The position numbers were made by a program, and so were the translations under genes. Shown piece by piece: positions 1 to 64,000 of a DNA stretch of 64,000 nucleotides. Below the pieces are notes generated by a model that had not been told where the DNA came from, made no database searches, and worked only from the letters and a program-made list of their open reading frames with translations. Source of the DNA: Methyloceanibacter sp. wino2 (GTDB lineage: Bacteria > Pseudomonadota > Alphaproteobacteria > Rhizobiales > Methyloligellaceae); assembly GCF_003071365.1 (NCBI RefSeq), contig NZ_CP028960.1:2400501-2464500 (forward strand), read 5' to 3'. The first letter of the stretch is position 1; each line of letters begins with the position of its first letter.

Positions 1-80
1 GCACGCAGCTCATCAAGACGGTTCGCAACGGCGGCTACCAGCTCGCCGTGAAGGTCGATTCCGAGGACGGCCCCGCATGA
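1..80 (+). CDS. OmpR-family response regulator, C-terminal end (partial)
   Basis: Only the last 25 codons are in the window, read in the frame that starts at base 3. The segment TQLIKTVRNGGYQLAV matches the final recognition-helix and wing region of OmpR/PhoB-type winged-helix DNA-binding domains, where an 'I(K)TVRGxGY' motif is typical. The stop TGA at 78-80 overlaps the ATG of the following sensor kinase (ATGA), so the two are translationally coupled and form a two-component system. The receiver domain lies upstream of the window. Confidence 0.85.
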   Translation, partial: TQLIKTVRNGGYQLAVKVDSEDGPA

Positions 81-1351
81 ACACCCTCCGTGTGAAAATT
101 TCGGTTCTGCTCGTGATCGCGATCGTCTCGGTCATGGCGCTCATGACCTTCGTGCTGTTTCTGCTGCTCGGGCCACCGCCCCGGTCGGGCCACGCTCTCG
201 ATATCGCGGCGAAACAAGTCGCCATGGTTGCGGAATTGGCCGCCAAGTCGCCCGAAACCCTTCGGCTGCGCCCGGAGACGCGCGGCCATCCCTATAGCCG
301 CACGACCGATGCGCTGCGGGAGAAGCTCAAAGAGCGTGGCTACAACATCGACGTAGTCGTGACGCACTCGCGCCGCTGGCGCCCCGGGTCGCTTGCCGTC
401 TGGATTCCCATTCAAGACAAAGGCTGGTTGCCGATGCCCATCACGCGGCTGCCGCCCCAGGGCGTGCCGTGGTGGGCGCTTCTGCGCTGGCTGTTCCTCA
501 TCACCGTGGGCGCGACGGCGGTCGCCGTTTTTGCCTCGAGCCGCATGGTGCGTCCGCTGGTGTTTCTGGAGAACGCCGTGGAGTCCGTGGGACCGGACGG
601 CATGATGTCCGAATTGCCCGAAAAGGGGCCGGCGGAGGTTCGCGCTACGGCGCGCGCGCTCAACTCGCTATCGGCTCGTCTGAAGCGCGCGATGGAAAGC
701 CGGATGCGGCTCGTGGCCGCTGCCGGTCACGACATGCGCACGCCCATCACCCGCATGCGGCTGCGCGCCGAGTTTGTGCCGGACGAGGAGGACCGGGAGA
801 AATGGCTCAACGACATCGACGAGCTGGAGCGCATTGCCGATAGCGCGATCCTGCTTGTGCGCGAGGAGACCGGCGCGGAGGCGCCGGAGCGGGTCGATCT
901 CGACGATCTCGTCGGGAGCATCTGCACGGAGCTCAAACAGCAGGACTTCGACGTCACCTTGGCGGCCACCCATCCGGTCACCGTTCTGGCGGGGCGCCTC
1001 AAGCTGAACCGCGCCTTGCGCAATCTCATCATCAATGCGGCCACGCACGGCGTTCGCGCCCGGGTCGGTGTCGGCGGCGACGGCACCAACGCCATGGTCA
1101 CCATCGAAGACGATGGCCCCGGCATTCCTGAAGAGGTTCTCGGTCAGGTCTTCGAGCCGTTCTTCCGGGCCGATCCCGCGCGGCGCCAGAACATCCCCGG
1201 CGCCGGGCTCGGGCTGACCATTGCCCATGAGATCGTGACGCGGGCGGGCGGCAGCATCCAGATCGTCAATCGGCCCGGCGGCGGCCTGCTGCAGACCGTC
1301 TTCCTGCCCGAGCTGCGGGAGCCGGAAACGGCGGACACGGACAGCGCTTGA
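77..1351 (+). CDS. EnvZ-like sensor histidine kinase
   Basis: The 424-residue protein is an inner-membrane sensor kinase. It has a transmembrane helix at about residues 9-31, a periplasmic segment of about 100 residues, a second helix at about 133-155 and a HAMP linker. The H-box AAGHDMRTPITRMRL carries the phospho-acceptor His218. The ATPase domain shows an N-box (LNRALRNLIINAATHG), a G1 box (DDGPGIP), an F-box and a G2 box (GAGLGLTIAHEI). H-box wording of the 'HDxRTPxTRxRL' type is that of the EnvZ/CpxA group. It overlaps the regulator upstream by 4 bases. The signal sensed cannot be read from sequence; the periplasmic domain is basic and lacks a recognisable named fold. Confidence 0.93.
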   Translation: MNTLRVKISVLLVIAIVSVMALMTFVLFLLLGPPPRSGHALDIAAKQVAMVAELAAKSPETLRLRPETRGHPYSRTTDALREKLKERGYNIDVVVTHSRRWRPGSLAVWIPIQDKGWLPMPITRLPPQGVPWWALLRWLFLITVGATAVAVFASSRMVRPLVFLENAVESVGPDGMMSELPEKGPAEVRATARALNSLSARLKRAMESRMRLVAAAGHDMRTPITRMRLRAEFVPDEEDREKWLNDIDELERIADSAILLVREETGAEAPERVDLDDLVGSICTELKQQDFDVTLAATHPVTVLAGRLKLNRALRNLIINAATHGVRARVGVGGDGTNAMVTIEDDGPGIPEEVLGQVFEPFFRADPARRQNIPGAGLGLTIAHEIVTRAGGSIQIVNRPGGGLLQTVFLPELREPETADTDSA

Positions 1352-1412
1352 GTATCGTCACAGGCACGGGAGATAGTACCCCGTGATCGCCGATCTTTAG
1401 CGGAGGAACCCG

Positions 1413-1817
1413 ATGCGCGTTTTGATACCGATGGCTCTAGGGACGAGCTTGCTGGCCGCCGGCCCGGCGTTCGCGGAAGAGAAGTCCATCTGCGACAACG
1501 CGCAAACCACGATCGAGATCGGCGAGTGCGTCGGCAAGGAATACAAGAAGGCCGATGCGGAGCTGAATGCGGTGTGGAAGGAGGTCATGGCGACCTTCAA
1601 GAACAACGACTACATGCCCGCCGAGGATCTGAAGGCCTGGAAGGACACGCTTCTGGCCTCACAGCGCGACTGGATCAAGTTCAAGGAAGAAGACTGCGAG
1701 GCCGTTGGCTACGAGTGGTTCGGCGGTACGGGCCGCTCCAATGCCGTTGTCTTTTGCCTTCTCCACCACACGACCGCCCGGACCAAGGATCTGAAGGCCC
1801 GCTTCCTCGAGCGGTAG
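1413..1817 (+). CDS. LprI-like secreted protein (DUF1311)
   Basis: This 134-residue protein has a signal peptide of about 22 residues ending in PAFA. Its mature part has the DUF1311/LprI N-terminal pattern: a Cys near the start, then IGECVGKEYKKADAELNAVW and later LLASQRDWIKFKEEDCEAVG, with Cys pairs likely forming disulphides. LprI of mycobacteria inhibits lysozyme, but most members of the family are uncharacterised, so inhibition of lysozyme is only an inference here. A ribosome-binding site (GCGGAGG) lies just upstream of the ATG. It is 61 bases downstream of the sensor kinase and could be cotranscribed. Confidence 0.8.
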   Translation: MRVLIPMALGTSLLAAGPAFAEEKSICDNAQTTIEIGECVGKEYKKADAELNAVWKEVMATFKNNDYMPAEDLKAWKDTLLASQRDWIKFKEEDCEAVGYEWFGGTGRSNAVVFCLLHHTTARTKDLKARFLER

Positions 1818-1838
1818 CGACAGGGCGGGCGAGAGGCC

Positions 1839-2888
1839 TTAGGCGTGATACGGCGCGGGTAATTTGTGCTCGGTCGGCGCAACACAGGCGAGGGCGGTGT
1901 TTGGCCTTCGTATCAGAGCGCGGCTTCCTTTCGAGACGGGAGCCTCCGCCGGCACGGTGGTTGCCGGCATATGGGCCTGAACGAGCCGGCGGAATTCCGG
2001 TGCGATCCGAATAACGCGGTTGGACAGGTCGGCCTCGATGCGGAGCGCCGCGCCGTGCGCGCGCTGCGCCGCCGGCTTACTGATCCGAAGCCCACGGATG
2101 GTCCAGCGATAGAGCCTCTTTCGGGCTTGGGCGAGCGTCTGCGACGTGGTGATCGCATCGGTGAGGCGCCTCTCGGCCTCGGCGCGGATCCGTCTCGCGC
2201 GCAGCCGCGTCCTCGCCCAGCCTGATGCGCCCTGACGGTGCAGCGGGGCAGTATGCCGTGCAAGTTCAGCTAGAAGCTTGTCGAGGTGCGCCTGCACCCG
2301 CCTTCTTCTAAGCCACGCTCTGACCGATCCGCAGAGGCCTCTGCGGCGTATGGGGCGGGTGTCTCGCAGGAGGGCGGCGGCTACCTCGGCCGAGGCTGCG
2401 GACACTAGGCGCCGGATATCTCGTCCGGCTTCGTCCGAGGTTCGGACCGACCAGTGAAAGCCGTGAACCACGGCCTCCGTTCCGACATGGGCGAACTCGG
2501 GCGCGCGCCGCCGGGTCCATGCCCAGGTTTGCGATGTGGCGTCTGTGGCGTGCCGTGCCAGCGTGCGCAGTCTCGGACCTGCCCAGCGCGCGAAGATAAG
2601 AGCATGCCGTTTGGAGAAGCGCGCCACGCGGCGCCCGCCGACATAGGATAGTCGCGCGGCGCGTTTGGTCCTGGTCATGGCGTGTCGGACGCCGCGTTCC
2701 AGGCGTTCGCGTAGCTCCCGGCGGCGCAGGCGTTCCGCCCGTATTCGCTCTTCGCGGTGATAGGTCTCGAGCCAGCTATGGTGCGCGCTGAGGTCGTCCA
2801 GCGTGGCCTCGATCAGGCGCTTTGAGCTGCCAATGCCATGCTTGGCCGCTTCGACAGGGTCGGTGATTTCGCGTTTTGCGCCGGCCAT
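1839..2888 (-). CDS. Arg-rich hypothetical protein
   Basis: The frame stays open for 389 codons, but the ATG at 2888 ([11 protein letters not shown]) follows a GGGGGAG ribosome-binding site and is preferred, giving 349 residues. I do not recognise the family. The protein is extremely basic, with about one residue in five being Arg. It has stretches such as [15 protein letters not shown] and long amphipathic helical segments, and I see no signal peptide or clear membrane helix. It is convergent with the LprI-like gene and divergent from ruvC, 173 bases away. No competing long frame exists on the other strand here, which supports it as a real gene, but function is unknown. Confidence 0.6.
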
Positions 2889-3061
2889 GGCGGTGCTCCC
2901 CCTTCGGCATGGCCGCAGGCCTTGGCGACTGGTCGCGCGCACAAGGGAAGCCACCCATGCCAGAAGGTCCAACGCCGCATCCGGCCGTCCGTTCCCGGAG
3001 AGCGTCAATTTCGATGCTCTGAGCCGCCTGCCATCGTTCCGCGCTGTGCTACGATTCGGCC

Positions 3062-3616
3062 ATGAGGGGCGCGATTCGCATTATGGGCATCGATCCTGGT
3101 TTACGAAACACGGGGTGGGGTGTCATCGATACGGATGGGGTGAAGCTCGGCTTCATCGCCTGCGGGTCGGTGTCGTCCGACGCCGCCGAGAGCCTCGGCG
3201 TGCGCCTGCGGCAGATCTTCGATGGGCTGTCGGGCGTGCTGGCGGAAATGGCCCCGGCCGAAGCGGCCATCGAGCAGACCTTCGTGAACCGGGACGGGGC
3301 GGCAACGCTCAAGCTTGGCCAGGCGCGCGGTATCGCCATGCTGGTCCCGGCGATGGCGGGGCTGACAATCGCCGAATACGCGCCCAACGCCGTCAAGAAG
3401 ACGGTGATCGGGGCTGGCCATGGGGACAAGGATCAGATCCGGGCCATGGTGAAATACCTGCTGCCCAAGGCCGACCCCGGCAGCGCCGACGCGGCCGATG
3501 CGCTCGCCATCGCCATCACCCATGCCCATTCGCGAAGCTGGTCCAAGCTCGAAGCGGCTGTGGCCCGGGCGGACTTGCAGGCGAAAAGCTCGCGGGCTCA
3601 GAGGACGGCGTCATGA
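3062..3616 (+). CDS. ruvC: Holliday junction resolvase RuvC
   Basis: RuvC is the endonuclease that cuts Holliday junctions after RuvAB branch migration. The 184-residue protein shows all four catalytic acids of the family: Asp11 in MGIDPGL, Glu71 in AAIEQTF, and Asp143 and Asp146 in [15 protein letters not shown]. Length is slightly above the usual 170 because of a short C-terminal tail. Its stop overlaps the ruvA start (ATGA at 3613-3616), so the resolvasome subunits are made from one transcript. Confidence 0.98.
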
Positions 3617-4230
3617 TCGGGAAGCTGACGGGGCTTGTGGATTCGGTCTCGGTCTCGACCGCCATCATCGACGTGGGCGGCGTCGGCTACGAGGTGACCA
3701 TGGGCGCACGCCAGCTCGGTGCCTTGCCGCCCGTGGGGGAGCCGGTGTCGCTCGCTATCGACACGCATATGCGCGAAGACAACGTGCGGCTCTATGGGTT
3801 CGCGAACGAGCATGAGCGCGCGTGGTTCCGGGCGCTGCAGACCGTGCAGGGCGTGGGCGCCAAGGTGGCGCTGGCGGTGCTGGGGTCGCTCACCGTGGCG
3901 GATCTCGCCAACGCGGTGGCGCTGCAGGACAAGGCGCACGTGTCCCGGGCCCAAGGCGTCGGCCCGAAGGTCGCCGCGCGGATCGTCGCCGAACTGAAGG
4001 ACAAGATGCCGGCGCTCGCACCGGCCATCTCCGTGCCCGGCGGCGCGCCGGCTCCGGTGGCGGAACTCCCGGAAGGGCTGGCCGCGCGCGACGCGGTCTC
4101 CGCGCTCACTAATCTCGGCTACGGTCATGGGGAAGCCGCCGCTGCCGTCAGTGCCGCCATCCGTATGGCCGGCAATGAGGCCGGTGCTGCCGAACTGATC
4201 CGGCTCGGCCTCAAGGAGCTGTCGCAATGA
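3613..4230 (+). CDS. ruvA: Holliday junction branch migration subunit RuvA
   Basis: RuvA binds the four-way junction and loads the RuvB motor. The 205-residue protein starts [12 protein letters not shown], has the OB-fold N-terminus with VGGVGYEV, and then the helix-hairpin-helix segments [15 protein letters not shown] and [19 protein letters not shown]. These are followed by a Pro/Ala-rich flexible linker and domain III ([18 protein letters not shown]). The start is fixed by the ATGA overlap with ruvC and by family alignment. Its stop again overlaps the start of ruvB. Confidence 0.98.
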
Positions 4231-5264
4231 CCGAGCGCGTCTTGGCTTCCGCGAAGCGCGACGACGACCAGCCGGAAGCCGCGCTCCGGCCGCAGACGCT
4301 GGACGAGTTCATCGGCCAAGCCAAGGTCCGCGCCAATCTCAAGGTCTTTATCGATGCGGCCCGGTCGCGGGGAGAGGCGCTCGATCACGTGCTCTTCGCG
4401 GGGCCACCTGGTCTCGGCAAGACGACGTTGGCACAGATCGTGGCGCGCGAGCTCGGGGTCAATTTCCGCGCGACGTCGGGCCCGGTGATCGCCAAGGCGG
4501 GTGACCTCGCGGCGCTCCTCACCAATCTCGAAGAGCGGGACGTGCTTTTCATCGACGAGATTCATCGCCTGAGCCCGGCGGTGGAGGAGATCCTCTACCC
4601 CGCCATGGAGGACTTCCAGCTCGATCTCATTATCGGCGAAGGACCGGCGGCGCGGTCCGTGCGGATCGATCTTGCCCGGTTCACGCTTGTCGCCGCCACC
4701 ACGCGCACGGGTCTTCTGACGACGCCGCTGCGCGAGCGCTTCGGCATTCCGATCCGGCTCATGTTCTACGAGGTGGCTGAGTTGCAGGAGATCGTGCGGC
4801 GGGGCGCCCGGCTCTTGGGGCTGCCGCTCACGGAGGACGGCGCCATGGAGGTGGCGAAGCGATCCCGGGGGACGCCGCGCGTGGCGGCGCGCCTGTTACG
4901 CCGGGTGCGCGACTTCGCGGCCGTGCAAGGCGACGGGGCCGTGGATGCGGCGCTGGCCGACAGCGCCCTGTCACAGCTGGAAGTGGACGGGCGCGGGCTC
5001 GATGCGCTGGATCACCGCTACTTGCGCCTGATCGCCGTGAACTACGGCGGCGGCCCCGTCGGGATCGAGACGATCGCCGCTGGCCTGTCGGAGCCGCGCG
5101 ACGCCATCGAGGAGATCATCGAGCCGTATCTGCTGCAGCAGGGCTTCATCGCGCGCACGCCGCGCGGCCGGGTGCTGACGGGGCAGGCCTTCGAGCATTT
5201 GGGCGCGACCGCGCCACCCGAGGCCGCGCAAGGTGTCCTCTTCCGAGGAGGAGAGGAGGAGTGA
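4227..5264 (+). CDS. ruvB: Holliday junction branch migration ATPase RuvB
   Basis: RuvB is the AAA+ motor of the RuvABC resolvasome. In this 345-residue protein the Walker A motif GPPGLGKT is at residues 59-66 and the Walker B motif LFIDEIHR is around 107-114. Next come the RuvB-specific [18 protein letters not shown] sensor region and a C-terminal winged helix ending [14 protein letters not shown]. Length and order match the family. It overlaps ruvA by 4 bases and its TGA overlaps the GTG start of ybgC. Confidence 0.98.
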
Positions 5265-5734
5265 GCGAAGCCCCGCCCAGCAATTGGCCCGATCTTGCCG
5301 GACGGATCGAGGGGGACCGCCACATCCTCCCCGTGCGCGTCTATTTCGAAGACACCGATTTCACCGGTCTCGTTTATCACGCGAACTTCCTGAAGTTCGC
5401 TGAGCGGGGCCGGTCCGACTTCATCCGTAATCTCGGCATCGATCACCGCAGTCTCGAGAACCCGGTTGAGGGGGACCCGGCCGTGTTCGTCGTGCGGCGT
5501 ATCGAGGTGGACTATCTGAAGCCCGCTCATATCGACGAGGTGCTCGAAGTCGTGACGCACTGCGCGGAGATCGGGGGCGCCACGCTGATCCTGTCCCAGG
5601 AGGTGCGCCGCGACGATGTAGTGCTGGCGCGCCTGAAAGTGTCCGTGGTGCTGGTGTCGAAGGCCGGCAAGCCGCAGCGGCTGGGGCGGCTCGTGCGGGA
5701 TGCGCTTGAACGTTTCGTTAAGGTGCGCGATTGA
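5261..5734 (+). CDS. ybgC: Acyl-CoA thioesterase, YbgC family
   Basis: This is a hot-dog-fold thioesterase of 157 residues with the YbgC signature [18 protein letters not shown]. The catalytic Asp33 and nearby His40 are present. In Enterobacteria YbgC is the first gene of the tol-pal operon and acts on short or medium acyl-CoA/ACP thioesters at the membrane. The GTG start overlaps the ruvB stop (GTGA), so ruvC to ybgC form one transcriptional unit. A 153-base gap then separates it from tolQ. Confidence 0.93.
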
Positions 5735-5887
5735 ACCTATGGGCCGCCGCACTGGAACTTGGTACGGGCTTGGGGGCTTTTAACTACCGGTTTTTGCAGC
5801 CATTTTGATGTCCCGCGAGACTGGGATTTCTGGAATTTGAGTCGTCCGAGAGTCTAGGTCTCGGGGGCTGCGCTTGAGAGGATTGCG

Positions 5888-6613
5888 ATGAATCCGGATG
5901 CCGCGCTCGCCGTTGGCGACCCATCGTTTGCCGCCCCGTCGGTGCTGGGGTTGATCCTCGATGCACCCTTGGGCGTGCAACTGGCCATCGCCGCGCTTCT
6001 GATCGCCCTGGTCTGGAGCGTCACCGTGATCGTCCGGAAGCTGATCCAGTTCGCCCGGGCGCGGAAAGAGGCGGACAAGTTCGAAAAGGTGTTCTGGTCG
6101 GGCCAGGCGCTGGACGAGCTCTATCAGGCACTCGCGCAGCGCCGGAACGGCGGCATGGCCTCGCTGTTCGTGGTGGCCATGCGCGAATGGAAGCGCTCCA
6201 CCGAGACCGAGAACGGCCAACCGGCGGCGCGGCCCATGACCGGCGTCCAGGACCGCATCGACACGGTGACCAACGTCGCTCTGTTACGGGACGCCGAGGG
6301 GCTGGGGCGCGGGCTGACGCTTTTGCCCGCGATTGCGGCCGCCGCGCCGCTCATTGGGCTCTTTGGTCTCGGCTGGGGCCTCATGTCGGCCTTTCAGGGA
6401 GCGGCGGGCAGCGATCTCGCCAGCCTGGCCACGGTCGCTCCAGGGGTCGCACAGGGCCTTCTGGCGGCGGCGCTGGGGTGGTTCGTCGCGATCCCGGCCA
6501 AGATCTTCGCCTTGAAGTTCGAGGTGGAGCGGACGCGCTATGCAGCGCGGCTGCGCGGCTTCGCCGACGAGTTTTCCGCGATCCTATCGCGGCAGATCGA
6601 GAGGGCCGTCTAG
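5888..6613 (+). CDS. tolQ: TolQ-like protein with substituted channel residues
   Basis: The protein (241 residues) is clearly in the TolQ/ExbB/MotA family. It has a first transmembrane segment at about residues 29-50, the TolQ-type cytoplasmic motif FWSGQALDELYQAL, and helices around 145-170 and 182-205 with APLIGLFG and VAPGVAQGLLAAALGWFVAIPA. The position between ybgC and pal supports TolQ rather than ExbB. The residues that line the proton path in E. coli TolQ/ExbB are changed. Thr145 of GLFGTVWG is Leu161, the Glu of GIAEAL is Gln189, and Thr178 is Ala194. No tolR follows. The ATG at 5888 has a modest ribosome-binding site (GAGAGG). It may be inactive as an energised motor or may have been given another role. 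Confidence 0.85.
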   Translation: MNPDAALAVGDPSFAAPSVLGLILDAPLGVQLAIAALLIALVWSVTVIVRKLIQFARARKEADKFEKVFWSGQALDELYQALAQRRNGGMASLFVVAMREWKRSTETENGQPAARPMTGVQDRIDTVTNVALLRDAEGLGRGLTLLPAIAAAAPLIGLFGLGWGLMSAFQGAAGSDLASLATVAPGVAQGLLAAALGWFVAIPAKIFALKFEVERTRYAARLRGFADEFSAILSRQIERAV

Positions 6614-7083
6614 CGCCTGTTTGTTGCGCCGCGGCATGGGGCGGCTTCGGGCGCTGTCGTACCTCTGCCGGCCCTCGTCCGTTAGCAGGCCGGGCATCGA
6701 ATCCGGCCATGTGGGCTACAGGTCGTGCCGCCTGCCGGGTGTGAGTTCCGATGGTGCGATTTGGTCACGGACAACCCGCGATTCGACGGTGACTTTTTCC
6801 GCATTTTTGCTTCGTTTTTCGGCGCTTGAAGGCCGTCTGTGTCGCTGCTGCAACACATGGTTACCTTTCCTTAACGCGAACCACCCAACGTGGTTAACCG
6901 CGCCTTGCTCAGCGTTTCATCGGGGGATAGCTTCCCAAGGACGAACGACAAGATTCGGCGTGGCATTTTCGCATCATGGGCTGGCAAATCCGTCAGGAGA
7001 CCTCAGTCCGATCTTGATCTGAATGCGCTGCACCGGTACACGCAAAGACGGCACTTGCCGTATTAACCAAAGGAGAGAAGACC
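6614..7083 (+). other. Intergenic region where tolR/tolA/tolB would be expected
   Basis: This 470-base stretch between tolQ and a small lipoprotein gene contains no convincing coding frame. Open frames here show no TolR, TolA or TolB features. It is AT-richer than its surroundings in its second half and ends with an AAAGGAGAG ribosome-binding site for the next gene. It probably contains the promoter of the small lipoprotein gene, but I cannot assign clear promoter boxes. Confidence 0.5.
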
Positions 7084-7203
7084 ATGCAGGGTTTGAAGGG
7101 CGTTATCGCCGCTGTCATGCTCGTTGCAGCTGCCGTTTCGCTCGGCGGTTGCTTCGGCCACCACGAGAAGGCCGTTGTTGTTGAGCCGCTGAAGCTCGGC
7201 TAA
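7084..7203 (+). CDS. Small lipoprotein, 39 residues
   Basis: This short gene starts with ATG 8 bases after an AGGAGA ribosome-binding site. The product is MQGLKGVIAAVMLVAAAVSL, then GGC with the lipobox Cys at position 23, and a mature part of only 17 residues (CFGHHEKAVVVEPLKLG). Signal-peptidase II processing would leave a very small lipopeptide, similar in size to entericidin or Lpp-like peptides but without recognisable similarity to them. It sits between tolQ and pal. A GAGCGCC-TTC-GGCGCTC hairpin follows at 7223-7239. Confidence 0.65.
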   Translation: MQGLKGVIAAVMLVAAAVSLGGCFGHHEKAVVVEPLKLG

Positions 7204-7518
7204 CACCGGTATGGCAGATCCTGAGCGCCTTCGGCGCTCGGATTTGCGGAAACTCTCGGGTTTCACTACGGGATTTGGGATGTCCAGCGCGCTAGAGATT
7301 TCGGCGCCTTGGGCATCCTTTTCCTTTTCTGGGCCCAGCGTTTTGTAAGCTGGGTACCCCATGAGTTCTGTACTCATGCCGGGCCCTGATCCCGGCCCAC
7401 GGCACCGCGACGAGCGGGACGCCGTTTTGCTTTCCCGATCCTTAAACGGCTAACACCGCATTAACGGCTTGGCCCCTAGGCTTCTCCCATAACCAACCGT
7501 GTTTGGGAGTATCCGGTT
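7204..7518 (+). other. Intergenic region between small lipoprotein and pal
   Basis: This is 315 bases without a supported gene. It contains a 7-bp hairpin with a three-base loop at 7223-7239, not followed by a T run, so at best a weak or Rho-dependent terminator. It also contains a GC-rich partial palindrome at 7379-7400 (GCCGGG ... CCCGGC) that resembles the REP-like palindrome at 11630-11655. The pal promoter is presumably in the last 80 bases. A GGGAG ribosome-binding site lies at 7505-7509. Confidence 0.45.
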
Positions 7519-8076
7519 ATGCGTCTGTGCGGTGGCTTCGGCCGCGCCGGCGCCCTTGTGGGCGCGTTTTTCCTGTCTTCCGGTCTATCCGCTTGTTTGG
7601 GTCCCACGACCCAGCCGCAGGAGTACACGCTCGGCGCCGCCGGCTCGGGCGACGCTGGAGGGCTCGTCGCCGAGGCATCCGCGAGGGTCGACAGCGCGTC
7701 GCGTCCTGCCGGCTCCACGCAATTCGCCGCCGCCGGCGATGTGGTCTACTTCGACAGCGACAGTTCCGAACTGTCCCCGGCCGCCAAGGCGATCTTGCGC
7801 CGTCAGATCCGCTGGCTGCGCGCCCATCCCGACCACCGGATCCTCGTCGAAGGCCATGCGGACGAATGGGGCGACTCCCAGCACAATCTGATGCTCGGTG
7901 CCGAGCGGGCCGTGGCCGTGAAGACCTATCTGGAGAGCAACGGCGTGCACGCCGCGTCGATCCCCACCGTTTCCTACGGCCGGGAGCGCCTGGCCGCGAA
8001 CTGCGAAGCGCTCTCGTGCCGGGCGCGCAACCGCCGGGCGCGAACGGTCGTGAGCCTGCCGCCGAACTTTCGCTAG
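7519..8076 (+). CDS. pal: Peptidoglycan-associated lipoprotein Pal
   Basis: This is an outer-membrane lipoprotein that binds peptidoglycan. The 185-residue precursor has a signal peptide with lipobox LSAC (Cys26) and a linker of about 50 residues. An OmpA-like domain follows, starting VVYFDSDSSELSP and continuing VEGHADEWGDSQHNLMLGAERAVAV and SYGRERLAANC. The Asp of the HADE motif and the Arg of ERA, which contact diaminopimelate in OmpA/Pal, are present. Trp replaces the usual Arg in 'HADERG'. In the canonical cluster tolB precedes pal and cpoB follows it; here both are absent and tilS follows after 62 bases. Confidence 0.9.
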   Translation: MRLCGGFGRAGALVGAFFLSSGLSACLGPTTQPQEYTLGAAGSGDAGGLVAEASARVDSASRPAGSTQFAAAGDVVYFDSDSSELSPAAKAILRRQIRWLRAHPDHRILVEGHADEWGDSQHNLMLGAERAVAVKTYLESNGVHAASIPTVSYGRERLAANCEALSCRARNRRARTVVSLPPNFR

Positions 8077-8138
8077 CACGTCCGACGCGACCACCCGGAC
8101 TTGCCGGACAGGGCGCCTTGCGCCAATGCTGGGGGGCT

Positions 8139-9443
8139 ATGACAGCCGCTCCACTCACCGAGGCCGAGACCGACCGGTTCCTGGCGCCGTTGGCCCGTCG
8201 TGGCCGCTATGCGCTGGCCGTCTCCGGCGGGCCGGACAGCATTGCCTTGCTGCATCTCAGCGTGGACTTCGCGCGCCGGCATGCATTGCCAGCGCCCGTG
8301 GCGCTGACCGTGGATCACGACCTGCGCTCGGGCTCCCGGGCCGAGGCGGAGACAGTGGCCGAGATCGCGGACGAATTGGGCGTGCGCCACGCGATCCTGA
8401 CCTGGCGGCATGGACCCGTCGACGCGAGCGTTCAGGAACGCGCCCGGGCGGCCCGCTACGGCCTCATGGCGGCCTATTGTACGGCCCATGACATTCCGGC
8501 GCTCGTGACAGCCCATCATCTGGACGATCAGGCGGAGACGTTCCTGATGCGGCTCAAGCGGGGAAGCGGGCTCGACGGGCTTGCGGCGATCCCGGAGGAG
8601 GGCAACTGGGCGGGCCTCACGCTCCTGAGGCCGCTGTTGGAGGTCCCCAAGGCACGGCTGGTCACGACCGCCGAGGCGGCCGGTCTGCCCTACAGTTCCG
8701 ATCCGAGCAACGAGGACGCCCGCTTCGAGCGCGTACGCTTGCGGGAGGCGATGGTGGTGCTGTCGGAGATCGGCCTCGAACCGGAGGCGATCGCGCTGTC
8801 GGCGCGGCGCCTGCGCCGGGCCCGGCTAGCAATCGAAGCAGCGGTCGATGGGTTTATCGAGGCGCATTGCGAGCGCAGCCCTGCGGGCTATGCGTCGATC
8901 TCTCGTTCCGCGCTGTTGGACGCCCCTGAGGAGGTGGGCCTGCGGGCGCTTGCGCGGCTTATCTCGGCGGTGGGTGGTTCGAGCGAGCCGTTGCGGCTCG
9001 CCAAGCTCGAAGCGCTGCTTGAAGGGCTTCGTGCGGAGCCGGACAAGGCACAGACTTTGGGGCGCTGCCAGATCCTTCCGGGCCGCGCGTCCCTCGCTAT
9101 CTACCGTGAGGTCCGCAAGACCGGCTTGCCGCACGGCGCGCTTCGGCCAGGCGAACGCCTGCTCTGGGACAACCGCTTTCGCCTCGAGCTTGGAGCGGGA
9201 GAAGCGGAGGCCGTAACTGTCGAGGCGCTGGGCGAGGGCGGGATCGAGGCGCTCCTGAAAGGCGAGGACGGGGCTCTCAGCGTGCCCCGTCTGGCGGCGT
9301 GTACGCTCCCGGTTTGCCGGCGCGGCGATGGGCGCTTGTTCCTTCCTGATTTCGCTCAAGGTTGGGCGCTGCTGCCCACGCCATTGTCACGCCATGAAGC
9401 AGGGTTTGACTGCCGGGCGACATTCCTTTGGGGGACGTCTTAG
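8139..9443 (+). CDS. tilS: tRNA(Ile)-lysidine synthetase TilS
   Basis: TilS modifies C34 of the CAU-anticodon isoleucine tRNA to lysidine so that it reads AUA. The N-type ATP pyrophosphatase loop AVSGGPDSIALLHL has SGGPDS at residues 29-34. The family motifs AHHLDDQAETFLMRLKRGSG and LRPLLEVPKARL follow. The frame is open upstream of 8139, but the ATG there (MTAAPLTEAETDRF) is preceded by a G-rich ribosome-binding site and puts the PP-loop at the usual place. Length 434 is normal. It precedes ftsH, as in many alphaproteobacteria. Confidence 0.95.
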   Translation: MTAAPLTEAETDRFLAPLARRGRYALAVSGGPDSIALLHLSVDFARRHALPAPVALTVDHDLRSGSRAEAETVAEIADELGVRHAILTWRHGPVDASVQERARAARYGLMAAYCTAHDIPALVTAHHLDDQAETFLMRLKRGSGLDGLAAIPEEGNWAGLTLLRPLLEVPKARLVTTAEAAGLPYSSDPSNEDARFERVRLREAMVVLSEIGLEPEAIALSARRLRRARLAIEAAVDGFIEAHCERSPAGYASISRSALLDAPEEVGLRALARLISAVGGSSEPLRLAKLEALLEGLRAEPDKAQTLGRCQILPGRASLAIYREVRKTGLPHGALRPGERLLWDNRFRLELGAGEAEAVTVEALGEGGIEALLKGEDGALSVPRLAACTLPVCRRGDGRLFLPDFAQGWALLPTPLSRHEAGFDCRATFLWGTS

Positions 9444-9665
9444 GCTCCGGCTAGCGTGCCGAGGTGCGAGGCGGTTCCAATTGGCTAAATTTCAGGCGTT
9501 TCCGGCTGGAATCGTTCAGAAAGCGTCCATGACTTGCCGTTAGCTTTACTTGGCAAAAGTGCTGCCCGTTCCTATGTTAAACGGGCTTAACTATGCCGTC
9601 CCGTGCGGGGACTGGATCGTCCCTCATCCCCGTGTGCCGCGAGAATCAATCCATCAGGTCAGTGT

Positions 9666-11594
<1,929 letters not shown>

Positions 11595-11629
11595 GCCGGC
11601 TCCAAGCGTTCATAGGCAATCGTTTCAGT

Positions 11630-11655
11630 CATGCCCGGCCCCCAAGCCGGGCATG
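11630..11655. repeat. REP-like GC palindrome between ftsH and folP
   Basis: A perfect 10-bp inverted repeat, CATGCCCGGC and GCCGGGCATG, is separated by six bases and lies 35 bases after the ftsH stop. There is no T run, so it is more like the short extragenic palindromes common in alphaproteobacterial genomes than an intrinsic terminator. A related, less perfect element lies near 7375-7402. Confidence 0.5.
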
Positions 11656-11697
11656 ATGCTTTGTGGCAGCGCCAGTTCGATGTGTTAGGGCTCACCC

Positions 11698-12765
11698 ATG
11701 TCAGACAGAAAAATCTATCTCCGGCCGCTCGGATTCGTTTACGGACCCCAGGCCTATGCCGCCATCGAGGATGGGCTTGCGCTGCCGCTTGCCGGCGGCG
11801 CCATTGCCTTCACGAGCGTCGAGCTGATCGAGGGCGAGCCGAAGAAGTCGAAAGCCTACATGTTTTCGGTCCCGGCGCTGAGCGAGGCCGGGGACCCGGA
11901 CCTGCGCGCGCGGCTCGACCAAGTGATCCAGCCGCGCCCGCCATTCGCGGGGCTGGACCTGTCGCGGCCAACCCTCATGGGCATCGTGAATGTGACGCCG
12001 GACTCGTTCTCCGACGGCGGCCTCTACGACAAGACCGAGGGCGCGGTGGCCCATGCGGCTGAGCTGAAGAAGGACGGGGCGGCGATCGTCGACATTGGCG
12101 GGGAGTCCACGCGTCCAGGGTCCGACACCGTGGCCGTGGACGACGAGCTAGAGCGTGTCCTGCCGGTTCTGGAGGGACTCAAGGGCTCGGGAGCGGTCAT
12201 CTCCATCGACACCCGCAAGGCCGACGTCGCCCGCGCGGCGGCGAAGGCGGGCGCCAAGATCTTCAACGACGTTTCGGCTTTCACTTACGATCCGGACTCG
12301 TTGCAGGCGGCTGCGGAGACGGGCCTCGACGTGGTGTTGATGCATGCGCAAGGCGAGCCGAAGACCATGCAGGACAACCCCACCTACGACGACGTGGTGC
12401 TGGAAGTGTTCGACTACCTCGAGGCCCGCATCGAGGCCTGCGTTGCCGCCGGTATCCCCAAGGCGCGCATCGCCGCCGATCCCGGCCTCGGCTTCGGCAA
12501 GACGCTCGAGCACAATCTTGCGCTCTTCGCCAATGTCAGCCTCTTCCACGGATTGGGCGTACCGCTTCTGATCGGGGCTTCGCGCAAGCAGTTCATTCGC
12601 GGGTTCGGTCAGGCGGCCGAGCCGAAGTCGCGGGAGCCGGGGAGCCACGCCGCCGCCATCGCTACGGCGTCGCAAGGGGCTCAACTCTTCCGGGTGCACG
12701 ACGTAGCGGGAACCAGCCAGGCCCTTGGCGTCTGGCGCGCCGCAATGTTTGGCGCGGAAAACTAA
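11698..12765 (+). CDS. folP: Dihydropteroate synthase
   Basis: FolP condenses p-aminobenzoate with hydroxymethyl-dihydropterin diphosphate in folate synthesis. The 355-residue protein shows the DHPS signatures LMGIVNVTPDSFSDGG at about residues 93-108, DIGGESTRPGSDTV, SIDTRKADVARAA and LLIGASRKQFIRGF. An N-terminal extension of about 90 residues precedes the TIM barrel, as in other alphaproteobacterial FolP proteins. The gene sits between ftsH and glmM, the same order as in E. coli. The ATG at 11698 has only a weak ribosome-binding site (AGGG). Confidence 0.96.
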   Translation: MSDRKIYLRPLGFVYGPQAYAAIEDGLALPLAGGAIAFTSVELIEGEPKKSKAYMFSVPALSEAGDPDLRARLDQVIQPRPPFAGLDLSRPTLMGIVNVTPDSFSDGGLYDKTEGAVAHAAELKKDGAAIVDIGGESTRPGSDTVAVDDELERVLPVLEGLKGSGAVISIDTRKADVARAAAKAGAKIFNDVSAFTYDPDSLQAAAETGLDVVLMHAQGEPKTMQDNPTYDDVVLEVFDYLEARIEACVAAGIPKARIAADPGLGFGKTLEHNLALFANVSLFHGLGVPLLIGASRKQFIRGFGQAAEPKSREPGSHAAAIATASQGAQLFRVHDVAGTSQALGVWRAAMFGAEN

Positions 12766-12793
12766 GAGAAAACGGCCATTTTGGGCGCTTCGG

Positions 12794-12818
12794 AATGTAA
12801 CTTTTGCTTACATTTTTT
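12794..12818 (+). terminator. Probable intrinsic terminator after folP
   Basis: A 7-bp perfect stem, AATGTAA and TTACATT, with a seven-base loop is followed directly by a run of T. The stem is AT-rich, so it could also be a protein-binding palindrome, but the position 28 bases after folP and the T run favour a terminator. Confidence 0.45.
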
Positions 12819-12973
12819 GAACCCATTTTGGCCATCGGCAGGCGCATAATCCGCCCTCTCGCTTGAGGGCACCGCCGAGATATGTCTCGCGTAGGGCGAG
12901 TGGTAAAGTTCCAAAGAATGAGCTGGGCGGCGGGGAGCGCATGCCAGGCGGCAACGATGGGGGAATAACCGGG

Positions 12974-14323
12974 ATGGCCAGAAATTACTTTGGCACGGAT
13001 GGTATCCGTGGCAGCGCCAACTCGCATCCGATGACCTCGGAAGTGGCGCTCAAGGTCGGCATGGCCGCCGGCAAGCTTTTCACCAATGGCTCCTATCGCC
13101 ATCGCGTCGTGATCGGCAAGGACACAAGGCTTTCGGGCTACATGATCGAGTCCGCGCTGGTGTCCGGCTTCACCGCGGCCGGAATGGACGTGTTCCAGCT
13201 CGGGCCGATGCCGACGCCTGCCGTTGCGATGCTGACGCGCTCGCTGCGCGCCGATCTCGGCGTGATGATCTCGGCCTCTCACAATCCTTATCTCGACAAC
13301 GGCATCAAGCTGTTCGGCCCGGAAGGCTACAAGCTCTCCGATGAGCAAGAGGGCGAGATCGAGGCGTTGATCGAGGGCGATTCAGCGGGCCTGCTCGCAT
13401 CGGCCGAACGCATCGGCCGTGCGACCCGTATCGAGAGCGCCCGCGAGCGCTATATCGAATTTGCGAAGCGCACCTTGCCGCGCAATCTGCGCTTCGACGG
13501 AATCCGGGCGGTCATCGACTGCGCGAACGGCGCTGCCTACAAGGTCGCCCCCGAGGCTCTTTGGGAGCTTGGAACGGAGGTCATCAAGATCGGCGTCGAG
13601 CCCAATGGTCTCAACATCAACAAGGATTGCGGGTCGACATCGCCGCAAAACCTGATCCGCAAGGTTCAGGAGGTCCGCGCCGATATCGGCATTGCGCTCG
13701 ACGGCGATGCGGACCGGGTCGTGATCGTCGACGAGAAGGGCCGCATCATCGATGGCGACCAGCTCATGGCGGTCATCGGCGAATTCTGGCTCCGGCGCGG
13801 ACGGCTGGCGGGGGGCGGCATCGTCGCCACCGTCATGTCCAATCTCGGTCTCGAGCGCTACATGGAAGACCTCGGGCTCGGCATGGCCCGCACGCCCGTG
13901 GGCGACCGCTACGTGACCGAACATATGCGCCAGCACGGCTACAATGTGGGCGGCGAACAGTCCGGACACATCGTATTGTCCGACTTCTCGACGACGGGCG
14001 ATGGCCTCGTCACGGCGCTGCAGATCCTGGCCGTGGTGGTCCAGAGCGGCCGTCCGGTGAGCGAGGTCTGCAAGCGCTTCGAACCACTTCCTCAGGTCCT
14101 CGAGAACGTGCGCTACAAGGACAGTCAGCCGCTCGACAATGTCGGCGTGCAGCGCGCGATCAATGACGGAAAGTCGAGGCTCGGCAACGCCGGCCGTCTC
14201 GTCATCCGCCCGTCGGGCACGGAGCCCGTGATTCGCGTAATGGCCGAAGGCGACGACGAAGGCCTGGTCAAAACGGTGGTCTCCGACATCGTCCATGCCC
14301 TCTCGGACGCCGCCGCCGCTTAA
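12974..14323 (+). CDS. glmM: Phosphoglucosamine mutase GlmM
   Basis: GlmM converts glucosamine-6-phosphate to glucosamine-1-phosphate for peptidoglycan and lipopolysaccharide. The protein starts [13 protein letters not shown] and has the active-site serine Ser102 in [13 protein letters not shown]. The metal loop [11 protein letters not shown], the sugar-binding GEQSGHI and the phosphate-binding [15 protein letters not shown] are all present. The frame is open upstream, but the ATG at 12974 gives 449 residues and puts the catalytic serine at the same number as in E. coli. Confidence 0.97.
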
Positions 14324-14527
14324 GGGCACTCCGCGTCCTGAAATACCCTCTAAAACAAGCGTTTTTCGCCGCGCGCCCGCGCGGGTGCGCTCAGGTTGTG
14401 TCAGTCTGAGCCGCCCATTAGGGGTCCATTAACCAAACCCCTCGATAGTCCCCAAACGAGACAGCCAACGCGAATCGGCCCGGCTGGCCGAGCTTCGCCA
14501 GGGCTGCAGTCGAAAAGGGGTAATCAG

Positions 14528-15382
14528 ATGGGACAGACACGTTCTCTACTTCTCGCCAGTGTATTGGCCTTGGCGCCAATCACGGCCACGCATGCCGCCG
14601 ATCTCGGCCTTCCGCCGCCGCCGCCCGTGATCGAGGCGCCGTGCGTTGGTTGCACGGGACCGATCTATTTGAGGGGCTTCATCGGCGCCGCCAATCCCGT
14701 CGTGGATGGCATCAGCTCCGAGCTGTTCCAGTACAACGACTTCACTGTCGTGCACGAAGACATCAAGAGTTCGCCGCTGTTCGGCCTCGGCGTCGGCTAC
14801 CAGTTCAACAACTGGCTGCGCTTCGACATGACGGCTGAATATCGCGGCAAGTCGCTCTTCATCGCCCAGGACAAATATCCGGGCGGCAACGGCAGCTTCA
14901 GCCGGGCCAGCAATGACGCCGACGGGACGTTCCTGCCCGGCACCAACGAATACACGGCCGACATCGAGAGCTGGGTTGGTCTGTGGAACGCCTATGCGGA
15001 TCTCGGCACATATTGGTGCTTCACGCCCTATGTCGGTGCCGGTATCGGCATCGCCTCGGTGTCCGTGCTTGGCCTCAAGGACGTCAACGTCCCGAACGGC
15101 GGTGTTGCCTACGGCGCCGACAACACGGAGACGAACTTCGCTTGGGCCGTCTATGGCGGTATCGCCTACGACGTGAACGAGTCCGTGACGCTCGACCTGT
15201 CCTACCGCTACACCGACCTCGGCGAAGCGAAGAGCGGGACCGTGACGGCCTTCGACGGCACCAGCTCCTACGCTGGCGTGGATCTCGGCAGTGTGACCTC
15301 GCATGACCTCATGCTCGGCATGCGCTGGAAACTGGGCCACGCACCGGTCGTTCCCGCCCCGATGCCGGTCGCGTTCAAATAG
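14528..15382 (+). CDS. Omp25/31-like outer membrane beta-barrel protein
   Basis: This 284-residue outer membrane protein has a signal peptide ending THAADLG followed by a Pro-rich segment (PPPPPV), as is usual in Rhizobiales Omp25/Omp31/RopB proteins. The body is made of alternating amphipathic strands with the motifs PLFGLGVGYQFNNWLRFDMTAEY, FTPYVGAGIGIASVSV and TLDLSYRYTDLGEA. The ATG has a good ribosome-binding site (AAGGGG). It is a single-gene unit ended by the strong terminator at 15411. Two Cys in 'PCVGC' near the mature N-terminus are unusual for the family. It probably supports the outer membrane and may be a major surface protein. Confidence 0.85.
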   Translation: MGQTRSLLLASVLALAPITATHAADLGLPPPPPVIEAPCVGCTGPIYLRGFIGAANPVVDGISSELFQYNDFTVVHEDIKSSPLFGLGVGYQFNNWLRFDMTAEYRGKSLFIAQDKYPGGNGSFSRASNDADGTFLPGTNEYTADIESWVGLWNAYADLGTYWCFTPYVGAGIGIASVSVLGLKDVNVPNGGVAYGADNTETNFAWAVYGGIAYDVNESVTLDLSYRYTDLGEAKSGTVTAFDGTSSYAGVDLGSVTSHDLMLGMRWKLGHAPVVPAPMPVAFK

Positions 15383-15410
15383 CCCATCGTCCAGCCGACT
15401 GACAGCCTGA

Positions 15411-15445
15411 CCGCCCGTCGTCCGCGACGGGCGGTTTTCTTTTGG
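15411..15445 (+). terminator. Strong Rho-independent terminator
   Basis: A perfect 10-bp stem, CCGCCCGTCG and CGACGGGCGG, with loop TCCG is followed by TTTTCTTTT. It lies 28 bases downstream of the outer membrane protein stop. Confidence 0.95.
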
Positions 15446-15578
15446 CCGTCTATTCCGGCGGAGTGCCCCACCAAAAGGTCGGCTTGACGGGCGGAATGGC
15501 TGCGCGATAAGTGCTCCGCTTGCCTCCAAGCGGCGCGAAACAACGCCCGCTCGGTGATGACCCTGTTGGAGCCTTCCC

Positions 15579-16754
15579 GTGACATCGTCGAACAAACCTA
15601 ACCATCGTCCCGAGAACCCGCGTTTCTCATCCGGCCCGTGCACCAAGTACAAGGGCTGGTCGCTCGAGGTGCTCAGCGGCGCGCTGCTGGGGCGCAACCA
15701 TCGGCAGACGGACACGTTGGGGCGGATCGCGGAGGCGCTGGACCGCACGCGCGCGCTGCTCAAACTTCCGGACGACTATCGCGTTGCGCTGGTGCCGGCC
15801 TCCGACACGGGCGCGGTCGAGATGGCGCTGTGGAACCTGCTCGGCCCGCGCGGCGTCGATGTGCTGGCGTGGGAAGCCTTCAGCGCGGACTGGGTCACGG
15901 ACATCGTCGACGAACTCAAGCTGAGCGACGTTCGCGTGCTCACGGCGCCTTACGGAGAGCTTCCCGATCTTGGCCAAGTGGATTTCGCGCGCGACGTCGT
16001 CTTCGCCTGGAACGGGACCACGTCGGGTGTGCGGGTGCCGAACGCGGACTGGATCTCAGGCACACGCGAAGGCCTGACGATTTGCGACGCCACGTCGGCC
16101 GTGTTCGCACAGGATATCGACTGGCGCAAACTCGACGTCACCACCTACTCCTGGCAGAAGGTGCTCGGCGGTGAAGCGCAGCACGGCATGTTGATTCTGT
16201 CGCCGCGCGCGGTCGAGCGGCTGGAAAGCTACACGCCGCCGTGGCCGATGCCGAAGCTCTTCCGTCTCGCCGACGACGGCAAGCTGATGGAGTCCGTCTT
16301 CGAGGGCTCGACGATCAACACCCCGTCTATGTTGTGCATCGAGGATTACCTGGCGGCTCTTGCGTTCGCTGAGCGCGTCGGCGGTCTTGAAGGCACGATC
16401 GCGCGCGCCGACGCCAATGCCGAGACCATCTCGAACTGGGTTGCCGAGACCCCCTGGGTGGATTTTCTCGCTATCGATCCCGCGACGCGCTCGAACACGT
16501 CGATCTGCCTGAAAGTGGTCGATCCGGACGTGACGGCGCTCTCGGCGGACGAGCAGGCCGCCTTCGCCAAACGCATTGCCAAGCGGCTCGAAAAAGAAGG
16601 CGTCGCCTTCGATATCGCCTCTTACCGCTCCGCGCCGCCGGGCTTACGGATCTGGACCGGGTCCACGGTGGAGCGGTCGGATGTGGAAGCCTTGCTGCCC
16701 TGGCTCGACTGGGCCTTCGGGTGCGAGAAGGAGGCGCTTGGCGGGGGCGCCTAA
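15579..16754 (+). CDS. serC: Phosphoserine aminotransferase
   Basis: SerC makes 3-phosphoserine from 3-phosphohydroxypyruvate and glutamate. The protein (391 residues) is of the alphaproteobacterial/archaeal-type SerC, starting [15 protein letters not shown], with the PLP lysine Lys194 in [13 protein letters not shown] and a C-terminal [20 protein letters not shown]. The GTG start at 15579 has GGAG about 8 bases upstream. serA, which commonly follows serC in related genomes, is not here; purA follows after a terminator. Confidence 0.95.
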
Positions 16755-16803
16755 GGTTTGTTGCAAGGCTCGCATCGGCCCGCGAGCCGGGCTATAACGG
16801 CAT

Positions 16804-16833
16804 ACGGCCCTGCGCTCTCGCGGGGCCGTTTCT
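16804..16833 (+). terminator. Probable terminator after serC
   Basis: The stem ACGGCCCTGCG pairs with CGCGGGGCCGT (one G-T pair) around loop CTCT and is followed by TTTCTGT. It lies between serC and purA, so the two genes are likely transcribed separately or with attenuation. Confidence 0.6.
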
Positions 16834-16864
16834 GTGTTCTATCCAGGATTTAGGGGATTTCATC

Positions 16865-18163
<1,299 letters not shown>

Positions 18164-18255
18164 GGAGAGAGACCCTGCCGGGCCACGCAACTGCTCCGTG
18201 TTGCGTCCTAAGGAGTTAGCGCGGTACCCAATAGAGGTTCTTTATCGCAATTGCC

Positions 18256-20436
18256 GTGACGGCGGTGACAGTGCAAGGTCCTCAAATCGTGCGCATAAGC
18301 TTTCGGGCCACACTTCTCACACTGATGCTGGCCGTGCTGCTGACGGCGGTGGCGCTGCTCGGGACGGCGGCGTATCTCTATGCGCGTTTCGCCGTCCAGG
18401 ATCTCGGCGCGCAGGTCCTCACGCAGGCCTCCGAGCGGGTCGAGCAGCATGTGCAGCACGCGCTGGACGTGGCCGAGGACGAGGCGGACACCGTCGCCAG
18501 GCTCATCACCGAGGGCTGGATCGATCCGGATGACGAGAAGCGGCTCAGCACCTACTTCGCGGCATCGCTGGAGGCCCGTCCGAGCCTGTCCTACATGTCC
18601 TTCGGCATGCCGAGCGGCAAGTACTTCCACGCCTTCAGAGACCGGGACGGCGTTCTGACCGTGCTGTGGCTGACGCCGGAGGATGACGGCAGCCGCTATC
18701 TCCGGGAATTCACCGTGCTGCCCGGAGAGGACTGGCAGGTGCTTCGGGACATTCCGAATTCCAAGCGGACGCCTCCGTATGAGCGGCCCTACTACCTTTC
18801 GGCAAAGAACGCGGAGACGCCGATCTGGACCGAGTCCTACGTCTTTCTCGGCTCCGGCGAATCCCTCGACGTTCCGGGCGTGAGCCGGGCGGTGCCGGCC
18901 GTGGGGCCCGATGGGGAGTTTGTCGGCGTCCTGACGGCGGATTTCGACCTCTACGCGCTGAGCCGGTTCCTGCGCGACGTGAAGCTGGGCTCCGCCGGCA
19001 TCTCGTTCCTGTTGGAGGTGACGGACGATGGCGCCAGGCGCGTCATCGCCCATCCCGCGGCGGCTGACCCGGACGCTGCGAAGCGGATCGATTTGACCCA
19101 ACCCGCGCCGGACGATGGCGGTCGTGTCACGATCCGGGCCGAGGACATCGCGGATCCGCGCGTCGCCAACTTCCTCGAGCCGCTCGGCACCGATCTGAGC
19201 GGGGTTCCCGCGTCCTTGCAGGAGATCACGTTCGAAGCGGACGGCCGCACCTATCTCGGCAGCTACAGACACCTCGGCCGGGAGGGCGGACCCAACTGGA
19301 TCATCGGCATGGCGTTGCCCGAAGACGAGATCTTCGGCGACGTTCAACGCATGGCCCAGCTCATGGTCTATCTCGGCCTCGGCGGCGTGCTGGTCGCCGC
19401 GGCATTGTCGGTCCTGCTGTCGAAGCGTATCGCCGGCTATCTCCGCGCCATCGCGGATGAAACCCGCAGGATCGGGCAGTTCCGCCTTGATCCGAAGCCG
19501 CCCGTGCAGAGCCGCATCCGCGAAATCAGCACGCTTGCGACGGCGGTCGAGGAAATGAAAACCGGCCTTCGCTCGTTCCAAAAATACGTGCCGGCGGATT
19601 TAGTCCGTCTACTGTTGGAATCCGGTGAAGAGGCGAAGCTCGGCGGTGCGCGCACCGAGATTACCGTCTACTTCTCCGACCTCGAGGGATTCACCTCGAT
19701 ATCCGAGACGCTCCCGCCCGATACGCTGGTCGATCTCCTTGCGCGCTATCTCGACGAGATGACGGGCGAGATCCTCGATCATGGCGGAACGGTCGACAAG
19801 TTCATCGGCGACGGCATCATGGCCCTTTGGGGCGCGCCGCGTTCTCACGGCCAGGATGCGCTCGGCGCCTGCCGCGCGGCGCTCGCGAATCGTGGGCGGC
19901 TTGCGAAGCTCCGCGACATCTGGGCGAAAGAGGGTCTGCCCTTGCTTCGTACCCGCACGGGCATCCACACCGGGTCCGCGATGGTCGGCAATTTCGGCAG
20001 TCCGAACCGGCTCGACTACACGGCCATCGGCGACACGGTCAATGTCGCGAGCCGGCTCGAAGGCCTGAACCACATCTACGGGACGGACATTCTCATCAGC
20101 GACGTGACCCGGCGTGCCGTGGACGACGTCATCGTCACCCGGCCGATCGACAAGGTCGCGGTCAAGGGGCGTCAGGAAGGCCTTGTGATCTATGCGCTGA
20201 TCGGCGAGCGCGATGCCTTGTCCAAAGACGAGATCGCCCTGGCGCAAGCCTGCACCGAGGCGATGGACCTGTATTTCAGCCAGGAGTGGGAAGCCGCGGC
20301 GGCCGCGTTTGCGGCCATCCTGAAGCAGAAGCCGGACGACGAGCCGGCCAAGATCATGCGCGACCGCTGCGAGGCCTTCGCCCAATCGCCGCCGCCGGCG
20401 GACTGGGACGGCCTTTCGCAAACGGAGAAGCGGTAG
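18256..20436 (+). CDS. Membrane adenylate cyclase with dCache-like sensor and HAMP
   Basis: This 726-residue protein has an N-terminal helix at about residues 18-40, a periplasmic region of about 320 residues resembling dCache sensors (with VLTADFDLYALSRFL), a second helix at about 370-390 and a HAMP segment. A class III nucleotide cyclase domain follows at about 465-640. The catalytic residues are all visible: metal ligands Asp475 (YFSDLEGFTS) and Asp519 (FIGDGIMALWG), adenine-selecting Lys515 and Asp587, and transition-state Asn596 and Arg600. It is therefore predicted to make cAMP from an extracytoplasmic signal. A C-terminal tail of about 60 residues is helical. The GTG at 18256 is one of several possible starts. 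Confidence 0.9.
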   Translation: MTAVTVQGPQIVRISFRATLLTLMLAVLLTAVALLGTAAYLYARFAVQDLGAQVLTQASERVEQHVQHALDVAEDEADTVARLITEGWIDPDDEKRLSTYFAASLEARPSLSYMSFGMPSGKYFHAFRDRDGVLTVLWLTPEDDGSRYLREFTVLPGEDWQVLRDIPNSKRTPPYERPYYLSAKNAETPIWTESYVFLGSGESLDVPGVSRAVPAVGPDGEFVGVLTADFDLYALSRFLRDVKLGSAGISFLLEVTDDGARRVIAHPAAADPDAAKRIDLTQPAPDDGGRVTIRAEDIADPRVANFLEPLGTDLSGVPASLQEITFEADGRTYLGSYRHLGREGGPNWIIGMALPEDEIFGDVQRMAQLMVYLGLGGVLVAAALSVLLSKRIAGYLRAIADETRRIGQFRLDPKPPVQSRIREISTLATAVEEMKTGLRSFQKYVPADLVRLLLESGEEAKLGGARTEITVYFSDLEGFTSISETLPPDTLVDLLARYLDEMTGEILDHGGTVDKFIGDGIMALWGAPRSHGQDALGACRAALANRGRLAKLRDIWAKEGLPLLRTRTGIHTGSAMVGNFGSPNRLDYTAIGDTVNVASRLEGLNHIYGTDILISDVTRRAVDDVIVTRPIDKVAVKGRQEGLVIYALIGERDALSKDEIALAQACTEAMDLYFSQEWEAAAAAFAAILKQKPDDEPAKIMRDRCEAFAQSPPPADWDGLSQTEKR

Positions 20437-20534
20437 GGCAGGGCCGCGTACTGCGGCCTAAACCCGCCTTGCGCGCCGTGCGGCCGGGCATTATCGATCC
20501 CGGGGCGCGCCACACTTAGCCAAACGGGGAGCAT

Positions 20535-21308
20535 ATGGCCGAAAAGACCTATCCTTGGAAAACCGCCTGGATCACGGGCGCATCAGGCGCGATTTGCGGT
20601 GAGATCGCGCGGCGCCTGGCCGATGCGGGGGTGAAAGTCGCAGCCACCGCGCGGCCGAGCGAAAAGCTTGATGCACTGGCGGCGTCCAGCCCCAACATCA
20701 CGGCCTTTCCGGCGGACGTTCTGGACGTCGAGGCGCTCAAGGCCTGTGCGGCCAAGGTCGAGGCCGAACTCGGGCCGATCGATCTGGCGCTGCTGGGGGC
20801 CGGCATGTATGTGCCGTTCGACATCCGCAATATCGACGTGGAAGGCTTTCGTCAGACCATGGCGCTCAATGTGGACGGCGTGCTGAACGGCGTCGCTGCC
20901 GTGCTGCCGGCCATGCTGGAGCGGCGCGGGGGCCATCTCGCCATCATGGGCTCGCTGTTCGGCTATGCCGGCTGGCCGGGCAATGGCGGCTACGGGGCCA
21001 GCAAGGCCGCGGTCATCAATCTCGCGGAGAGCCTGAAGCTGGAGCTGCGGGGCACGGGCGTCGACCTCACGCTCGTCAATCCGGGCTTCGTCGATACGCC
21101 GCTCAATGCCTCCTACGACCCGAAGAAGAAGCTCTTTGTGATATCGAAGGAACGCTGCGCGCGGAAGATTCTGGAGAAGCTGCCGACGCGGCCTTACGAG
21201 ATCGCCTTTCCGCCCCAGGTGGAACTGTTCCTCAAGACGGTGCGCAATCTGCCGCGCGTGGCGTCGTTCCCCGTCGTGCGGTGGTTCATCAAGGCGACAG
21301 GGGCTTAA
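20535..21308 (+). CDS. Short-chain dehydrogenase/reductase
   Basis: This classical SDR has 257 residues. The nucleotide-binding motif is TGASGAICGEIA, where Cys replaces the third glycine-region residue. The catalytic tetrad is Asn112, Ser140 (MGSLFGYAG), Tyr153 and Lys157 (YGASK). The NPGFVDTPLN motif follows, and the C-terminus is hydrophobic and may lie at the membrane. The ATG has a GGGGAG ribosome-binding site. It faces the aldo/keto reductase gene tail to tail with only 3 bases between the stops. Substrate unknown. Confidence 0.88.
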   Translation: MAEKTYPWKTAWITGASGAICGEIARRLADAGVKVAATARPSEKLDALAASSPNITAFPADVLDVEALKACAAKVEAELGPIDLALLGAGMYVPFDIRNIDVEGFRQTMALNVDGVLNGVAAVLPAMLERRGGHLAIMGSLFGYAGWPGNGGYGASKAAVINLAESLKLELRGTGVDLTLVNPGFVDTPLNASYDPKKKLFVISKERCARKILEKLPTRPYEIAFPPQVELFLKTVRNLPRVASFPVVRWFIKATGA

Positions 21309-21311
21309 GGC

Positions 21312-22298
21312 TCAAGCGGCCTTTGTGCGCGGCGGGGCCATGAATTCGGGCCCGACTGGGTCGGTGATCGTCTCGTCCAGGATGCGGTCGATCTCCGCCA
21401 TCGTCTCGGCATCGATGTGCCAGCCCATGATGTCGGGCACGGCGTCGAGCTGCGCAGGGCGCCGGGCGCCCCAGAGCGCGATCGTATCGCCCTGATCGAG
21501 GATCCAACGCACCGCGAGCGCCAGAACGGACTTGCCGAATTTCTTGCGGGCGAGCGCGTCGAGCGCGGCTACGGCGGCGAGGTATTGTCCGCGCCGCGCG
21601 GCCTGGAACTTCGGGTCCATCTTGCGCAGATCGTCGCCCTCGAACGTGGTGTCCTCGGTCATCCGCCCGGACAAGAGCCCACGGCAGAGCGCGCCATAAG
21701 TGAGCGCCACGATGCCATGCGTCTTGGCATAGGGCAGCACCGCGTCCTCGGCGCCCCGTTCGAAGAGATTGTAGGGCGGCTGGACCGTGGCGATCGGCGC
21801 CATCGTCCGGAAACGGTCCATCTGCGCAACGTCGAAATTACTGACGCCGATGGCGCGAATTTTCCCTTCGCGCCGGAACATGTCGAGGGTTTCGGCTGTG
21901 ACCTCGAACGCCGTCGCGTCGTCGGGCCAGTGGACCTGATAAATGTCGATCACGTCGGTCCGGAGCCGCCGCAGCGAATCCTCGAGCTCCTGCCGCAGGC
22001 GTTCCGGCGTCGAGTTCCGGCGCGGGCGCCCGCTGGTCCAATCGAGCCCCACCTTCGTTGCGATCAGCACGGTCTCCCGGCGCCCTTCGAGCGCGCGCCC
22101 GACGATCTCCTCGGAGTGGCCAAAGCCGTAGACCGGCGCGGTGTCGACCAGATTGATGCCGAGCTCGAGCGCGCGGTGGATCGTGGCGACCGCGTTGTCA
22201 TCGTCGGCGCCGCCCCACATCCAGCCGCCAATCGCCCAGGTGCCAAGCGCGACGCGCGACGCGGCAAAGGGAAGTCCGGGAATGCTGATCTGCTCCAT
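21312..22298 (-). CDS. Aldo/keto reductase
   Basis: This is a 328-residue NADPH-dependent aldo/keto reductase of the AKR11/12-like type. The catalytic tetrad is Asp52, Tyr57 (DTAPVYGFGHSEEIVG), Lys82 (IATKVG) and His123 (QVHWPDD). It also has the cofactor-binding GVSNFDVAQMDRF and a late ALAVRWILDQG. On the minus strand it lies directly downstream (38 bases) of the FAD-linked oxidase, so the two are probably one operon. Substrate cannot be predicted. Confidence 0.92.
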   Translation of the reverse strand: MEQISIPGLPFAASRVALGTWAIGGWMWGGADDDNAVATIHRALELGINLVDTAPVYGFGHSEEIVGRALEGRRETVLIATKVGLDWTSGRPRRNSTPERLRQELEDSLRRLRTDVIDIYQVHWPDDATAFEVTAETLDMFRREGKIRAIGVSNFDVAQMDRFRTMAPIATVQPPYNLFERGAEDAVLPYAKTHGIVALTYGALCRGLLSGRMTEDTTFEGDDLRKMDPKFQAARRGQYLAAVAALDALARKKFGKSVLALAVRWILDQGDTIALWGARRPAQLDAVPDIMGWHIDAETMAEIDRILDETITDPVGPEFMAPPRTKAA

Positions 22299-22336
22299 GG
22301 GTGCAGGCCTCGTGGTCGTGGAGTTTCGTGCGGCCG

Positions 22337-23698
22337 CTACGATAGAAGATTGCGGAAGTGCTGGTCGAGAAACCGCTCTTTGGGATCGCGCTCGGCCCGC
22401 GCGGCGGCGAATTTCTGCAGACGCGCTCCAAAGGAGTGGCGCACCATCTCGCGGGTGAGGAACGGCGTCTGATTGAAGAGCGGCGTCCCGCCATGCTCGC
22501 TGCAGAAATCGTTATAGGCGTGGAGAAACTCTTCCCACTCCCGCCCGCCGGTCGAGGCGGGATCGATGCTCATGCCCGGGCCTTCCCAGGTGTAGGAGAA
22601 CAAGGCCTCGCAATCCCGGCTGATCACGTAGCCGACGGACGGCAGGTTGCAGCGGAAACCGGTGCCCTTCTCGTAGGCAATGCAGAAATCGCAATAGCGC
22701 TCGAGGATGTCGAAGAAATCGGTCTCGCGGAACGACCACATGCTGAACAGGTAGAACACCTTCGGCTTGCGGGGGTAGGTGATGATCTGTGCATGGGGCC
22801 AGCTGTGATTATAGCGCATGAGCCGCACCATCAGCTGCCGCTGCACATAGAAGAAGGCGTCGTGGGCCTTGGCCCGCCACTTCTTGCTCTTGATGTTGGT
22901 GTCGATCCAGGTCGCGACAGCCGGGGCCCACTGTTTCCAGAACTTGTTGCGGTACTGCCAGCGGAGCCGCGAGTTGGGCTTCCGGTCGGGATGCTGTTTT
23001 CGCAGCTCGACCACGACCCGCCGCGCATACGGGTAGATGTAGTACATGACCGCGTGGCCGCGCGCCTTGTACACCGGCAGGAACTTGCGGAACTCGTCGA
23101 TGCTGAGCCCGTAGTGCCGTACTTCGAGCGCTTGTGTGGGGCGCACCTTGATGGTGACCTCGAAGATGAGACCGAACATGCCGTAGCTCGTCCGGAAGAG
23201 CTGCATCTCCTGAGGATCGTTTGCCTCCGTGATCTCCTTGATCTGACCGTTCGCGTCCACGTAGCGGATACCCACCACATAGGAGCTCACCTGCCCGTAT
23301 TCGCCGGGAAAGGAACTGTCCTTGGTGGCCGCGCAGGCAAACGCGGCAAGCGTCGTATTGCCGATTTCCGTGGTGATGTAGGGCTGGAGGCCGCGCGCCT
23401 TGAGGGCCTTGGCGAGGTCGCCGTGGGTCACGCCGGCCTCGACGGTGACCGTGTCGTCCGTGAAATGGAGGATGCGGTTCATGGCCGTCATTTCGACCAT
23501 GGTGCCGCCCTCGTCGTCGCCGTTCATGCGCGCGGTGGAGTGCATGGAGCCGGCCGGACGAACGGGCGAGGGAAAGCGCACAGGGTCGGTGACGATCTCG
23601 ACGAGATCCTCGACGCTTTCGGGCCTGGCCTTCACGCGTGGGTGGTAGGTCCAGGTGCCGTCCCAGTTCTTGATAGTGATGTCCTGCTCACTGTCCAT
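22337..23698 (-). CDS. FAD-linked oxidase, aldonolactone-oxidase type
   Basis: A VAO/PCMH-type flavoprotein of 453 residues. The N-terminal FAD-binding domain has VRPAGSMHSTARMN (His53 where sugar-lactone oxidases carry the flavin-linked His), VTVEAGVTHGDLAKAL and TTLAAFACAATKDSSFPGEYG. The C-terminal part, with RNKFWKQWAPAVATWI and FLDQHFRNLLS, is like D-arabinono/L-gulono-lactone oxidases. It is likely a cytoplasmic or peripheral oxidase of a sugar lactone or alditol. It is the first gene of a pair with the aldo/keto reductase. The 252-base gap upstream to the divergent monooxygenase presumably holds both promoters. Confidence 0.83.
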   Translation of the reverse strand: MDSEQDITIKNWDGTWTYHPRVKARPESVEDLVEIVTDPVRFPSPVRPAGSMHSTARMNGDDEGGTMVEMTAMNRILHFTDDTVTVEAGVTHGDLAKALKARGLQPYITTEIGNTTLAAFACAATKDSSFPGEYGQVSSYVVGIRYVDANGQIKEITEANDPQEMQLFRTSYGMFGLIFEVTIKVRPTQALEVRHYGLSIDEFRKFLPVYKARGHAVMYYIYPYARRVVVELRKQHPDRKPNSRLRWQYRNKFWKQWAPAVATWIDTNIKSKKWRAKAHDAFFYVQRQLMVRLMRYNHSWPHAQIITYPRKPKVFYLFSMWSFRETDFFDILERYCDFCIAYEKGTGFRCNLPSVGYVISRDCEALFSYTWEGPGMSIDPASTGGREWEEFLHAYNDFCSEHGGTPLFNQTPFLTREMVRHSFGARLQKFAAARAERDPKERFLDQHFRNLLS

Positions 23699-23950
23699 GA
23701 AATTCCCTCAACTCGCGATGCTGGGTATTGCGGCCGGTGACCATACGGGTAACTTCCATCGAATTCAGGCACAAGCGAAATGCCGCCCAGTCCCTAGAGA
23801 GCTTCCCTGGACAGGCTGCGACTTGAGCCAAATCAATGAGCCCAGGCCAAATTCCTATGGGTTGATGCACAGGGCCTGGAGTGCTTTGGTCTGCCGTAAT
23901 ATGGAGCTAGTCTGAGGTGCTTATGTCGCACCTGTGCTCTTGGAGGTGAC

Positions 23951-25327
23951 GTGAAGCGATACTGCATTATTGGCGCCGGCGCCTGCGGTTTACCCGTGGT
24001 CAAGCGGTTCGCGGAGAGCGGCATCGACTTCGACTGTTTCGAGGCGGAGAGCGATGTCGGGGGCATTTGGAACCTCGATAGTCCCCATGCGGTGTACGGC
24101 TCGACCCACCTCAATTCCTCAGCGAAACTCACGCGCTATCTCGACTTCGACTTCGCCGAAGACTGGCCGGTCTATGCGAGCGCGGCGCAGGCGCAGGCGT
24201 ATTTTCGGGCCTATGCGGAAGAGTTCGGCCTGTACGACCACATCACCTTCAACACGCGGGTCAACCATATCGAACGCGACGACGACGGATGGCTGGTCAC
24301 GCTCGAAGGGGAAACCGAGCCCCGCCGTTATGACGGCGTCGTCATGGCCACGGGCCATCACTGGCACCCGTTCGTACCGGAGTATCCCGGCACGTTCGAA
24401 GGGGAGGTGCTGCACTCCCATGACGTGAAGTCGAAGGCGCAGCTCAAGGACAAGCGGGTCCTGGTGGTCGGTGCCGGCAATTCGGCCGTCGACATCCTGG
24501 ACGATGCCGCCCATGACGGTAAGGCGGCGATCCATTCCATGCGCCGCACCTATTATTTCTTCCCGAAGATGCTGTTAGGCAAGCCGACCGATACGGTGAT
24601 CGACAGGATCAGCCGGGCGCCGATCCCGCGCAAGGTCATGTACAAGCTCTACAAGCTCGGCATGCGTATCTTGATCGGTCCTCATGACCGTTACGGTCTG
24701 CCGAAGCCCGACCACGATCTGTTCGAGGCCCACCCCACCGCTTCCAATACCTACCTCGACCATCTCGTCCATGGGCGTGTCGTGGCCAAGCCGGGCGTCG
24801 AGCGCCTGGAAGGGCGTCGTGTCTATTTCACCGACGAGACGTCCGCGGAAGTCGACATGGTCATCTGGGCCACGGGTTTCCAAGTCCATTTCCCGTTCAT
24901 GGACGACTCCTACGTGCTCGATGAGCAGGGCTGGTCGAAGCTGTTCATTCACACCTTCCACCGCGACTGGGACGACTTTTTCGCGGTCGGCCTGTTCGAT
25001 CCGGCCGAGGGCGGGGTTTGGCAGGTGGCGGACCAGCAGGCGCGTCTGATCGCGGCTTTCATCACCGCCCAGGAGAAGGATCCTGAGCGTGCCGCTTGGT
25101 TCCGGGAGCTGAAGCGCCAGGGGGCGCCCGATATCGGCCATGGCATCAAGCGCCAGGACACGCCGTGGCACCGGTTCGAGATCCATCACTTGCGCTTCCG
25201 CCGTTACATGAAGCGCTTGCTGAAGAAGTTCGGCGCATGCGCGCTACCGGCGGGCGAGATGCGCACGATGGGCGAGAGCACCCCGCCGTCGCCGCCCAAG
25301 GACGAGTCCCTGAAGCTCGCGTCCTAG
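23951..25327 (+). CDS. Flavin-containing monooxygenase
   Basis: This 458-residue class B FMO has the FAD motif IIGAGACGLP at its start, EAESDVGGIWN, and an NADPH-binding VVGAGNSAVDI. The FMO-type hinge ATGHHWHPFVPEYPG leads to LHSHDVKS, with a late VIWATGFQVHFPF. Such enzymes oxygenate nitrogen or sulphur in small amines or sulphides, or act as Baeyer-Villiger enzymes. Trimethylamine monooxygenase belongs to this family, but specific identity is not shown. The GTG start follows a very good ribosome-binding site (TTGGAGGTGAC). A bidirectional terminator follows at 25356. Confidence 0.88.
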   Translation: MKRYCIIGAGACGLPVVKRFAESGIDFDCFEAESDVGGIWNLDSPHAVYGSTHLNSSAKLTRYLDFDFAEDWPVYASAAQAQAYFRAYAEEFGLYDHITFNTRVNHIERDDDGWLVTLEGETEPRRYDGVVMATGHHWHPFVPEYPGTFEGEVLHSHDVKSKAQLKDKRVLVVGAGNSAVDILDDAAHDGKAAIHSMRRTYYFFPKMLLGKPTDTVIDRISRAPIPRKVMYKLYKLGMRILIGPHDRYGLPKPDHDLFEAHPTASNTYLDHLVHGRVVAKPGVERLEGRRVYFTDETSAEVDMVIWATGFQVHFPFMDDSYVLDEQGWSKLFIHTFHRDWDDFFAVGLFDPAEGGVWQVADQQARLIAAFITAQEKDPERAAWFRELKRQGAPDIGHGIKRQDTPWHRFEIHHLRFRRYMKRLLKKFGACALPAGEMRTMGESTPPSPPKDESLKLAS

Positions 25328-25355
25328 CGGGAAGGCCAGGGAAATTCGGCAAAGA

Positions 25356-25388
25356 AAAAGGCCCGGAGGCGGAGCCTCCAGGCCTTTT
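25356..25388. terminator. Bidirectional terminator between monooxygenase and phasin genes
   Basis: AAAAGGCC pairs with GGCCTTTT and, inside it, GGAGGC pairs with GCCTCC around loop GGA, with one C/A mismatch. An A run on the left and a T run on the right allow it to stop transcription from both convergent genes. Confidence 0.9.
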
Positions 25389-25411
25389 CTGCTGCGTGCG
25401 GTAGCCGCCGA

Positions 25412-25783
25412 TTAAGACGCGGTAACAGTGGCGGTGGTCTTCTCCACGGCCTTTTCAACCGGCTTGTACGCGTCGCGCGCGACAGAGGCATACATCTCGC
25501 CGATCTTCGTCATCTCGGCCATCCAGGTCTCATATGCCGTCTTGGCATACTGGGACTGGATCTCAATGGCATGCTCGAGCGACTTGGCGCCGACGAGCTT
25601 CTCGAAAGTCGCGGTCGCATCGGCGAAGGCCTGCTTCGTGTAGTCGGTGAAGCTGGTGCCGATGTCCTGGAAACCCTTGTTCATCTGGCCATAGGACTTG
25701 ACCACGGCTTCGTAGTTGTCCTTGCCCAGTTTCTGGAAGTCTTTGGTGGCCTTGTCGAAGGCAGTCTTGTCAAATTCCATCAT
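25412..25783 (-). CDS. Phasin family protein
   Basis: This 123-residue phasin coats polyhydroxyalkanoate granules. It is helical and amphipathic with the family patterns MEFDKTAFDKATKDFQKLG, SYGQMNKGFQDIGTSFTDYTKQAF, KLVGAKSLEHAIEIQSQYAKTAYETWM, and an Ala/Thr/Val-rich tail. The frame extends further upstream, but the ATG at 25783 sits 8 bases after AAAGGAG and is the natural start; a second ATG is adjacent. The promoter and palindromic operators are described separately. It indicates that this organism stores PHA or regulates carbon granules. Confidence 0.92.
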   Translation of the reverse strand: MMEFDKTAFDKATKDFQKLGKDNYEAVVKSYGQMNKGFQDIGTSFTDYTKQAFADATATFEKLVGAKSLEHAIEIQSQYAKTAYETWMAEMTKIGEMYASVARDAYKPVEKAVEKTTATVTAS

Positions 25784-25828
25784 GTCAGTGCTCCTTTCCT
25801 GATGTGAGCGCCGGTGAACCACGGCCTG

Positions 25829-25878
25829 TATATATTGCACTGCACAATGAACTTCAAGGGTATTGTGCAGTGCACAAT
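25829..25878 (-). promoter_or_regulatory. Phasin promoter with two palindromic operators
   Basis: On the minus strand a sigma-70-like promoter reads TTGAAG (25852-25857), a 17-base spacer, and TATATA (25829-25834), 46 bases upstream of the phasin ATG. One operator-like palindrome (25834-25848, ATTGCACTGCACAAT) fills the spacer. A second, perfect 8+1+8 palindrome (25862-25878, ATTGTGCAGTGCACAAT) lies just upstream of the -35 box. The two share TGCACTGCACAAT in opposite orientation. Known PhaR repressors of phasin genes bind TGC-rich palindromes, so PhaR is the natural candidate. Confidence 0.75.
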
Positions 25879-26040
25879 ACGAAGGTCGAATAGGGCCCAA
25901 TTCGGCCCTTTGGGCCCAAACTTACCGGCCCGGGCGGATTCCTGCTGGCGAGGGCCGGGGCCGTCCGGAGCGCCGTCCAACCGGTGCATTGAGCGCCACA
26001 ATTGCTTGAGTGGGGAGGCGCGCAACCTTAAACCCATTCT

Positions 26041-27672
26041 ATGGCTTTGAGACGCGCCCAACTCCTGGATACGGCCCGACGCTGGACGATCCCTAATCTC
26101 AAGCATTTCCAGGAGACACGGCAGACGACCGTCTGGCTCCTGGCGCCGCTGATCGGGCTGGCCACGGGGATCGCGGCAATCCTGTTCCGTCTTGCTATCG
26201 GCGTCTTCCAGTGGCCTTGGCTCCACACCATGTCGGAACACGTGGCGGCAGCGGCGCGGCACCAGCCCTGGTGGGTCGTCATGCTGGCGCCCGCCGTGGG
26301 CGGTCTGTTCGTCGGGCTGCTGCTGCGCTATGCGCTGACGGCCAAACGGACCGTGGCGGTGCCGGATGTCATGGAGGCGCGTATCAACGGCGGGCGCGGC
26401 CTTCATCTTGGCCAGGGCCTGATCAGCGCCGTGACGAGCGCGCTCTCGCTGGGGTGCGGCGGCAGCGCCGGCCGTGAGGGGCCGATCGTCCATCTCGGCG
26501 CCAGCATTGCCGTGGCCTTTTCCGAAAACCTCAATCTGCCCAATGCGGCACGGCGGACGCTGTTGGCCTCGGGCGCGGCTGGTGCGGTCGCGGCCTCGTT
26601 CAACGCGCCGATCGCGGGCGTGCTGTTCGCGCAGGAGGTCATCCTGGGTCACTTCTCGATCCGGACGTTCGTGCCGCTGGTGCTCTCCTCCGTTGTGGCC
26701 ACGATCGTGTCGCAGGCCTGGTTCGGGAATGTCGCGGCGTTCATCGTGCCGAGCTACAGCATTGCCTCCTATCTCGAAGTGCCGGCCTTCATTCTGCTCG
26801 GCATTGTCGCCGCCGCCGTCGCAGTCGTCTTTCAACTGACCATCCTCAGCACCGACTGGGCGGCGCGCAACGTCAACATTCCGCTCGTCATGCGGCCGGT
26901 GATCGGTGGCCTGATGGTGGGTATCATCGCCATCTGGTTTCCCGAGGTGCTGGGCGTGGGCTACGACACCACGGATGCGGCGCTGAAGGATCAGCTGACC
27001 ATCGGCATGATGCTGCTGCTGATCGGGCTCAAGACCGTGGCGACGGCCATCACGCTGAGCTCGCGCTTCGGTGGCGGGGTGTTTTCACCGGCCCTCTATC
27101 TCGGTGCCATGACCGGCGGCGCCTTCGGTCTCATCGCGGCCGCGGCGGTGCCGGAGGTCGGCTCGAGCGAGGGGCTTTACGCCATTCTCGGCATGGGGGC
27201 CGTGGCGGCAGCCGTGCTTGGCGCACCGATTTCGACGACGGTGATGGTGTTCGAGCTGACCGGCGGTTTCGAATTGAGCCTTGCGCTGCTTTTGACGGTC
27301 GCCGTGGCCAATGGCATCAATCAAGCCATCCTCGGCCGCTCTCTGTTCCAGGCCCAACTGGAATCCCGCGGCATCGTCCTCCACGAGGGGCCCCATCGCA
27401 CCATCATGCGGGATCTGCACGTGGCGGACATCATGCGCCCCTTGACCGAGGACGAAGCGACCGAGCTTCCCGAAGGCGATCGCGAGCACGCGATTCCGTC
27501 CAACGAGACGCTGGAAACGGCGTTGCGCGCCTTCGACACGCTGGGCGCCGAAATCTTGCCTGTCGTGGATCCGCACGATCGCAGCCGGATCGTCGGCAGG
27601 CTGTCACAGGCTCACGCGCTACGCGCTTTCAACAAGGAACTCATTGCCACAAGCGTCGAGGAGCACCGCTAG
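26041..27672 (+). CDS. CLC-family chloride channel/antiporter with CBS region
   Basis: This 543-residue CLC membrane protein shows the three anion-binding motifs of the family in slightly altered form: GCGGSAGREGPIVHLG, the GGGVFSPALYLGA loop and a late hydrophobic helix pair. The gating glutamate of GREGP is present. About 10-12 membrane helices span residues 30-440. The C-terminal about 100 residues (VADIMRPLTEDEA, NETLETALRAFDTLGAEILPVVD) form a CBS-domain regulatory region. The ATG at 26041 has no clear ribosome-binding site nearby. It ends overlapping by 4 bases with the convergent haemoglobin gene. Confidence 0.93.
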   Translation: MALRRAQLLDTARRWTIPNLKHFQETRQTTVWLLAPLIGLATGIAAILFRLAIGVFQWPWLHTMSEHVAAAARHQPWWVVMLAPAVGGLFVGLLLRYALTAKRTVAVPDVMEARINGGRGLHLGQGLISAVTSALSLGCGGSAGREGPIVHLGASIAVAFSENLNLPNAARRTLLASGAAGAVAASFNAPIAGVLFAQEVILGHFSIRTFVPLVLSSVVATIVSQAWFGNVAAFIVPSYSIASYLEVPAFILLGIVAAAVAVVFQLTILSTDWAARNVNIPLVMRPVIGGLMVGIIAIWFPEVLGVGYDTTDAALKDQLTIGMMLLLIGLKTVATAITLSSRFGGGVFSPALYLGAMTGGAFGLIAAAAVPEVGSSEGLYAILGMGAVAAAVLGAPISTTVMVFELTGGFELSLALLLTVAVANGINQAILGRSLFQAQLESRGIVLHEGPHRTIMRDLHVADIMRPLTEDEATELPEGDREHAIPSNETLETALRAFDTLGAEILPVVDPHDRSRIVGRLSQAHALRAFNKELIATSVEEHR

Positions 27673-28124
27673 GCGCCGGCGGCGCGCGTCCGCCGCGGCG
27701 CCGGCGCATCATTCTCGGGCCGATAGAACATCGCGAGCTGGAGGCTCGTGGCGATCCGGGTGGCTTTGTCCATGAAGGTCGCCGCTGTCTGGTCGCCGAA
27801 CAGCTCCCGGCAGGTTTCGCCGAACAGGGCGAGCCAGCGCTCGAAATGCGCCGGCTTGATACCGTCGAGGCGCCGGTGGGTGGCGACGGGGTTGCCGTGA
27901 TAGCGCCCCGAGGTCAGCATCACCGACGACCAGAAATCGCGCATGGTGGCGAGGTGCTGGGGCCACGCATCGTCGGCGATGGCGCGGGTGAAGACCGGAC
28001 CGAGCAAAGCGTCTTGACGTACCTTGACGTAGAAGCGGTCGACCAGAAGCCGGATGCCGTCGTCCGTCAGCGGCGTTTCGCTGGAATTTTGAGTGACACA
28101 ATCCACGCCGGGGTAGTCCGTCAT
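27669..28124 (-). CDS. Group III truncated haemoglobin
   Basis: This is a 151-residue 2-on-2 haemoglobin of group III. It has the family signatures GIRLLVDRFYVKVRQDALLGPVF, HLATMRDFWSSVMLTSGRYHGNP and IKPAHFERWLALFGETCRELF. Such proteins bind O2, NO or peroxide and are often linked with NO detoxification. The start at 28124 (MTDYPGV) is preferred because GGAG lies 7 bases upstream; another ATG is at 28136. It is divergent from an NsrR-like Rrf2 gene, which supports NO-responsive control. Confidence 0.9.
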   Translation of the reverse strand: MTDYPGVDCVTQNSSETPLTDDGIRLLVDRFYVKVRQDALLGPVFTRAIADDAWPQHLATMRDFWSSVMLTSGRYHGNPVATHRRLDGIKPAHFERWLALFGETCRELFGDQTAATFMDKATRIATSLQLAMFYRPENDAPAPRRTRAAGA

Positions 28125-28149
28125 GTTCAGCTCCATCGCAGGACCAGAA

Positions 28150-28209
28150 AGATGTACCGTAGATGCGACTTTTATCGCGCGGCTTGATATAAAGCAATAT
28201 TGAAAATAT
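28150..28209. promoter_or_regulatory. Candidate NsrR/Rrf2 operator region
   Basis: The 98-111 base gap between the haemoglobin and Rrf2 genes is AT-rich. It holds a repeated AGATG at 28150 and 28161 (one helical turn apart), resembling half of the AAGATG-type NsrR site. It also holds a perfect 5-3-5 inverted repeat, ATATT-GAA-AATAT, at 28197-28209 close to the Rrf2 start. Which of these is the true operator is uncertain. Confidence 0.4.
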
Positions 28210-28234
28210 ATGTTTTAGCCGAGAGGAGATCGCC

Positions 28235-28678
28235 ATGCGTCTCACCGTCTATAGCGACTATGCGCTGCGGCTGCTGATGTATGTCGCGGTCAAGGATGGC
28301 GATCTGGCGACCATCGCCGAAGTCGCCAACGCATATGGGATCTCGAAGAACCATCTGACAAAGGTCGCGTACGAGCTCGGCGTTGCCGGTTATGTGGAGA
28401 CGGTCCGGGGCAGGGGCGGCGGCCTCCGCCTTGCCCGCCGGCCGGAGCGCATCTCTTTGGGCGACGTAGTGCGCCATACGGAACCGGACATGGCGCTGGT
28501 GCCGTGCTTCCCGCCGCTCGATGAAGGCTGCGCCATCGAGCGGTGCTGCGTGCTGCGTAAGGCCCTGCACCGAGCGGGCGAGGCCTTCCTAAACGTTCTG
28601 GACGGCTACACCCTGGCCGACCTTGCCAGGCCTCGTTCGGCCATCAAGTCGTTGCTCGCCATTCCGGCAACCCCCTAG
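28235..28678 (+). CDS. Rrf2-family transcriptional regulator, NsrR-like
   Basis: This winged-helix regulator has 147 residues and starts MRLTVYSDYALRLLMYVAV, with recognition helix SKNHLTKVAYELG and wing GRGGGLRLAR. Cys91, Cys99 and Cys104/105 form the cluster-binding loop. The spacing closely matches the three cysteines that hold the NO-sensitive Fe-S cluster in NsrR (for example 93, 99 and 105 in the Streptomyces protein). Together with the divergent truncated haemoglobin gene this argues for NsrR function. The ribosome-binding site is GAGAGGAG. Confidence 0.85.
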   Translation: MRLTVYSDYALRLLMYVAVKDGDLATIAEVANAYGISKNHLTKVAYELGVAGYVETVRGRGGGLRLARRPERISLGDVVRHTEPDMALVPCFPPLDEGCAIERCCVLRKALHRAGEAFLNVLDGYTLADLARPRSAIKSLLAIPATP

Positions 28679-28766
28679 CGCCGTCCACGCGTGCGGGCCG
28701 GGCGCCCAAACGACTGTCACAAGAGTGCAATGTTTGGAGTCTCTCCTCACACGTCGAGAGGAGAAC

Positions 28767-29828
28767 ATGTCGCAAACTCAGGCCGCTAAGCCCTCAACCG
28801 TTTCGGTGCCGCCCCCGGCTGCGGCGCCATCCTCGGACTGTTGCCCGGGACTTGTCTGGGCGTTCCGCTTCAGCGCCGACGGGGCATCGCAGGAGCTTTC
28901 CGAGTGCATGTTGCCGCCCGGTGCGCTCGGCCACAGCGGCGACGATGGCTGGCTTTGGGTACACGTCAACCTGGCCGACGCCCGCGTCGCGCCCTATCTG
29001 CGCGCCCATGTCCCCGACCTGCCCAAGGCAGCCCTAGATCTACTGTTGTCCGTCGGCGATCGCCAGCAGCTGCACGCGGACGATGCCTGTGTCTACGGGG
29101 TCTTCGCGGATTTGGTCTATCGGCTCGAAGGCCTTTCGGACGAACTCGGACTGCTACACTTCGTGGCCACGGAAAAACTTCTGATTACCGGGCGCCGGGA
29201 CGGCCTGCATTCGATCGAAGCCGTGCGGAAGTCGCTTCGGTCCGGCCAAAACCCCAAGAACCATACGGCCTTGCTCGAGTCGATCTTCATGCAAGTCACG
29301 ACAGGCGTCGAGGAGAAGTCGGAGGCCATCAGCGACGAGCTGGACTTCATCGAGGAACGCCTGATCGTTGATCTCGAGGACGATATCCCCAAACGGCTGG
29401 CCAAATGCCGGCGTCTTGCCGTGCGGCTGCACCGGCTGTTGTCGACGCAACGGTCCGTGATCGGACGGTTCGAGCAGAATGCCTGGCAAACCACGGGCAA
29501 AGCCCACGTGCTCAAAACGAGCCATATCGCGCAGCGGCTCGACTGGCTCGATCATGAGATGGTCGCCTTGCGGGATCGCGCGCACCTGCTGCAGGAAGAG
29601 GTTTCGCTGCGGATGACCGACCAGACCAACCGCAACCTTCAACTGCTGACGATCGTGACGACGGTGTTTCTGCCTGCCGGCGTGATCTCGTCGATCTTCG
29701 GCATGAATGTCGGCGGCTTGCCGCTGGAGCACGACCGCTCGGGCTTCATCGTGACCATGCTGCTGCTGATCGGCGCGTCGGGCCTCGTCTTCTACATTCT
29801 GAAGCGGCTCGGCATGCTGCGGCGCTAG
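28767..29828 (+). CDS. CorA/ZntB-family metal transporter
   Basis: A 353-residue CorA-superfamily protein with a large N-terminal cytoplasmic domain, a long helix and two C-terminal membrane helices. The pore signature GMNVGGLP follows the first helix (TVFLPAGVISSIF), the variant typical of ZntB rather than Mg-specific CorA. ZntB was first described as a zinc efflux protein and later reported as a proton-coupled importer, so direction is not assigned. The ATG at 28767 follows GAGAGGAGAAC. Its stop overlaps the convergent SDR by 4 bases. Confidence 0.88.
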   Translation: MSQTQAAKPSTVSVPPPAAAPSSDCCPGLVWAFRFSADGASQELSECMLPPGALGHSGDDGWLWVHVNLADARVAPYLRAHVPDLPKAALDLLLSVGDRQQLHADDACVYGVFADLVYRLEGLSDELGLLHFVATEKLLITGRRDGLHSIEAVRKSLRSGQNPKNHTALLESIFMQVTTGVEEKSEAISDELDFIEERLIVDLEDDIPKRLAKCRRLAVRLHRLLSTQRSVIGRFEQNAWQTTGKAHVLKTSHIAQRLDWLDHEMVALRDRAHLLQEEVSLRMTDQTNRNLQLLTIVTTVFLPAGVISSIFGMNVGGLPLEHDRSGFIVTMLLLIGASGLVFYILKRLGMLRR

Positions 29829-30628
29829 GCGCCGGCCTTACGGGCCTTCTTGGCGGCGCGTCGAATTTGGCTGGCGACCGTTTTCGGAAACAGCGCGTTC
29901 ATGACGAACAGCGCCCGGTAGATCGCCGGCTTCACGACAAACCGCTTCTTTTGCTCTGTGCCTTCGAACAAGGCCTCCGCCGCCTGCTCTGCCGTCAACA
30001 CAGGCGCGAGCCGGGGGTCGAGTTCCGGGATGTTTTCACGGCTTCCGGGATTGTTCTCGAAATAGGGAGTTTCGACGGTCCCCAGCACGACGATGGTGAC
30101 GAAAATTCCCGCCGGCTTCAGCTCGCTTTGCAGCGACTCGGCGAATCCGGCGATCGCCCGGCGTGCGGCGATATAGGCGCTCGCGTTGGGCCATGCGAGA
30201 TAGGAGGCGGGCGACGTCACGAAGGCGATGCCCCCCGAGCGGCGTTCGATCATGGCAGGCGCGAAGGCGCGTGTGAGATTGAAGGCGGCAAGGTAGGGAA
30301 CGCCGATCATCGCGGCGGCTTCGTCGGGACCGGTTTCGACGAGGGGGCGCCAGCGGCCGACGCCCGCATTGTTGACGAGAAGATCGGGCGTCCCGATGTC
30401 GCCCGAGATGCGTGCCGCCGCGCCCAGCGTTTCGGCTCTGTTTTGCAGATCGACGGCGAGCGCCGTCGCCGTGCCGCCCGCATCGCGCACCTCGCGCGCC
30501 GTGCGCTCCAGCCGTTCGGCATCGCGGGCCAGCAGCACCACATGCGCACCGGCCTGGCCGAAGCGCCGCGCCGTGGCCTCTCCGATGCCGCTGGAGGCGC
30601 CGGTCACAACAACGAGCTTGGAGGACAT
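29825..30628 (-). CDS. SDR-family protein with altered catalytic residues
   Basis: The Rossmann motif TGASSGIGEATAR and the NNAG motif are intact, so the protein (267 residues) should bind NADP(H). The catalytic region is altered. Where SDRs carry 'YxxxK' it reads YIAAR (Tyr152, Arg156), and the usual catalytic Asn after the alpha-4 helix is Pro111 (MIGVPYLAAF). A Ser is available at 139. The C-terminal tail is basic (RRAAKKARKAG) and helical. It may be a weak or non-catalytic member. It ends overlapping the convergent ZntB-like gene. Confidence 0.85.
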   Translation of the reverse strand: MSSKLVVVTGASSGIGEATARRFGQAGAHVVLLARDAERLERTAREVRDAGGTATALAVDLQNRAETLGAAARISGDIGTPDLLVNNAGVGRWRPLVETGPDEAAAMIGVPYLAAFNLTRAFAPAMIERRSGGIAFVTSPASYLAWPNASAYIAARRAIAGFAESLQSELKPAGIFVTIVVLGTVETPYFENNPGSRENIPELDPRLAPVLTAEQAAEALFEGTEQKKRFVVKPAIYRALFVMNALFPKTVASQIRRAAKKARKAGA

Positions 30629-30815
30629 GTCGACCTACCTTCATATTCCTGCGCAGGACGTGCGCTGACGACCAATTCGCTCTAAAAATGGCCTTAGACT
30701 GTGGCAGATGGGTAACAGGAAGTGGAGAACCCATTTGCGGTGGGCGCAAGCGGCTGGAATCGGGTGATTGCGGCTCGTACAACTTTCCCATCCTACACGT
30801 CCTAAGGAGGCTTCG

Positions 30816-31184
30816 ATGAGGTCGTATTGGCGCGCCGTTGCACTGGCATTCGTGGCGGCTGGGTTCTGCCTGTCTCTTGGCGCGACCGCGCAAGCAGGCT
30901 GCGTTGGGTTGTCCGGGACAGCCGATGGTGTCGACAAGAGGACGGCGGTCGCCCGGTCTCAGAACGCCCTCAAAGAAGCTATTGCGGAATTCAAGGCCTC
31001 GAAGCGCCTCCGCAGCGTTTCCATCTCGCCCATGCGCGCGAAGCCGCAGCCTTACTGGCGCGATTCCGTGTCCCCGAGCCTTTATCAGAAGCCCGATGTG
31101 GTCACGTCGCAGGGGCACACGATCTGCTGGTCGGGCGTGGTCTCGCCAACGGTGTGCACGTCCGGCGCCAAGGTCTGCTGGTAG
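30816..31184 (+). CDS. Small secreted protein, tandem paralogue 1
   Basis: This secreted protein has 122 residues with a signal peptide ending ATAQAG. I do not recognise the family. Visible features are a Cys just after the cleavage site, a helical SQNALKEAIAEFKASKRL, a Pro/Tyr segment (RAKPQPYWRDSVSP), SLYQKPDVVTS and the C-terminus VSPTVCTSGAKVCW. The four Cys (two in the last 10 residues) suggest disulphides. The ATG follows an unusually complete ribosome-binding site (CTAAGGAGG), and the next gene has the same leader and the same protein length. Confidence 0.75.
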   Translation: MRSYWRAVALAFVAAGFCLSLGATAQAGCVGLSGTADGVDKRTAVARSQNALKEAIAEFKASKRLRSVSISPMRAKPQPYWRDSVSPSLYQKPDVVTSQGHTICWSGVVSPTVCTSGAKVCW

Positions 31185-31211
31185 CGGTCAACGTATCCTA
31201 AGGAGGCTTCG

Positions 31212-31580
31212 ATGGTGTCGTATCGGCGTGCCTTTGCACTGACAATCGCGGCGATTGGATTCGTCATGGCACAGAGTGGAGGCGCTCAGGCTCGGTGTGC
31301 GACCGTGTTTGCCACCGATGACGGACCGTTCAAGTCATTCGCCGTCCAAGCGTCTCTGACCGCTCTGAAAAACGAGATCGAGGCCGTGAAGGCGAAGTGG
31401 CGCGTGAGCCAGGTCACGCTCTCGCCGGCGCGGCCAAAGCCTAATCCGTATTGGCGGGGGGAGGTGACGCCGGACCTCTACCAGAAGCCCGATATCATCA
31501 CATCGACCGCCCACACGACATGCTGGAGAGGCGTAGTGTCGCCATCGGTTTGCACGTCGGGCGCGAAAGTCTGCTGGTAG
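31212..31580 (+). CDS. Small secreted protein, tandem paralogue 2
   Basis: This 122-residue paralogue of the preceding gene starts 27 bases after its stop, with the same leader CCTAAGGAGGCTTCG before the ATG. The two proteins share the plan signal peptide, Cys, helix, PKPNPYWRGEVTP, LYQKPDIITS and the near-identical end VVSPSVCTSGAKVCW. They come from a tandem duplication that included the ribosome-binding site, followed by clear divergence in the middle. Function unknown; probably periplasmic or secreted. Confidence 0.75.
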   Translation: MVSYRRAFALTIAAIGFVMAQSGGAQARCATVFATDDGPFKSFAVQASLTALKNEIEAVKAKWRVSQVTLSPARPKPNPYWRGEVTPDLYQKPDIITSTAHTTCWRGVVSPSVCTSGAKVCW

Positions 31581-31624
31581 CCACAGCCGAACACTGACGG
31601 ATCGATTAGGGCTGGGCGCCGCGG

Positions 31625-33397
31625 CTAGTGCGCGACCACCACGCCTGTCGACTTCGGCCGGGACATGAAGAAGACCACCGGCACGATGGCCAAGGTGCAG
31701 ATCCCGATGAACCAGAAGATATCGTCGAATGCGAGCATTTGCGCCTGCCGCGCGATCTCCTGCATCACGGCTGCGCCTGCTTGCGGATCCTGCGGCGTCA
31801 GCCCGCGCTCCGTCAGGTAGGGCAGGAGATCGCGGTTATAGGGCGTGATGTGAGCAGTGAGTTCGGCGAAGTGAACATGCGCCTGGCGCACAAACAGCCA
31901 GCTCACGATGGCGATGCCGGCCGATCCGCCGATTCCACGCATCAAGGCATAGATTCCCGCTGCCTCATCGTATTTTGAATTCGGCACGTCCGCGAAGGCA
32001 ACGGCCGTGAGCGGCACGAAAAAGAGGCCGGTTCCCGCTCCAGCCAGAAGAGTCGGTGCAATGATGGCCCAGGGATCCACCTGAAGGTTGAAAAACGCCA
32101 TTGGTAGTGTGCCGGCCGCTGTCAGGATCAGCCCTCCGCCGATGAGCCAGCGCGGGTCGACGAAGCGCATCAACAGGCCGCCCGTGATGGCGAGCATGGC
32201 GGCGCTCACAAGGCCGCGTGGGATAAACAGCATGCCGGCGAGGTCGGCCGGATAGCCGAGAAGGCGTTGCGTGAGGAGCGGCATGAGCGCCATCCAGCCG
32301 AACAGGCTGATGCCGAACAGCGTGATCGCCAGTGTGCCCGCGACGAAGCTGCGATCCTTCAGGAGCGACAGATCGATGATGTTGTTCGTCTTGTTCCAGC
32401 CGCGCATGAAGAAGGCGACCGTCGTGAAGATGCAGATGATTGTGAGGGCGACGATGAGCTTCGAATCGAACCAGTCGCGCATATGCCCCTGATCCAGCAC
32501 CAGCTGCAGCGTTCCTACGGCGGCGATGAGGAGGGCGAGCCCCATCCAGTCGGTCGTAATGTCCTTGATGGCTCGCTTCGGCAGATAGCCGACGGAGAGC
32601 AGGAGCGCCAACACCCCGACCGGGATGTTGATGTAGAACACCATGCGCCACGAATAGGTCTCGGTGAGCCAGCCGCCCAGGGAGGGCCCGATCACCGGGG
32701 CGACCATGATGCCGAGGCCGAAGATGGCCAGCGCCTGGCCTTGCTTATCGCGCGGGAAGGCGTCCATCAGAATGGCTTGGCTGAGCGGTACGAGCGGCGC
32801 GCCGAACACGCCTTGCGCCAGCCGGAACACGACCATGCTCTCCAGATTCCAGGACAGTCCGCACAGGACCGAGGAGATGACGAAACCGGTGATCGATCCG
32901 AGCAGCAGCCGCCTGCGGCCGAGCCAGTTGGACAGGAAGCCGGTGAGCGGCACGACGACGGCCGCCGCAACGATGTACGAGGTCAGGATCCAGGTGATCT
33001 GATCGGGCGTGGCCGCGAACGCGCCGAGCATATGGGGCACGGCGACATTGACGATCGTGATGTCCAGCACTTCCAGAATGGCCGTGAGCACCACGGCGAC
33101 CACAAGCGCCACGGGAGGCGCGTCCGGATTCTTGGGCGGCGGTGGAGGCGGAGTCTGTTTTCCCGCCGGGGGAGGGGTGTCCCCGCCGGCAGGCTTCGCG
33201 GCGCGCGTACTACTGCGCGGCTTTTTTGCAGGAGTCTCGACCGGTGCGGACGCTTGCGCGGCCTCTTTGGTCTGAGACGTTGAACTTTGAGACTTGAGAG
33301 CTTCCGTCTTTGCCGCCGACTTTTTCGGCGTGCGGCCCGACCGACGCTGCCCTCCGGCGCTTCGGCCGCCGGTCCCCCCGCGCGGCCGATCGGTCAT
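31625..33397 (-). CDS. DHA2-family MFS efflux transporter (EmrB-like)
   Basis: The protein (590 residues) is a 14-helix drug:proton antiporter. After a disordered N-terminal tail of about 90 residues rich in Lys, Ala, Ser and Pro (with a PPPPPP run), the membrane part starts ALVVAVVLTAILEVLDITIVNVA. It has motif A-like FLSNWLGRRRLLLG, GAPLVPLSQAILMDAFPRD and a motif C-like IMVAPVIGPSLGGWL. It is translated after the HlyD-like gene with a 4-base overlap, so the pair forms an EmrAB-type pump. The substrate is unknown. Confidence 0.93.
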   Translation of the reverse strand: MTDRPRGGTGGRSAGGQRRSGRTPKKSAAKTEALKSQSSTSQTKEAAQASAPVETPAKKPRSSTRAAKPAGGDTPPPAGKQTPPPPPPKNPDAPPVALVVAVVLTAILEVLDITIVNVAVPHMLGAFAATPDQITWILTSYIVAAAVVVPLTGFLSNWLGRRRLLLGSITGFVISSVLCGLSWNLESMVVFRLAQGVFGAPLVPLSQAILMDAFPRDKQGQALAIFGLGIMVAPVIGPSLGGWLTETYSWRMVFYINIPVGVLALLLSVGYLPKRAIKDITTDWMGLALLIAAVGTLQLVLDQGHMRDWFDSKLIVALTIICIFTTVAFFMRGWNKTNNIIDLSLLKDRSFVAGTLAITLFGISLFGWMALMPLLTQRLLGYPADLAGMLFIPRGLVSAAMLAITGGLLMRFVDPRWLIGGGLILTAAGTLPMAFFNLQVDPWAIIAPTLLAGAGTGLFFVPLTAVAFADVPNSKYDEAAGIYALMRGIGGSAGIAIVSWLFVRQAHVHFAELTAHITPYNRDLLPYLTERGLTPQDPQAGAAVMQEIARQAQMLAFDDIFWFIGICTLAIVPVVFFMSRPKSTGVVVAH

Positions 33398-34560
33398 TGT
33401 GTGCCCGCGCTCGCGGTATTCTGCGGGGCGTCATCCACCTGCGCGCCGGTCTTCGCCTGTGCCGCCGTCTTGTCGTCGCCCGTCGTATCGACCGTCACCG
33501 TGGCGGTGGCGCCGACGCGCAAGGGCCGCTTCGGATCCGGCTTGCCGTCGATCCTGATCCGCACCGGGAAGCGTTGCGTCACCTTCACCCAGTTGCCGGT
33601 GGCGTTCTCCGGCGGCAGAACCGAGAAGAGGGCGCCGGAGCCGGTGCTGATGCTCTCAACCGTGCCCTCGATGGCGTAGCCGGGATACATGTCCAGCTTG
33701 ATGGTCGCCGGCTGCCCTTTCCGGATGCGCTGAAGATCGGTTTCCTTGAAATTCGCATTGACCCACCAGGGGCCCGACTCCACGAGCGGGAATGCCGGCA
33801 TGCCGGCATTCATGACCGCGCCGGGCCGGATGCGCACATCGGAGACCCAGCCGTCACCCGGCGAGAGCACGTGGGTCTTCACGCGATCCTCGGTTGCCTT
33901 GTCGAGCTGCGCGGCGGCCCCACGAAGTTTTGCCGTGGGAACGGTGACGACCATGCTCATGTCCTGCGCCTCGCTGAAGGCCTGATGAGCCGTTTGAAAG
34001 GCGGCTTCTGCCTTACGAACTGCGACGAGGGCTTTCTTCACGGCGGGGCTGGCCGCTGCGTTTGAGGCGCCGTTCGCGCGCTGGGCTTTTTCGGCCGCGC
34101 GGTATTTGCCGATGGCGTCGACCAGGGCGACGCGCTTGGCTTCCATCTCGGCCGCCGCTTCCTTCAGCGGTTCGCCTTCGGTTCCGGCCGCATCGGCGGC
34201 TGCGTCGAACTGGGCGCGGGCGCCGCGCAGGGCAGCGTCATACGGCACGGGGTCGATGTCGAACAGGGGGTCGCCCTTGGAGACTTTCTGGTCATCCTCG
34301 ACATAGACTTCGATCACCTGGCCGGCCACAAGCGGCGCGATCCGCACAATATCGGCGCCGGTATAGGCATTGTCGGTCGAGGGATAGATCTCCGCGTAGC
34401 GCCAATAGCCGAATACACCGATGACCGTGATCGCGAACAGGACACCAAGCGCGATCCAGCGAAGCTTTGCGCTACCGCTCTTCGAGGTGTCGTCGGCATC
34501 CTCGGAAGTATCTTGCGCTTTTCCGGAACTCTTGGCGGTCTGACTCACGTTCTCGTCCAC
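33394..34560 (-). CDS. HlyD/EmrA-family membrane fusion protein
   Basis: The 388-residue adaptor of the efflux pair has a membrane anchor at about residues 34-53 (WIALGVLFAITVIGVFGYW), then the EmrA/HlyD lipoyl half-motif TDNAYTGADIVRIAPLVAGQV. An Ala-rich hairpin and the barrel region LSPGDGWVSDVRIRPGAVMNAGMP follow, then the C-terminal VKVTQRFPVRIRID typical of EmrA. The start is GTG. The hairpin has an unusual Asn/Ala-rich insert (RANGASNAAASP). No dedicated regulator lies next to it. Confidence 0.92.
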   Translation of the reverse strand: MDENVSQTAKSSGKAQDTSEDADDTSKSGSAKLRWIALGVLFAITVIGVFGYWRYAEIYPSTDNAYTGADIVRIAPLVAGQVIEVYVEDDQKVSKGDPLFDIDPVPYDAALRGARAQFDAAADAAGTEGEPLKEAAAEMEAKRVALVDAIGKYRAAEKAQRANGASNAAASPAVKKALVAVRKAEAAFQTAHQAFSEAQDMSMVVTVPTAKLRGAAAQLDKATEDRVKTHVLSPGDGWVSDVRIRPGAVMNAGMPAFPLVESGPWWVNANFKETDLQRIRKGQPATIKLDMYPGYAIEGTVESISTGSGALFSVLPPENATGNWVKVTQRFPVRIRIDGKPDPKRPLRVGATATVTVDTTGDDKTAAQAKTGAQVDDAPQNTASAGTQ

Positions 34561-34805
34561 TCTTCTATTGCGCGGCGGCCAATGAAACCCTGCCCCGTCT
34601 GGCGCCCGTTATTGGTAAGGAAGCAAGGCATATTCATGGCCAGCCTTAGACCCAGCGGCCTAAGGCCGCAAGTCGTGCGCCGGACCCTTTGGTCTGTGTT
34701 CGGCCTATGAGCCGCCGCCGGCGTGCGGCGAGCGCGAAGGGCAGTGCGGTTCGATCACGATCGCGCTGCCCCCTTTCGAAGTGCGGGCGGTCGGCGTAAG
34801 GTGAC

Positions 34806-34900
34806 TCTTGTCCGAGGGGAGCCCCATGTGGGGCTGAGAGTCCGCGAACCTGCGGAGACCCTTAGAACCTGATCCGGCTTGTACCGGCGAAGGGACAGGA
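34806..34900 (+). promoter_or_regulatory. TPP riboswitch (THI element)
   Basis: The conserved parts of the thiamine pyrophosphate aptamer are all present: AGGGGAGCCCC and GGGCTGAGA (pyrimidine-sensing side), GACCCTTAGAACCTGATCCGG, and TACCGGCGAAGGGA (pyrophosphate side). The closing stem P1 pairs TCTTGTCC (34806-34813) with GGACAGGA (34893-34900). The Shine-Dalgarno AGGAG at 34897-34901 is therefore part of P1. TPP binding should directly hide the ribosome-binding site of the GTG-started gene at 34910, which points to translational control. Confidence 0.97.
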
Positions 34901-34909
34901 GATTTTGCC

Positions 34910-35296
34910 GTGAATACATCGGTCTTTCTGGCGCAGTTCATGGGCCCCGTGATGCTCGTGGCCGCGATCGGCCTTCTGGTCAATCCGGAGGCGCAGCGGG
35001 ACATGGCGCGGCAGTTTCTCGATAGTCCTCCGCTGATTTACGTGACCGGCTTTATGGTGATGACCGCGGGTCTCGCCATTGTGCTCAACCACAATGTGTG
35101 GGTCTTCGACTGGCGCCTCATCATCACGCTGTTCGGCTGGATGGCCGTCATCGGTGGCGCCATCCGCATGCTCTGCTTCAGTGCGGTCAAGAGAATCGGC
35201 CGTGCCATGCTGGACAAGCCACGTGCCGCGATTATCGGCGGTGTGGTCTGGCTGATCATCGGCGCCGTGCTTTGCTACTTTGGATATTTTGCTTGA
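34910..35296 (+). CDS. Four-helix membrane protein under TPP riboswitch control
   Basis: A 128-residue integral membrane protein with about four hydrophobic helices, the last two around AVIGGAIRML and AAIIGGVVWLIIGAVLCYFGYF. The motif LAIVLNHNVWVFDWRLIITLFGWMA and LDSPPLIYVTGF are visible. I do not recognise a named family. It starts with GTG ten bases after the riboswitch and ends 9 bases before thiC, so it shares the thiC transcript. The context suggests a part in thiamine or pyrimidine-precursor uptake or in membrane support for ThiC, but this is inference. Confidence 0.8.
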   Translation: MNTSVFLAQFMGPVMLVAAIGLLVNPEAQRDMARQFLDSPPLIYVTGFMVMTAGLAIVLNHNVWVFDWRLIITLFGWMAVIGGAIRMLCFSAVKRIGRAMLDKPRAAIIGGVVWLIIGAVLCYFGYFA

Positions 35297-37144
<1,848 letters not shown>

Positions 37145-37167
37145 ACCGGCGTCAGGACGAATGGTCC

Positions 37168-38082
37168 TTAGTGCTCCTTGGGGTCGGACGTGAGAATGTC
37201 GCCGTAATGCGCCCGCATGAAAGCCGAGGGGTATTCGAGATGCGCGGCCGCGAAGCGTCCCTGGAAGGCGCTCACGGACTCATAGCCTCGGCTCTCCATC
37301 CAGTCGCGGAGGCCGCTCACCAGCGCGCCGATATGCTGCGGGCCGTCTTTCAGCAGTGACGACGTGGTCATGACGGCATCGGCCCCCACCAGCAGATATT
37401 TCGCCACCTCCGCATAGGTCCACACGCCGGAGGTCGCGGCCAGCGAGGCGTTCACCCGGCCGGAGAGAAGCGAGATCCACATCAGGGGAAGGCGGATGTC
37501 GTCGGGCGTGCTCAAGGAGAAGTTCGGCTTCATGAGCATCGTGTCGAGATCGAAATCGCCTTCGTAGAATCTGTTGAACAGGACCAGCCCGTCGGCACCG
37601 GCCTCGGCGAGCTGCTTCGCCATGTTCGCCGGTGCGCTGAAATAGGGGCTGAGCTTGGCGGACACGGGCACCTTAACCTGCGCTTTGACGGCGCGCAGAA
37701 TGTCCACATAGCTCTGCTCCAGCGAGCGGCCCGTCTCGCCGGGGTCGGACGGCACGCGATAGAGATCGAGCTCGATGGCGCGCGCGCCGGCCGCTTCGAG
37801 ATCGCCGGCGAAGTTCACCCAGGCGCCGGGCGTTGCGCCGTTCAGACTGGCGATGACGGGCACGTCGCTGTGGTTGGAGGCTTGGCGCAGCGTTTCCAGA
37901 CGCTCATCCATGATGGCATCGCGCCCGATGATCTGCTCCTCGAAGACCGATGCCATGACGATGGCCGCCGCGCCCGCGTCCATCAGCGAGCGGATGCCGT
38001 CGGCCGTGCGGGTCAGCGGCGATGGCGAGGCCACGATGGGATGTTTTAGCTCAAATCCCAGATAGCGCGTGCTCAGATCCAT
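37168..38082 (-). CDS. Dihydroorotate dehydrogenase-like flavoprotein
   Basis: This 304-residue FMN-type TIM barrel resembles class 1 dihydroorotate dehydrogenase, with LGFELKHPIVASPSPLT, VPVSAKLSPYFS and AVMTTSSLLKDGP. The place of the class-defining NxSCPN segment reads ELDLYRVPSDP, and the whole protein contains no cysteine, so the class 1 catalytic base is absent. It is likely one of the DHOD-like proteins of unknown reaction rather than PyrD. It is convergent with thiC and its start has GGAGAG upstream. Confidence 0.8.
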   Translation of the reverse strand: MDLSTRYLGFELKHPIVASPSPLTRTADGIRSLMDAGAAAIVMASVFEEQIIGRDAIMDERLETLRQASNHSDVPVIASLNGATPGAWVNFAGDLEAAGARAIELDLYRVPSDPGETGRSLEQSYVDILRAVKAQVKVPVSAKLSPYFSAPANMAKQLAEAGADGLVLFNRFYEGDFDLDTMLMKPNFSLSTPDDIRLPLMWISLLSGRVNASLAATSGVWTYAEVAKYLLVGADAVMTTSSLLKDGPQHIGALVSGLRDWMESRGYESVSAFQGRFAAAHLEYPSAFMRAHYGDILTSDPKEH

Positions 38083-38133
38083 GAGGCTCTCCAGTTCTCA
38101 GGGATCCTCCCTTTTCGTGCCAGGAGGACATCC

Positions 38134-38166
38134 ATGGTCCGGACGAGACTAACAGGCAAACGCTAA
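38134..38166 (+). CDS. Possible 10-residue peptide MVRTRLTGKR
   Basis: A near-ideal AGGAGG (38122-38127) lies 6 bases before an ATG that opens a frame of ten codons followed by TAA, 66 bases before the next gene. It could be a leader peptide for the downstream repeat protein or a chance feature. No regulatory structure is evident. Confidence 0.25.
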   Translation: MVRTRLTGKR

Positions 38167-38232
38167 CGGATTGTGGCGCTGAAAGCCGCAATTGCGTAGC
38201 CTAGCCGCGCGCGACAGCAAGGGTGAACGGCA

Positions 38233-38514
38233 ATGACAAGCCGCAGCGACGAGACCCGCGACCTGGAAGTGCCGCCGGTCCGCGTGCCGCGTGTTGCCGC
38301 GGGCGCCGTCTCGACGGGTGCCGTAGCCTCGGGCTCGGCCGCGCTGGGCGCGCTTGCCGTCGGGGCGCTGGCGATCGGCGCTCTGGCCATCGGCGTGCTT
38401 GCCATCGGCCGGTTGAAAATCCGCAAAGCGGACGTGGACAAGCTCAAACTCGGCGAAGTGGAGATCGACGAGCTGACGGTCCGCCGCCTGCACGTGCTCG
38501 AGCGCGAAGACTGA
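38233..38514 (+). CDS. Small repeat protein (pentapeptide-like beta-helix)
   Basis: In this protein of 93 residues the centre is a five-residue repeat: GALAV GALAI GALAI GVLAI GRLKI, passing into RKADVDKLKLGEVEIDELTVRRLHVLE. The period of five with a hydrophobic residue at a fixed place resembles pentapeptide-repeat right-handed helices, where the first half could insert in a membrane and the second half is charged. Small proteins of this type are common in proteobacteria, but I know of no role for them. The N-terminus is polar and has no signal peptide. Confidence 0.7.
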   Translation: MTSRSDETRDLEVPPVRVPRVAAGAVSTGAVASGSAALGALAVGALAIGALAIGVLAIGRLKIRKADVDKLKLGEVEIDELTVRRLHVLERED

Positions 38515-38655
38515 TCGGGTGGCAGGCCCGAGGGTGCGGGTCCTTCGCCTTGCTGCGCCGGTCGTCTTGATCGCTGGGCCGCACGCTCACGTGAAATGTC
38601 ACGAGGCGGCGCTTCAGTGACACGCGGCCGGCGGGGAAGGGGGGGGGTGCTTCAT

Positions 38656-38991
38656 TCAATTTGCCGGGCGTTCTTCAGCCCAAGTGAGCAACGCGTCCAA
38701 CGCCGGACATAGAGCTTGGCCCCAGTCCGTCAGGCCGTACTCGACCTTCGGCGGTACTTCCGGATAAACGGTTCGATAGACGATGCCGTCGGTCTCCATC
38801 TGGCGCAGCTGCTGGATTAGCATCTTCTGTGACACTTCCGGAATCGCGCGCTCAAGCTCGGAGAAGCGCATGATGCGGCCGCCGAAAAGGTGGAACAGGA
38901 TTACCAGCTTCCAGCGCCCTTCCAGCATCTTCAGAGCGTTCTCGACCCCCTCGGCGGCCGTGAAGCGAGTGTATTTGTTGGCGAGGGTCAT
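38656..38991 (-). CDS. HxlR-family transcriptional regulator
   Basis: This 111-residue winged-helix regulator shows the HxlR pattern: GRWKLVILFHLFGG, RFSELERAIPEVSQKMLIQQLRQMETDGIVYRTVYPEVPPKVEYGLTDWG. These regulators usually control a neighbouring redox or detoxification gene in response to electrophiles or oxidants; this one lacks the redox cysteine common near the N-terminus of many members. It is divergent from the SnoaL-like gene and its own start lies right beside the palindrome at 38995-39012. Confidence 0.9.
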   Translation of the reverse strand: MTLANKYTRFTAAEGVENALKMLEGRWKLVILFHLFGGRIMRFSELERAIPEVSQKMLIQQLRQMETDGIVYRTVYPEVPPKVEYGLTDWGQALCPALDALLTWAEERPAN

Positions 38992-38994
38992 CCT

Positions 38995-39012
38995 ACTTAC
39001 CTAGTGGTGAGT
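38995..39012. promoter_or_regulatory. Likely HxlR operator
   Basis: The inverted repeat ACTTACC-TAGT-GGTGAGT (one mismatch) lies 4 bases upstream of the hxlR start codon, in the position for autorepression. A further GTACTTG and TTACTCAC lie at about 39032-39058 near the divergent gene, so both genes may be controlled. Confidence 0.55.
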
Positions 39013-39074
39013 ACCCAACTTTTTCGTGCGTACTTGTCTTCTGTCGAGATTACTCACAGATAGCCGGAACAGCA

Positions 39075-39407
39075 ATGACACGGACGCGCACGATGACCGA
39101 CGAACTGCCGACGCCGATCGCTCGCTATTTTTCCGCCACGACACCCTCGCAGATCGCTGATTGTTTCACCGACGAGGGTGTCGTTACCGACGAGCGACGC
39201 ACTTATCGAGGCCGACGAGACATATTGCGTTGGCGTGAAGAGGTGGGACAAATCAGCTTTCGGCAAGATGTGCTCGCGCTGGGAAGCCGTGGGGATCTGG
39301 CCGTGGTTACGTGCCGTGTCTCGGGCGATTTCCCAGGCAGCCCGGTCGAACTCGATCACACCTTCGAACTGGTGGGCGACAAGATTGCCCGACTGACAAT
39401 TGCTTGA
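39075..39407 (+). CDS. SnoaL/NTF2-like protein
   Basis: A 110-residue protein of the NTF2-like fold with IARYFSATTPSQIADCFTDEGVVTDERRTYRGRRDILRW as the N-terminal helix-and-strand signature and FELVGDKIARLTI as its last strands. Family members include steroid isomerases, polyketide cyclases and many unknowns. Start may instead be the ATG at 39093 (MTDELPTP). It is divergent from hxlR and is followed by a cupin gene 55 bases later, so it is likely the first gene of an HxlR-controlled unit. Confidence 0.8.
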   Translation: MTRTRTMTDELPTPIARYFSATTPSQIADCFTDEGVVTDERRTYRGRRDILRWREEVGQISFRQDVLALGSRGDLAVVTCRVSGDFPGSPVELDHTFELVGDKIARLTIA

Positions 39408-39462
39408 TGGACGTCCACCGACGCGTGGCAACGTCGAACCCGACCAGGATCAGGAGAGCCCA

Positions 39463-39945
39463 ATGAAGACGTTGGTAATGGCCGCAATGTTGAGCATGTT
39501 CGCAAGTCCGCTGTTTGCGGACGATCAGCAAATCGAACGCATGGTTGCGGATGCGCACAAGGTATTCGAAGAAGGTACGATTGATTGGAAAGACGAACCG
39601 ATCCTTCCCAAGGGAGCCAAGAGTGCTTTGGTGGTGGGCGACCCCAGCAAAGCAGGCGTCTTCATCGCGTATCTCAAGTTTCCCGCCAACTACGTCATTC
39701 CGGCCCACACTCATCCCTTCACCGAGGTAGTGACCGTGCTGAAGGGTAAGGTCGGGAACGGATTTGGGAGCCGGCTTGATCGAGAGAAGGGCGAGCTGCT
39801 CGACGTAGGTTCGAGCTTCATGTTGCCGGCGGACCATCCGCACTATCTGTGGAATGATGAAGAGTCTGTCGTTTTGTTGATTGCGACCGGTCCCTGGGAC
39901 ATCGCCTATGTCGATCCTGGTGACGATCCGCGCAAGGCGCCGTAA
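39463..39945 (+). CDS. Secreted cupin-domain protein
   Basis: This 160-residue protein starts with a signal peptide (MKTLVMAAMLSMFASPLFA) and then carries a single cupin domain. Motif 1 is PAHTHPFTEVVTVLKGKV and motif 2 includes LPADHPHYLWND. The His ligands are the two of HTH, with Glu in motif 1 and a His in motif 2, as in metal-binding cupins. The start follows CAGGAGAG. It may act in the periplasm on small oxidised compounds, but no substrate can be named. Confidence 0.82.
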   Translation: MKTLVMAAMLSMFASPLFADDQQIERMVADAHKVFEEGTIDWKDEPILPKGAKSALVVGDPSKAGVFIAYLKFPANYVIPAHTHPFTEVVTVLKGKVGNGFGSRLDREKGELLDVGSSFMLPADHPHYLWNDEESVVLLIATGPWDIAYVDPGDDPRKAP

Positions 39946-40116
39946 GCGGAGCACGTGCAACGTTCCAGTATGGTCTGCTTTCCCTATGAGGCGGACATAT
40001 GCCGACCAACGTATTTCCACGCCTCAAAACCTGCCGTACACTGACCGTACCTCTCGGCCAAAGCGACGCGAGCTGCAGGCCGTCTGTCGTTCGGGGTGAG
40101 GGATCCATCGCCAGGA

Positions 40117-40731
40117 CTACCCACCCACACGACGCCGCAGATAAGGCGCGGCGACGTTGAGCAGATAGGCCAGCATGGCGTAGTCGGTCGAGACCAGGCT
40201 GATCAGCATAGAGAGGATCGCCGAGGCGATCAGGAGGGCAAACTCGATGCGGCCGTCATGCGCGTCCGCGTGGCCGCTGTCGCGCTTGGCGGCACGGGCA
40301 ATGAGTATGCCGGTCACGGCCAGCAGGATCATGTTGGCGCCGTAGAGCCAGACGGCGCCGGCCACGTTGTAGCGGCTCACCGCCAGCATAGAGAAAGGCA
40401 GCACCGTCACCCACAGGAGATGGAACAGCGTCGCCCGCGCGTAGGCCGGGCTCGCCATCTCCGGGTCGTATGTGGCTTGCGCGCGGCCGGACCAGAAGGC
40501 GACGAGCACGACGAAGGTGATGAGATAGGCGATGAACGTGTCCGACAGGCCCGCGAGCCCTTGCAGGAATGCGTGCGTCGTCTTGGGGTCGAAGTCGTCG
40601 GGCAGCTCGATATTGATGACGAGCAGCGTCATCGCGAACGCGAACACCGCGTCGGTCAGCGCGTCGAGCCGGGCCGTGGGGACGAAACCTGCCGTTCCCT
40701 TTGCCCCATCCTTCCGTGCCGCGTTCGGCAA
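40117..40731 (-). CDS. TMEM175-family potassium channel
   Basis: This is a 204-residue membrane protein with six hydrophobic segments. The first helix has the prokaryotic TMEM175 (DUF1211) signature RLDALTDAVFAFAMTLLVINIELP, close to the typical 'RxxxFSDGVFAIAxTLLVLxI', where the FSD triad is changed to LTD. The remaining helices (LLWVTVLPFSMLAV, LASAILSMLISL) fit the fold. Prokaryotic members conduct K+ with low selectivity. It is a stand-alone gene on the minus strand. Confidence 0.82.
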   Translation of the reverse strand: MPNAARKDGAKGTAGFVPTARLDALTDAVFAFAMTLLVINIELPDDFDPKTTHAFLQGLAGLSDTFIAYLITFVVLVAFWSGRAQATYDPEMASPAYARATLFHLLWVTVLPFSMLAVSRYNVAGAVWLYGANMILLAVTGILIARAAKRDSGHADAHDGRIEFALLIASAILSMLISLVSTDYAMLAYLLNVAAPYLRRRVGG

Positions 40732-40882
40732 TTTGGCCCCCGTTCAGACCGCCGCGACGGAGCGGCGTTCGTCATCCTCGGGCCGAAGCTGCGATTCGGT
40801 CAACTGTCCGGCCGCAAGAGCCGGTACGGCGGCGGCGTTTGCCGGACCCTGCGCGCTAGATCAAGGCGCGCTCCAGATACGA

Positions 40883-40915
40883 CAAAGGCGCTTGGCTTGC
40901 CGCCAAACGCCTTTG
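40883..40915 (-). terminator. Hairpin downstream of the EF-hand gene
   Basis: CAAAGGCG pairs with CGCCTTTG and the inner TTGGC pairs with GCCAA around loop TTGCC, with one mismatch between the two parts. It is 24 bases beyond the EF-hand stop on the minus strand. There is only a short T stretch, so termination is likely but not certain. Confidence 0.5.
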
Positions 40916-40939
40916 AAGCCGCCCTACGGGTGTGGGGTG

Positions 40940-41278
40940 CTAGTTCTTCTGGCAGGCCGGATCGTCCGGATTGTTCTGGCACGGGCACCAGGATCCTTCG
41001 GCCTTCTGACAGTTGTTGCCGATGGCCATTTTCTGCTTTTCGCCGCCGGCCCACTCTGCCTCGTCGATGCTGTTGTTCGTGTCCTTGTCCATCGTGCGGA
41101 AGGTCGGGTTCATGGTCGGGTCGCCGACCTTCGACTCGCACGAGTTCCACTCGGCGCGGCTCACCGTGCCGCTGCCGTCGGTATCACAGGTTTTGAAACC
41201 GGCGGACCAGTCGGCGGCGACGGCGGGCGTTCCCGCAAGCATGATGACCGCGACGAGAGCGGCCCAGAATTTAGACAT
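40940..41278 (-). CDS. Secreted EF-hand calcium-binding protein
   Basis: This 112-residue protein has a signal peptide (MSKFWAALVAVIMLAGTPAVAA). The mature part has two EF-hand loops, DTDGSGTVSRAEW and DKDTNNSIDEAEW; the second has Asn at a ligand position, which is tolerated. A Cys-rich C-terminus (NNCQKAEGSWCPCQNNPDDPACQ) likely forms disulphides. EF-hand proteins of this size are periplasmic Ca sensors or buffers. It is transcribed alone toward the hairpin at 40883. Confidence 0.88.
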   Translation of the reverse strand: MSKFWAALVAVIMLAGTPAVAADWSAGFKTCDTDGSGTVSRAEWNSCESKVGDPTMNPTFRTMDKDTNNSIDEAEWAGGEKQKMAIGNNCQKAEGSWCPCQNNPDDPACQKN

Positions 41279-41562
41279 TGCAAATTCTCCCTAGTGATGC
41301 GTGACTTAGCACTTCTCATTCAGGCCACAGCAGAAGCGCGCCTTGGCCCCGCCGCGATTTTTTTGCGGCCTTATAACGGGGGCCCTGTTTGGATGCTTTA
41401 TCAAGGGCAAGACTTCCAAATACGCCGTGGGACACTATCCGAACCGGATATGGGATTGATCCGGCGGCTTCGGCGACGTGCAATGCCGGGCCGCGACCCT
41501 GGCGTATTTTTCGCGCCGCACACTATGCTGCACACTGATCGAACGGTGCTTCGAGGTTCTAA

Positions 41563-42537
41563 ATGCGCGCAATCGTCATCGACAAATCTGAGAGCGGGAT
41601 ACTCGCCAAGTTGGGGGAACTCCCGGAAGACGCGCTCATGGACGGCGACGTCACGGTCCGGGTGACCCATTCCACGGTCAACTACAAGGACGGGTTGGCG
41701 ATCACCGGCAAGGCGCCAGTCGTGCGGCGTTTTCCCATGATCGGCGGGATAGATTTCTCCGGCATCGTGGAAGTCTCCGGCCATCCGGACTTCAACCCCG
41801 GCGACGAGGTCGTCTTGAACGGTTGGGGGCTCGGGGAAACCCACCTTGGCGGCTACGCGGAACTAGCGCGGGTGAACGGCGATTGGCTCGTGCCTCTGCC
41901 GCAAGGTCTTTCGCGGGCCCAAGCGATGGCGATCGGCACTGCCGGCTACACGGCGATGCTGTGTGTGCTGGCCCTCGAACGGCACGGCATAACGCCGGAC
42001 CAGGGAGATGCCCTCGTCACGGGCGCGGCCGGCGGGGTTGGATCGGTGGCGATCTCGCTTCTGGCGGGACGTGGCTGGCGGGTGATCGCCTCGACGGGGC
42101 GCGTCGAGGAGGCCGACTACCTGACCTCACTCGGAGCAAGCGAGATCATCGATCGCGCCGAGCTTGGCGGGCGCGCCAGGCCGCTCGCGAAGGAGCGCTG
42201 GGCCGTTGGCGTCGACACCGTTGGCTCGACCACGCTGGCCAATGCTCTCGCCATGACGCGCTATGGCGGTGCCGTCGCTGCTTGCGGGCTAGCCGGCGGC
42301 ATGGACCTGCCGGCTACTGTCATGCCCTTCATCCTGCGGGGCGTGTCGCTGCTCGGCATCGACTCGGTTTATGCGCCGAAGGAGCGGCGGATCGAGGCCT
42401 GGGCCCGGCTGGCAAAGGACCTCGATCTCGACAAGCTCGCGTCGATGACCCGAACAATCGCTTGTGATGAGGTTATTCCGGCGGCTCACGATATCCTGGC
42501 TGGCAAGGTCCGCGGCCGCTTGGTCGTCGAGATTTGA
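41563..42537 (+). CDS. AcuI/YhdH-family zinc-free alcohol dehydrogenase (acryloyl-CoA reductase type)
   Basis: This medium-chain oxidoreductase of 324 residues belongs to the AcuI/YhdH family, with [48 protein letters not shown] and the NADPH-binding [16 protein letters not shown]. It lacks the zinc-binding cysteines. AcuI members reduce acryloyl-CoA to propionyl-CoA and protect the cell from it. A glutathione transferase follows 47 bases later, so the two may handle electrophiles together. Confidence 0.9.
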
Positions 42538-42584
42538 TCGGAGTCCGGACGAACGAGGCTCCGGGAACGAGCGAGGAAACGCAG

Positions 42585-43211
42585 ATGAGCGACTTGAAGC
42601 TGACCTATTTCGATTTTCACGGGGGGCGCGGCGAGCCCGCGCGGCTCGCACTCGCAATGGGCGGGGTTCCCTTCGACGATGACCGCGTGCCGATGGCGGA
42701 CTGGCCCGAGCGGAAGGCCGGGACGCCCTTCGGTGCGTTGCCGGTGCTGGTGGCCGACGGCAAGGTCCTGACGCAGTCGAATGCGATCAACCGCTATGTG
42801 GGCAAGCTGACGGGACTTTATCCGTCGGACTTCTGGCAAGCGGCGTTGTGCGACGAGACTATGGATGCCGTGGAGGACATGCTTAATGTGATCGTCCCGA
42901 CGATGTTCATGCCGGACGACGAGAAGAAGGCGCGGCGCGAGGAGCTCGTCGAGGGCATGTTCCCGCTCTATCTCAAGCGGCTGAACAAGAACCTGGCCGA
43001 CCATGGGGGGCGGTATTTCGCAGACGACCGCCTCACCATCGCCGATCTCAAAGTGGCGATGCTGATCCGGCAAATGACGTCGGGCATCATGGACCACGTT
43101 CCGACCGACCTAGTTGAGAAGATCGCGCCCGGACTTGTCGAGCACTTCCAGCGGGTCATGAAAGACCCATCGATCAAGGCCTACTACGCGAAGAAGGGCG
43201 TGGAAGTTTGA
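42585..43211 (+). CDS. Glutathione S-transferase
   Basis: This 208-residue GST has an N-terminal thioredoxin-like domain with LTYFDFHGGRGEPARLALAMGG (the Tyr of 'TYF' is the usual catalytic Tyr of sigma-like GSTs), FGALPVLVADGKVLTQSNAINRYVG (glutathione-binding cis-Pro and QS), and a helical C-terminal domain with FADDRLTIADLKVA. It is in the same orientation as the AcuI-like gene. The start at 42585 follows GAGGAAACGC. Confidence 0.9.
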   Translation: MSDLKLTYFDFHGGRGEPARLALAMGGVPFDDDRVPMADWPERKAGTPFGALPVLVADGKVLTQSNAINRYVGKLTGLYPSDFWQAALCDETMDAVEDMLNVIVPTMFMPDDEKKARREELVEGMFPLYLKRLNKNLADHGGRYFADDRLTIADLKVAMLIRQMTSGIMDHVPTDLVEKIAPGLVEHFQRVMKDPSIKAYYAKKGVEV

Positions 43212-43221
43212 TCGGCCGGGT

Positions 43222-44169
43222 CTAGGCCGCCGCCTTCTCGTGCAGGTGCTTCGACACGCAAGCCACGTGGCGATGATCCGTGCCGCAACAGCCGCCGACC
43301 ACGCGCAGGCCCGGTAGGCGTTTGGCGAGCTCCACATGGAGCAGGCCGAACTCTTCGGGATCGCCGTCGTCGAGCGTCTCGGCCTCGTCGATTTCGGCAT
43401 GGCTCCGGCGCGATGCGTTGGCCCGGACGCCGCCGATGCGCCCGACCCAGGACGCACCGGTGGAGACGGCCTCGGCAAAATGATCCGGGTGGGCGCAGTT
43501 CACCATGTAGTAGAGGGGCCCGTTGCCGGTCGCCGTGTCGACCTTGGCGATGGCTTCGCCCAACGACTCGCCTGAGGGCAGATGTCCGTCGGTCTCGACC
43601 GTAAAGGATATCACCGCGGGGAGTCCGAACTCGGCCCCACATCGCGTAATGCCGATGGCCTCGCTCGTATGGGGCATGGTGACGGCCGAGATCATGTCGA
43701 CGCCGGCTCGAGCCAGACATTCGATTTGCGGCCGGTGCATGTCGCGCGCCGCCTCCGGAGACAGCTGCGTATCGGCGGCATAGCCGTCGCCGGCGGGGCC
43801 GATGACGCCGTTGAGCAGGATCGGCGCAACCCGTGACTGCCAGGCCTCGCGGAGGCCCTTGGCGAAGGAGACGGCGTCGCCGGTCAGCCGCAACATATCG
43901 GACTCGGACTTGCCGAGAGCCGGTCCCCAGTGCCCGCCGCCGCGCCAGGTATTGGTGTCGAGGACGAAACCGGTGCCGGCGCGTTCCGCCATCGACAAGA
44001 ACTCGTCGAAGTAGCTGCGCATCGCGGTGCGCGCGGCTTCGTCGTCCATCAGGACAATGGCCGCGAACTCCGGCGCTTCGAAGCCCTTCTGAAAAAACAG
44101 CCACGTCTCGAACCCGCCATCGGTGAGGAAAGGTCGGTCGGTCCTAAGCAGCGCCTCAACATCGGCCAT
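43222..44169 (-). CDS. Homocysteine S-methyltransferase family protein
   Basis: The protein (315 residues) has the BHMT-type zinc-binding fold. Cys225 (VNCAHPD) and Cys294/Cys295 (GGCCGTD) are the three zinc ligands. Other family segments are FLTDGGFETWLFFQKG, LDTNTWRGGG and MPHTSEAIGITRC. Relatives methylate homocysteine from S-methylmethionine or betaine or act on other thiols, and the methyl donor is not readable here. It is convergent with the GST and divergent from a TetR gene 210 bases away. Confidence 0.9.
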   Translation of the reverse strand: MADVEALLRTDRPFLTDGGFETWLFFQKGFEAPEFAAIVLMDDEAARTAMRSYFDEFLSMAERAGTGFVLDTNTWRGGGHWGPALGKSESDMLRLTGDAVSFAKGLREAWQSRVAPILLNGVIGPAGDGYAADTQLSPEAARDMHRPQIECLARAGVDMISAVTMPHTSEAIGITRCGAEFGLPAVISFTVETDGHLPSGESLGEAIAKVDTATGNGPLYYMVNCAHPDHFAEAVSTGASWVGRIGGVRANASRRSHAEIDEAETLDDGDPEEFGLLHVELAKRLPGLRVVGGCCGTDHRHVACVSKHLHEKAAA

Positions 44170-44320
44170 CGTGCATCTCCTCGTCGTGTCGAAGGTGAGA
44201 CACGGTATTTAGACCTTGGTGGCGGTGGCACAAGGCGACTTGCGGTGCAGAAAGAAGTTTCAATTTTACGCCGCAATTTCAATGCTGTGAGGATTCATCC
44301 GGGCAGATGCCGCCAATGAC

Positions 44321-44352
44321 GTACGGAAAAACCGTACCGGTGGTACTGTACC
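44321..44352. promoter_or_regulatory. Overlapping GTAC palindromes before tetR
   Basis: The 59 bases before the TetR start contain GTACGG-AAAAA-CCGTAC (44321-44337), GTACC-GGT-GGTAC (44334-44346) and GGTAC-T-GTACC (44342-44352), each a perfect inverted repeat sharing GTAC arms. They are well placed for autorepression and might also affect the divergent methyltransferase. Confidence 0.65.
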
Positions 44353-44379
44353 GCCGGTTAGGTTTTGGAGGAGCTATAC

Positions 44380-44997
44380 GTGGCGCGCGGGGAAGACACA
44401 CGGAAGAAGATTCTTGATGTCGCGCAGGACGCCATCCTGACGAAAGGGTTCGATGCCACGTCGATCGACGAGATCGTAGCCAGTGCTGAGCTGACCAAGA
44501 GCGGCTTCTTCTATCACTTCCGGGACAAGAACGCGCTGGCGTCTGCCTTGATCGAGCGGCACATCGAGGTCGAAGACCAGCTTTTCGACGATGTGTTCGC
44601 GCGCGCAAAGGATCTTGCCGACGATCCGCTGCAGGTGGCTTTGATTGCCCTCAAATTGCTGGCCGAGCTGATCGAAGACATGCCGAACGGGCATCCCGGA
44701 TGCATCGTGGCGACGGCCGTCTATCAAGACAGGCTTTTCAACGCGGATGTCCGGGACGCCAACCGCCGCGCGGTCCTCGGCTGGCGCAGCAGGTTCCGGA
44801 AGATGTTCGATGCGATCATTGCGGTCTACCCGCCGCACGACGATGTCGAACCGGACGATCTTGCCGACATGGTCAGCTCCGTAATCGAGGGGGGCATCGT
44901 CATGTCGCGCGCTGTTTCCGAGCCATCGATCACGGTGCGGCAGATCATGCTGCTGCGGTCATACGTGAAGCTGCTGTTTTCGCCCCGGCTAAAGTAG
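44380..44997 (+). CDS. TetR-family transcriptional regulator
   Basis: This 205-residue regulator has the TetR helix-turn-helix TRKKILDVAQDAILTKGFDATSIDEIVASAELTKSGFFYHFRDKNALASALIE. The GTG at 44380 is preferred over an in-frame TTG at 44365 because GGAGGAG lies 5-12 bases upstream. The ligand domain includes GHPGCIVATAVYQDR, as in AcrR/NemR-type regulators with a Cys; the ligand is unknown. The nearby GTAC palindromes are the likely operator. Confidence 0.92.
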   Translation: MARGEDTRKKILDVAQDAILTKGFDATSIDEIVASAELTKSGFFYHFRDKNALASALIERHIEVEDQLFDDVFARAKDLADDPLQVALIALKLLAELIEDMPNGHPGCIVATAVYQDRLFNADVRDANRRAVLGWRSRFRKMFDAIIAVYPPHDDVEPDDLADMVSSVIEGGIVMSRAVSEPSITVRQIMLLRSYVKLLFSPRLK

Positions 44998-45075
44998 AGG
45001 ACTCGGCCCGGTTCAGGCGGGGCATGGCCCAGACCAGCAGGCCCGCCACAAAGAGAAAGCTGAGCACGCCGCAGG

Positions 45076-45837
45076 CTAGCGCAATACGCCGTAGGGCACG
45101 GCGGAGTGGGGCACGGCGGACATCATGGGACAGCCAAGCGTCTTCCGGAAAGCCTCGATGAGGTCCTCGCGGTTGTCGGCCGTGATGTAGTAACCGCCGG
45201 TTTCCTCGGCGAGACACTTGGTTTGGAGGTAGCTCTGCGCGCCGGTCCAGCGGAAGCTCCTGAGCTGATAGCCGATAACGTGAACTGTGAGATGTTCGCT
45301 TTTCTGCTTGAGCAGCTTGCCGAGTTCGCAAGGATCGCCGCCACACGTCTCCTCACCATCGGTGAGCAGGACAATCGTCCCTGGCGCCGATACATGTTCG
45401 AAAATCCTCGCTGCAGCGACCACCGCATTGACGAGCGGCGTTTTACCGGCGGGGTTGATCTCGTTGACGATGCCGAGAATGTGCTGGCTGGCATTCGGCT
45501 CTGGCGGAAAATTCAGCCGCACATTGCAATGCTGATAGGGCCCGGGGCCGTAAGTGATAAGGCCCACCCTCCGAAACCGTGTGACGTCCGGAAGAACTTG
45601 CGCCAGCGCGGCGCGGACCTCGCCAATGCGGGACTTGTCGCTGAACAGCCCCTGGACCGTGTTGCCGGCCATGGAGCCCGACGCATCAAAGACGATCATC
45701 GCGTCCTCGGTGCAATAGGGACGGTCTTGGTCGTCGAACGGCACCTCTTGTGCCAGGGAACTGCCGGTCACCGCCAGGTGTGTGGCTAGAACGGTCAGCA
45801 GCGCGAGGGCCGCATGGCATAGGCGTCGTGACGGCAT
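45076..45837 (-). CDS. Secreted von Willebrand factor A domain protein
   Basis: This 253-residue protein has a signal peptide ending SSLAQE and a VWA domain whose MIDAS motif DASGSM follows CTEDAMIVF. The later MIDAS residues are likely the Thr in KTPLVNAV and the Asp in LLTDGEETCGGDPC. Cysteine pairs fit a periplasmic location. It ends TLGCPMMSAVPHSAVPYGVLR, near the usual end of this family. A hydrophobic frame beyond the stop is discussed in the rejected list. No partner such as a MoxR ATPase is nearby. Confidence 0.85.
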   Translation of the reverse strand: MPSRRLCHAALALLTVLATHLAVTGSSLAQEVPFDDQDRPYCTEDAMIVFDASGSMAGNTVQGLFSDKSRIGEVRAALAQVLPDVTRFRRVGLITYGPGPYQHCNVRLNFPPEPNASQHILGIVNEINPAGKTPLVNAVVAAARIFEHVSAPGTIVLLTDGEETCGGDPCELGKLLKQKSEHLTVHVIGYQLRSFRWTGAQSYLQTKCLAEETGGYYITADNREDLIEAFRKTLGCPMMSAVPHSAVPYGVLR

Positions 45838-46018
45838 CGTTGCTCCGGAAGCATCAGCCTGAGTGCGTCAGTATAGCGGAAGCCGCGAACGGGTGGCAGC
45901 TACGCAGCGGCGATCACGGAAACCTGATCACGGAGGGCATGTTTGGTCACACCAGGACCCGGACTGTTCGTTATGGGTTGAACCTGCCTGATGTGAAGCT
46001 GTGTCTGAGGAGGTCCTG

Positions 46019-47062
46019 ATGTTTCGTCCTGATTTGCGGTTTGGTATCGCCCCCGCCGTCGCCTTGGCTGCGGCGCTCACGGTTGCACACCCGGAAAGTT
46101 CGTTCGCTTTCGGCGGCGCCGCTGAGATCCAGGAATGGAAGGTGCCTTACGAGGGGCGCCCGCGCGATCCCTTTGCCGCCGGTGACGACGAGATCTGGTT
46201 CGTCGGGCAGGCGAACGGTTATTTGGGGCGTCTCACGCCTTCGAGCGGCAAGTTCTTCCGGCGCGATCTCGGCGAAGGGGCCGGTCCACACAATCTGATC
46301 GTTGATGCCGGCGGCATCGTTTGGTTCGCGGGCAATCGCAACGCCTATATCGGCCGGTACGATCCGAAGACCGACACGATCGAGCGGATCGAAATGCCCG
46401 ATCCGAAGGCCAAGGATCCGCACACGCTGGTGTTCGATGCGGACGGGAGCCATATCTGGTTCACGGTTCAGCATGGAAATTTTGTTGGCCGCGTGCGGCT
46501 CGCCGACCGGACGGTGGATCTGATCCCGGTTCCGACTGTGGGCGCGCGTCCCTACGGCATCAAGATCGCGCCCGATGGCACGCCTTGGATCGCGCTTTTC
46601 GGGACCAACAAGCTGGCGTCGATCGACCCGGAGTCGCTGAGCCTGACCGAATACGACATTCCGGACGCAGCCGCGCAGCCGCGCCGTCTCGAGATCACGG
46701 ACGATGGCCGGGTTTGGTACTCCGACTATGTGCGCGGGAAACTCGGCCGCTTCGATCCCAAGACCAAGGCGTTCGCGGAATGGGATCTTCCCGCCGGCGA
46801 CAAGAGCCTGCCCTATGGCACGGCCCTCGACAGCGCGGGTCGTGTTTGGATCGCCGAAACGGGGCCGCAGCCTAATCAGATCGTGGAGTTCGATACGGAG
46901 GCGGAAGAGATCGTATCGGTCACGCCCGTTCCTTCCGGCGGCGGCACGGTGCGCCACATGATGTATGAGCCCAAGACGGACGTGATCTGGTTCGGCGCCG
47001 ACAGCGGCACGATCGGCAAGGTGCAGGCCGCGAAGCCAAATGAGGAGGCGGCCGGTGAGTGA
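46019..47062 (+). CDS. Vgb-like beta-propeller protein (streptogramin lyase family)
   Basis: This 347-residue protein has a signal peptide and then repeated blades with the pattern 'D..G.iWF...': DEIWFVGQANGYLGRL, GGIVWFAGNRNAYIGRYDPKT, SHIWFTVQHGNFVGRV, GTPWIALFGTNKLASI, GRVWYSDYVRGKLGRFDPKT, GRVWIAETG and DVIWFGADSGTIGKV. That gives about seven blades. The fold is that of virginiamycin B lyase. Most secreted relatives are not antibiotic-resistance enzymes, so resistance should not be assumed. The ATG follows GAGGAGGTCCTG. Confidence 0.85.
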   Translation: MFRPDLRFGIAPAVALAAALTVAHPESSFAFGGAAEIQEWKVPYEGRPRDPFAAGDDEIWFVGQANGYLGRLTPSSGKFFRRDLGEGAGPHNLIVDAGGIVWFAGNRNAYIGRYDPKTDTIERIEMPDPKAKDPHTLVFDADGSHIWFTVQHGNFVGRVRLADRTVDLIPVPTVGARPYGIKIAPDGTPWIALFGTNKLASIDPESLSLTEYDIPDAAAQPRRLEITDDGRVWYSDYVRGKLGRFDPKTKAFAEWDLPAGDKSLPYGTALDSAGRVWIAETGPQPNQIVEFDTEAEEIVSVTPVPSGGGTVRHMMYEPKTDVIWFGADSGTIGKVQAAKPNEEAAGE

Positions 47063-47089
47063 CCTGCCGGGCCGGACGCAGCGGTTTGC

Positions 47090-47638
47090 CTAAGGCGCGT
47101 TTGGCAGGTCGATCCTCTTGCCGGTCAGGGTGATGAGGATCTTGCTCGGCGCCGTCGAGAAAGCGTCGGCACTTTGGGCCTCGGCGTTCAGGGGCAAGAA
47201 CGCCAGGGCCGCATTGAGGGTCATGGTCTCCGTCTCCGGCGCATAGGTGCCGGTGGCATCGATCCGCGCAATCTGTCCCGTGTCGCCTTCGGCGTTTGCA
47301 TAGGTGAAGTCCAGGGTGGTGACGGTGAGGCGCACGGTGCCGTCGTCGTCAACGCCGTCGCAGCGCCACGAGCCGGCGCTATTGCCGAAGGGGCGGGTGT
47401 CCATCGCTGCCGACTCCTCGTCGGAATCGAACCGCAGGGCATGACCGCCGTTTGTCAGCACGAGCAAGCTGCGGCTCGTGCCGGTGCGGCCGTTATTGTC
47501 CAGTTCATTGGTGGTGAGAAAGGTGCCCGCGGCCTTGCCGCATGCTCCTTCCACCTCGGCCGACGCAGGCAGAGGTAACAGTACAGCTGCGCAGAAACAT
47601 GCGGCGGAGATGCGCTTGGCGATGCCGATGGCCCTCAT
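47090..47638 (-). CDS. Secreted hypothetical protein
   Basis: I do not recognise this protein (182 residues). The frame is open to 47749, but the ATG at 47638 (MRAIGIAKRISAACFC) begins a normal signal peptide ending PLPASAEVEG. The mature part is beta-rich with SLLVLTNGGHALRFDSDEES, SAGSWRCDGVDDDGTVRLTVTTLDF and IDATGTYAPETETMTLNAAL, and one disulphide is likely between Cys near the N-terminus and that in WRC. It is convergent with the beta-propeller gene. Confidence 0.7.
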   Translation of the reverse strand: MRAIGIAKRISAACFCAAVLLPLPASAEVEGACGKAAGTFLTTNELDNNGRTGTSRSLLVLTNGGHALRFDSDEESAAMDTRPFGNSAGSWRCDGVDDDGTVRLTVTTLDFTYANAEGDTGQIARIDATGTYAPETETMTLNAALAFLPLNAEAQSADAFSTAPSKILITLTGKRIDLPNAP

Positions 47639-47745
47639 GGTCACGATTCCCGGCTCTGGTTTCCGTATGCGGAACTCTATCGCAGAGCGGTACGACGCCC
47701 AAGTGACCGGACACATGACCGGCGTGAGCAAGCTGGGCGTCGATT

Positions 47746-48771
47746 TCAAGACGAGTTCTTGCGCAGACCGATCCGGCCCATGTGGTGCCGGAATTCGGCG
47801 GGCGTCAGTCCGGTGCTCCGGCGAAAGGCACGCGTGAAGTTGGCATGTTCGGAATAGCCGAGCGACAGGGCGATCTCGGTAATAGAGACATCCGTTTGCT
47901 CAAGCAGAGCTCGGGCCCGCCTTAGGCGCACCCGCTCCAAGAGGTCACGATAGCTGAGGCCTTCCCGGTTCAGATAGCGCTGAAGGGTACGGACGCTGAT
48001 CTCCGCCATGGCCGCTGTACCTTCGATGTCGGTCTTGCCGTCCATGAGCCGTAGGATGCTGATCGCAAGGATGGACCGTAGGGGCTCGTGGGTGATCTGC
48101 AAGGCGTCCGCGACCGCTACATCGATGTCGGTGATTGGCTTGCCAATCCAGTATGGCCGTTTCCTGGAGAGTAGCTCAAGGGGAATGGCGATCCCGAGAG
48201 TGGGCTGGGCAAACTGGACCGGCACGGCCATCAGAGTTTCGATGACTCGGGCATCCGCATCGCGCGGGTAGTCGAGTTCGATCCTGGACGGTAGCCAATC
48301 TGCCCCCAGATAAAACCGGAGCAAGCTCAATAGGGGAGGAATGGTATAGTCGGAATGTTGCTTGTGGACATTGGGCGACTGACTTCGCCGATAGCGCCAA
48401 ACCGCCATGGAGCCGTTGCGCTCAATAGAGAAGCGCGCACCGCTTTGATGGAAGGCTAGCGTGTCGCCAAGGCGTCGCAGGGCATCGGCGAGTGTTGCGC
48501 CCTGTGCGCAGTACTGTGACCATAAACCGAAGGACTGATGCTGCAGCTGCTCACCGACGCGAAATCCGAAATCCCGGCGGCCGGTGGCTCGCGCCGCCCG
48601 CTCGAAAACGCCAACCAGAGCGGTCGTAGGCACGAACAAGTCGCTGCGTTCCGTTGTAACGAGTGGCAGGCTCTCTTCTTGAAAGGCCTTTTGCAGGGCC
48701 TGTTCGCTCTCCCACGCGACAAGCAGCTTTCGTAAAGGTGCAAAACTCGTCGGGCGTGTCAGCGGTGCCAT
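47746..48771 (-). CDS. AraC-family regulator, tandem paralogue 1
   Basis: This 341-residue regulator has an N-terminal arabinose-binding-like domain of the OruR/PF12625 type (GVFERAARATGRRDFGFRVGEQL, FHQSGARFSIERNGSMAVWRYRR). The C-terminal AraC DNA-binding domain has VRTLQRYLNREGLSYRDLLERVRLRRA and SITEIALSLGYSEHANFTRAFRRSTGLTPAEFR. The start at 48771 (MAPLTRPTSF) lines up with the two paralogues; a TTG at 48828 gives a longer form. It is last in a tandem series of three. Confidence 0.9.
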   Translation of the reverse strand: MAPLTRPTSFAPLRKLLVAWESEQALQKAFQEESLPLVTTERSDLFVPTTALVGVFERAARATGRRDFGFRVGEQLQHQSFGLWSQYCAQGATLADALRRLGDTLAFHQSGARFSIERNGSMAVWRYRRSQSPNVHKQHSDYTIPPLLSLLRFYLGADWLPSRIELDYPRDADARVIETLMAVPVQFAQPTLGIAIPLELLSRKRPYWIGKPITDIDVAVADALQITHEPLRSILAISILRLMDGKTDIEGTAAMAEISVRTLQRYLNREGLSYRDLLERVRLRRARALLEQTDVSITEIALSLGYSEHANFTRAFRRSTGLTPAEFRHHMGRIGLRKNSS

Positions 48772-48977
48772 GGGCGGACGTGAAAGCTTCAGCACGGAGG
48801 CGTATTTGACCTCGGCGTGAAATGACAAGAGACAACAACTCTATGTTCGTGTTGCGCTTGCAGCAACGGAGAAGTGGTGCAAACGATCCTGCTCACTGTT
48901 CCTTGTGCCGGCAGCAAGCGTGTCCGATGTATCAAGCGTGAGGACGCAGCCACGCTGTCTCCGATGAATGTGCTCTG

Positions 48978-49994
48978 CTACCGGCCCCGTATTCTCAGCC
49001 GGTATTGAAGAGGCGGCTGCCCCGTCCAGCGCGTGAACGCGCGGGTGAAGTTCGCATGCTCGGAGTAGCCAAGAGCCAATGCGATCTGCGTGATCGTCAG
49101 GTTCGACTGTGTGAGCAGTTGCTTGGCGCGCCGTTCGCAGACGCGATCCAAAAGCCCGCGATAGCTGATCCCTTCGTCGTTGAGACTGCGCTGGAGAGTC
49201 CTGGTGCTCACACCGGCAAGCTGGGCGGTTCCGTCGAGATCGGTCTTGCCTTCCATGAGCCGCAACGTCGCCAAGGCGATGATCGAACGAAGCGGTTCCT
49301 GGAAATGCTGGATGGGGTCCTCGATCTCGAGGTCGGTGAGTGACACGGACTCTTGAGAAATAATTCGCCGCGCAGTCAGGCAGCTTGCAGGCATGGCGAC
49401 GCCAACTCTGCCCGTGCCGAAGCGAATCGGCGACGGAAAGTGGCGTTCGATCTCGTTCGCATTGGCGTCTCGCGGATAGCAGAGCTCGAACCAAGCCGGC
49501 CACCACTGAGAACCGAGATAGAGCTGCAGGAAATACAGCAACGGGTAGAGCAAATGATCGGAATGCTGGGTGTTGGGATAGGCCAGACTGTGCGGGTAAT
49601 GGCGCAAAACCACATGGGTTCCCTCGCGCTCCAAACGGACGATGGCGCCTGTGTGTTGAAAGCGTACGGAATCACATAATCGGTTCAAGGCGTCGATGAG
49701 AGTCGCGCCGGTGACGACGTATTTCGTCCATAGCCCATAGCTGGGATAGGGCATGCGACGTCCCACGTTCAGTCCGAAGTCGCGCGCGCCAATATGTTTG
49801 GCGGCATGTTCGAAGATGCCGACCATTGCCGTGTGCGGCAGATAGAGATCGTCCTGCTCCGCCGCGGCAGGCCCTAGGCCATGTTTGTTGAAAGCGCGAT
49901 GCAGCGCGTGCTCGCCAGCGGTCTCTACGACCATCTGTGGCAGGGGCCCGAGCCCGGTGCTCCGGGTCACGGGTACGAGTCGACGTCGTGCCAT
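48978..49994 (-). CDS. AraC-family regulator, tandem paralogue 2
   Basis: This 338-residue regulator has the same two-domain plan as its neighbours, with AKHIGARDFGLNVGRRM in the ligand domain and VSTRTLQRSLNDEGISYRGLLDRV plus ITQIALALGYSEHANFTRAFTRWTGQPPLQYRL in the DNA-binding domain. The near-identical GYSEHANFTRAF second helix-turn-helix in all three suggests overlapping DNA targets, while the ligand domains differ more. It lies 206 bases from paralogue 1 and 140 bases from paralogue 3. Confidence 0.9.
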   Translation of the reverse strand: MARRRLVPVTRSTGLGPLPQMVVETAGEHALHRAFNKHGLGPAAAEQDDLYLPHTAMVGIFEHAAKHIGARDFGLNVGRRMPYPSYGLWTKYVVTGATLIDALNRLCDSVRFQHTGAIVRLEREGTHVVLRHYPHSLAYPNTQHSDHLLYPLLYFLQLYLGSQWWPAWFELCYPRDANANEIERHFPSPIRFGTGRVGVAMPASCLTARRIISQESVSLTDLEIEDPIQHFQEPLRSIIALATLRLMEGKTDLDGTAQLAGVSTRTLQRSLNDEGISYRGLLDRVCERRAKQLLTQSNLTITQIALALGYSEHANFTRAFTRWTGQPPLQYRLRIRGR

Positions 49995-50134
49995 GGTTCT
50001 CCCTCAGTGCATCGCGCGGCGATGCGCATGGCGCAATCGTTACTTGTAACGTTATGCGCGCCGTCTCGCTACGGCGATGCGACGCCTTTGCTGCATACGA
50101 AAGAGTCTGCTGGTGCGGTCGAACAAGGTGACGG

Positions 50135-51187
50135 CTAGGCCTGAATCACCGAAGCCTGCGTGCTTCGCCGGACCTCGCGGCGATAGCTCAAGGGTGGCCG
50201 CCCGGTCCAGCGTGTGAACGCACGGGTGAAGTTCGCATGCTCGGAGTAGCCCAGCGACAGGGCGATCTCGGTGATGGTCATGTCCGTGTCGCGCAGGAGT
50301 TCAGTTGCGCGTCTCGACCGTACGAGCGCTAGGAGGTCGCGATAGTTCATCCCGTCTGCCCCGAGATAGCGCTGCAGGGTGCGCACGCCGACACCGGCCA
50401 TGTGGGCAATCCCATCGATATCGGTCCTCCCGTCCCGGAGGCGCAGGGTGGCCATCGCCATGATCGTGCGCAGCGGATCTTGGAGGTAGGGGAGAGTCTC
50501 GGTTGCCTGGACGTCCTGAAACGTAATCGGATTGCGCAGCGCACCGGGCCCTTTTTGGTATAGGCAAGCTAGCGGCAACGCGACTCCGATGGCGTTCTGG
50601 CGGAAGCGCACCGGTGCCGAAAGCGCATTCTCGATGACATGGGCCTCCGCATCGCGCGGATAGTTCAGCTCGAACCAGGCCGGACGCCATGAGAACCCAA
50701 GAAAAGCCTGAACGGATTGCAGCATCGGATAGATAATATGATCCGTATGCTGCATGTTGTTTTCGTACCGGACTGTTGGGCGGTAACGCCAGACGGCAAA
50801 GTTGCCTTCCCGCTCCAACGAGAAGCGGGCGGAGTTCTGGTGAAACTGTAGGGTCTTGCGCGCCCGCGACATGGCCTCGCTTAGCGTCGGCGCCTGCGTA
50901 CAGTACTGCACCCACAGACCGAAGGTGTGGAACCGCATCCTCTGGCCGACATGGAGACCAAAGTCCCTGCGGCCAGCGCTTCTAGCCGCATGTTCGAACA
51001 CGCCGACCATGGCCGGCTGAGGGACATACAGGTACGGGTCGTCGATAGCCGAGAGGGGAAGTCCTTGCGCGTGGAAGGCCTTGTGAAGGGCTCGCTCGCT
51101 TTCCCATTCGGTAATGAGATGGGGCAGGGGGCCGAATCCGGCAGCCCGCGTTATCGGAACGACTGAATGTTGTGGCGCTATCGACAC
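50135..51187 (-). CDS. AraC-family regulator, tandem paralogue 3
   Basis: This 350-residue member of the tandem set is closest in plan to paralogue 1 (EHAARSAGRRDFGLHVGQRMRFHTFGLWVQYCTQAPTL). The DNA-binding domain reads VGVRTLQRYLGADGMNYRDLLALVRSRRA and MTITEIALSLGYSEHANFTRAFTRWTGRPPLSYRR. It is immediately downstream of the MFS gene on the same strand (105 bases), so it may control that transporter. The ligand domain would sense a small molecule that cannot be named. Confidence 0.9.
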   Translation of the reverse strand: MSIAPQHSVVPITRAAGFGPLPHLITEWESERALHKAFHAQGLPLSAIDDPYLYVPQPAMVGVFEHAARSAGRRDFGLHVGQRMRFHTFGLWVQYCTQAPTLSEAMSRARKTLQFHQNSARFSLEREGNFAVWRYRPTVRYENNMQHTDHIIYPMLQSVQAFLGFSWRPAWFELNYPRDAEAHVIENALSAPVRFRQNAIGVALPLACLYQKGPGALRNPITFQDVQATETLPYLQDPLRTIMAMATLRLRDGRTDIDGIAHMAGVGVRTLQRYLGADGMNYRDLLALVRSRRATELLRDTDMTITEIALSLGYSEHANFTRAFTRWTGRPPLSYRREVRRSTQASVIQA

Positions 51188-51292
51188 CGGATGAGCTCCC
51201 CCTGCTGACGCAATAGGACACGCAGAGATAAAGACGGATTTCTAAGGTCTGCTCGATCCGGGCGCAATAGGCCTTGTTTTCCCGAGCCTTCG

Positions 51293-52576
51293 CTAGATTG
51301 CTCGTCCCGAGGTTTCGGTATCGGTCTCTTTCGGAAGTCGCAGTGTGTAGACGGCCGCGGCGATGTTGAGAACGATTAGCGCTCCGATGGGCCAGGCCAC
51401 ACCTTTGAGTCCGGCAAGCGCGCCGAGCAATGCACCAAGCGCCACTGCCACCACGCCCGTGGTGACATTCGCGACCGCGATGCAGTAGGGCCGCTCGTGC
51501 TCCTTGGCCCGGCCGAGTAGATACAGCGTCCGGCCGTTTTTCACGCCCTGAGCACCGAGAGCGATCGCGACGAACACGAGCGCGTAGCAGAACAGCGTCG
51601 GCGGCACCGCGCCGAACTCGATGCCCAGCGCCATCAGCCCCGCGCCGCAAGCGAGGAACGACGCAAGCACCATGATGCGTTCCACCGAGTGGCGGCCGAT
51701 GCGGGCCCAGAGGAAGCCGCCCAGAAAGATCCCGACATTGGCCGCGATCACCAGCGTGTTCAGCCCGCTGATACTGTCCCCGTGAAAGGTTGCGGCATGG
51801 ATGGAGAAGAACGGAATGGCGAGCTCGATCGACAGGTAGAGCGCCCGCGCTACGAGGAACTTGCCGAACCAGGGCAGCGCGAAGGCGATCCGGAAGTTCC
51901 CGGCGAGTTCCGAGACCATGCCGCCGCTCCCGGTGTCCACGGCCATGCTTGTTTTGGGCGGCTCGCGGACGGCAAGGACAACGACGGCCGCCAGGACGTA
52001 GAGCCCGACACCGAGCCAGATCAGTTCCTGGTGAGCCGCAAGGGAGGTGCTGGGCTGCAGCACTTGTTGCGCGCCGTACGCTACGAGCACGACGATGATG
52101 CCCGCGATGCTCGACTGGATGAAGAGAAGGCGGCTGCGGCGCTCCTTGGGCAGCGCGCGGCCGATCAGGTCTTGAAAGGCCAGCCCGTTGACGCCGGCGG
52201 CGGCGCCCAGAACCGCCGCGACGGCCAGGAAGATCGGTACGGCCCACCAGGGTGAGATGGCGCTGAAGGTCATGCCGATCAGCACGATGGAAGCCGCCAT
52301 CGTCAGCGTGGCGAGCGCGATGATCCGCGCATTGGCGCCTGCGGTTCCGACGAAACGCGCCGCGAAAATCTGCGAGATGCGTTTTGCAAGCGTATTGAGC
52401 GGCACGAGAAGTCCCGCAAAGAAGATGGGCGCGCCGATGGTCGTGTAGAGAAACGGCAGGACGAGCCCGACACTGGTCAGTTCGTTCGCCACCCCGGCCG
52501 AGACGCCTTGGCCAAAGAGTACGGCCTCGTTGTGTCTGATGGTCTTGGCGTCGGTTTCGCTCGTTGGTTCCGCCAT
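51293..52576 (-). CDS. MFS transporter
   Basis: This 427-residue major facilitator has twelve predicted helices, for example NELTSVGLVLPFLYTTIG, IIALATLTMAASIVLIGMTF, AALGAAAGVNGLAFQDLIGRALP and LIVLNIAAAVYTLRL. A basic loop with PKERRSRLLFIQS follows helix 5. The motif A of drug:proton antiporters is not clear. It resembles the 'MFS_1' group without a named substrate. It lies upstream of the three AraC-type genes. Confidence 0.88.
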   Translation of the reverse strand: MAEPTSETDAKTIRHNEAVLFGQGVSAGVANELTSVGLVLPFLYTTIGAPIFFAGLLVPLNTLAKRISQIFAARFVGTAGANARIIALATLTMAASIVLIGMTFSAISPWWAVPIFLAVAAVLGAAAGVNGLAFQDLIGRALPKERRSRLLFIQSSIAGIIVVLVAYGAQQVLQPSTSLAAHQELIWLGVGLYVLAAVVVLAVREPPKTSMAVDTGSGGMVSELAGNFRIAFALPWFGKFLVARALYLSIELAIPFFSIHAATFHGDSISGLNTLVIAANVGIFLGGFLWARIGRHSVERIMVLASFLACGAGLMALGIEFGAVPPTLFCYALVFVAIALGAQGVKNGRTLYLLGRAKEHERPYCIAVANVTTGVVAVALGALLGALAGLKGVAWPIGALIVLNIAAAVYTLRLPKETDTETSGRAI

Positions 52577-52846
52577 AGTCCGTATGGGTCAGGCTGTGTG
52601 TGCTTGTTCGCGGGGTGACCGGCAGCCTGGAGGAGGCTTGCGAACATTACAAGACAAGCCCGGCGCCCGGTGGTTCGTCCGGTCACATGCGTGCTTGCAG
52701 TGTCTTGCAGCAAGCGGCTAGGAAACGGTCTACAGTCTGTGCGCTGGAGATTCGGAAGCGCCGATTCGACAGCGCGGCTGAATCGAAGAGGCGAGTTTGG
52801 GGGCATCCGGACCGGCGGGATCAAACGCCGGGCAAGCGGCGAGGCG

Positions 52847-53323
52847 ATGACGAAATCCAGATACAAGCCCGGCGGGTTCGATCTCGCCGTCAAGAAGGCG
52901 CGTGCCGGCAAGGGGCTGTTCGCGAAGGAAGACATCCCGAAGGGTGCGTGCGTCACCGAATATTTCGGCCGCACGCTCACTCAGAAGGAAGAGTATACGA
53001 GCCGCAGCCGCTACCTGTTCGAGGTCACGAAGAAGAAGACGATCGACGGTTGGTACAAAGGCAATGTCGCGCGCTACATCAACCATTCCTGTAAGCCGAA
53101 CTGCGAAGTCGAAGTCTATAAGAAGCGCGTCTGGGTCTTTTCAAAGCGCAAGATCAAAGCCGGCGAGGAGCTCGGCTACGATTACGGCAAATCCTATTTC
53201 GATGCGTTTCTGAAGCCCATCGGCTGCCGGTGCATGAAGTGCATGTCCGAGAAGCAATGGGCGAAGGTCGAGGCCAAAGAAGCGAAGAAGAGGCCTAAGA
53301 AAGAAAAGAAGAAAAAGGCCTGA
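52847..53323 (+). CDS. SET-domain lysine methyltransferase-like protein
   Basis: This 158-residue SET-domain protein contains the canonical motifs: GLFAKEDIPKGACVTEYFG near the N-terminus, the SAM-binding RYINHSCKPNCEVEV, the catalytic-Tyr segment GEELGYDYGKS and a post-SET-like Cys cluster GCRCMKCM that may bind zinc with the Cys in NHSCKPNC. The C-terminal tail is very Lys-rich (KKRPKKEKKKK). The frame is open upstream, but the ATG at 52847 fits the SET start; its ribosome-binding site is weak (GCGAGGCG). Such proteins methylate lysines, and the bacterial substrate is unknown. It overlaps the convergent oxidoreductase by 29 bases. Confidence 0.88.
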   Translation: MTKSRYKPGGFDLAVKKARAGKGLFAKEDIPKGACVTEYFGRTLTQKEEYTSRSRYLFEVTKKKTIDGWYKGNVARYINHSCKPNCEVEVYKKRVWVFSKRKIKAGEELGYDYGKSYFDAFLKPIGCRCMKCMSEKQWAKVEAKEAKKRPKKEKKKKA

Positions 53324-54929
53324 GATCGCGCAGCATGGCGCGGGCCGCATTGTGGCCCGGCGCACCCGTGACGCCGCCCCCGGGATGGGCGCCCGATCCG
53401 CAGTGATAGAGCCCATCTACGGGACCGCGATAGGCTGCGTAGCCGAGAGCCGGCCGCGCGGAGAACAGCTGATTCAGGGACAGCTGACCGTGAAAGATAT
53501 CACCGCCCGTGAGCCCGAATTCGCGCTCAAGGTCAAGCGGGCTCAGAACCTGACGTCCCACGACACGTTGCGCAAAGCCCGGCGCATGGCGATCGACCGT
53601 CGCGATCATCAGGTCGGCGACTTCGTCGCGCGCCTCATCCCAGGAACGGCCGCTGGGCAGGGAGGGCGCGACGTGCTGGCAGAATAGGCTGGCCACATGG
53701 GCTCCTTCCGGCGCCAAGGTCGGATCGATGGTGGATGGGATCAGCATCTCGACGATGGGTTCGCGGCTCCAGCCCTGCTCGCGCGCATCGGTGTAGGCGC
53801 GATGCATGTAGTCGAGACTGGGAGCGATGACGATTCCGGCCCCGAGATGATCGCCTGCGCCTGGTAGGCATTTGAAGTCCGGCAGCCGCGACAGGGCGAC
53901 ATTCATGCGGAACGTGCCGGAGCCGTACTTGAAGTGCTCCATGCGCGCCAAGAAATCTGAGGGCACGGCGGTCTTGGGCAGGAGTTCGGTGTAGAGGCGC
54001 TTGAGGGTCATGTTCGCGGCAACCGCGCGGCCCTTGATGACCCGGCTGCCTTTGATCACGACGCCCGCGGCCCGTCCGTCCTTGATCAGCACCTCGCTGA
54101 TCTCCGCGCCGGTCTCGATGTCCGCACCATGGGCGCGCGCGGCCTTGGCGATGGCTTCGGAGATCGCACCCATCCCGCCGATGGCATGTCCCCACAGGCC
54201 CTTCTTCCCATTCACCTCGCCGAAGGCGTGATGCAGCAGCACATAGGCCGTGCCGGGGTCGAAGGGGCTCGCATAGGTGCCGACGATGGAGTCGAAGCCG
54301 AGCAGCGCCTTGATGGGTTCGCTCTCGAACCAGCGATCGAGGAAGTCCGCAGCCGACAGGGTGAAGAGGTCCAACAGGTCTTGCTGGCCGCCGCGCCCCA
54401 GCCGGCTGAGCTGCCTGCCGAGGGCGGCGGTCCGGGCGAGTTCGCGCAAGGTGGTGAGGTTCAACCCGGCACTGACATTCGGGGGCGGTTCGAGAACCAG
54501 CGCGCGAAGTGCGTCGGCGATGCGCTCGAGATGGGCGCTGTAGTCGTCGTAGCGCTCGGCATCGCGCGTGCTGAATTTGGCGATCTGCTCTTTGGTGCGG
54601 CCGTTGCCAGTCAGGAGATAGTCGCCGTTTGACAGCGGCAGGAAATTCATCGCCGGGCGCTCGACGATGCGCAACCCATGCCCGTGAAGATCGAGATCGG
54701 CGATCACTTTGGGATTCAGCAGGCTCACCGTGTAGGAGCAGACCGAGTTGCGGAAGCCGGGGTGGAACTCTTCGGTGACGGCCGCTCCACCCAAACGATG
54801 CCGGCGTTCCAGGACTTTGACGCGGAGACCTGCGCGCGCGAGATAGGCGGCACAAACCAGCCCGTTGTGGCCGCCGCCCGCGATCACCGCATCGAAACTG
54901 TCTGAGCTGCTGTTCGCTGTGGATGGCAT
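53295..54929 (-). CDS. Phytoene-dehydrogenase-like FAD oxidoreductase
   Basis: This 544-residue FAD oxidoreductase belongs to the NAD(P)/FAD group near phytoene dehydrogenases and human PYROXD2. It has the dinucleotide motif VIAGGGHNGLVCAAYLARAGLRVKVLERRHRLGG at residues about 14-47. The GLWGHAIGGMGAISEAIAKAARAHGADIETG segment and the C-terminal YRGPVDGLYHCGSGAHPGGGVTGAPGHNAARAML complete the FAD site. There are no carotenoid genes nearby, so the substrate is unknown. It is convergent with the SET gene and divergent from the Nramp gene 120 bases away. Confidence 0.9.
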   Translation of the reverse strand: MPSTANSSSDSFDAVIAGGGHNGLVCAAYLARAGLRVKVLERRHRLGGAAVTEEFHPGFRNSVCSYTVSLLNPKVIADLDLHGHGLRIVERPAMNFLPLSNGDYLLTGNGRTKEQIAKFSTRDAERYDDYSAHLERIADALRALVLEPPPNVSAGLNLTTLRELARTAALGRQLSRLGRGGQQDLLDLFTLSAADFLDRWFESEPIKALLGFDSIVGTYASPFDPGTAYVLLHHAFGEVNGKKGLWGHAIGGMGAISEAIAKAARAHGADIETGAEISEVLIKDGRAAGVVIKGSRVIKGRAVAANMTLKRLYTELLPKTAVPSDFLARMEHFKYGSGTFRMNVALSRLPDFKCLPGAGDHLGAGIVIAPSLDYMHRAYTDAREQGWSREPIVEMLIPSTIDPTLAPEGAHVASLFCQHVAPSLPSGRSWDEARDEVADLMIATVDRHAPGFAQRVVGRQVLSPLDLEREFGLTGGDIFHGQLSLNQLFSARPALGYAAYRGPVDGLYHCGSGAHPGGGVTGAPGHNAARAMLRDLRPFSSFLS

Positions 54930-55049
54930 CCGAACGGTCCGGTCCTTCTTCGGCGGGGCGAGACAGGCTTGGCCTCCGCGCGCTATCTAGCTTACTGCAC
55001 GAGGGCTGCCCGCAGGGACATTCGCAAGTTCGGGCCGCAGAGGGAACAG

Positions 55050-56321
55050 ATGCCGGAACGGGACGAAAAGCCAGCCGACAGACCTGCGCGACGCCGCTCG
55101 CTGGCGGGTATGATCGGGCCCGGATTGCTGTTGGCGGCAACCGGTGTAGGGGCGGGGGATCTCGCCACGGGGAGTTTCGTCGGCGGCTTGCTCGGCACGG
55201 CGGTGTTGTGGGCCGTGGTGGTCGGCGCCGCGATGAAATTCGTGGTGACCGAGGGGCTGGCGCGATGGCAAATCGCGACCGGAGAGACGTTGATCGAAGG
55301 CGTGGCGGCGCGGGTCGGGCGCTGGGCGCTATGGCTGTTCTTGCCCTATCTGCTGCTGTGGTCGTTCTTCGTCGGCTCCGCGCTGATGAGCGCGACCGGC
55401 GCCACCCTCCATGCGATGGTGCCCGTCTTCGCCGAAGCTAGAACCGGCAAGATTATGTTCGGGGCCATCGCGAGCCTGGTCGGACTGGTGCTGGTCTGGT
55501 TCGGCGGCTACCGCCTGTTCGAGAACGTGATGCGCGTCTGCATCGGCGTGATGTTCTCGACGGTCATCCTCACGGCCATCCTGTTGTGGCCGGGAACGGG
55601 CGCCGTGCTTGAAGGCCTGTTCGTGCCGCGCATTCCGGACGTGGGCGGCGAGGGCGTGACCTGGACGCTTGCGTTGATCGGGGGCGTGGGCGGTACGCTG
55701 ACCGTGCTTTGCTACGGCTACTGGCTACGCGAGGAGGGACGGGACACGCCTGAGGACTTGGCCCTGTGCCGGATGGACCTGCTCACCGGCTATGCGATGA
55801 CCGCGATCTTCGGGATCGCGATGGTGATCATTGGATCGAGTGTCACCATCGAGGGAAGCGGCGCGCAATTGCTGGTCACGCTGTCCGAGCGCCTCGACGA
55901 TGTCATGGGGCCGGCTGGCAAATGGCTGTTCCTCGCCGGCACGTTCGGCGCGGTCTTCTCCAGCCTTCTCGGCGTCTGGCAATGCGTGCCTTATCTGTTT
56001 GCCGACAGTTGGGCGCTTCTGACCGGCACGCGCGGCGAGAGCACGAAGATCGATACGGACTCGAGGCCCTATCGCGCCTTTCTCGTGGCGATCACCATCG
56101 TGCCGATGGTCGGATTGTTCTGGCGCTTTCGCGATGTGCAGATGTTCTATGCGGTGATCGGCGCCTGGCTGTTCCCGGTCCTGGCGCTCACCCTGCTGAT
56201 CTTCAACGGGCGCCGCGGCTGGGTCGGTGCGCAGTTCGCGAACAGGCCTGTGACCGTCGTGGCGCTCTGCGTCGTACTCGCCTTCTTCAGCTATTTGGGC
56301 CTCAGGCCGTATTTGGGCTGA
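55050..56321 (+). CDS. Nramp-family transporter, atypical metal site
   Basis: This 423-residue protein has the Nramp/LeuT-type membrane plan of about 11 helices, starting GMIGPGLLLAATGVGAGDLATGSFVGGLLG. The helix-1 motif that is DPGN in manganese or iron Nramps reads GAGD here (Asp37), and helix 6, which usually carries an A-x-x-MPH motif, reads ALIGGVGGTLTVL without the Met. It is therefore probably one of the Nramp-related proteins of unknown ion rather than a Mn transporter. The ATG at 55050 follows AGAGGGAACAG. Confidence 0.8.
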   Translation: MPERDEKPADRPARRRSLAGMIGPGLLLAATGVGAGDLATGSFVGGLLGTAVLWAVVVGAAMKFVVTEGLARWQIATGETLIEGVAARVGRWALWLFLPYLLLWSFFVGSALMSATGATLHAMVPVFAEARTGKIMFGAIASLVGLVLVWFGGYRLFENVMRVCIGVMFSTVILTAILLWPGTGAVLEGLFVPRIPDVGGEGVTWTLALIGGVGGTLTVLCYGYWLREEGRDTPEDLALCRMDLLTGYAMTAIFGIAMVIIGSSVTIEGSGAQLLVTLSERLDDVMGPAGKWLFLAGTFGAVFSSLLGVWQCVPYLFADSWALLTGTRGESTKIDTDSRPYRAFLVAITIVPMVGLFWRFRDVQMFYAVIGAWLFPVLALTLLIFNGRRGWVGAQFANRPVTVVALCVVLAFFSYLGLRPYLG

Positions 56322-56329
56322 ACTCGCGC

Positions 56330-56369
56330 AAAAAAATGGGGCGGCGTCTCGTGGGCTAGACGCCGCCCC
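56330..56369 (-). terminator. Strong terminator for the pirin gene
   Basis: Perfect 12-bp stem GGGGCGGCGTCT and AGACGCCGCCCC with an eight-base loop. Read on the minus strand it lies 30 bases after the pirin stop and is followed by a run of T (seven A at 56330-56336 on the plus strand). It may also slow the convergent Nramp transcript. Confidence 0.9.
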
Positions 56370-56399
56370 GTTGCCAGGGGGATGGGGAGATCCCTGGAC

Positions 56400-57098
56400 T
56401 TAAGGGGAATCGACCAGAACGACTTCCGAGTCGTCGATCGCTTTGACCGTCACCACGGTCTCGTTCGTAATCGCGACGCCGTCGCGGCTATTCGCGACGA
56501 TGCCGTTGACTTCGATCTTGCCCACGGCCGCCACCAGATAGGCGTGCCGCCGTGTGCCCATGCGGTACTCCACGGTCTCGCCGGCCTTGAGCGCCGCGCC
56601 GAGCACGCGCGCCTCGGCGCGGATCGGCAGTGCTTCCGTGTCGCCCTCGAAGCCCGAGGCGAGCGGGACGAACTCGCCCGCGCGCTGCGTCCGAGGGAAG
56701 GGCTTGGTGCCCCAGGACGGGGTGCCGCCTTCGACGCCCGGCTCGATCCAGATCTGAAACAGGGTCGTCGGCTCGTCCTCGAAGTTGTACTCCGCATGGC
56801 GAATGCCGCGGCCCGCGCTCATGACCTGCACGTCGCCGGCTTCCGTGCGCCCGCGATTGCCGAGATTGTCCTCGTGGGTGATCGCGCCGTGCCGCACATA
56901 GGTGATGATCTCCATCTCCCGATGCGGATGCGGCGGAAAGCCCGTGTTCGGAGCGATCTCGTCGTCGTTCCAGACGCGCAAAGCGCCGTGGTTCACGCGC
57001 TCCGGGTCGAAATAGCGCGCGAAGGAAAAGTGATGGTTGGCTTTGAGCCAACCGTGATCCGCGCGCCCCAGTGTCTCGAAGGGCCTGATTTCAATCAT
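56400..57098 (-). CDS. Pirin-family protein
   Basis: The protein (232 residues) is a bicupin of the pirin family. The metal site is in the N-terminal cupin: His-x-His in GFPPHPHREMEIITYV and HAE in SAGRGIRHAEYNFEDEP. The C-terminal half is a reduced cupin (LVAAVGKIEVNGIVANSRDGVAI), as in YhhW-type quercetinases. The frame is open upstream, but the ATG at 57098 has CAGGAGG before it. It lies 28 bases downstream of the SDR gene on the same strand, so the two form an operon under the divergent TetR. Confidence 0.9.
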   Translation of the reverse strand: MIEIRPFETLGRADHGWLKANHHFSFARYFDPERVNHGALRVWNDDEIAPNTGFPPHPHREMEIITYVRHGAITHEDNLGNRGRTEAGDVQVMSAGRGIRHAEYNFEDEPTTLFQIWIEPGVEGGTPSWGTKPFPRTQRAGEFVPLASGFEGDTEALPIRAEARVLGAALKAGETVEYRMGTRRHAYLVAAVGKIEVNGIVANSRDGVAITNETVVTVKAIDDSEVVLVDSP

Positions 57099-57126
57099 CG
57101 GAACCTCCTGTTCTGTCCGTTCAGTT

Positions 57127-57876
57127 CTAGGCGGCGATCCCGCCATCCACGTTTAATGTCGCCCCGGTGATGTACGAGGCCTGCGGGCCTGCCAGAAACG
57201 CGACTGCAGCGGCAACCTCGTCTGCTGTGCCGTAGCGGCCCAGGGCTGTGCTCGCGCTGAGAGTCTCCGCCAGCTCGTTGTCCTTCGGACTCATGTCCGT
57301 ATCGATGGGCCCCGGCTGCACGGTGTTGACCGTGATGCCGCGCGGACCGAGATCGCGGGCCCAGCCGCGGGTGTAGGCGGAGACGGCGCCCTTGGTCGCC
57401 GAGTAGTCCGCCATGCCGGCCCAAGGAGACATCTCACCGGCGATCGAGCCGATCGAGATGATACGTCCGCCGTCGGCCATGAGCGGCGCCACGGCCCGCA
57501 CGGCCGTAGCCACGCCGTGAACATTGACGTCGAACATGCGGTCGAGCTCGCCAACGTTGTTGGCGCGATCATGGACCTGACCCATGACGAACACGCCGGC
57601 ATTGTTCACGAGAATATCCACCCGCCCGAAATGGGAGACCACGGCCGCCACCAAGCCGCTCACCTCATCGGTGTTCGCCTGGTCGGCCTGGAACGCCTTG
57701 GCGCGCACGCCGAAACCCTTGAGTTCCGCGACCACCGCTTCCGCGAGGTCCTTAGACGCCGCATAGCTGATGGCAACGTCGGCGCCGTCCTTGGCCAGCG
57801 CCCGGGCGATCGCAGCGCCGATGCCGCGCGAACCGCCGGTGACGAGGGCGACCTTCCCCTCAAGCATTTTCGACAT
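57127..57876 (-). CDS. SDR-family oxidoreductase
   Basis: This 249-residue classical SDR has TGGSRGIGAAIARALAKDG, NNAGVFVMG, catalytic Ser in ISIGSIAGEMSP, YSATK and the PG motif TVQPGPIDTDMSP. The C-terminal YITGATLNVDGG is like that of FabG and quinone/3-oxoacyl reductases. It is first in an operon with pirin and divergent from a TetR gene, a common arrangement for detoxification of a quinone or aldehyde. Confidence 0.92.
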   Translation of the reverse strand: MSKMLEGKVALVTGGSRGIGAAIARALAKDGADVAISYAASKDLAEAVVAELKGFGVRAKAFQADQANTDEVSGLVAAVVSHFGRVDILVNNAGVFVMGQVHDRANNVGELDRMFDVNVHGVATAVRAVAPLMADGGRIISIGSIAGEMSPWAGMADYSATKGAVSAYTRGWARDLGPRGITVNTVQPGPIDTDMSPKDNELAETLSASTALGRYGTADEVAAAVAFLAGPQASYITGATLNVDGGIAA

Positions 57877-57900
57877 GGTCCAAACACTCCGCTGAAATAA

Positions 57901-57965
57901 TGTAGTGATCGCTACATAAGTGTCTGGACCAGCGGCGTCAAGGGAATTATATAACGTGCACTATA
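57901..57965. promoter_or_regulatory. Two palindromic operators between SDR and tetR
   Basis: TGTAGTGATCGCTACA at 57901-57916 (7 of 8 base pairs match) is 25 bases from the SDR start. TATAACGTGCACTATA at 57950-57965 (one mismatched pair) is 47 bases upstream of the tetR start. Both have a TA/CTA arm and a central palindromic core, so they are probable sites for the divergently coded TetR protein, one for each promoter. Confidence 0.6.
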
Positions 57966-58011
57966 AATTGTGGAGGTGCTAGGGATCGGTACTTTGGAAG
58001 GAGCACGAATC

Positions 58012-58599
58012 GTGGCCGCAGGCCGTCCGAGAACCTTTTGCAAAAACCAGGCGTTAGACCGTGCGCTCGAGGTTTTCTGGCGACAGGGCTTCGAGGGCGC
58101 GAGCATCTGCGACCTGACGGAGGCCATGGGAATCAATCCCCCGAGCCTCTATGCCGCCTTCGGGAACAAGGAGCAGCTGTTCCGCCAGGCGCTGGATCGC
58201 TATGCCGAGGTTCACGCCGAGCGGCGCACCGCGTTGCTCGCCGCGCCGACGGCACGCGAAGCTATCGAAACGCTTCTTCGGGAGGCGGCCCGGAACCTTA
58301 CCGACAAATCGAGCCCCATCGGATGTCTCTACGTTCAGGCTATCGCCGGGGCAGGTGAGCATGCCGCGTGCCTCCGCGACATGCTGAAGACGAAAGTCGA
58401 GCAAGGCGAGCGGCAAATTCTCGAGCGGCTCGAGCGGGCCAAGGCCGAAGGCGAGTTGCCGGCGGACGCCGATACCGAGGGATTGGTGCGCTACCTCACG
58501 ACGGTGGTGCAAGGCATGTCGGTGCAGGCCGCAGCCGGCGCAACCCGCAAGGACTTGGAGCGCGTGGCCGACATGGCTCTCGGAGCATGGCCTGCCTGA
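58012..58599 (+). CDS. TetR-family regulator
   Basis: This 195-residue TetR-type protein has GRPRTFCKNQALDRALEVFWRQGFEGASICDLTEAMGINPPSLYAAFGNKEQLFRQALDRY, the helix-turn-helix of the AcrR/YcdC subfamily often found next to SDR genes. The GTG start at 58012 lies 9 bases after AAGGAG. Two Cys sit in the ligand domain (SSPIGCLYVQAIAGAGEHAACLRDML), where a reactive electrophile might be sensed. It is divergent from the SDR-pirin operon. Confidence 0.92.
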   Translation: MAAGRPRTFCKNQALDRALEVFWRQGFEGASICDLTEAMGINPPSLYAAFGNKEQLFRQALDRYAEVHAERRTALLAAPTAREAIETLLREAARNLTDKSSPIGCLYVQAIAGAGEHAACLRDMLKTKVEQGERQILERLERAKAEGELPADADTEGLVRYLTTVVQGMSVQAAAGATRKDLERVADMALGAWPA

Positions 58600-58681
58600 C
58601 AGCGGGACGCCGGTCGCCGTCCTGCCCCATCGAGCTTGTATTCTTGAGTGTCGCAGAGGGCCTTAGACGCGGGATCGGATC

Positions 58682-59596
58682 ATGGGCCGCATTCGGACAA
58701 GTGTCGTCATAGCGGTCGTTCTGGGGTGCAGCGCGCTCCCGGCCCAAGCGGCCGGCGACCCAGCGGCTGCGGTGGCTGCCGGCATCAAGGCCGCTGCCGT
58801 CGTTACGGCGGGGCCGCGTCCCTTCGTCGAAATCGTGTGCCCCTATATGCAGGAGCAGGCCGAGCAGCGCGGTTTGCCGCCGATGCCGTTCGTGCGCCTC
58901 ATCTGGCGCGAGAGCCATTTCAATCCCAATGCGGTCAGCCCCAAAGGTGCGCAAGGCATCGCTCAGTTCATGCCGTCCACGGCGGCGCGGCGCGGGCTCG
59001 ACGATCCGTTCGAGCCGATCGCGGCCATCAAGCATTCGGCGAGCCTTCTGTCCGACCTTAGCCGGCTGTTCGGCAATTTCGGCCTGGCGGCCGCGGCATA
59101 CAATGCAGGCGAAGAGCGCGTGCAAGGGTGGCTCGACGGCACCCGGACGCTGCCCGGCGAGACTCAAGCTTACGTGCGGTTCGTCACGGGCCGCTTGGCC
59201 GAAGACTGGAAAGAGGAGGGGGCCGTGTTGCCTGCGGCGCTCAGCATCGAGGGCGATGTGGTCCAGGACTCGTGCAAGAAGCTCGCGCCGCTGGTGGTGC
59301 GTGCGTTCGCCGACACCAGCCCGCTGACAGCGAGTGCGCGCTGGCGTCCCTGGGGCGCGCAAGTCTCGGTGGCGTTCTCCAAGTCGAAAGCTCTCTCGAA
59401 ATATGCCCGGTTGAAGCGGACCTATGGGAGCGCGTTGGGAGAGGCGGATCCTTACGTATTTCCCAAGCGCAATCGCAGCCGGGGCCGGCGGCCGCTCTAT
59501 ATGGTACAAGTCGGCGCGAGCAGCCGCAGCGAGGCCCAAGACGTTTGCGCCGCCCTCCGGCGGGAAGGCGGCGCTTGCATCGTCACGAAGAACTAG
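58682..59596 (+). CDS. Lytic transglycosylase with C-terminal SPOR-like tail
   Basis: This 304-residue precursor has a signal peptide ending PAQAAG, then an SLT-type goose-lysozyme domain with catalytic Glu77 in WRESHFNPNAVSPKGAQGIAQFMPSTA. It continues with AAAAYNAGEERVQGWL, typical of MltC/Slt70 relatives. The last about 40 residues (LYMVQVGASSRSEAQDVCAALRREGGACIVTK) look like a truncated SPOR peptidoglycan-binding domain, which would bring the enzyme to the division site. It would cleave glycan strands between MurNAc and GlcNAc. Confidence 0.88.
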   Translation: MGRIRTSVVIAVVLGCSALPAQAAGDPAAAVAAGIKAAAVVTAGPRPFVEIVCPYMQEQAEQRGLPPMPFVRLIWRESHFNPNAVSPKGAQGIAQFMPSTAARRGLDDPFEPIAAIKHSASLLSDLSRLFGNFGLAAAAYNAGEERVQGWLDGTRTLPGETQAYVRFVTGRLAEDWKEEGAVLPAALSIEGDVVQDSCKKLAPLVVRAFADTSPLTASARWRPWGAQVSVAFSKSKALSKYARLKRTYGSALGEADPYVFPKRNRSRGRRPLYMVQVGASSRSEAQDVCAALRREGGACIVTKN

Positions 59597-59602
59597 CGGC
59601 TC

Positions 59603-60769
59603 TTAGAACGAGATGGACGTATTGGCCCAAAGCGTTCCGTTGCGCTCGAGCTGGTAGCCATTCACGTCTTCGTCCACCGGCTGCAGCCACTCGGCCGAGA
59701 ACCGCAGGCCCTTGAGGGCTCCGCTCGGCACCACCGTGTTGATGCCGAAGCCGATGTCCCAATAGGTGCCGCCGTAGTTGTACTGAAGGTCGGGCGGGCT
59801 CGAATGGTTATGCGGGCCGTTGTAATGGCCCTCGATCTGACCCTCGTCGGTATAGAGACCGCGAACGGAGGCCGAGATCCAGTCGGCGAAGCGATAGCTG
59901 CCCCAGCCCGTGGCTTGGAAGACGTTGCCGAGCCGGTAACCGGAATCGTTCTCCTCCTCCATGCGCACGACGCCGAGAACCTGGGCGCCCCAAGCGAAGC
60001 GATCGGCACGGCCCGTGTAGGTGATGCTGGGCAGGAAGTCCCAGGTGCCGGAGCCCGGCTGCATCATGTAGTGGGTGAAGACTCCGTTCGTCTTCTTGTC
60101 CACCGAGCCGGTCGGCGCGCTGAACATCGGCGAGAACATCAGATGGTAGCCGGGGCCCTCGGCGATGCGGAGCTCGGGACCGAAGATCGTGTCGCCCCAT
60201 CCGTCCGTGCCGTGCGTGTGGGCGCCGCTGTGAGCGTGGGTACCGTGGTCCATCATCTCGCTCATGTCGTCGTCCATGCTCATGTCCATGCCGCCATGGC
60301 TCATGCCGCTATGACCCATGCTGTGGCCCATCGGGCTGGCGGTTGATTTCAGCGGCCGCATGGTCATGTCGTGGGTCATGTACATCGGCATCACCATCAG
60401 GGTCATCCAGTCGGTGGGCGCATACATGATGTCCAGCATATACATGTTCATGGACATGCTGCCGGGCGCCATCGAGCACTTATGGTCGCCGCAGCCGTGA
60501 TCGATGACCATCTGATCGCCGGCTTTGCTGCCGCCGTGCAGGATGTCGCCGCTTTCGCTCGAATACGCGTAGCGGAAACCGACCATCCACTGGCCGGCCT
60601 TGTGCATGTGGTCGAACATGACGCCGGCCGGTGCGTGCGTATCCGGGAGCGGGCCTGTGCCGGGGCCATGATCGGAATCGGCGCGTGCGAGGCCCGGCGC
60701 CAAGGCGACCCCCAAGGCGAAGCAGAGACTGAGCGCCGGAACCTGCCGGCGTGAGAAAGAGATTTTCAT
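59603..60769 (-). CDS. Met/His-rich outer membrane protein
   Basis: This 388-residue protein has a signal peptide ending LARADSDHG and a transporter-type beta-barrel. Strand-like segments include QMVIDHG, GWGDTIFGPELRI, GTWDFLPSITY and SVRGLYTDEGQ, with a Phe at the end (WANTSISF), the usual C-terminal signature for outer membrane insertion. Residues about 98-195 are very rich in Met and His (MSMNMYMLDIMYAP, GHSMGHSGMSHGGMDM, HGTHAHSGAHTHG), typical of copper or silver ligands. A DUF2946 gene lies upstream on the same strand. A role in copper tolerance is likely. Confidence 0.8.
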   Translation of the reverse strand: MKISFSRRQVPALSLCFALGVALAPGLARADSDHGPGTGPLPDTHAPAGVMFDHMHKAGQWMVGFRYAYSSESGDILHGGSKAGDQMVIDHGCGDHKCSMAPGSMSMNMYMLDIMYAPTDWMTLMVMPMYMTHDMTMRPLKSTASPMGHSMGHSGMSHGGMDMSMDDDMSEMMDHGTHAHSGAHTHGTDGWGDTIFGPELRIAEGPGYHLMFSPMFSAPTGSVDKKTNGVFTHYMMQPGSGTWDFLPSITYTGRADRFAWGAQVLGVVRMEEENDSGYRLGNVFQATGWGSYRFADWISASVRGLYTDEGQIEGHYNGPHNHSSPPDLQYNYGGTYWDIGFGINTVVPSGALKGLRFSAEWLQPVDEDVNGYQLERNGTLWANTSISF

Positions 60770-60911
60770 TGATACCCCCCACAGAGCGCCGGTTGGTGCC
60801 GGACATCTCTGGTTTTGCGTTGTCTGCGTAGTCGGGTGCGACGTCCAAACTTCGTGAGCCTGGCGAAGGGCGCGCGAAGACGGTCGTCACAGCAATGGAA
60901 GAATTCCGGAC

Positions 60912-61325
60912 TTACGCGAGGGGTGGGGCGCGCGGCTGACTTTCGGTCAGTAAGCCGGCGTCATAAAACGCAGGGCCACTGGCCGTTTCGACTGCGGACA
61001 GGACCGCAGTATGCGGCGTCAGCAGATAGGCAAACGCGCCGAGCCCCGTACCACCACACATCCCGCCGCAGCCTTGGCGGCAGCTCATGTGGCAGCATTG
61101 GCAATCGGCGCTGTTCTGGCTCTGCTTCTGCTCGTCCGGCGCGAAGGTTCCGGGCGGAACCGCACTCGCCGTACGCGTGGTGCAGATGATGCCGGCAGTG
61201 TCGGATCCCGTGGCCAGCATGGCCGCATGGGCGGTCGACGACATCGGAATCACCAGCGACTGGAGCAGCAAGCCCCAGATCATGATGAGTCCAATTAAGT
61301 CCCGTTCCTTACGGAGCCAGCGCAT
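60912..61325 (-). CDS. DUF2946-like membrane-anchored protein
   Basis: This is a 137-residue protein with a hydrophobic N-terminal anchor (GLIMIWGLLLQSLVIPM) and a Cys-rich centre (DCQCCHMSCRQGCGGMCGG). The Cys pattern and length suggest a DUF2946-type protein, a group seen near copper genes, but family assignment is provisional. The ATG at 61325 is preferred over 61394 and 61349 because AAGGA is properly placed before it. It precedes the Met/His-rich outer membrane protein with 142 bases between, so the pair likely forms one metal-response unit. Confidence 0.65.
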   Translation of the reverse strand: MRWLRKERDLIGLIMIWGLLLQSLVIPMSSTAHAAMLATGSDTAGIICTTRTASAVPPGTFAPDEQKQSQNSADCQCCHMSCRQGCGGMCGGTGLGAFAYLLTPHTAVLSAVETASGPAFYDAGLLTESQPRAPPLA

Positions 61326-61480
61326 CGGAGTCCTTGAGTTTCTCGCCATTCCCGTCAACAAAGACAACGCGAATGGAGTATGGCTATTCGCCAAGTTTGA
61401 GGTGTTGATTTAACGCAATATTTGACCACCCGTCCACTTTCTTGAGGATGCGTCGAATCCGCTGGGGAGGCCCATTTGCG

Positions 61481-62452
61481 ATGATCACGATCTACGAGGC
61501 CCGTGAGGGGAAACTTACGCCCCAGACCGGTCTGCCACGGGCGACCGATGAGGCCGTATGGATCGACCTCCTCAACCCGACCACGGAAGAGGAACACATC
61601 ATCGAACAGGCTCTCGGGATTGACGTCCCGACCCGGGAGGAACTGCAGGAAATCGAGGCCAGCAGCCGCCTCTACCAGGAAGACGGCGCCTTCTTCATGA
61701 CGGCGACGCTCGTGTTCAAAGGCGGCGGCAGCGAGGCCCAGATCACGCCGGCGACGTTCATTTTGGTCGGCAACCGGCTCCTGACCGTGCGCTACGCCGA
61801 GCCCGGCGCTTTCGCGTTCTTTCTCACCCGCTGCAACCGGCAGGAACTGGACCTAAACAGAGGCTGCATGGTCCTGATCGGCCTGTTGGAGGCGGTGGTC
61901 GATCGCCTGGCCGACTTCATCGAGCAGATCCAAGGTCAGGTGGAGCATTTGTCGCGGTCGGTCTTCAAGAAACGGGATCCGGCCCTCAAGCGTCAGCACC
62001 GCTACGATGTCGTGCTGCAGGACATCGGCCACGAGGGGGAGGTCGTCTCGAAGGTGCGGGAGAGCTGCTACTCCCTCGGCCGCCTCCTGACCTATCTCGC
62101 CTACGCGGTCAACGAGCGCAAAGAAGGCAAGATCGTCTCCTCGCGGGTGCGCGCGGCCGTGCGTGACGTCAACTCCCTGACGGACCACGCCACATTCTTG
62201 TCGGGCAAGATCGTGTTTCTGCTCGATGCGACGCTGGGCATGATCCAGATCCAGCAGAACGACATCATTAAAATCTTCTCGGTTGCAGCCGTCGTGTTCC
62301 TGCCGCCGACATTGATTGCATCGATATACGGGATGAATTTCCACGATATGCCGGAACTTGGCTGGGTACTTGGCTACCCGGTTGCCCTCGGCATGATGGT
62401 CCTATTTGCGATACTCCCTTATCTTTATTTCAAGCATAAGGGCTGGCTTTAG
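61481..62452 (+). CDS. CorA-type magnesium transporter
   Basis: This CorA protein has 323 residues: a large N-terminal cytoplasmic domain, a long stalk helix and two C-terminal helices. The pore motif YGMNF follows VVFLPPTLIASI, which is the Mg-channel signature. The very C-terminus is basic (YFKHKGWL). The ATG at 61481 fits the family; upstream GGGGAGG is 11 bases away. It is a second CorA-superfamily member in this window, the other being the ZntB-like gene at 28767. Confidence 0.95.
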   Translation: MITIYEAREGKLTPQTGLPRATDEAVWIDLLNPTTEEEHIIEQALGIDVPTREELQEIEASSRLYQEDGAFFMTATLVFKGGGSEAQITPATFILVGNRLLTVRYAEPGAFAFFLTRCNRQELDLNRGCMVLIGLLEAVVDRLADFIEQIQGQVEHLSRSVFKKRDPALKRQHRYDVVLQDIGHEGEVVSKVRESCYSLGRLLTYLAYAVNERKEGKIVSSRVRAAVRDVNSLTDHATFLSGKIVFLLDATLGMIQIQQNDIIKIFSVAAVVFLPPTLIASIYGMNFHDMPELGWVLGYPVALGMMVLFAILPYLYFKHKGWL

Positions 62453-62590
62453 AGATTGGGGTTGCACTGCGGCATCGCTATCGCCACATTCGGGGCTAAG
62501 CGGATGTTTGTGGTCATAATTTCTTTGAAGTGCTCGTGCACAGATAGTGCCCGCAAGTCCAGACACCCGAACCCCTGGATAGGAGGAAGG

Positions 62591-62887
62591 ATGACTCGTC
62601 TGATCGTTTCCGGATTTCTCACGGCGTTTTGCGCCGCCGCCGTCTTTGCGCCTGCGACCGCAAGCGCTGGTCCCGCCGGGCTGACAGTCCCGACGGCCAA
62701 GAACGGTATGGTGCAGGAGGTCGGCTGGCGCCGCCGCAATCGCGAGACGGTGGTCGATGCCCCGACAACGTCCGTTCGCACGAGCGATGCCGAGACCGAT
62801 GTCCGCGCACCGTTCACGGATGTGAAGACAAGCCGCCGTGGCACTTGGGTGCGCGCGCCGTTCGTCAATCTGTTCGTGCCGAAGTAA
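62591..62887 (+). CDS. Small secreted hypothetical protein
   Basis: This 98-residue protein has a signal peptide ending ATASAGP and a mature region with paired similar stretches (TTSVRTSDAETDVRAPFTDV and TSRRGTWVRAPFVNLFV), where RAPF occurs twice. I do not recognise a family; an RNRETVVDAPTT segment is basic and polar. The start follows an excellent AGGAGGAAGG. It is closed by a strong terminator, so it is an independent short transcript. Confidence 0.75.
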   Translation: MTRLIVSGFLTAFCAAAVFAPATASAGPAGLTVPTAKNGMVQEVGWRRRNRETVVDAPTTSVRTSDAETDVRAPFTDVKTSRRGTWVRAPFVNLFVPK

Positions 62888-62920
62888 GCGTCGCACAACA
62901 GACGTCAACGATTTTCGAGA

Positions 62921-62954
62921 ACGCGGGAGGTTTTCCTCCCGCGTTTTTGTTTTG
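62921..62954 (+). terminator. Strong Rho-independent terminator
   Basis: Perfect 10-bp stem ACGCGGGAGG and CCTCCCGCGT with loop TTTT and the tail TTTTGTTTTG, 33 bases after the small secreted protein. Confidence 0.95.
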
Positions 62955-63025
62955 TCTGCCCTATCGCCTAGCCGCTGCTTGAGGGCGTGTTTGTATGCGC
63001 TGTGGCGCTTCGCGCTACTTGAGCG

Positions 63026-64000
63026 CTAAAGCACCGCCGAGAGGGTAAGGCTCGCGCCCGCGCAAATCGCCAGCGTCGTGAGAATGCCGAGCCGCGCTCC
63101 GAAGATCAGCAGGGCGGCGAGGACCGCCAAAGCCGCGGCGTCCCACTGGAAGCTCGCAAGCTCGGGCGTCCACAGCCGCAAGGGACCGGCATCCGTCGCC
63201 GTCACCGTCTTGAAGATGACGTGTAGCGCGAACCACAGGCTCAGGTTCAAGATCACGCCGACCACGGCCGCGGTGACGCCTCGCAGCGCGCCCGCGAGTT
63301 TCGGGTTCGCGCGCAGTTGCTCGACGTAGGGTGCGCCGGTGAAGATCCACAAGAAGCACGGGGCGAAAGTGGCCCAAAGAGTCACGGCCGCGCCGAGGAG
63401 CCCGTAGGCAAGCGCCGGCTGACCGCCATGGCGATAGGCGCCGAGAAAGCCGACGAACTCGGTGACGAGAATCAAGGGGCCGGGCGTCGTTTCCGCAAGG
63501 CCGAGCCCGTCCACCATTTCGGGCGCGCTCAGCCAGCCATAGGTCTCGACGGCCCGTTGCGCCATGTAGGCGAGCACCGCGTAGGCCCCCCCGAACGTCA
63601 CCACGGCGAGCTTCGAGAAGAACACCGAGAGGTCCGTGAAGACCTGCGGAAAGGCGAGGCTCACGGCGACGAGCGGCACGATCCAGACAGCGAGCCAGAG
63701 GCTGGCCGTTCGCAGTGTTTGCGCGAGGGTGACGGGTTCGGTGTCGAGTGCTGTCGTATCGGCGGGTGGGATGCTCTCAGGCGCAAAGCGCGCGAGGAGA
63801 TAGCCGGCCAGTGCTGCCACTGCGACAATGATGGGGAACGGCACCGCGAAGAAGAAGATGGCGATGAACGCGAGCGCGGCGATCGCCCAGGCATGCGCGC
63901 CGTGGAGGGCGCGCTTGGCCACTTTCAGCAAGGCGTCGACGACGATCACGAGCACGGCCGCCTTGATGCCGACAAAGGCCGCTTCCACCACCGGTGCTTG
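63026..64000 (-). CDS. chrA: Chromate transporter ChrA (partial)
   Basis: The 5' end of the gene lies beyond the window; at least 324 codons are present. The readable part belongs to the long ChrA type, with AAFVGIKAAVLVIVVDALLKVAKRAL near its N-terminal side and the second half starting FFSKLAVVTFGGAYAVLAYMAQRAVETYGWLSAPEMVDGLGLAETTPGPLILVTEFVGFLGAYRHGG. This is the paired signature of CHR-domain proteins. ChrA exports chromate or other oxyanions. Its 3' end is 71 bases from the terminator of the convergent gene. Confidence 0.9.
   Translation of the reverse strand, partial: QAPVVEAAFVGIKAAVLVIVVDALLKVAKRALHGAHAWAIAALAFIAIFFFAVPFPIIVAVAALAGYLLARFAPESIPPADTTALDTEPVTLAQTLRTASLWLAVWIVPLVAVSLAFPQVFTDLSVFFSKLAVVTFGGAYAVLAYMAQRAVETYGWLSAPEMVDGLGLAETTPGPLILVTEFVGFLGAYRHGGQPALAYGLLGAAVTLWATFAPCFLWIFTGAPYVEQLRANPKLAGALRGVTAAVVGVILNLSLWFALHVIFKTVTATDAGPLRLWTPELASFQWDAAALAVLAALLIFGARLGILTTLAICAGASLTLSAVL

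Follow-up and report, generated by a model that had tools for sequence, protein, structure and literature searches.

During cell division the outer membrane is drawn inwards by the Tol machine, which is powered by protons. Within this machine TolR is the bearer of the proton-carrying Asp, and in E. coli the TolR replacement D23A has been described as abolishing function, giving filaments and death in deoxycholate as do the TolQ replacements T145A and T178A, and TolQ E173A as disrupting division and being lethal (PMC12583513). Motors with T145A/T178A were described as assembled and non-functional (PMC10424213), so loss of the polar ring formed by these two Thr residues does not necessarily destroy assembly. 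The TolQ residues Ser28, Ile29 and Trp32 are described as contacted by His22 of TolA (PMC12215075). For Caulobacter, Tol-Pal has been reported to be essential, and in S. meliloti, which belongs to the same order as the genome studied here, attempts to knock out tolQ and pal are reported to have failed (PMC7327166); genomes without tol-pal have been tied to intracellular life (PMC12204202). A literature search that covered few subscription papers returned no paper on both Methyloceanibacter and TolQ, and Methyloceanibacter and Tol-Pal co-occurred in one paper, through its reference list only. For TolQ without TolR the search found the vWA-linked TolQ-like proteins, to which a Thr ring is ascribed (PMC12204202).

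We analysed a stretch of 64,000 nucleotides from Methyloceanibacter sp. wino2 (the window) and found a tolQ-derived gene (5888..6613; an ORF of 241 aa) with no TolR, TolA or TolB genes beside it, the product of which is referred to as orphan TolQ. The residues of TolQ are numbered as in E. coli when Thr145, Glu173, Thr178, Ser28 or Trp32 are named, and all features of the locus lie on the + strand. The genome is a single contig of 3.21 Mb, in which the genes run ruvC-ruvA-ruvB-ybgC-tolQ, a gap, and pal-tilS-ftsH; ruvC and ruvA are what we take them to be from their translations, and the neighbouring genes were identified by BLAST against the genes of tol loci. Orphan TolQ thus has the ybgC-tolQ...pal operon place, with ybgC recognised at 5261..5734 by its ORF and by locus comparison. 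The same comparison puts the place of the absent tolR-tolA-tolB at 6614..7083, and no tolR, tolA or tolB was found by BLAST between tolQ and pal at the window locus. An earlier note, made from the letters of this DNA, had the substituted residues of TolQ right and was silent on the absence of tolR, tolA and tolB downstream, which is the larger fact.

When orphan TolQ was aligned with solved TolQ chains (A. baumannii 9avi/8vlw; E. coli 9kpz/8odt), Leu161 (6368..6370), Gln189 (6452..6454) and Ala194 (6467..6469) stood in the Thr/Glu/Thr columns with no gaps around the sites, as the earlier note had placed them. Leu161 and Ala194 replace Thr145 and Thr178 of the polar ring, and Gln189 replaces Glu173 at the periplasmic mouth of the water channel. 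The docking site for TolA was changed as well, since Leu41 (6008..6010) and Val45 (6020..6022) replace the His22 contacts Ser28 and Trp32 in the same alignment. Position 41 was Leu or Phe and position 45 Val or Leu in all seven genomes of the clade described below, and these positions were Ser and Trp in 32/32 other covering rows; position 42 (Ile29) was Val or Ile, canonical rows included. Lys205 (6500..6502) brings a new charge that is invariant in the clade, with Val in all 31 canonical rows.

Lone changes at these sites were seen elsewhere. G183 (L163, 1042-1764) has Pro for Thr145 in a tolQ-tolR locus that is otherwise normal, and the TolQ ORF of L150 (5086-6027) has Glu173 changed to Gln alone and is followed by ORFs that, as named from their translations, are tolR-, tolA-, tolB-, pal- and cpoB-like. 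The change in L150, in a system that looks intact, indicates that Glu at this position is not required everywhere; as lone changes exist in intact systems, what counts is the full set combined with the loss of the partners.

Profile searches placed orphan TolQ in the Pfam family MotA_ExbB (PF01618; 62.1 bits). With the tolQ model TIGR02796 it scored 179.9 bits, below the cut-off of 221, compared to 286 and 288 bits for the TolQ of G008 and G009, and with the exbB model TIGR02797 it scored 105.6 bits, below the cut-off of 206.2. AlphaFold2 (15 sequences) gave a monomer model with a mean pLDDT of 82.5 and a pTM of 0.66. Foldseek on this model returned TolQ, TolQR or TolQRA entries at all of ranks 1-23, with query-normalised TM values of 0.77-0.82, and ExbB entries at ranks 24-45, so the predicted monomer has the TolQ fold. 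Orphan TolQ is therefore like the Tol-Pal TolQ of E. coli and A. baumannii (8odt, 9kpz, 9ddm, 8vlw, 9avi) in predicted fold, in operon place between ybgC and pal and in conserved cytoplasmic segments, but it differs in having no Thr ring, no equivalent of Glu173, no docking Ser/Trp and no adjacent tolR, tolA or tolB, and hence no TolR with its buried Asp at the locus. ExbB of the Ton system shares the superfamily and the fold; however, orphan TolQ has a lower score with the exbB model than with the tolQ model, and no exbD- or tonB-like gene was seen beside it. The vWA-linked TolQ-like proteins resemble it in having no tolR beside them, but PMC12204202 describes a conserved Thr ring in them and an Asp pair in the partner, whereas orphan TolQ has lost the ring and lies among ybgC, an ORF of 39 aa and pal. 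Judged by its sequence, the protein is a TolQ by descent that lacks the functional marks of a TolQ.

The missing partners were also sought outside the locus. TolB gave no TIGR02800 match in the whole of the wino2 genome or in any of the seven clade genomes. With a TolA query from G009, the best match had an E value of only 0.28 in the wino2 genome, 0.15 in the seven clade genomes and 0.086 among the ten genomes without tolA and tolB; of the positive controls, G013 gave 2e-76 and is independent, and G009 is the source of the query. Two ExbD/TolR proteins of the wino2 genome were above the cut-off, each inside an exb cluster, and a third match was weak (E 0.056, 14.7 bits) and below it. At the locus, tolR, tolA and tolB were absent from all seven clade genomes; beyond the wino2 genome the absence of TolR was judged at the tol locus only.

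The earlier note had asked whether the substitutions occur in a whole clade and had stated that they were not random decay. A TolQ search of 41 genomes (our own and 40 relatives) gave a TolQ-like match in 40, and the alignment had 40 rows, that is, 39 relatives' neighbourhoods and the window. At the three sites L/Q/A was found in 7 rows and T/E/T in 31, one row covered only E/T and one covered no site. The L/Q/A rows all belong to the genus Methyloceanibacter, and all 31 others that cover the three sites have T/E/T, so the answer is yes and the statement holds: the same three residues occur throughout one clade of seven genomes, which speaks against chance. The members include M. methanicus R-67174 (G014), the Methyloceanibacter MAGs G010 and G007, and UBA7697 (G003), with assemblies of 2.4 to 3.4 Mb in the clade, one of them from a named strain; M. 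marginalis R-67177 (G008) and M. superfactus R-67175 (G013) do not have L/Q/A. Relatives that keep tolQ, tolR, tolA and tolB together (27 of 40 loci) never carried L/Q/A: T/E/T stands in 26 and the remaining one covers E/T alone, which leaves the earlier claim of a lost proton-driven function standing where it could have fallen. Among the best 80 of 111 named-genome loci, which overlap the 40-row set, Ser, Trp and T/E/T were found together in 75, the clade accounted for 4, and one had Ser, Trp and T/Q/T.

Wider surveys used a codon pattern that detects codons not starting with A, which never encode Thr, at the first Thr site only. Of the 297 order genomes, six had such a codon, every one of them from Methyloceanibacter, and 264 had the Thr form; in the class such codons were present in 2 of 385 genomes, namely our own and G183, the latter with its lone Thr-to-Pro change and normal tolR. 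TolB was absent (E 1e-30) from 10 of 297 order genomes that are at least 90% complete. Six of these ten came from the orphan-TolQ clade, and the other four were G031, G437, G524 and G616.

A tree of 34 rows was made from RuvB, YbgC, TilS and FtsH, omitting G020, G031, G032, G035 and G040, which had too little data, and G012. The seven L/Q/A genomes formed one clade with a support of 100, and M. marginalis was its sister with a support of 95. The 17 genomes of the genus comprised five with a full tolQ-tolR-tolA-tolB-pal locus, seven with an orphan TolQ, three that look intermediate and two that were uninformative and not counted as losses (in G011 tolQ and ruvB were not found, and in G012 the contig ends inside tolQ). 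Among the intermediates, the M. marginalis locus has tolQ with T/E/T and pal, and has neither tolA nor tolB. Its tolR (L033, 1550-2030) has a frame broken in mid-gene, with the VDV motif remaining and tolQ intact; the break could be a sequencing error. The tolQ branch of M. marginalis is very short, at 0.10 of the flanking genes, so TolQ is tightly held there despite the absence of tolA and tolB. The other two, G002 and G006 (L038 and L037; MAGs that are 82 and 84% complete), have tolQ with T/E/T and a tolR ORF of full length with Gly (VGV) at the place of the proton-carrying Asp (VDV), and tolA, tolB and pal are all absent from their loci. For Pal, G006 gave no match at E 0.001 and G002 one weak OmpA-like match. 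These two genomes group with a support of 100 and are placed beside M. superfactus with a support of only 63, so that tolA and tolB may have been lost either once or twice. As the disarming changes differ between the two lineages, the stator was disarmed at least twice on present data.

We then looked at which parts of TolQ were kept. Conserved positions were those shared by at least 95% of 31 canonical TolQs (78 positions), with segment borders set from the alignment, and the clade retained 48 of them. Retention was 23/24 in the cytoplasmic segments, 22/47 in the membrane helices and 3/7 in the N-terminus and periplasmic loop; the cytoplasmic and membrane parts differed with a Fisher p of 2e-5, with rows that are not independent. 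In the cytoplasmic loop alone (residues 57-140; 6056..6307) the alignment showed 17 of 18 retained. In the membrane helices 16 of the 47 positions were changed in all seven genomes, and these include all five functional residues (hypergeometric p 0.003, rows again not independent). Several residues are invariant in the clade and missing from all 31 canonical rows, e.g. L161, L165, A178, Q189, A194 and K205.

The orphan TolQ frame is open in seven genomes at identities as low as 70%. Median dN/dS (Nei-Gojobori), for which the synonymous sites of distant pairs are partly saturated, was 0.18 for TolQ across 21 pairs from the clade and 0.14 across 28 pairs from eight genomes of the genus with a canonical TolQ, compared to 0.19 and 0.25 for TilS and 0.03 and 0.07 for FtsH, respectively; the closest pair of orphan TolQs had a dN of 0.010 and a dS of 0.167. 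Orphan TolQ is thus under purifying selection. Rates were determined on a fixed tree relative to the flanking genes. For the membrane part they were 5.0 on the clade stem, 2.4 within the clade and 0.32 in canonical lineages, and for the cytoplasmic part 1.4, 1.5 and 0.85; whole TolQ gave 1.9 within the clade and 0.59 in canonical lineages. On the stem of G002 and G006 the membrane and cytoplasmic rates were 1.75 and 0.83. These rates point to a burst of change in the membrane helices alongside the loss of partners, later lower yet still raised, with far less change in the cytoplasmic part. As orphan TolQ evolves faster than canonical TolQ in its cytoplasmic part too, constraint has been partly relaxed. 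A neutral pseudogene was also considered and is unsupported at the median dN/dS of 0.18.

The earlier note had proposed that the protein is no longer a proton-driven stator, and this is now strongly supported, as the Thr ring, the Glu, the two TolA-docking residues and tolR, tolA and tolB at the locus are all gone. That orphan TolQ is de-energised is thus well supported by the residues and the locus, and going by the published work it should be unable to drive TolA. We consider it probable that it is a TolQ by descent that was retained, de-energised, for a mainly cytoplasmic role independent of the proton motive force (pmf), probably in scaffolding. In the proposed course of events, the order of which we infer, the ancestor of one Methyloceanibacter clade would have lost tolR, tolA and tolB, and with TolR gone TolQ would presumably stay a pentamer with an empty central pore. 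Change of the Thr ring to Leu/Ala and of the channel-mouth Glu to Gln would then have made the old proton path apolar and probably sealed it, so that ring and Gln might block proton leak through the TolR-less pore. The TolA dock was altered too, and purifying selection would hold the other face, mainly the cytoplasmic loop and the C-terminal helix, for a pmf-independent job.

The job retained would most likely be that of a scaffold in the division or polar-growth machinery. S. meliloti TolQ was described to pull down not only TolR and TolA but also RgsA, RgsS and RgsE, which are proteins of polar growth (PMC7327166), and TolQ overexpression in E. coli to block division with an FtsN-null-like phenotype, in tolR and tolA mutants too (PMC3831626); together these make a scaffold role reasonable. 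However, the part of E. coli TolQ that contacts FtsN was mapped to its periplasmic N-terminus, and the cytoplasmic pairings reported there were negative (PMC3831626), which argues against FtsN as the cytoplasmic partner.

Two further MotA_ExbB proteins are present in the wino2 genome, each beside an exbD-like and a tonB-like gene and each with GLFGTVWG and GIAEAL; the second orthologous tolQ that the earlier note had asked about was not found in this genome. One of the exb clusters scores above the ExbB and ExbD cut-offs and the other below both. The latter, an exbB-exbD-tonB-like cluster by its profile scores (C1, about 2246000-2248000, with C1:2247020-2247864; L001, L004), has an ExbB-like protein with 172 bits for tolQ and 148 for exbB, both below cut-off, and an ExbD-like protein with 120.8 bits for tolR and 111.2 for ExbD, also both below cut-off, the TolR cut-off being no guide here as the ordinary TolR of G009 falls below it too (105.6 bits). 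The product of the third gene matches the TonB C-terminal domain above the cut-off, and TolA only weakly, with 37.8 bits and below cut-off. Orthologues of the cluster were present in 7/7 genomes fetched, of which G009, G013 and G018 have a full Tol system and G003, G004, G005 and G010 belong to the orphan-TolQ clade. A second TolQR-like motor therefore does exist in this genome, as far as profile scores can tell, and some link between orphan TolQ and an ExbD/TolR-like protein is conceivable, which is a point against the retained-role reading.

These scores would fit a transfer of the energised Tol task to the C1 cluster, which would have freed TolQ, TolR and TolA and is compatible with the retention of a de-energised TolQ. 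We regard the transfer as rather unlikely, because TolB, the usual target of TolA, is gone, and because the cluster is old, being present in relatives with a full Tol system, and so was not gained with the Tol loss. The same ExbD-like proteins, of which one is slightly nearer to TolR than to ExbD by score, and the family of tolR-less TolQ-like proteins with proposed vWA partners (PMC12204202) could also speak for orphan TolQ as a motor that couples to an ExbD-like or other transmembrane protein through other residues. This we consider improbable: each ExbD adjoins an ExbB of its own in which the Thr motif is intact, PMC12204202 ascribes a Thr ring and an Asp pair to the vWA-linked TolQs, and the letters of TM2/TM3 show no sign of a new polar ring.

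A relic whose function was lost with its partners, and which is in slow decay, would account for a score below the TolQ model cut-off and for an evolution that is faster than that of canonical TolQ, chiefly in the membrane helices, and still raised within the clade. However, the open frames at identities down to 70%, the low dN/dS both as a median and in the closest pair, the 23 of 24 conserved cytoplasmic positions and the clade-invariant residues seen in none of the 31 canonical rows make such a relic improbable. An artefact, by misassembly, by a paralogue or with the true tolQ elsewhere, is scarcely conceivable, as the window genome and G005, both of them single contigs, and the named strain M. 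methanicus all agree and the order ruvB-ybgC-tolQ-pal-tilS-ftsH is kept, even if some of the relatives are fragmented MAGs.

We thus return to a de-energised TolQ with a retained role. The orphan-TolQ clade, whose assemblies measure 2.4 to 3.4 Mb, no longer has TolR, TolA and TolB at the locus and retains a disarmed TolQ along with Pal, which raises the question of what TolQ does besides powering TolA and how this clade constricts its outer membrane. That these sediment bacteria kept TolQ without proton path or docking site suggests a second TolQ job free of proton power, and also that a stator without load is selected for disarming. More tentatively, at just short of an even chance in our view, the second function may be ancient and cytoplasmic, independent of proton power, TolR, TolA and TolB, and alone left in Methyloceanibacter, where the stator was disarmed differently in two lineages or more, by loss of the TolQ ring or of the TolR Asp. 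If a second function is true, Methyloceanibacter would be a natural separation-of-function experiment.

Pal has diverged as well. The window pal (7519..8076) scores 103-105 bits with TIGR02802, below the cut-off of 125.35, and Pal is retained across the clade, where it stays below the cut-off just as it does in M. marginalis. In the five genomes of the genus with a full locus Pal exceeds this cut-off; outside the genus G027, with a full Tol system, and G033 fall below too, so a low score is not special to the clade. In G004, closely related to the window genome, the pal frame (L027, near 7200-7860) is broken into three short pieces with interior gaps, either by a real loss or by a sequencing error. 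At what we take to be the peptidoglycan-binding motif of Pal, M. marginalis and the six clade Pals that read through have DEWG, and 24/24 other rows have DERG or DERA; the same seven have CR where the other rows have CW. In view of the low score, DEWG and CR, the clade Pal may perhaps act as a passive tether.

Elsewhere in the window, 1413-1817 (+) encodes a protein of the LprI family (lysozyme inhibitor). A single pattern recovered the lipoprotein-like ORF of 39 aa that precedes pal (7084..7203) from 12 of the 40 tol loci. It carries LGGC, which we presume to be its lipobox, and it is highly similar in 11 loci of the genus and in L040, with a conserved block upstream; the portion of 6614..7083 that adjoins it is a conserved non-coding block common to relatives. 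Longer versions were found in L036, L048 and L056 with a looser pattern, and the ORF is retained in all ten loci without tolA and tolB.
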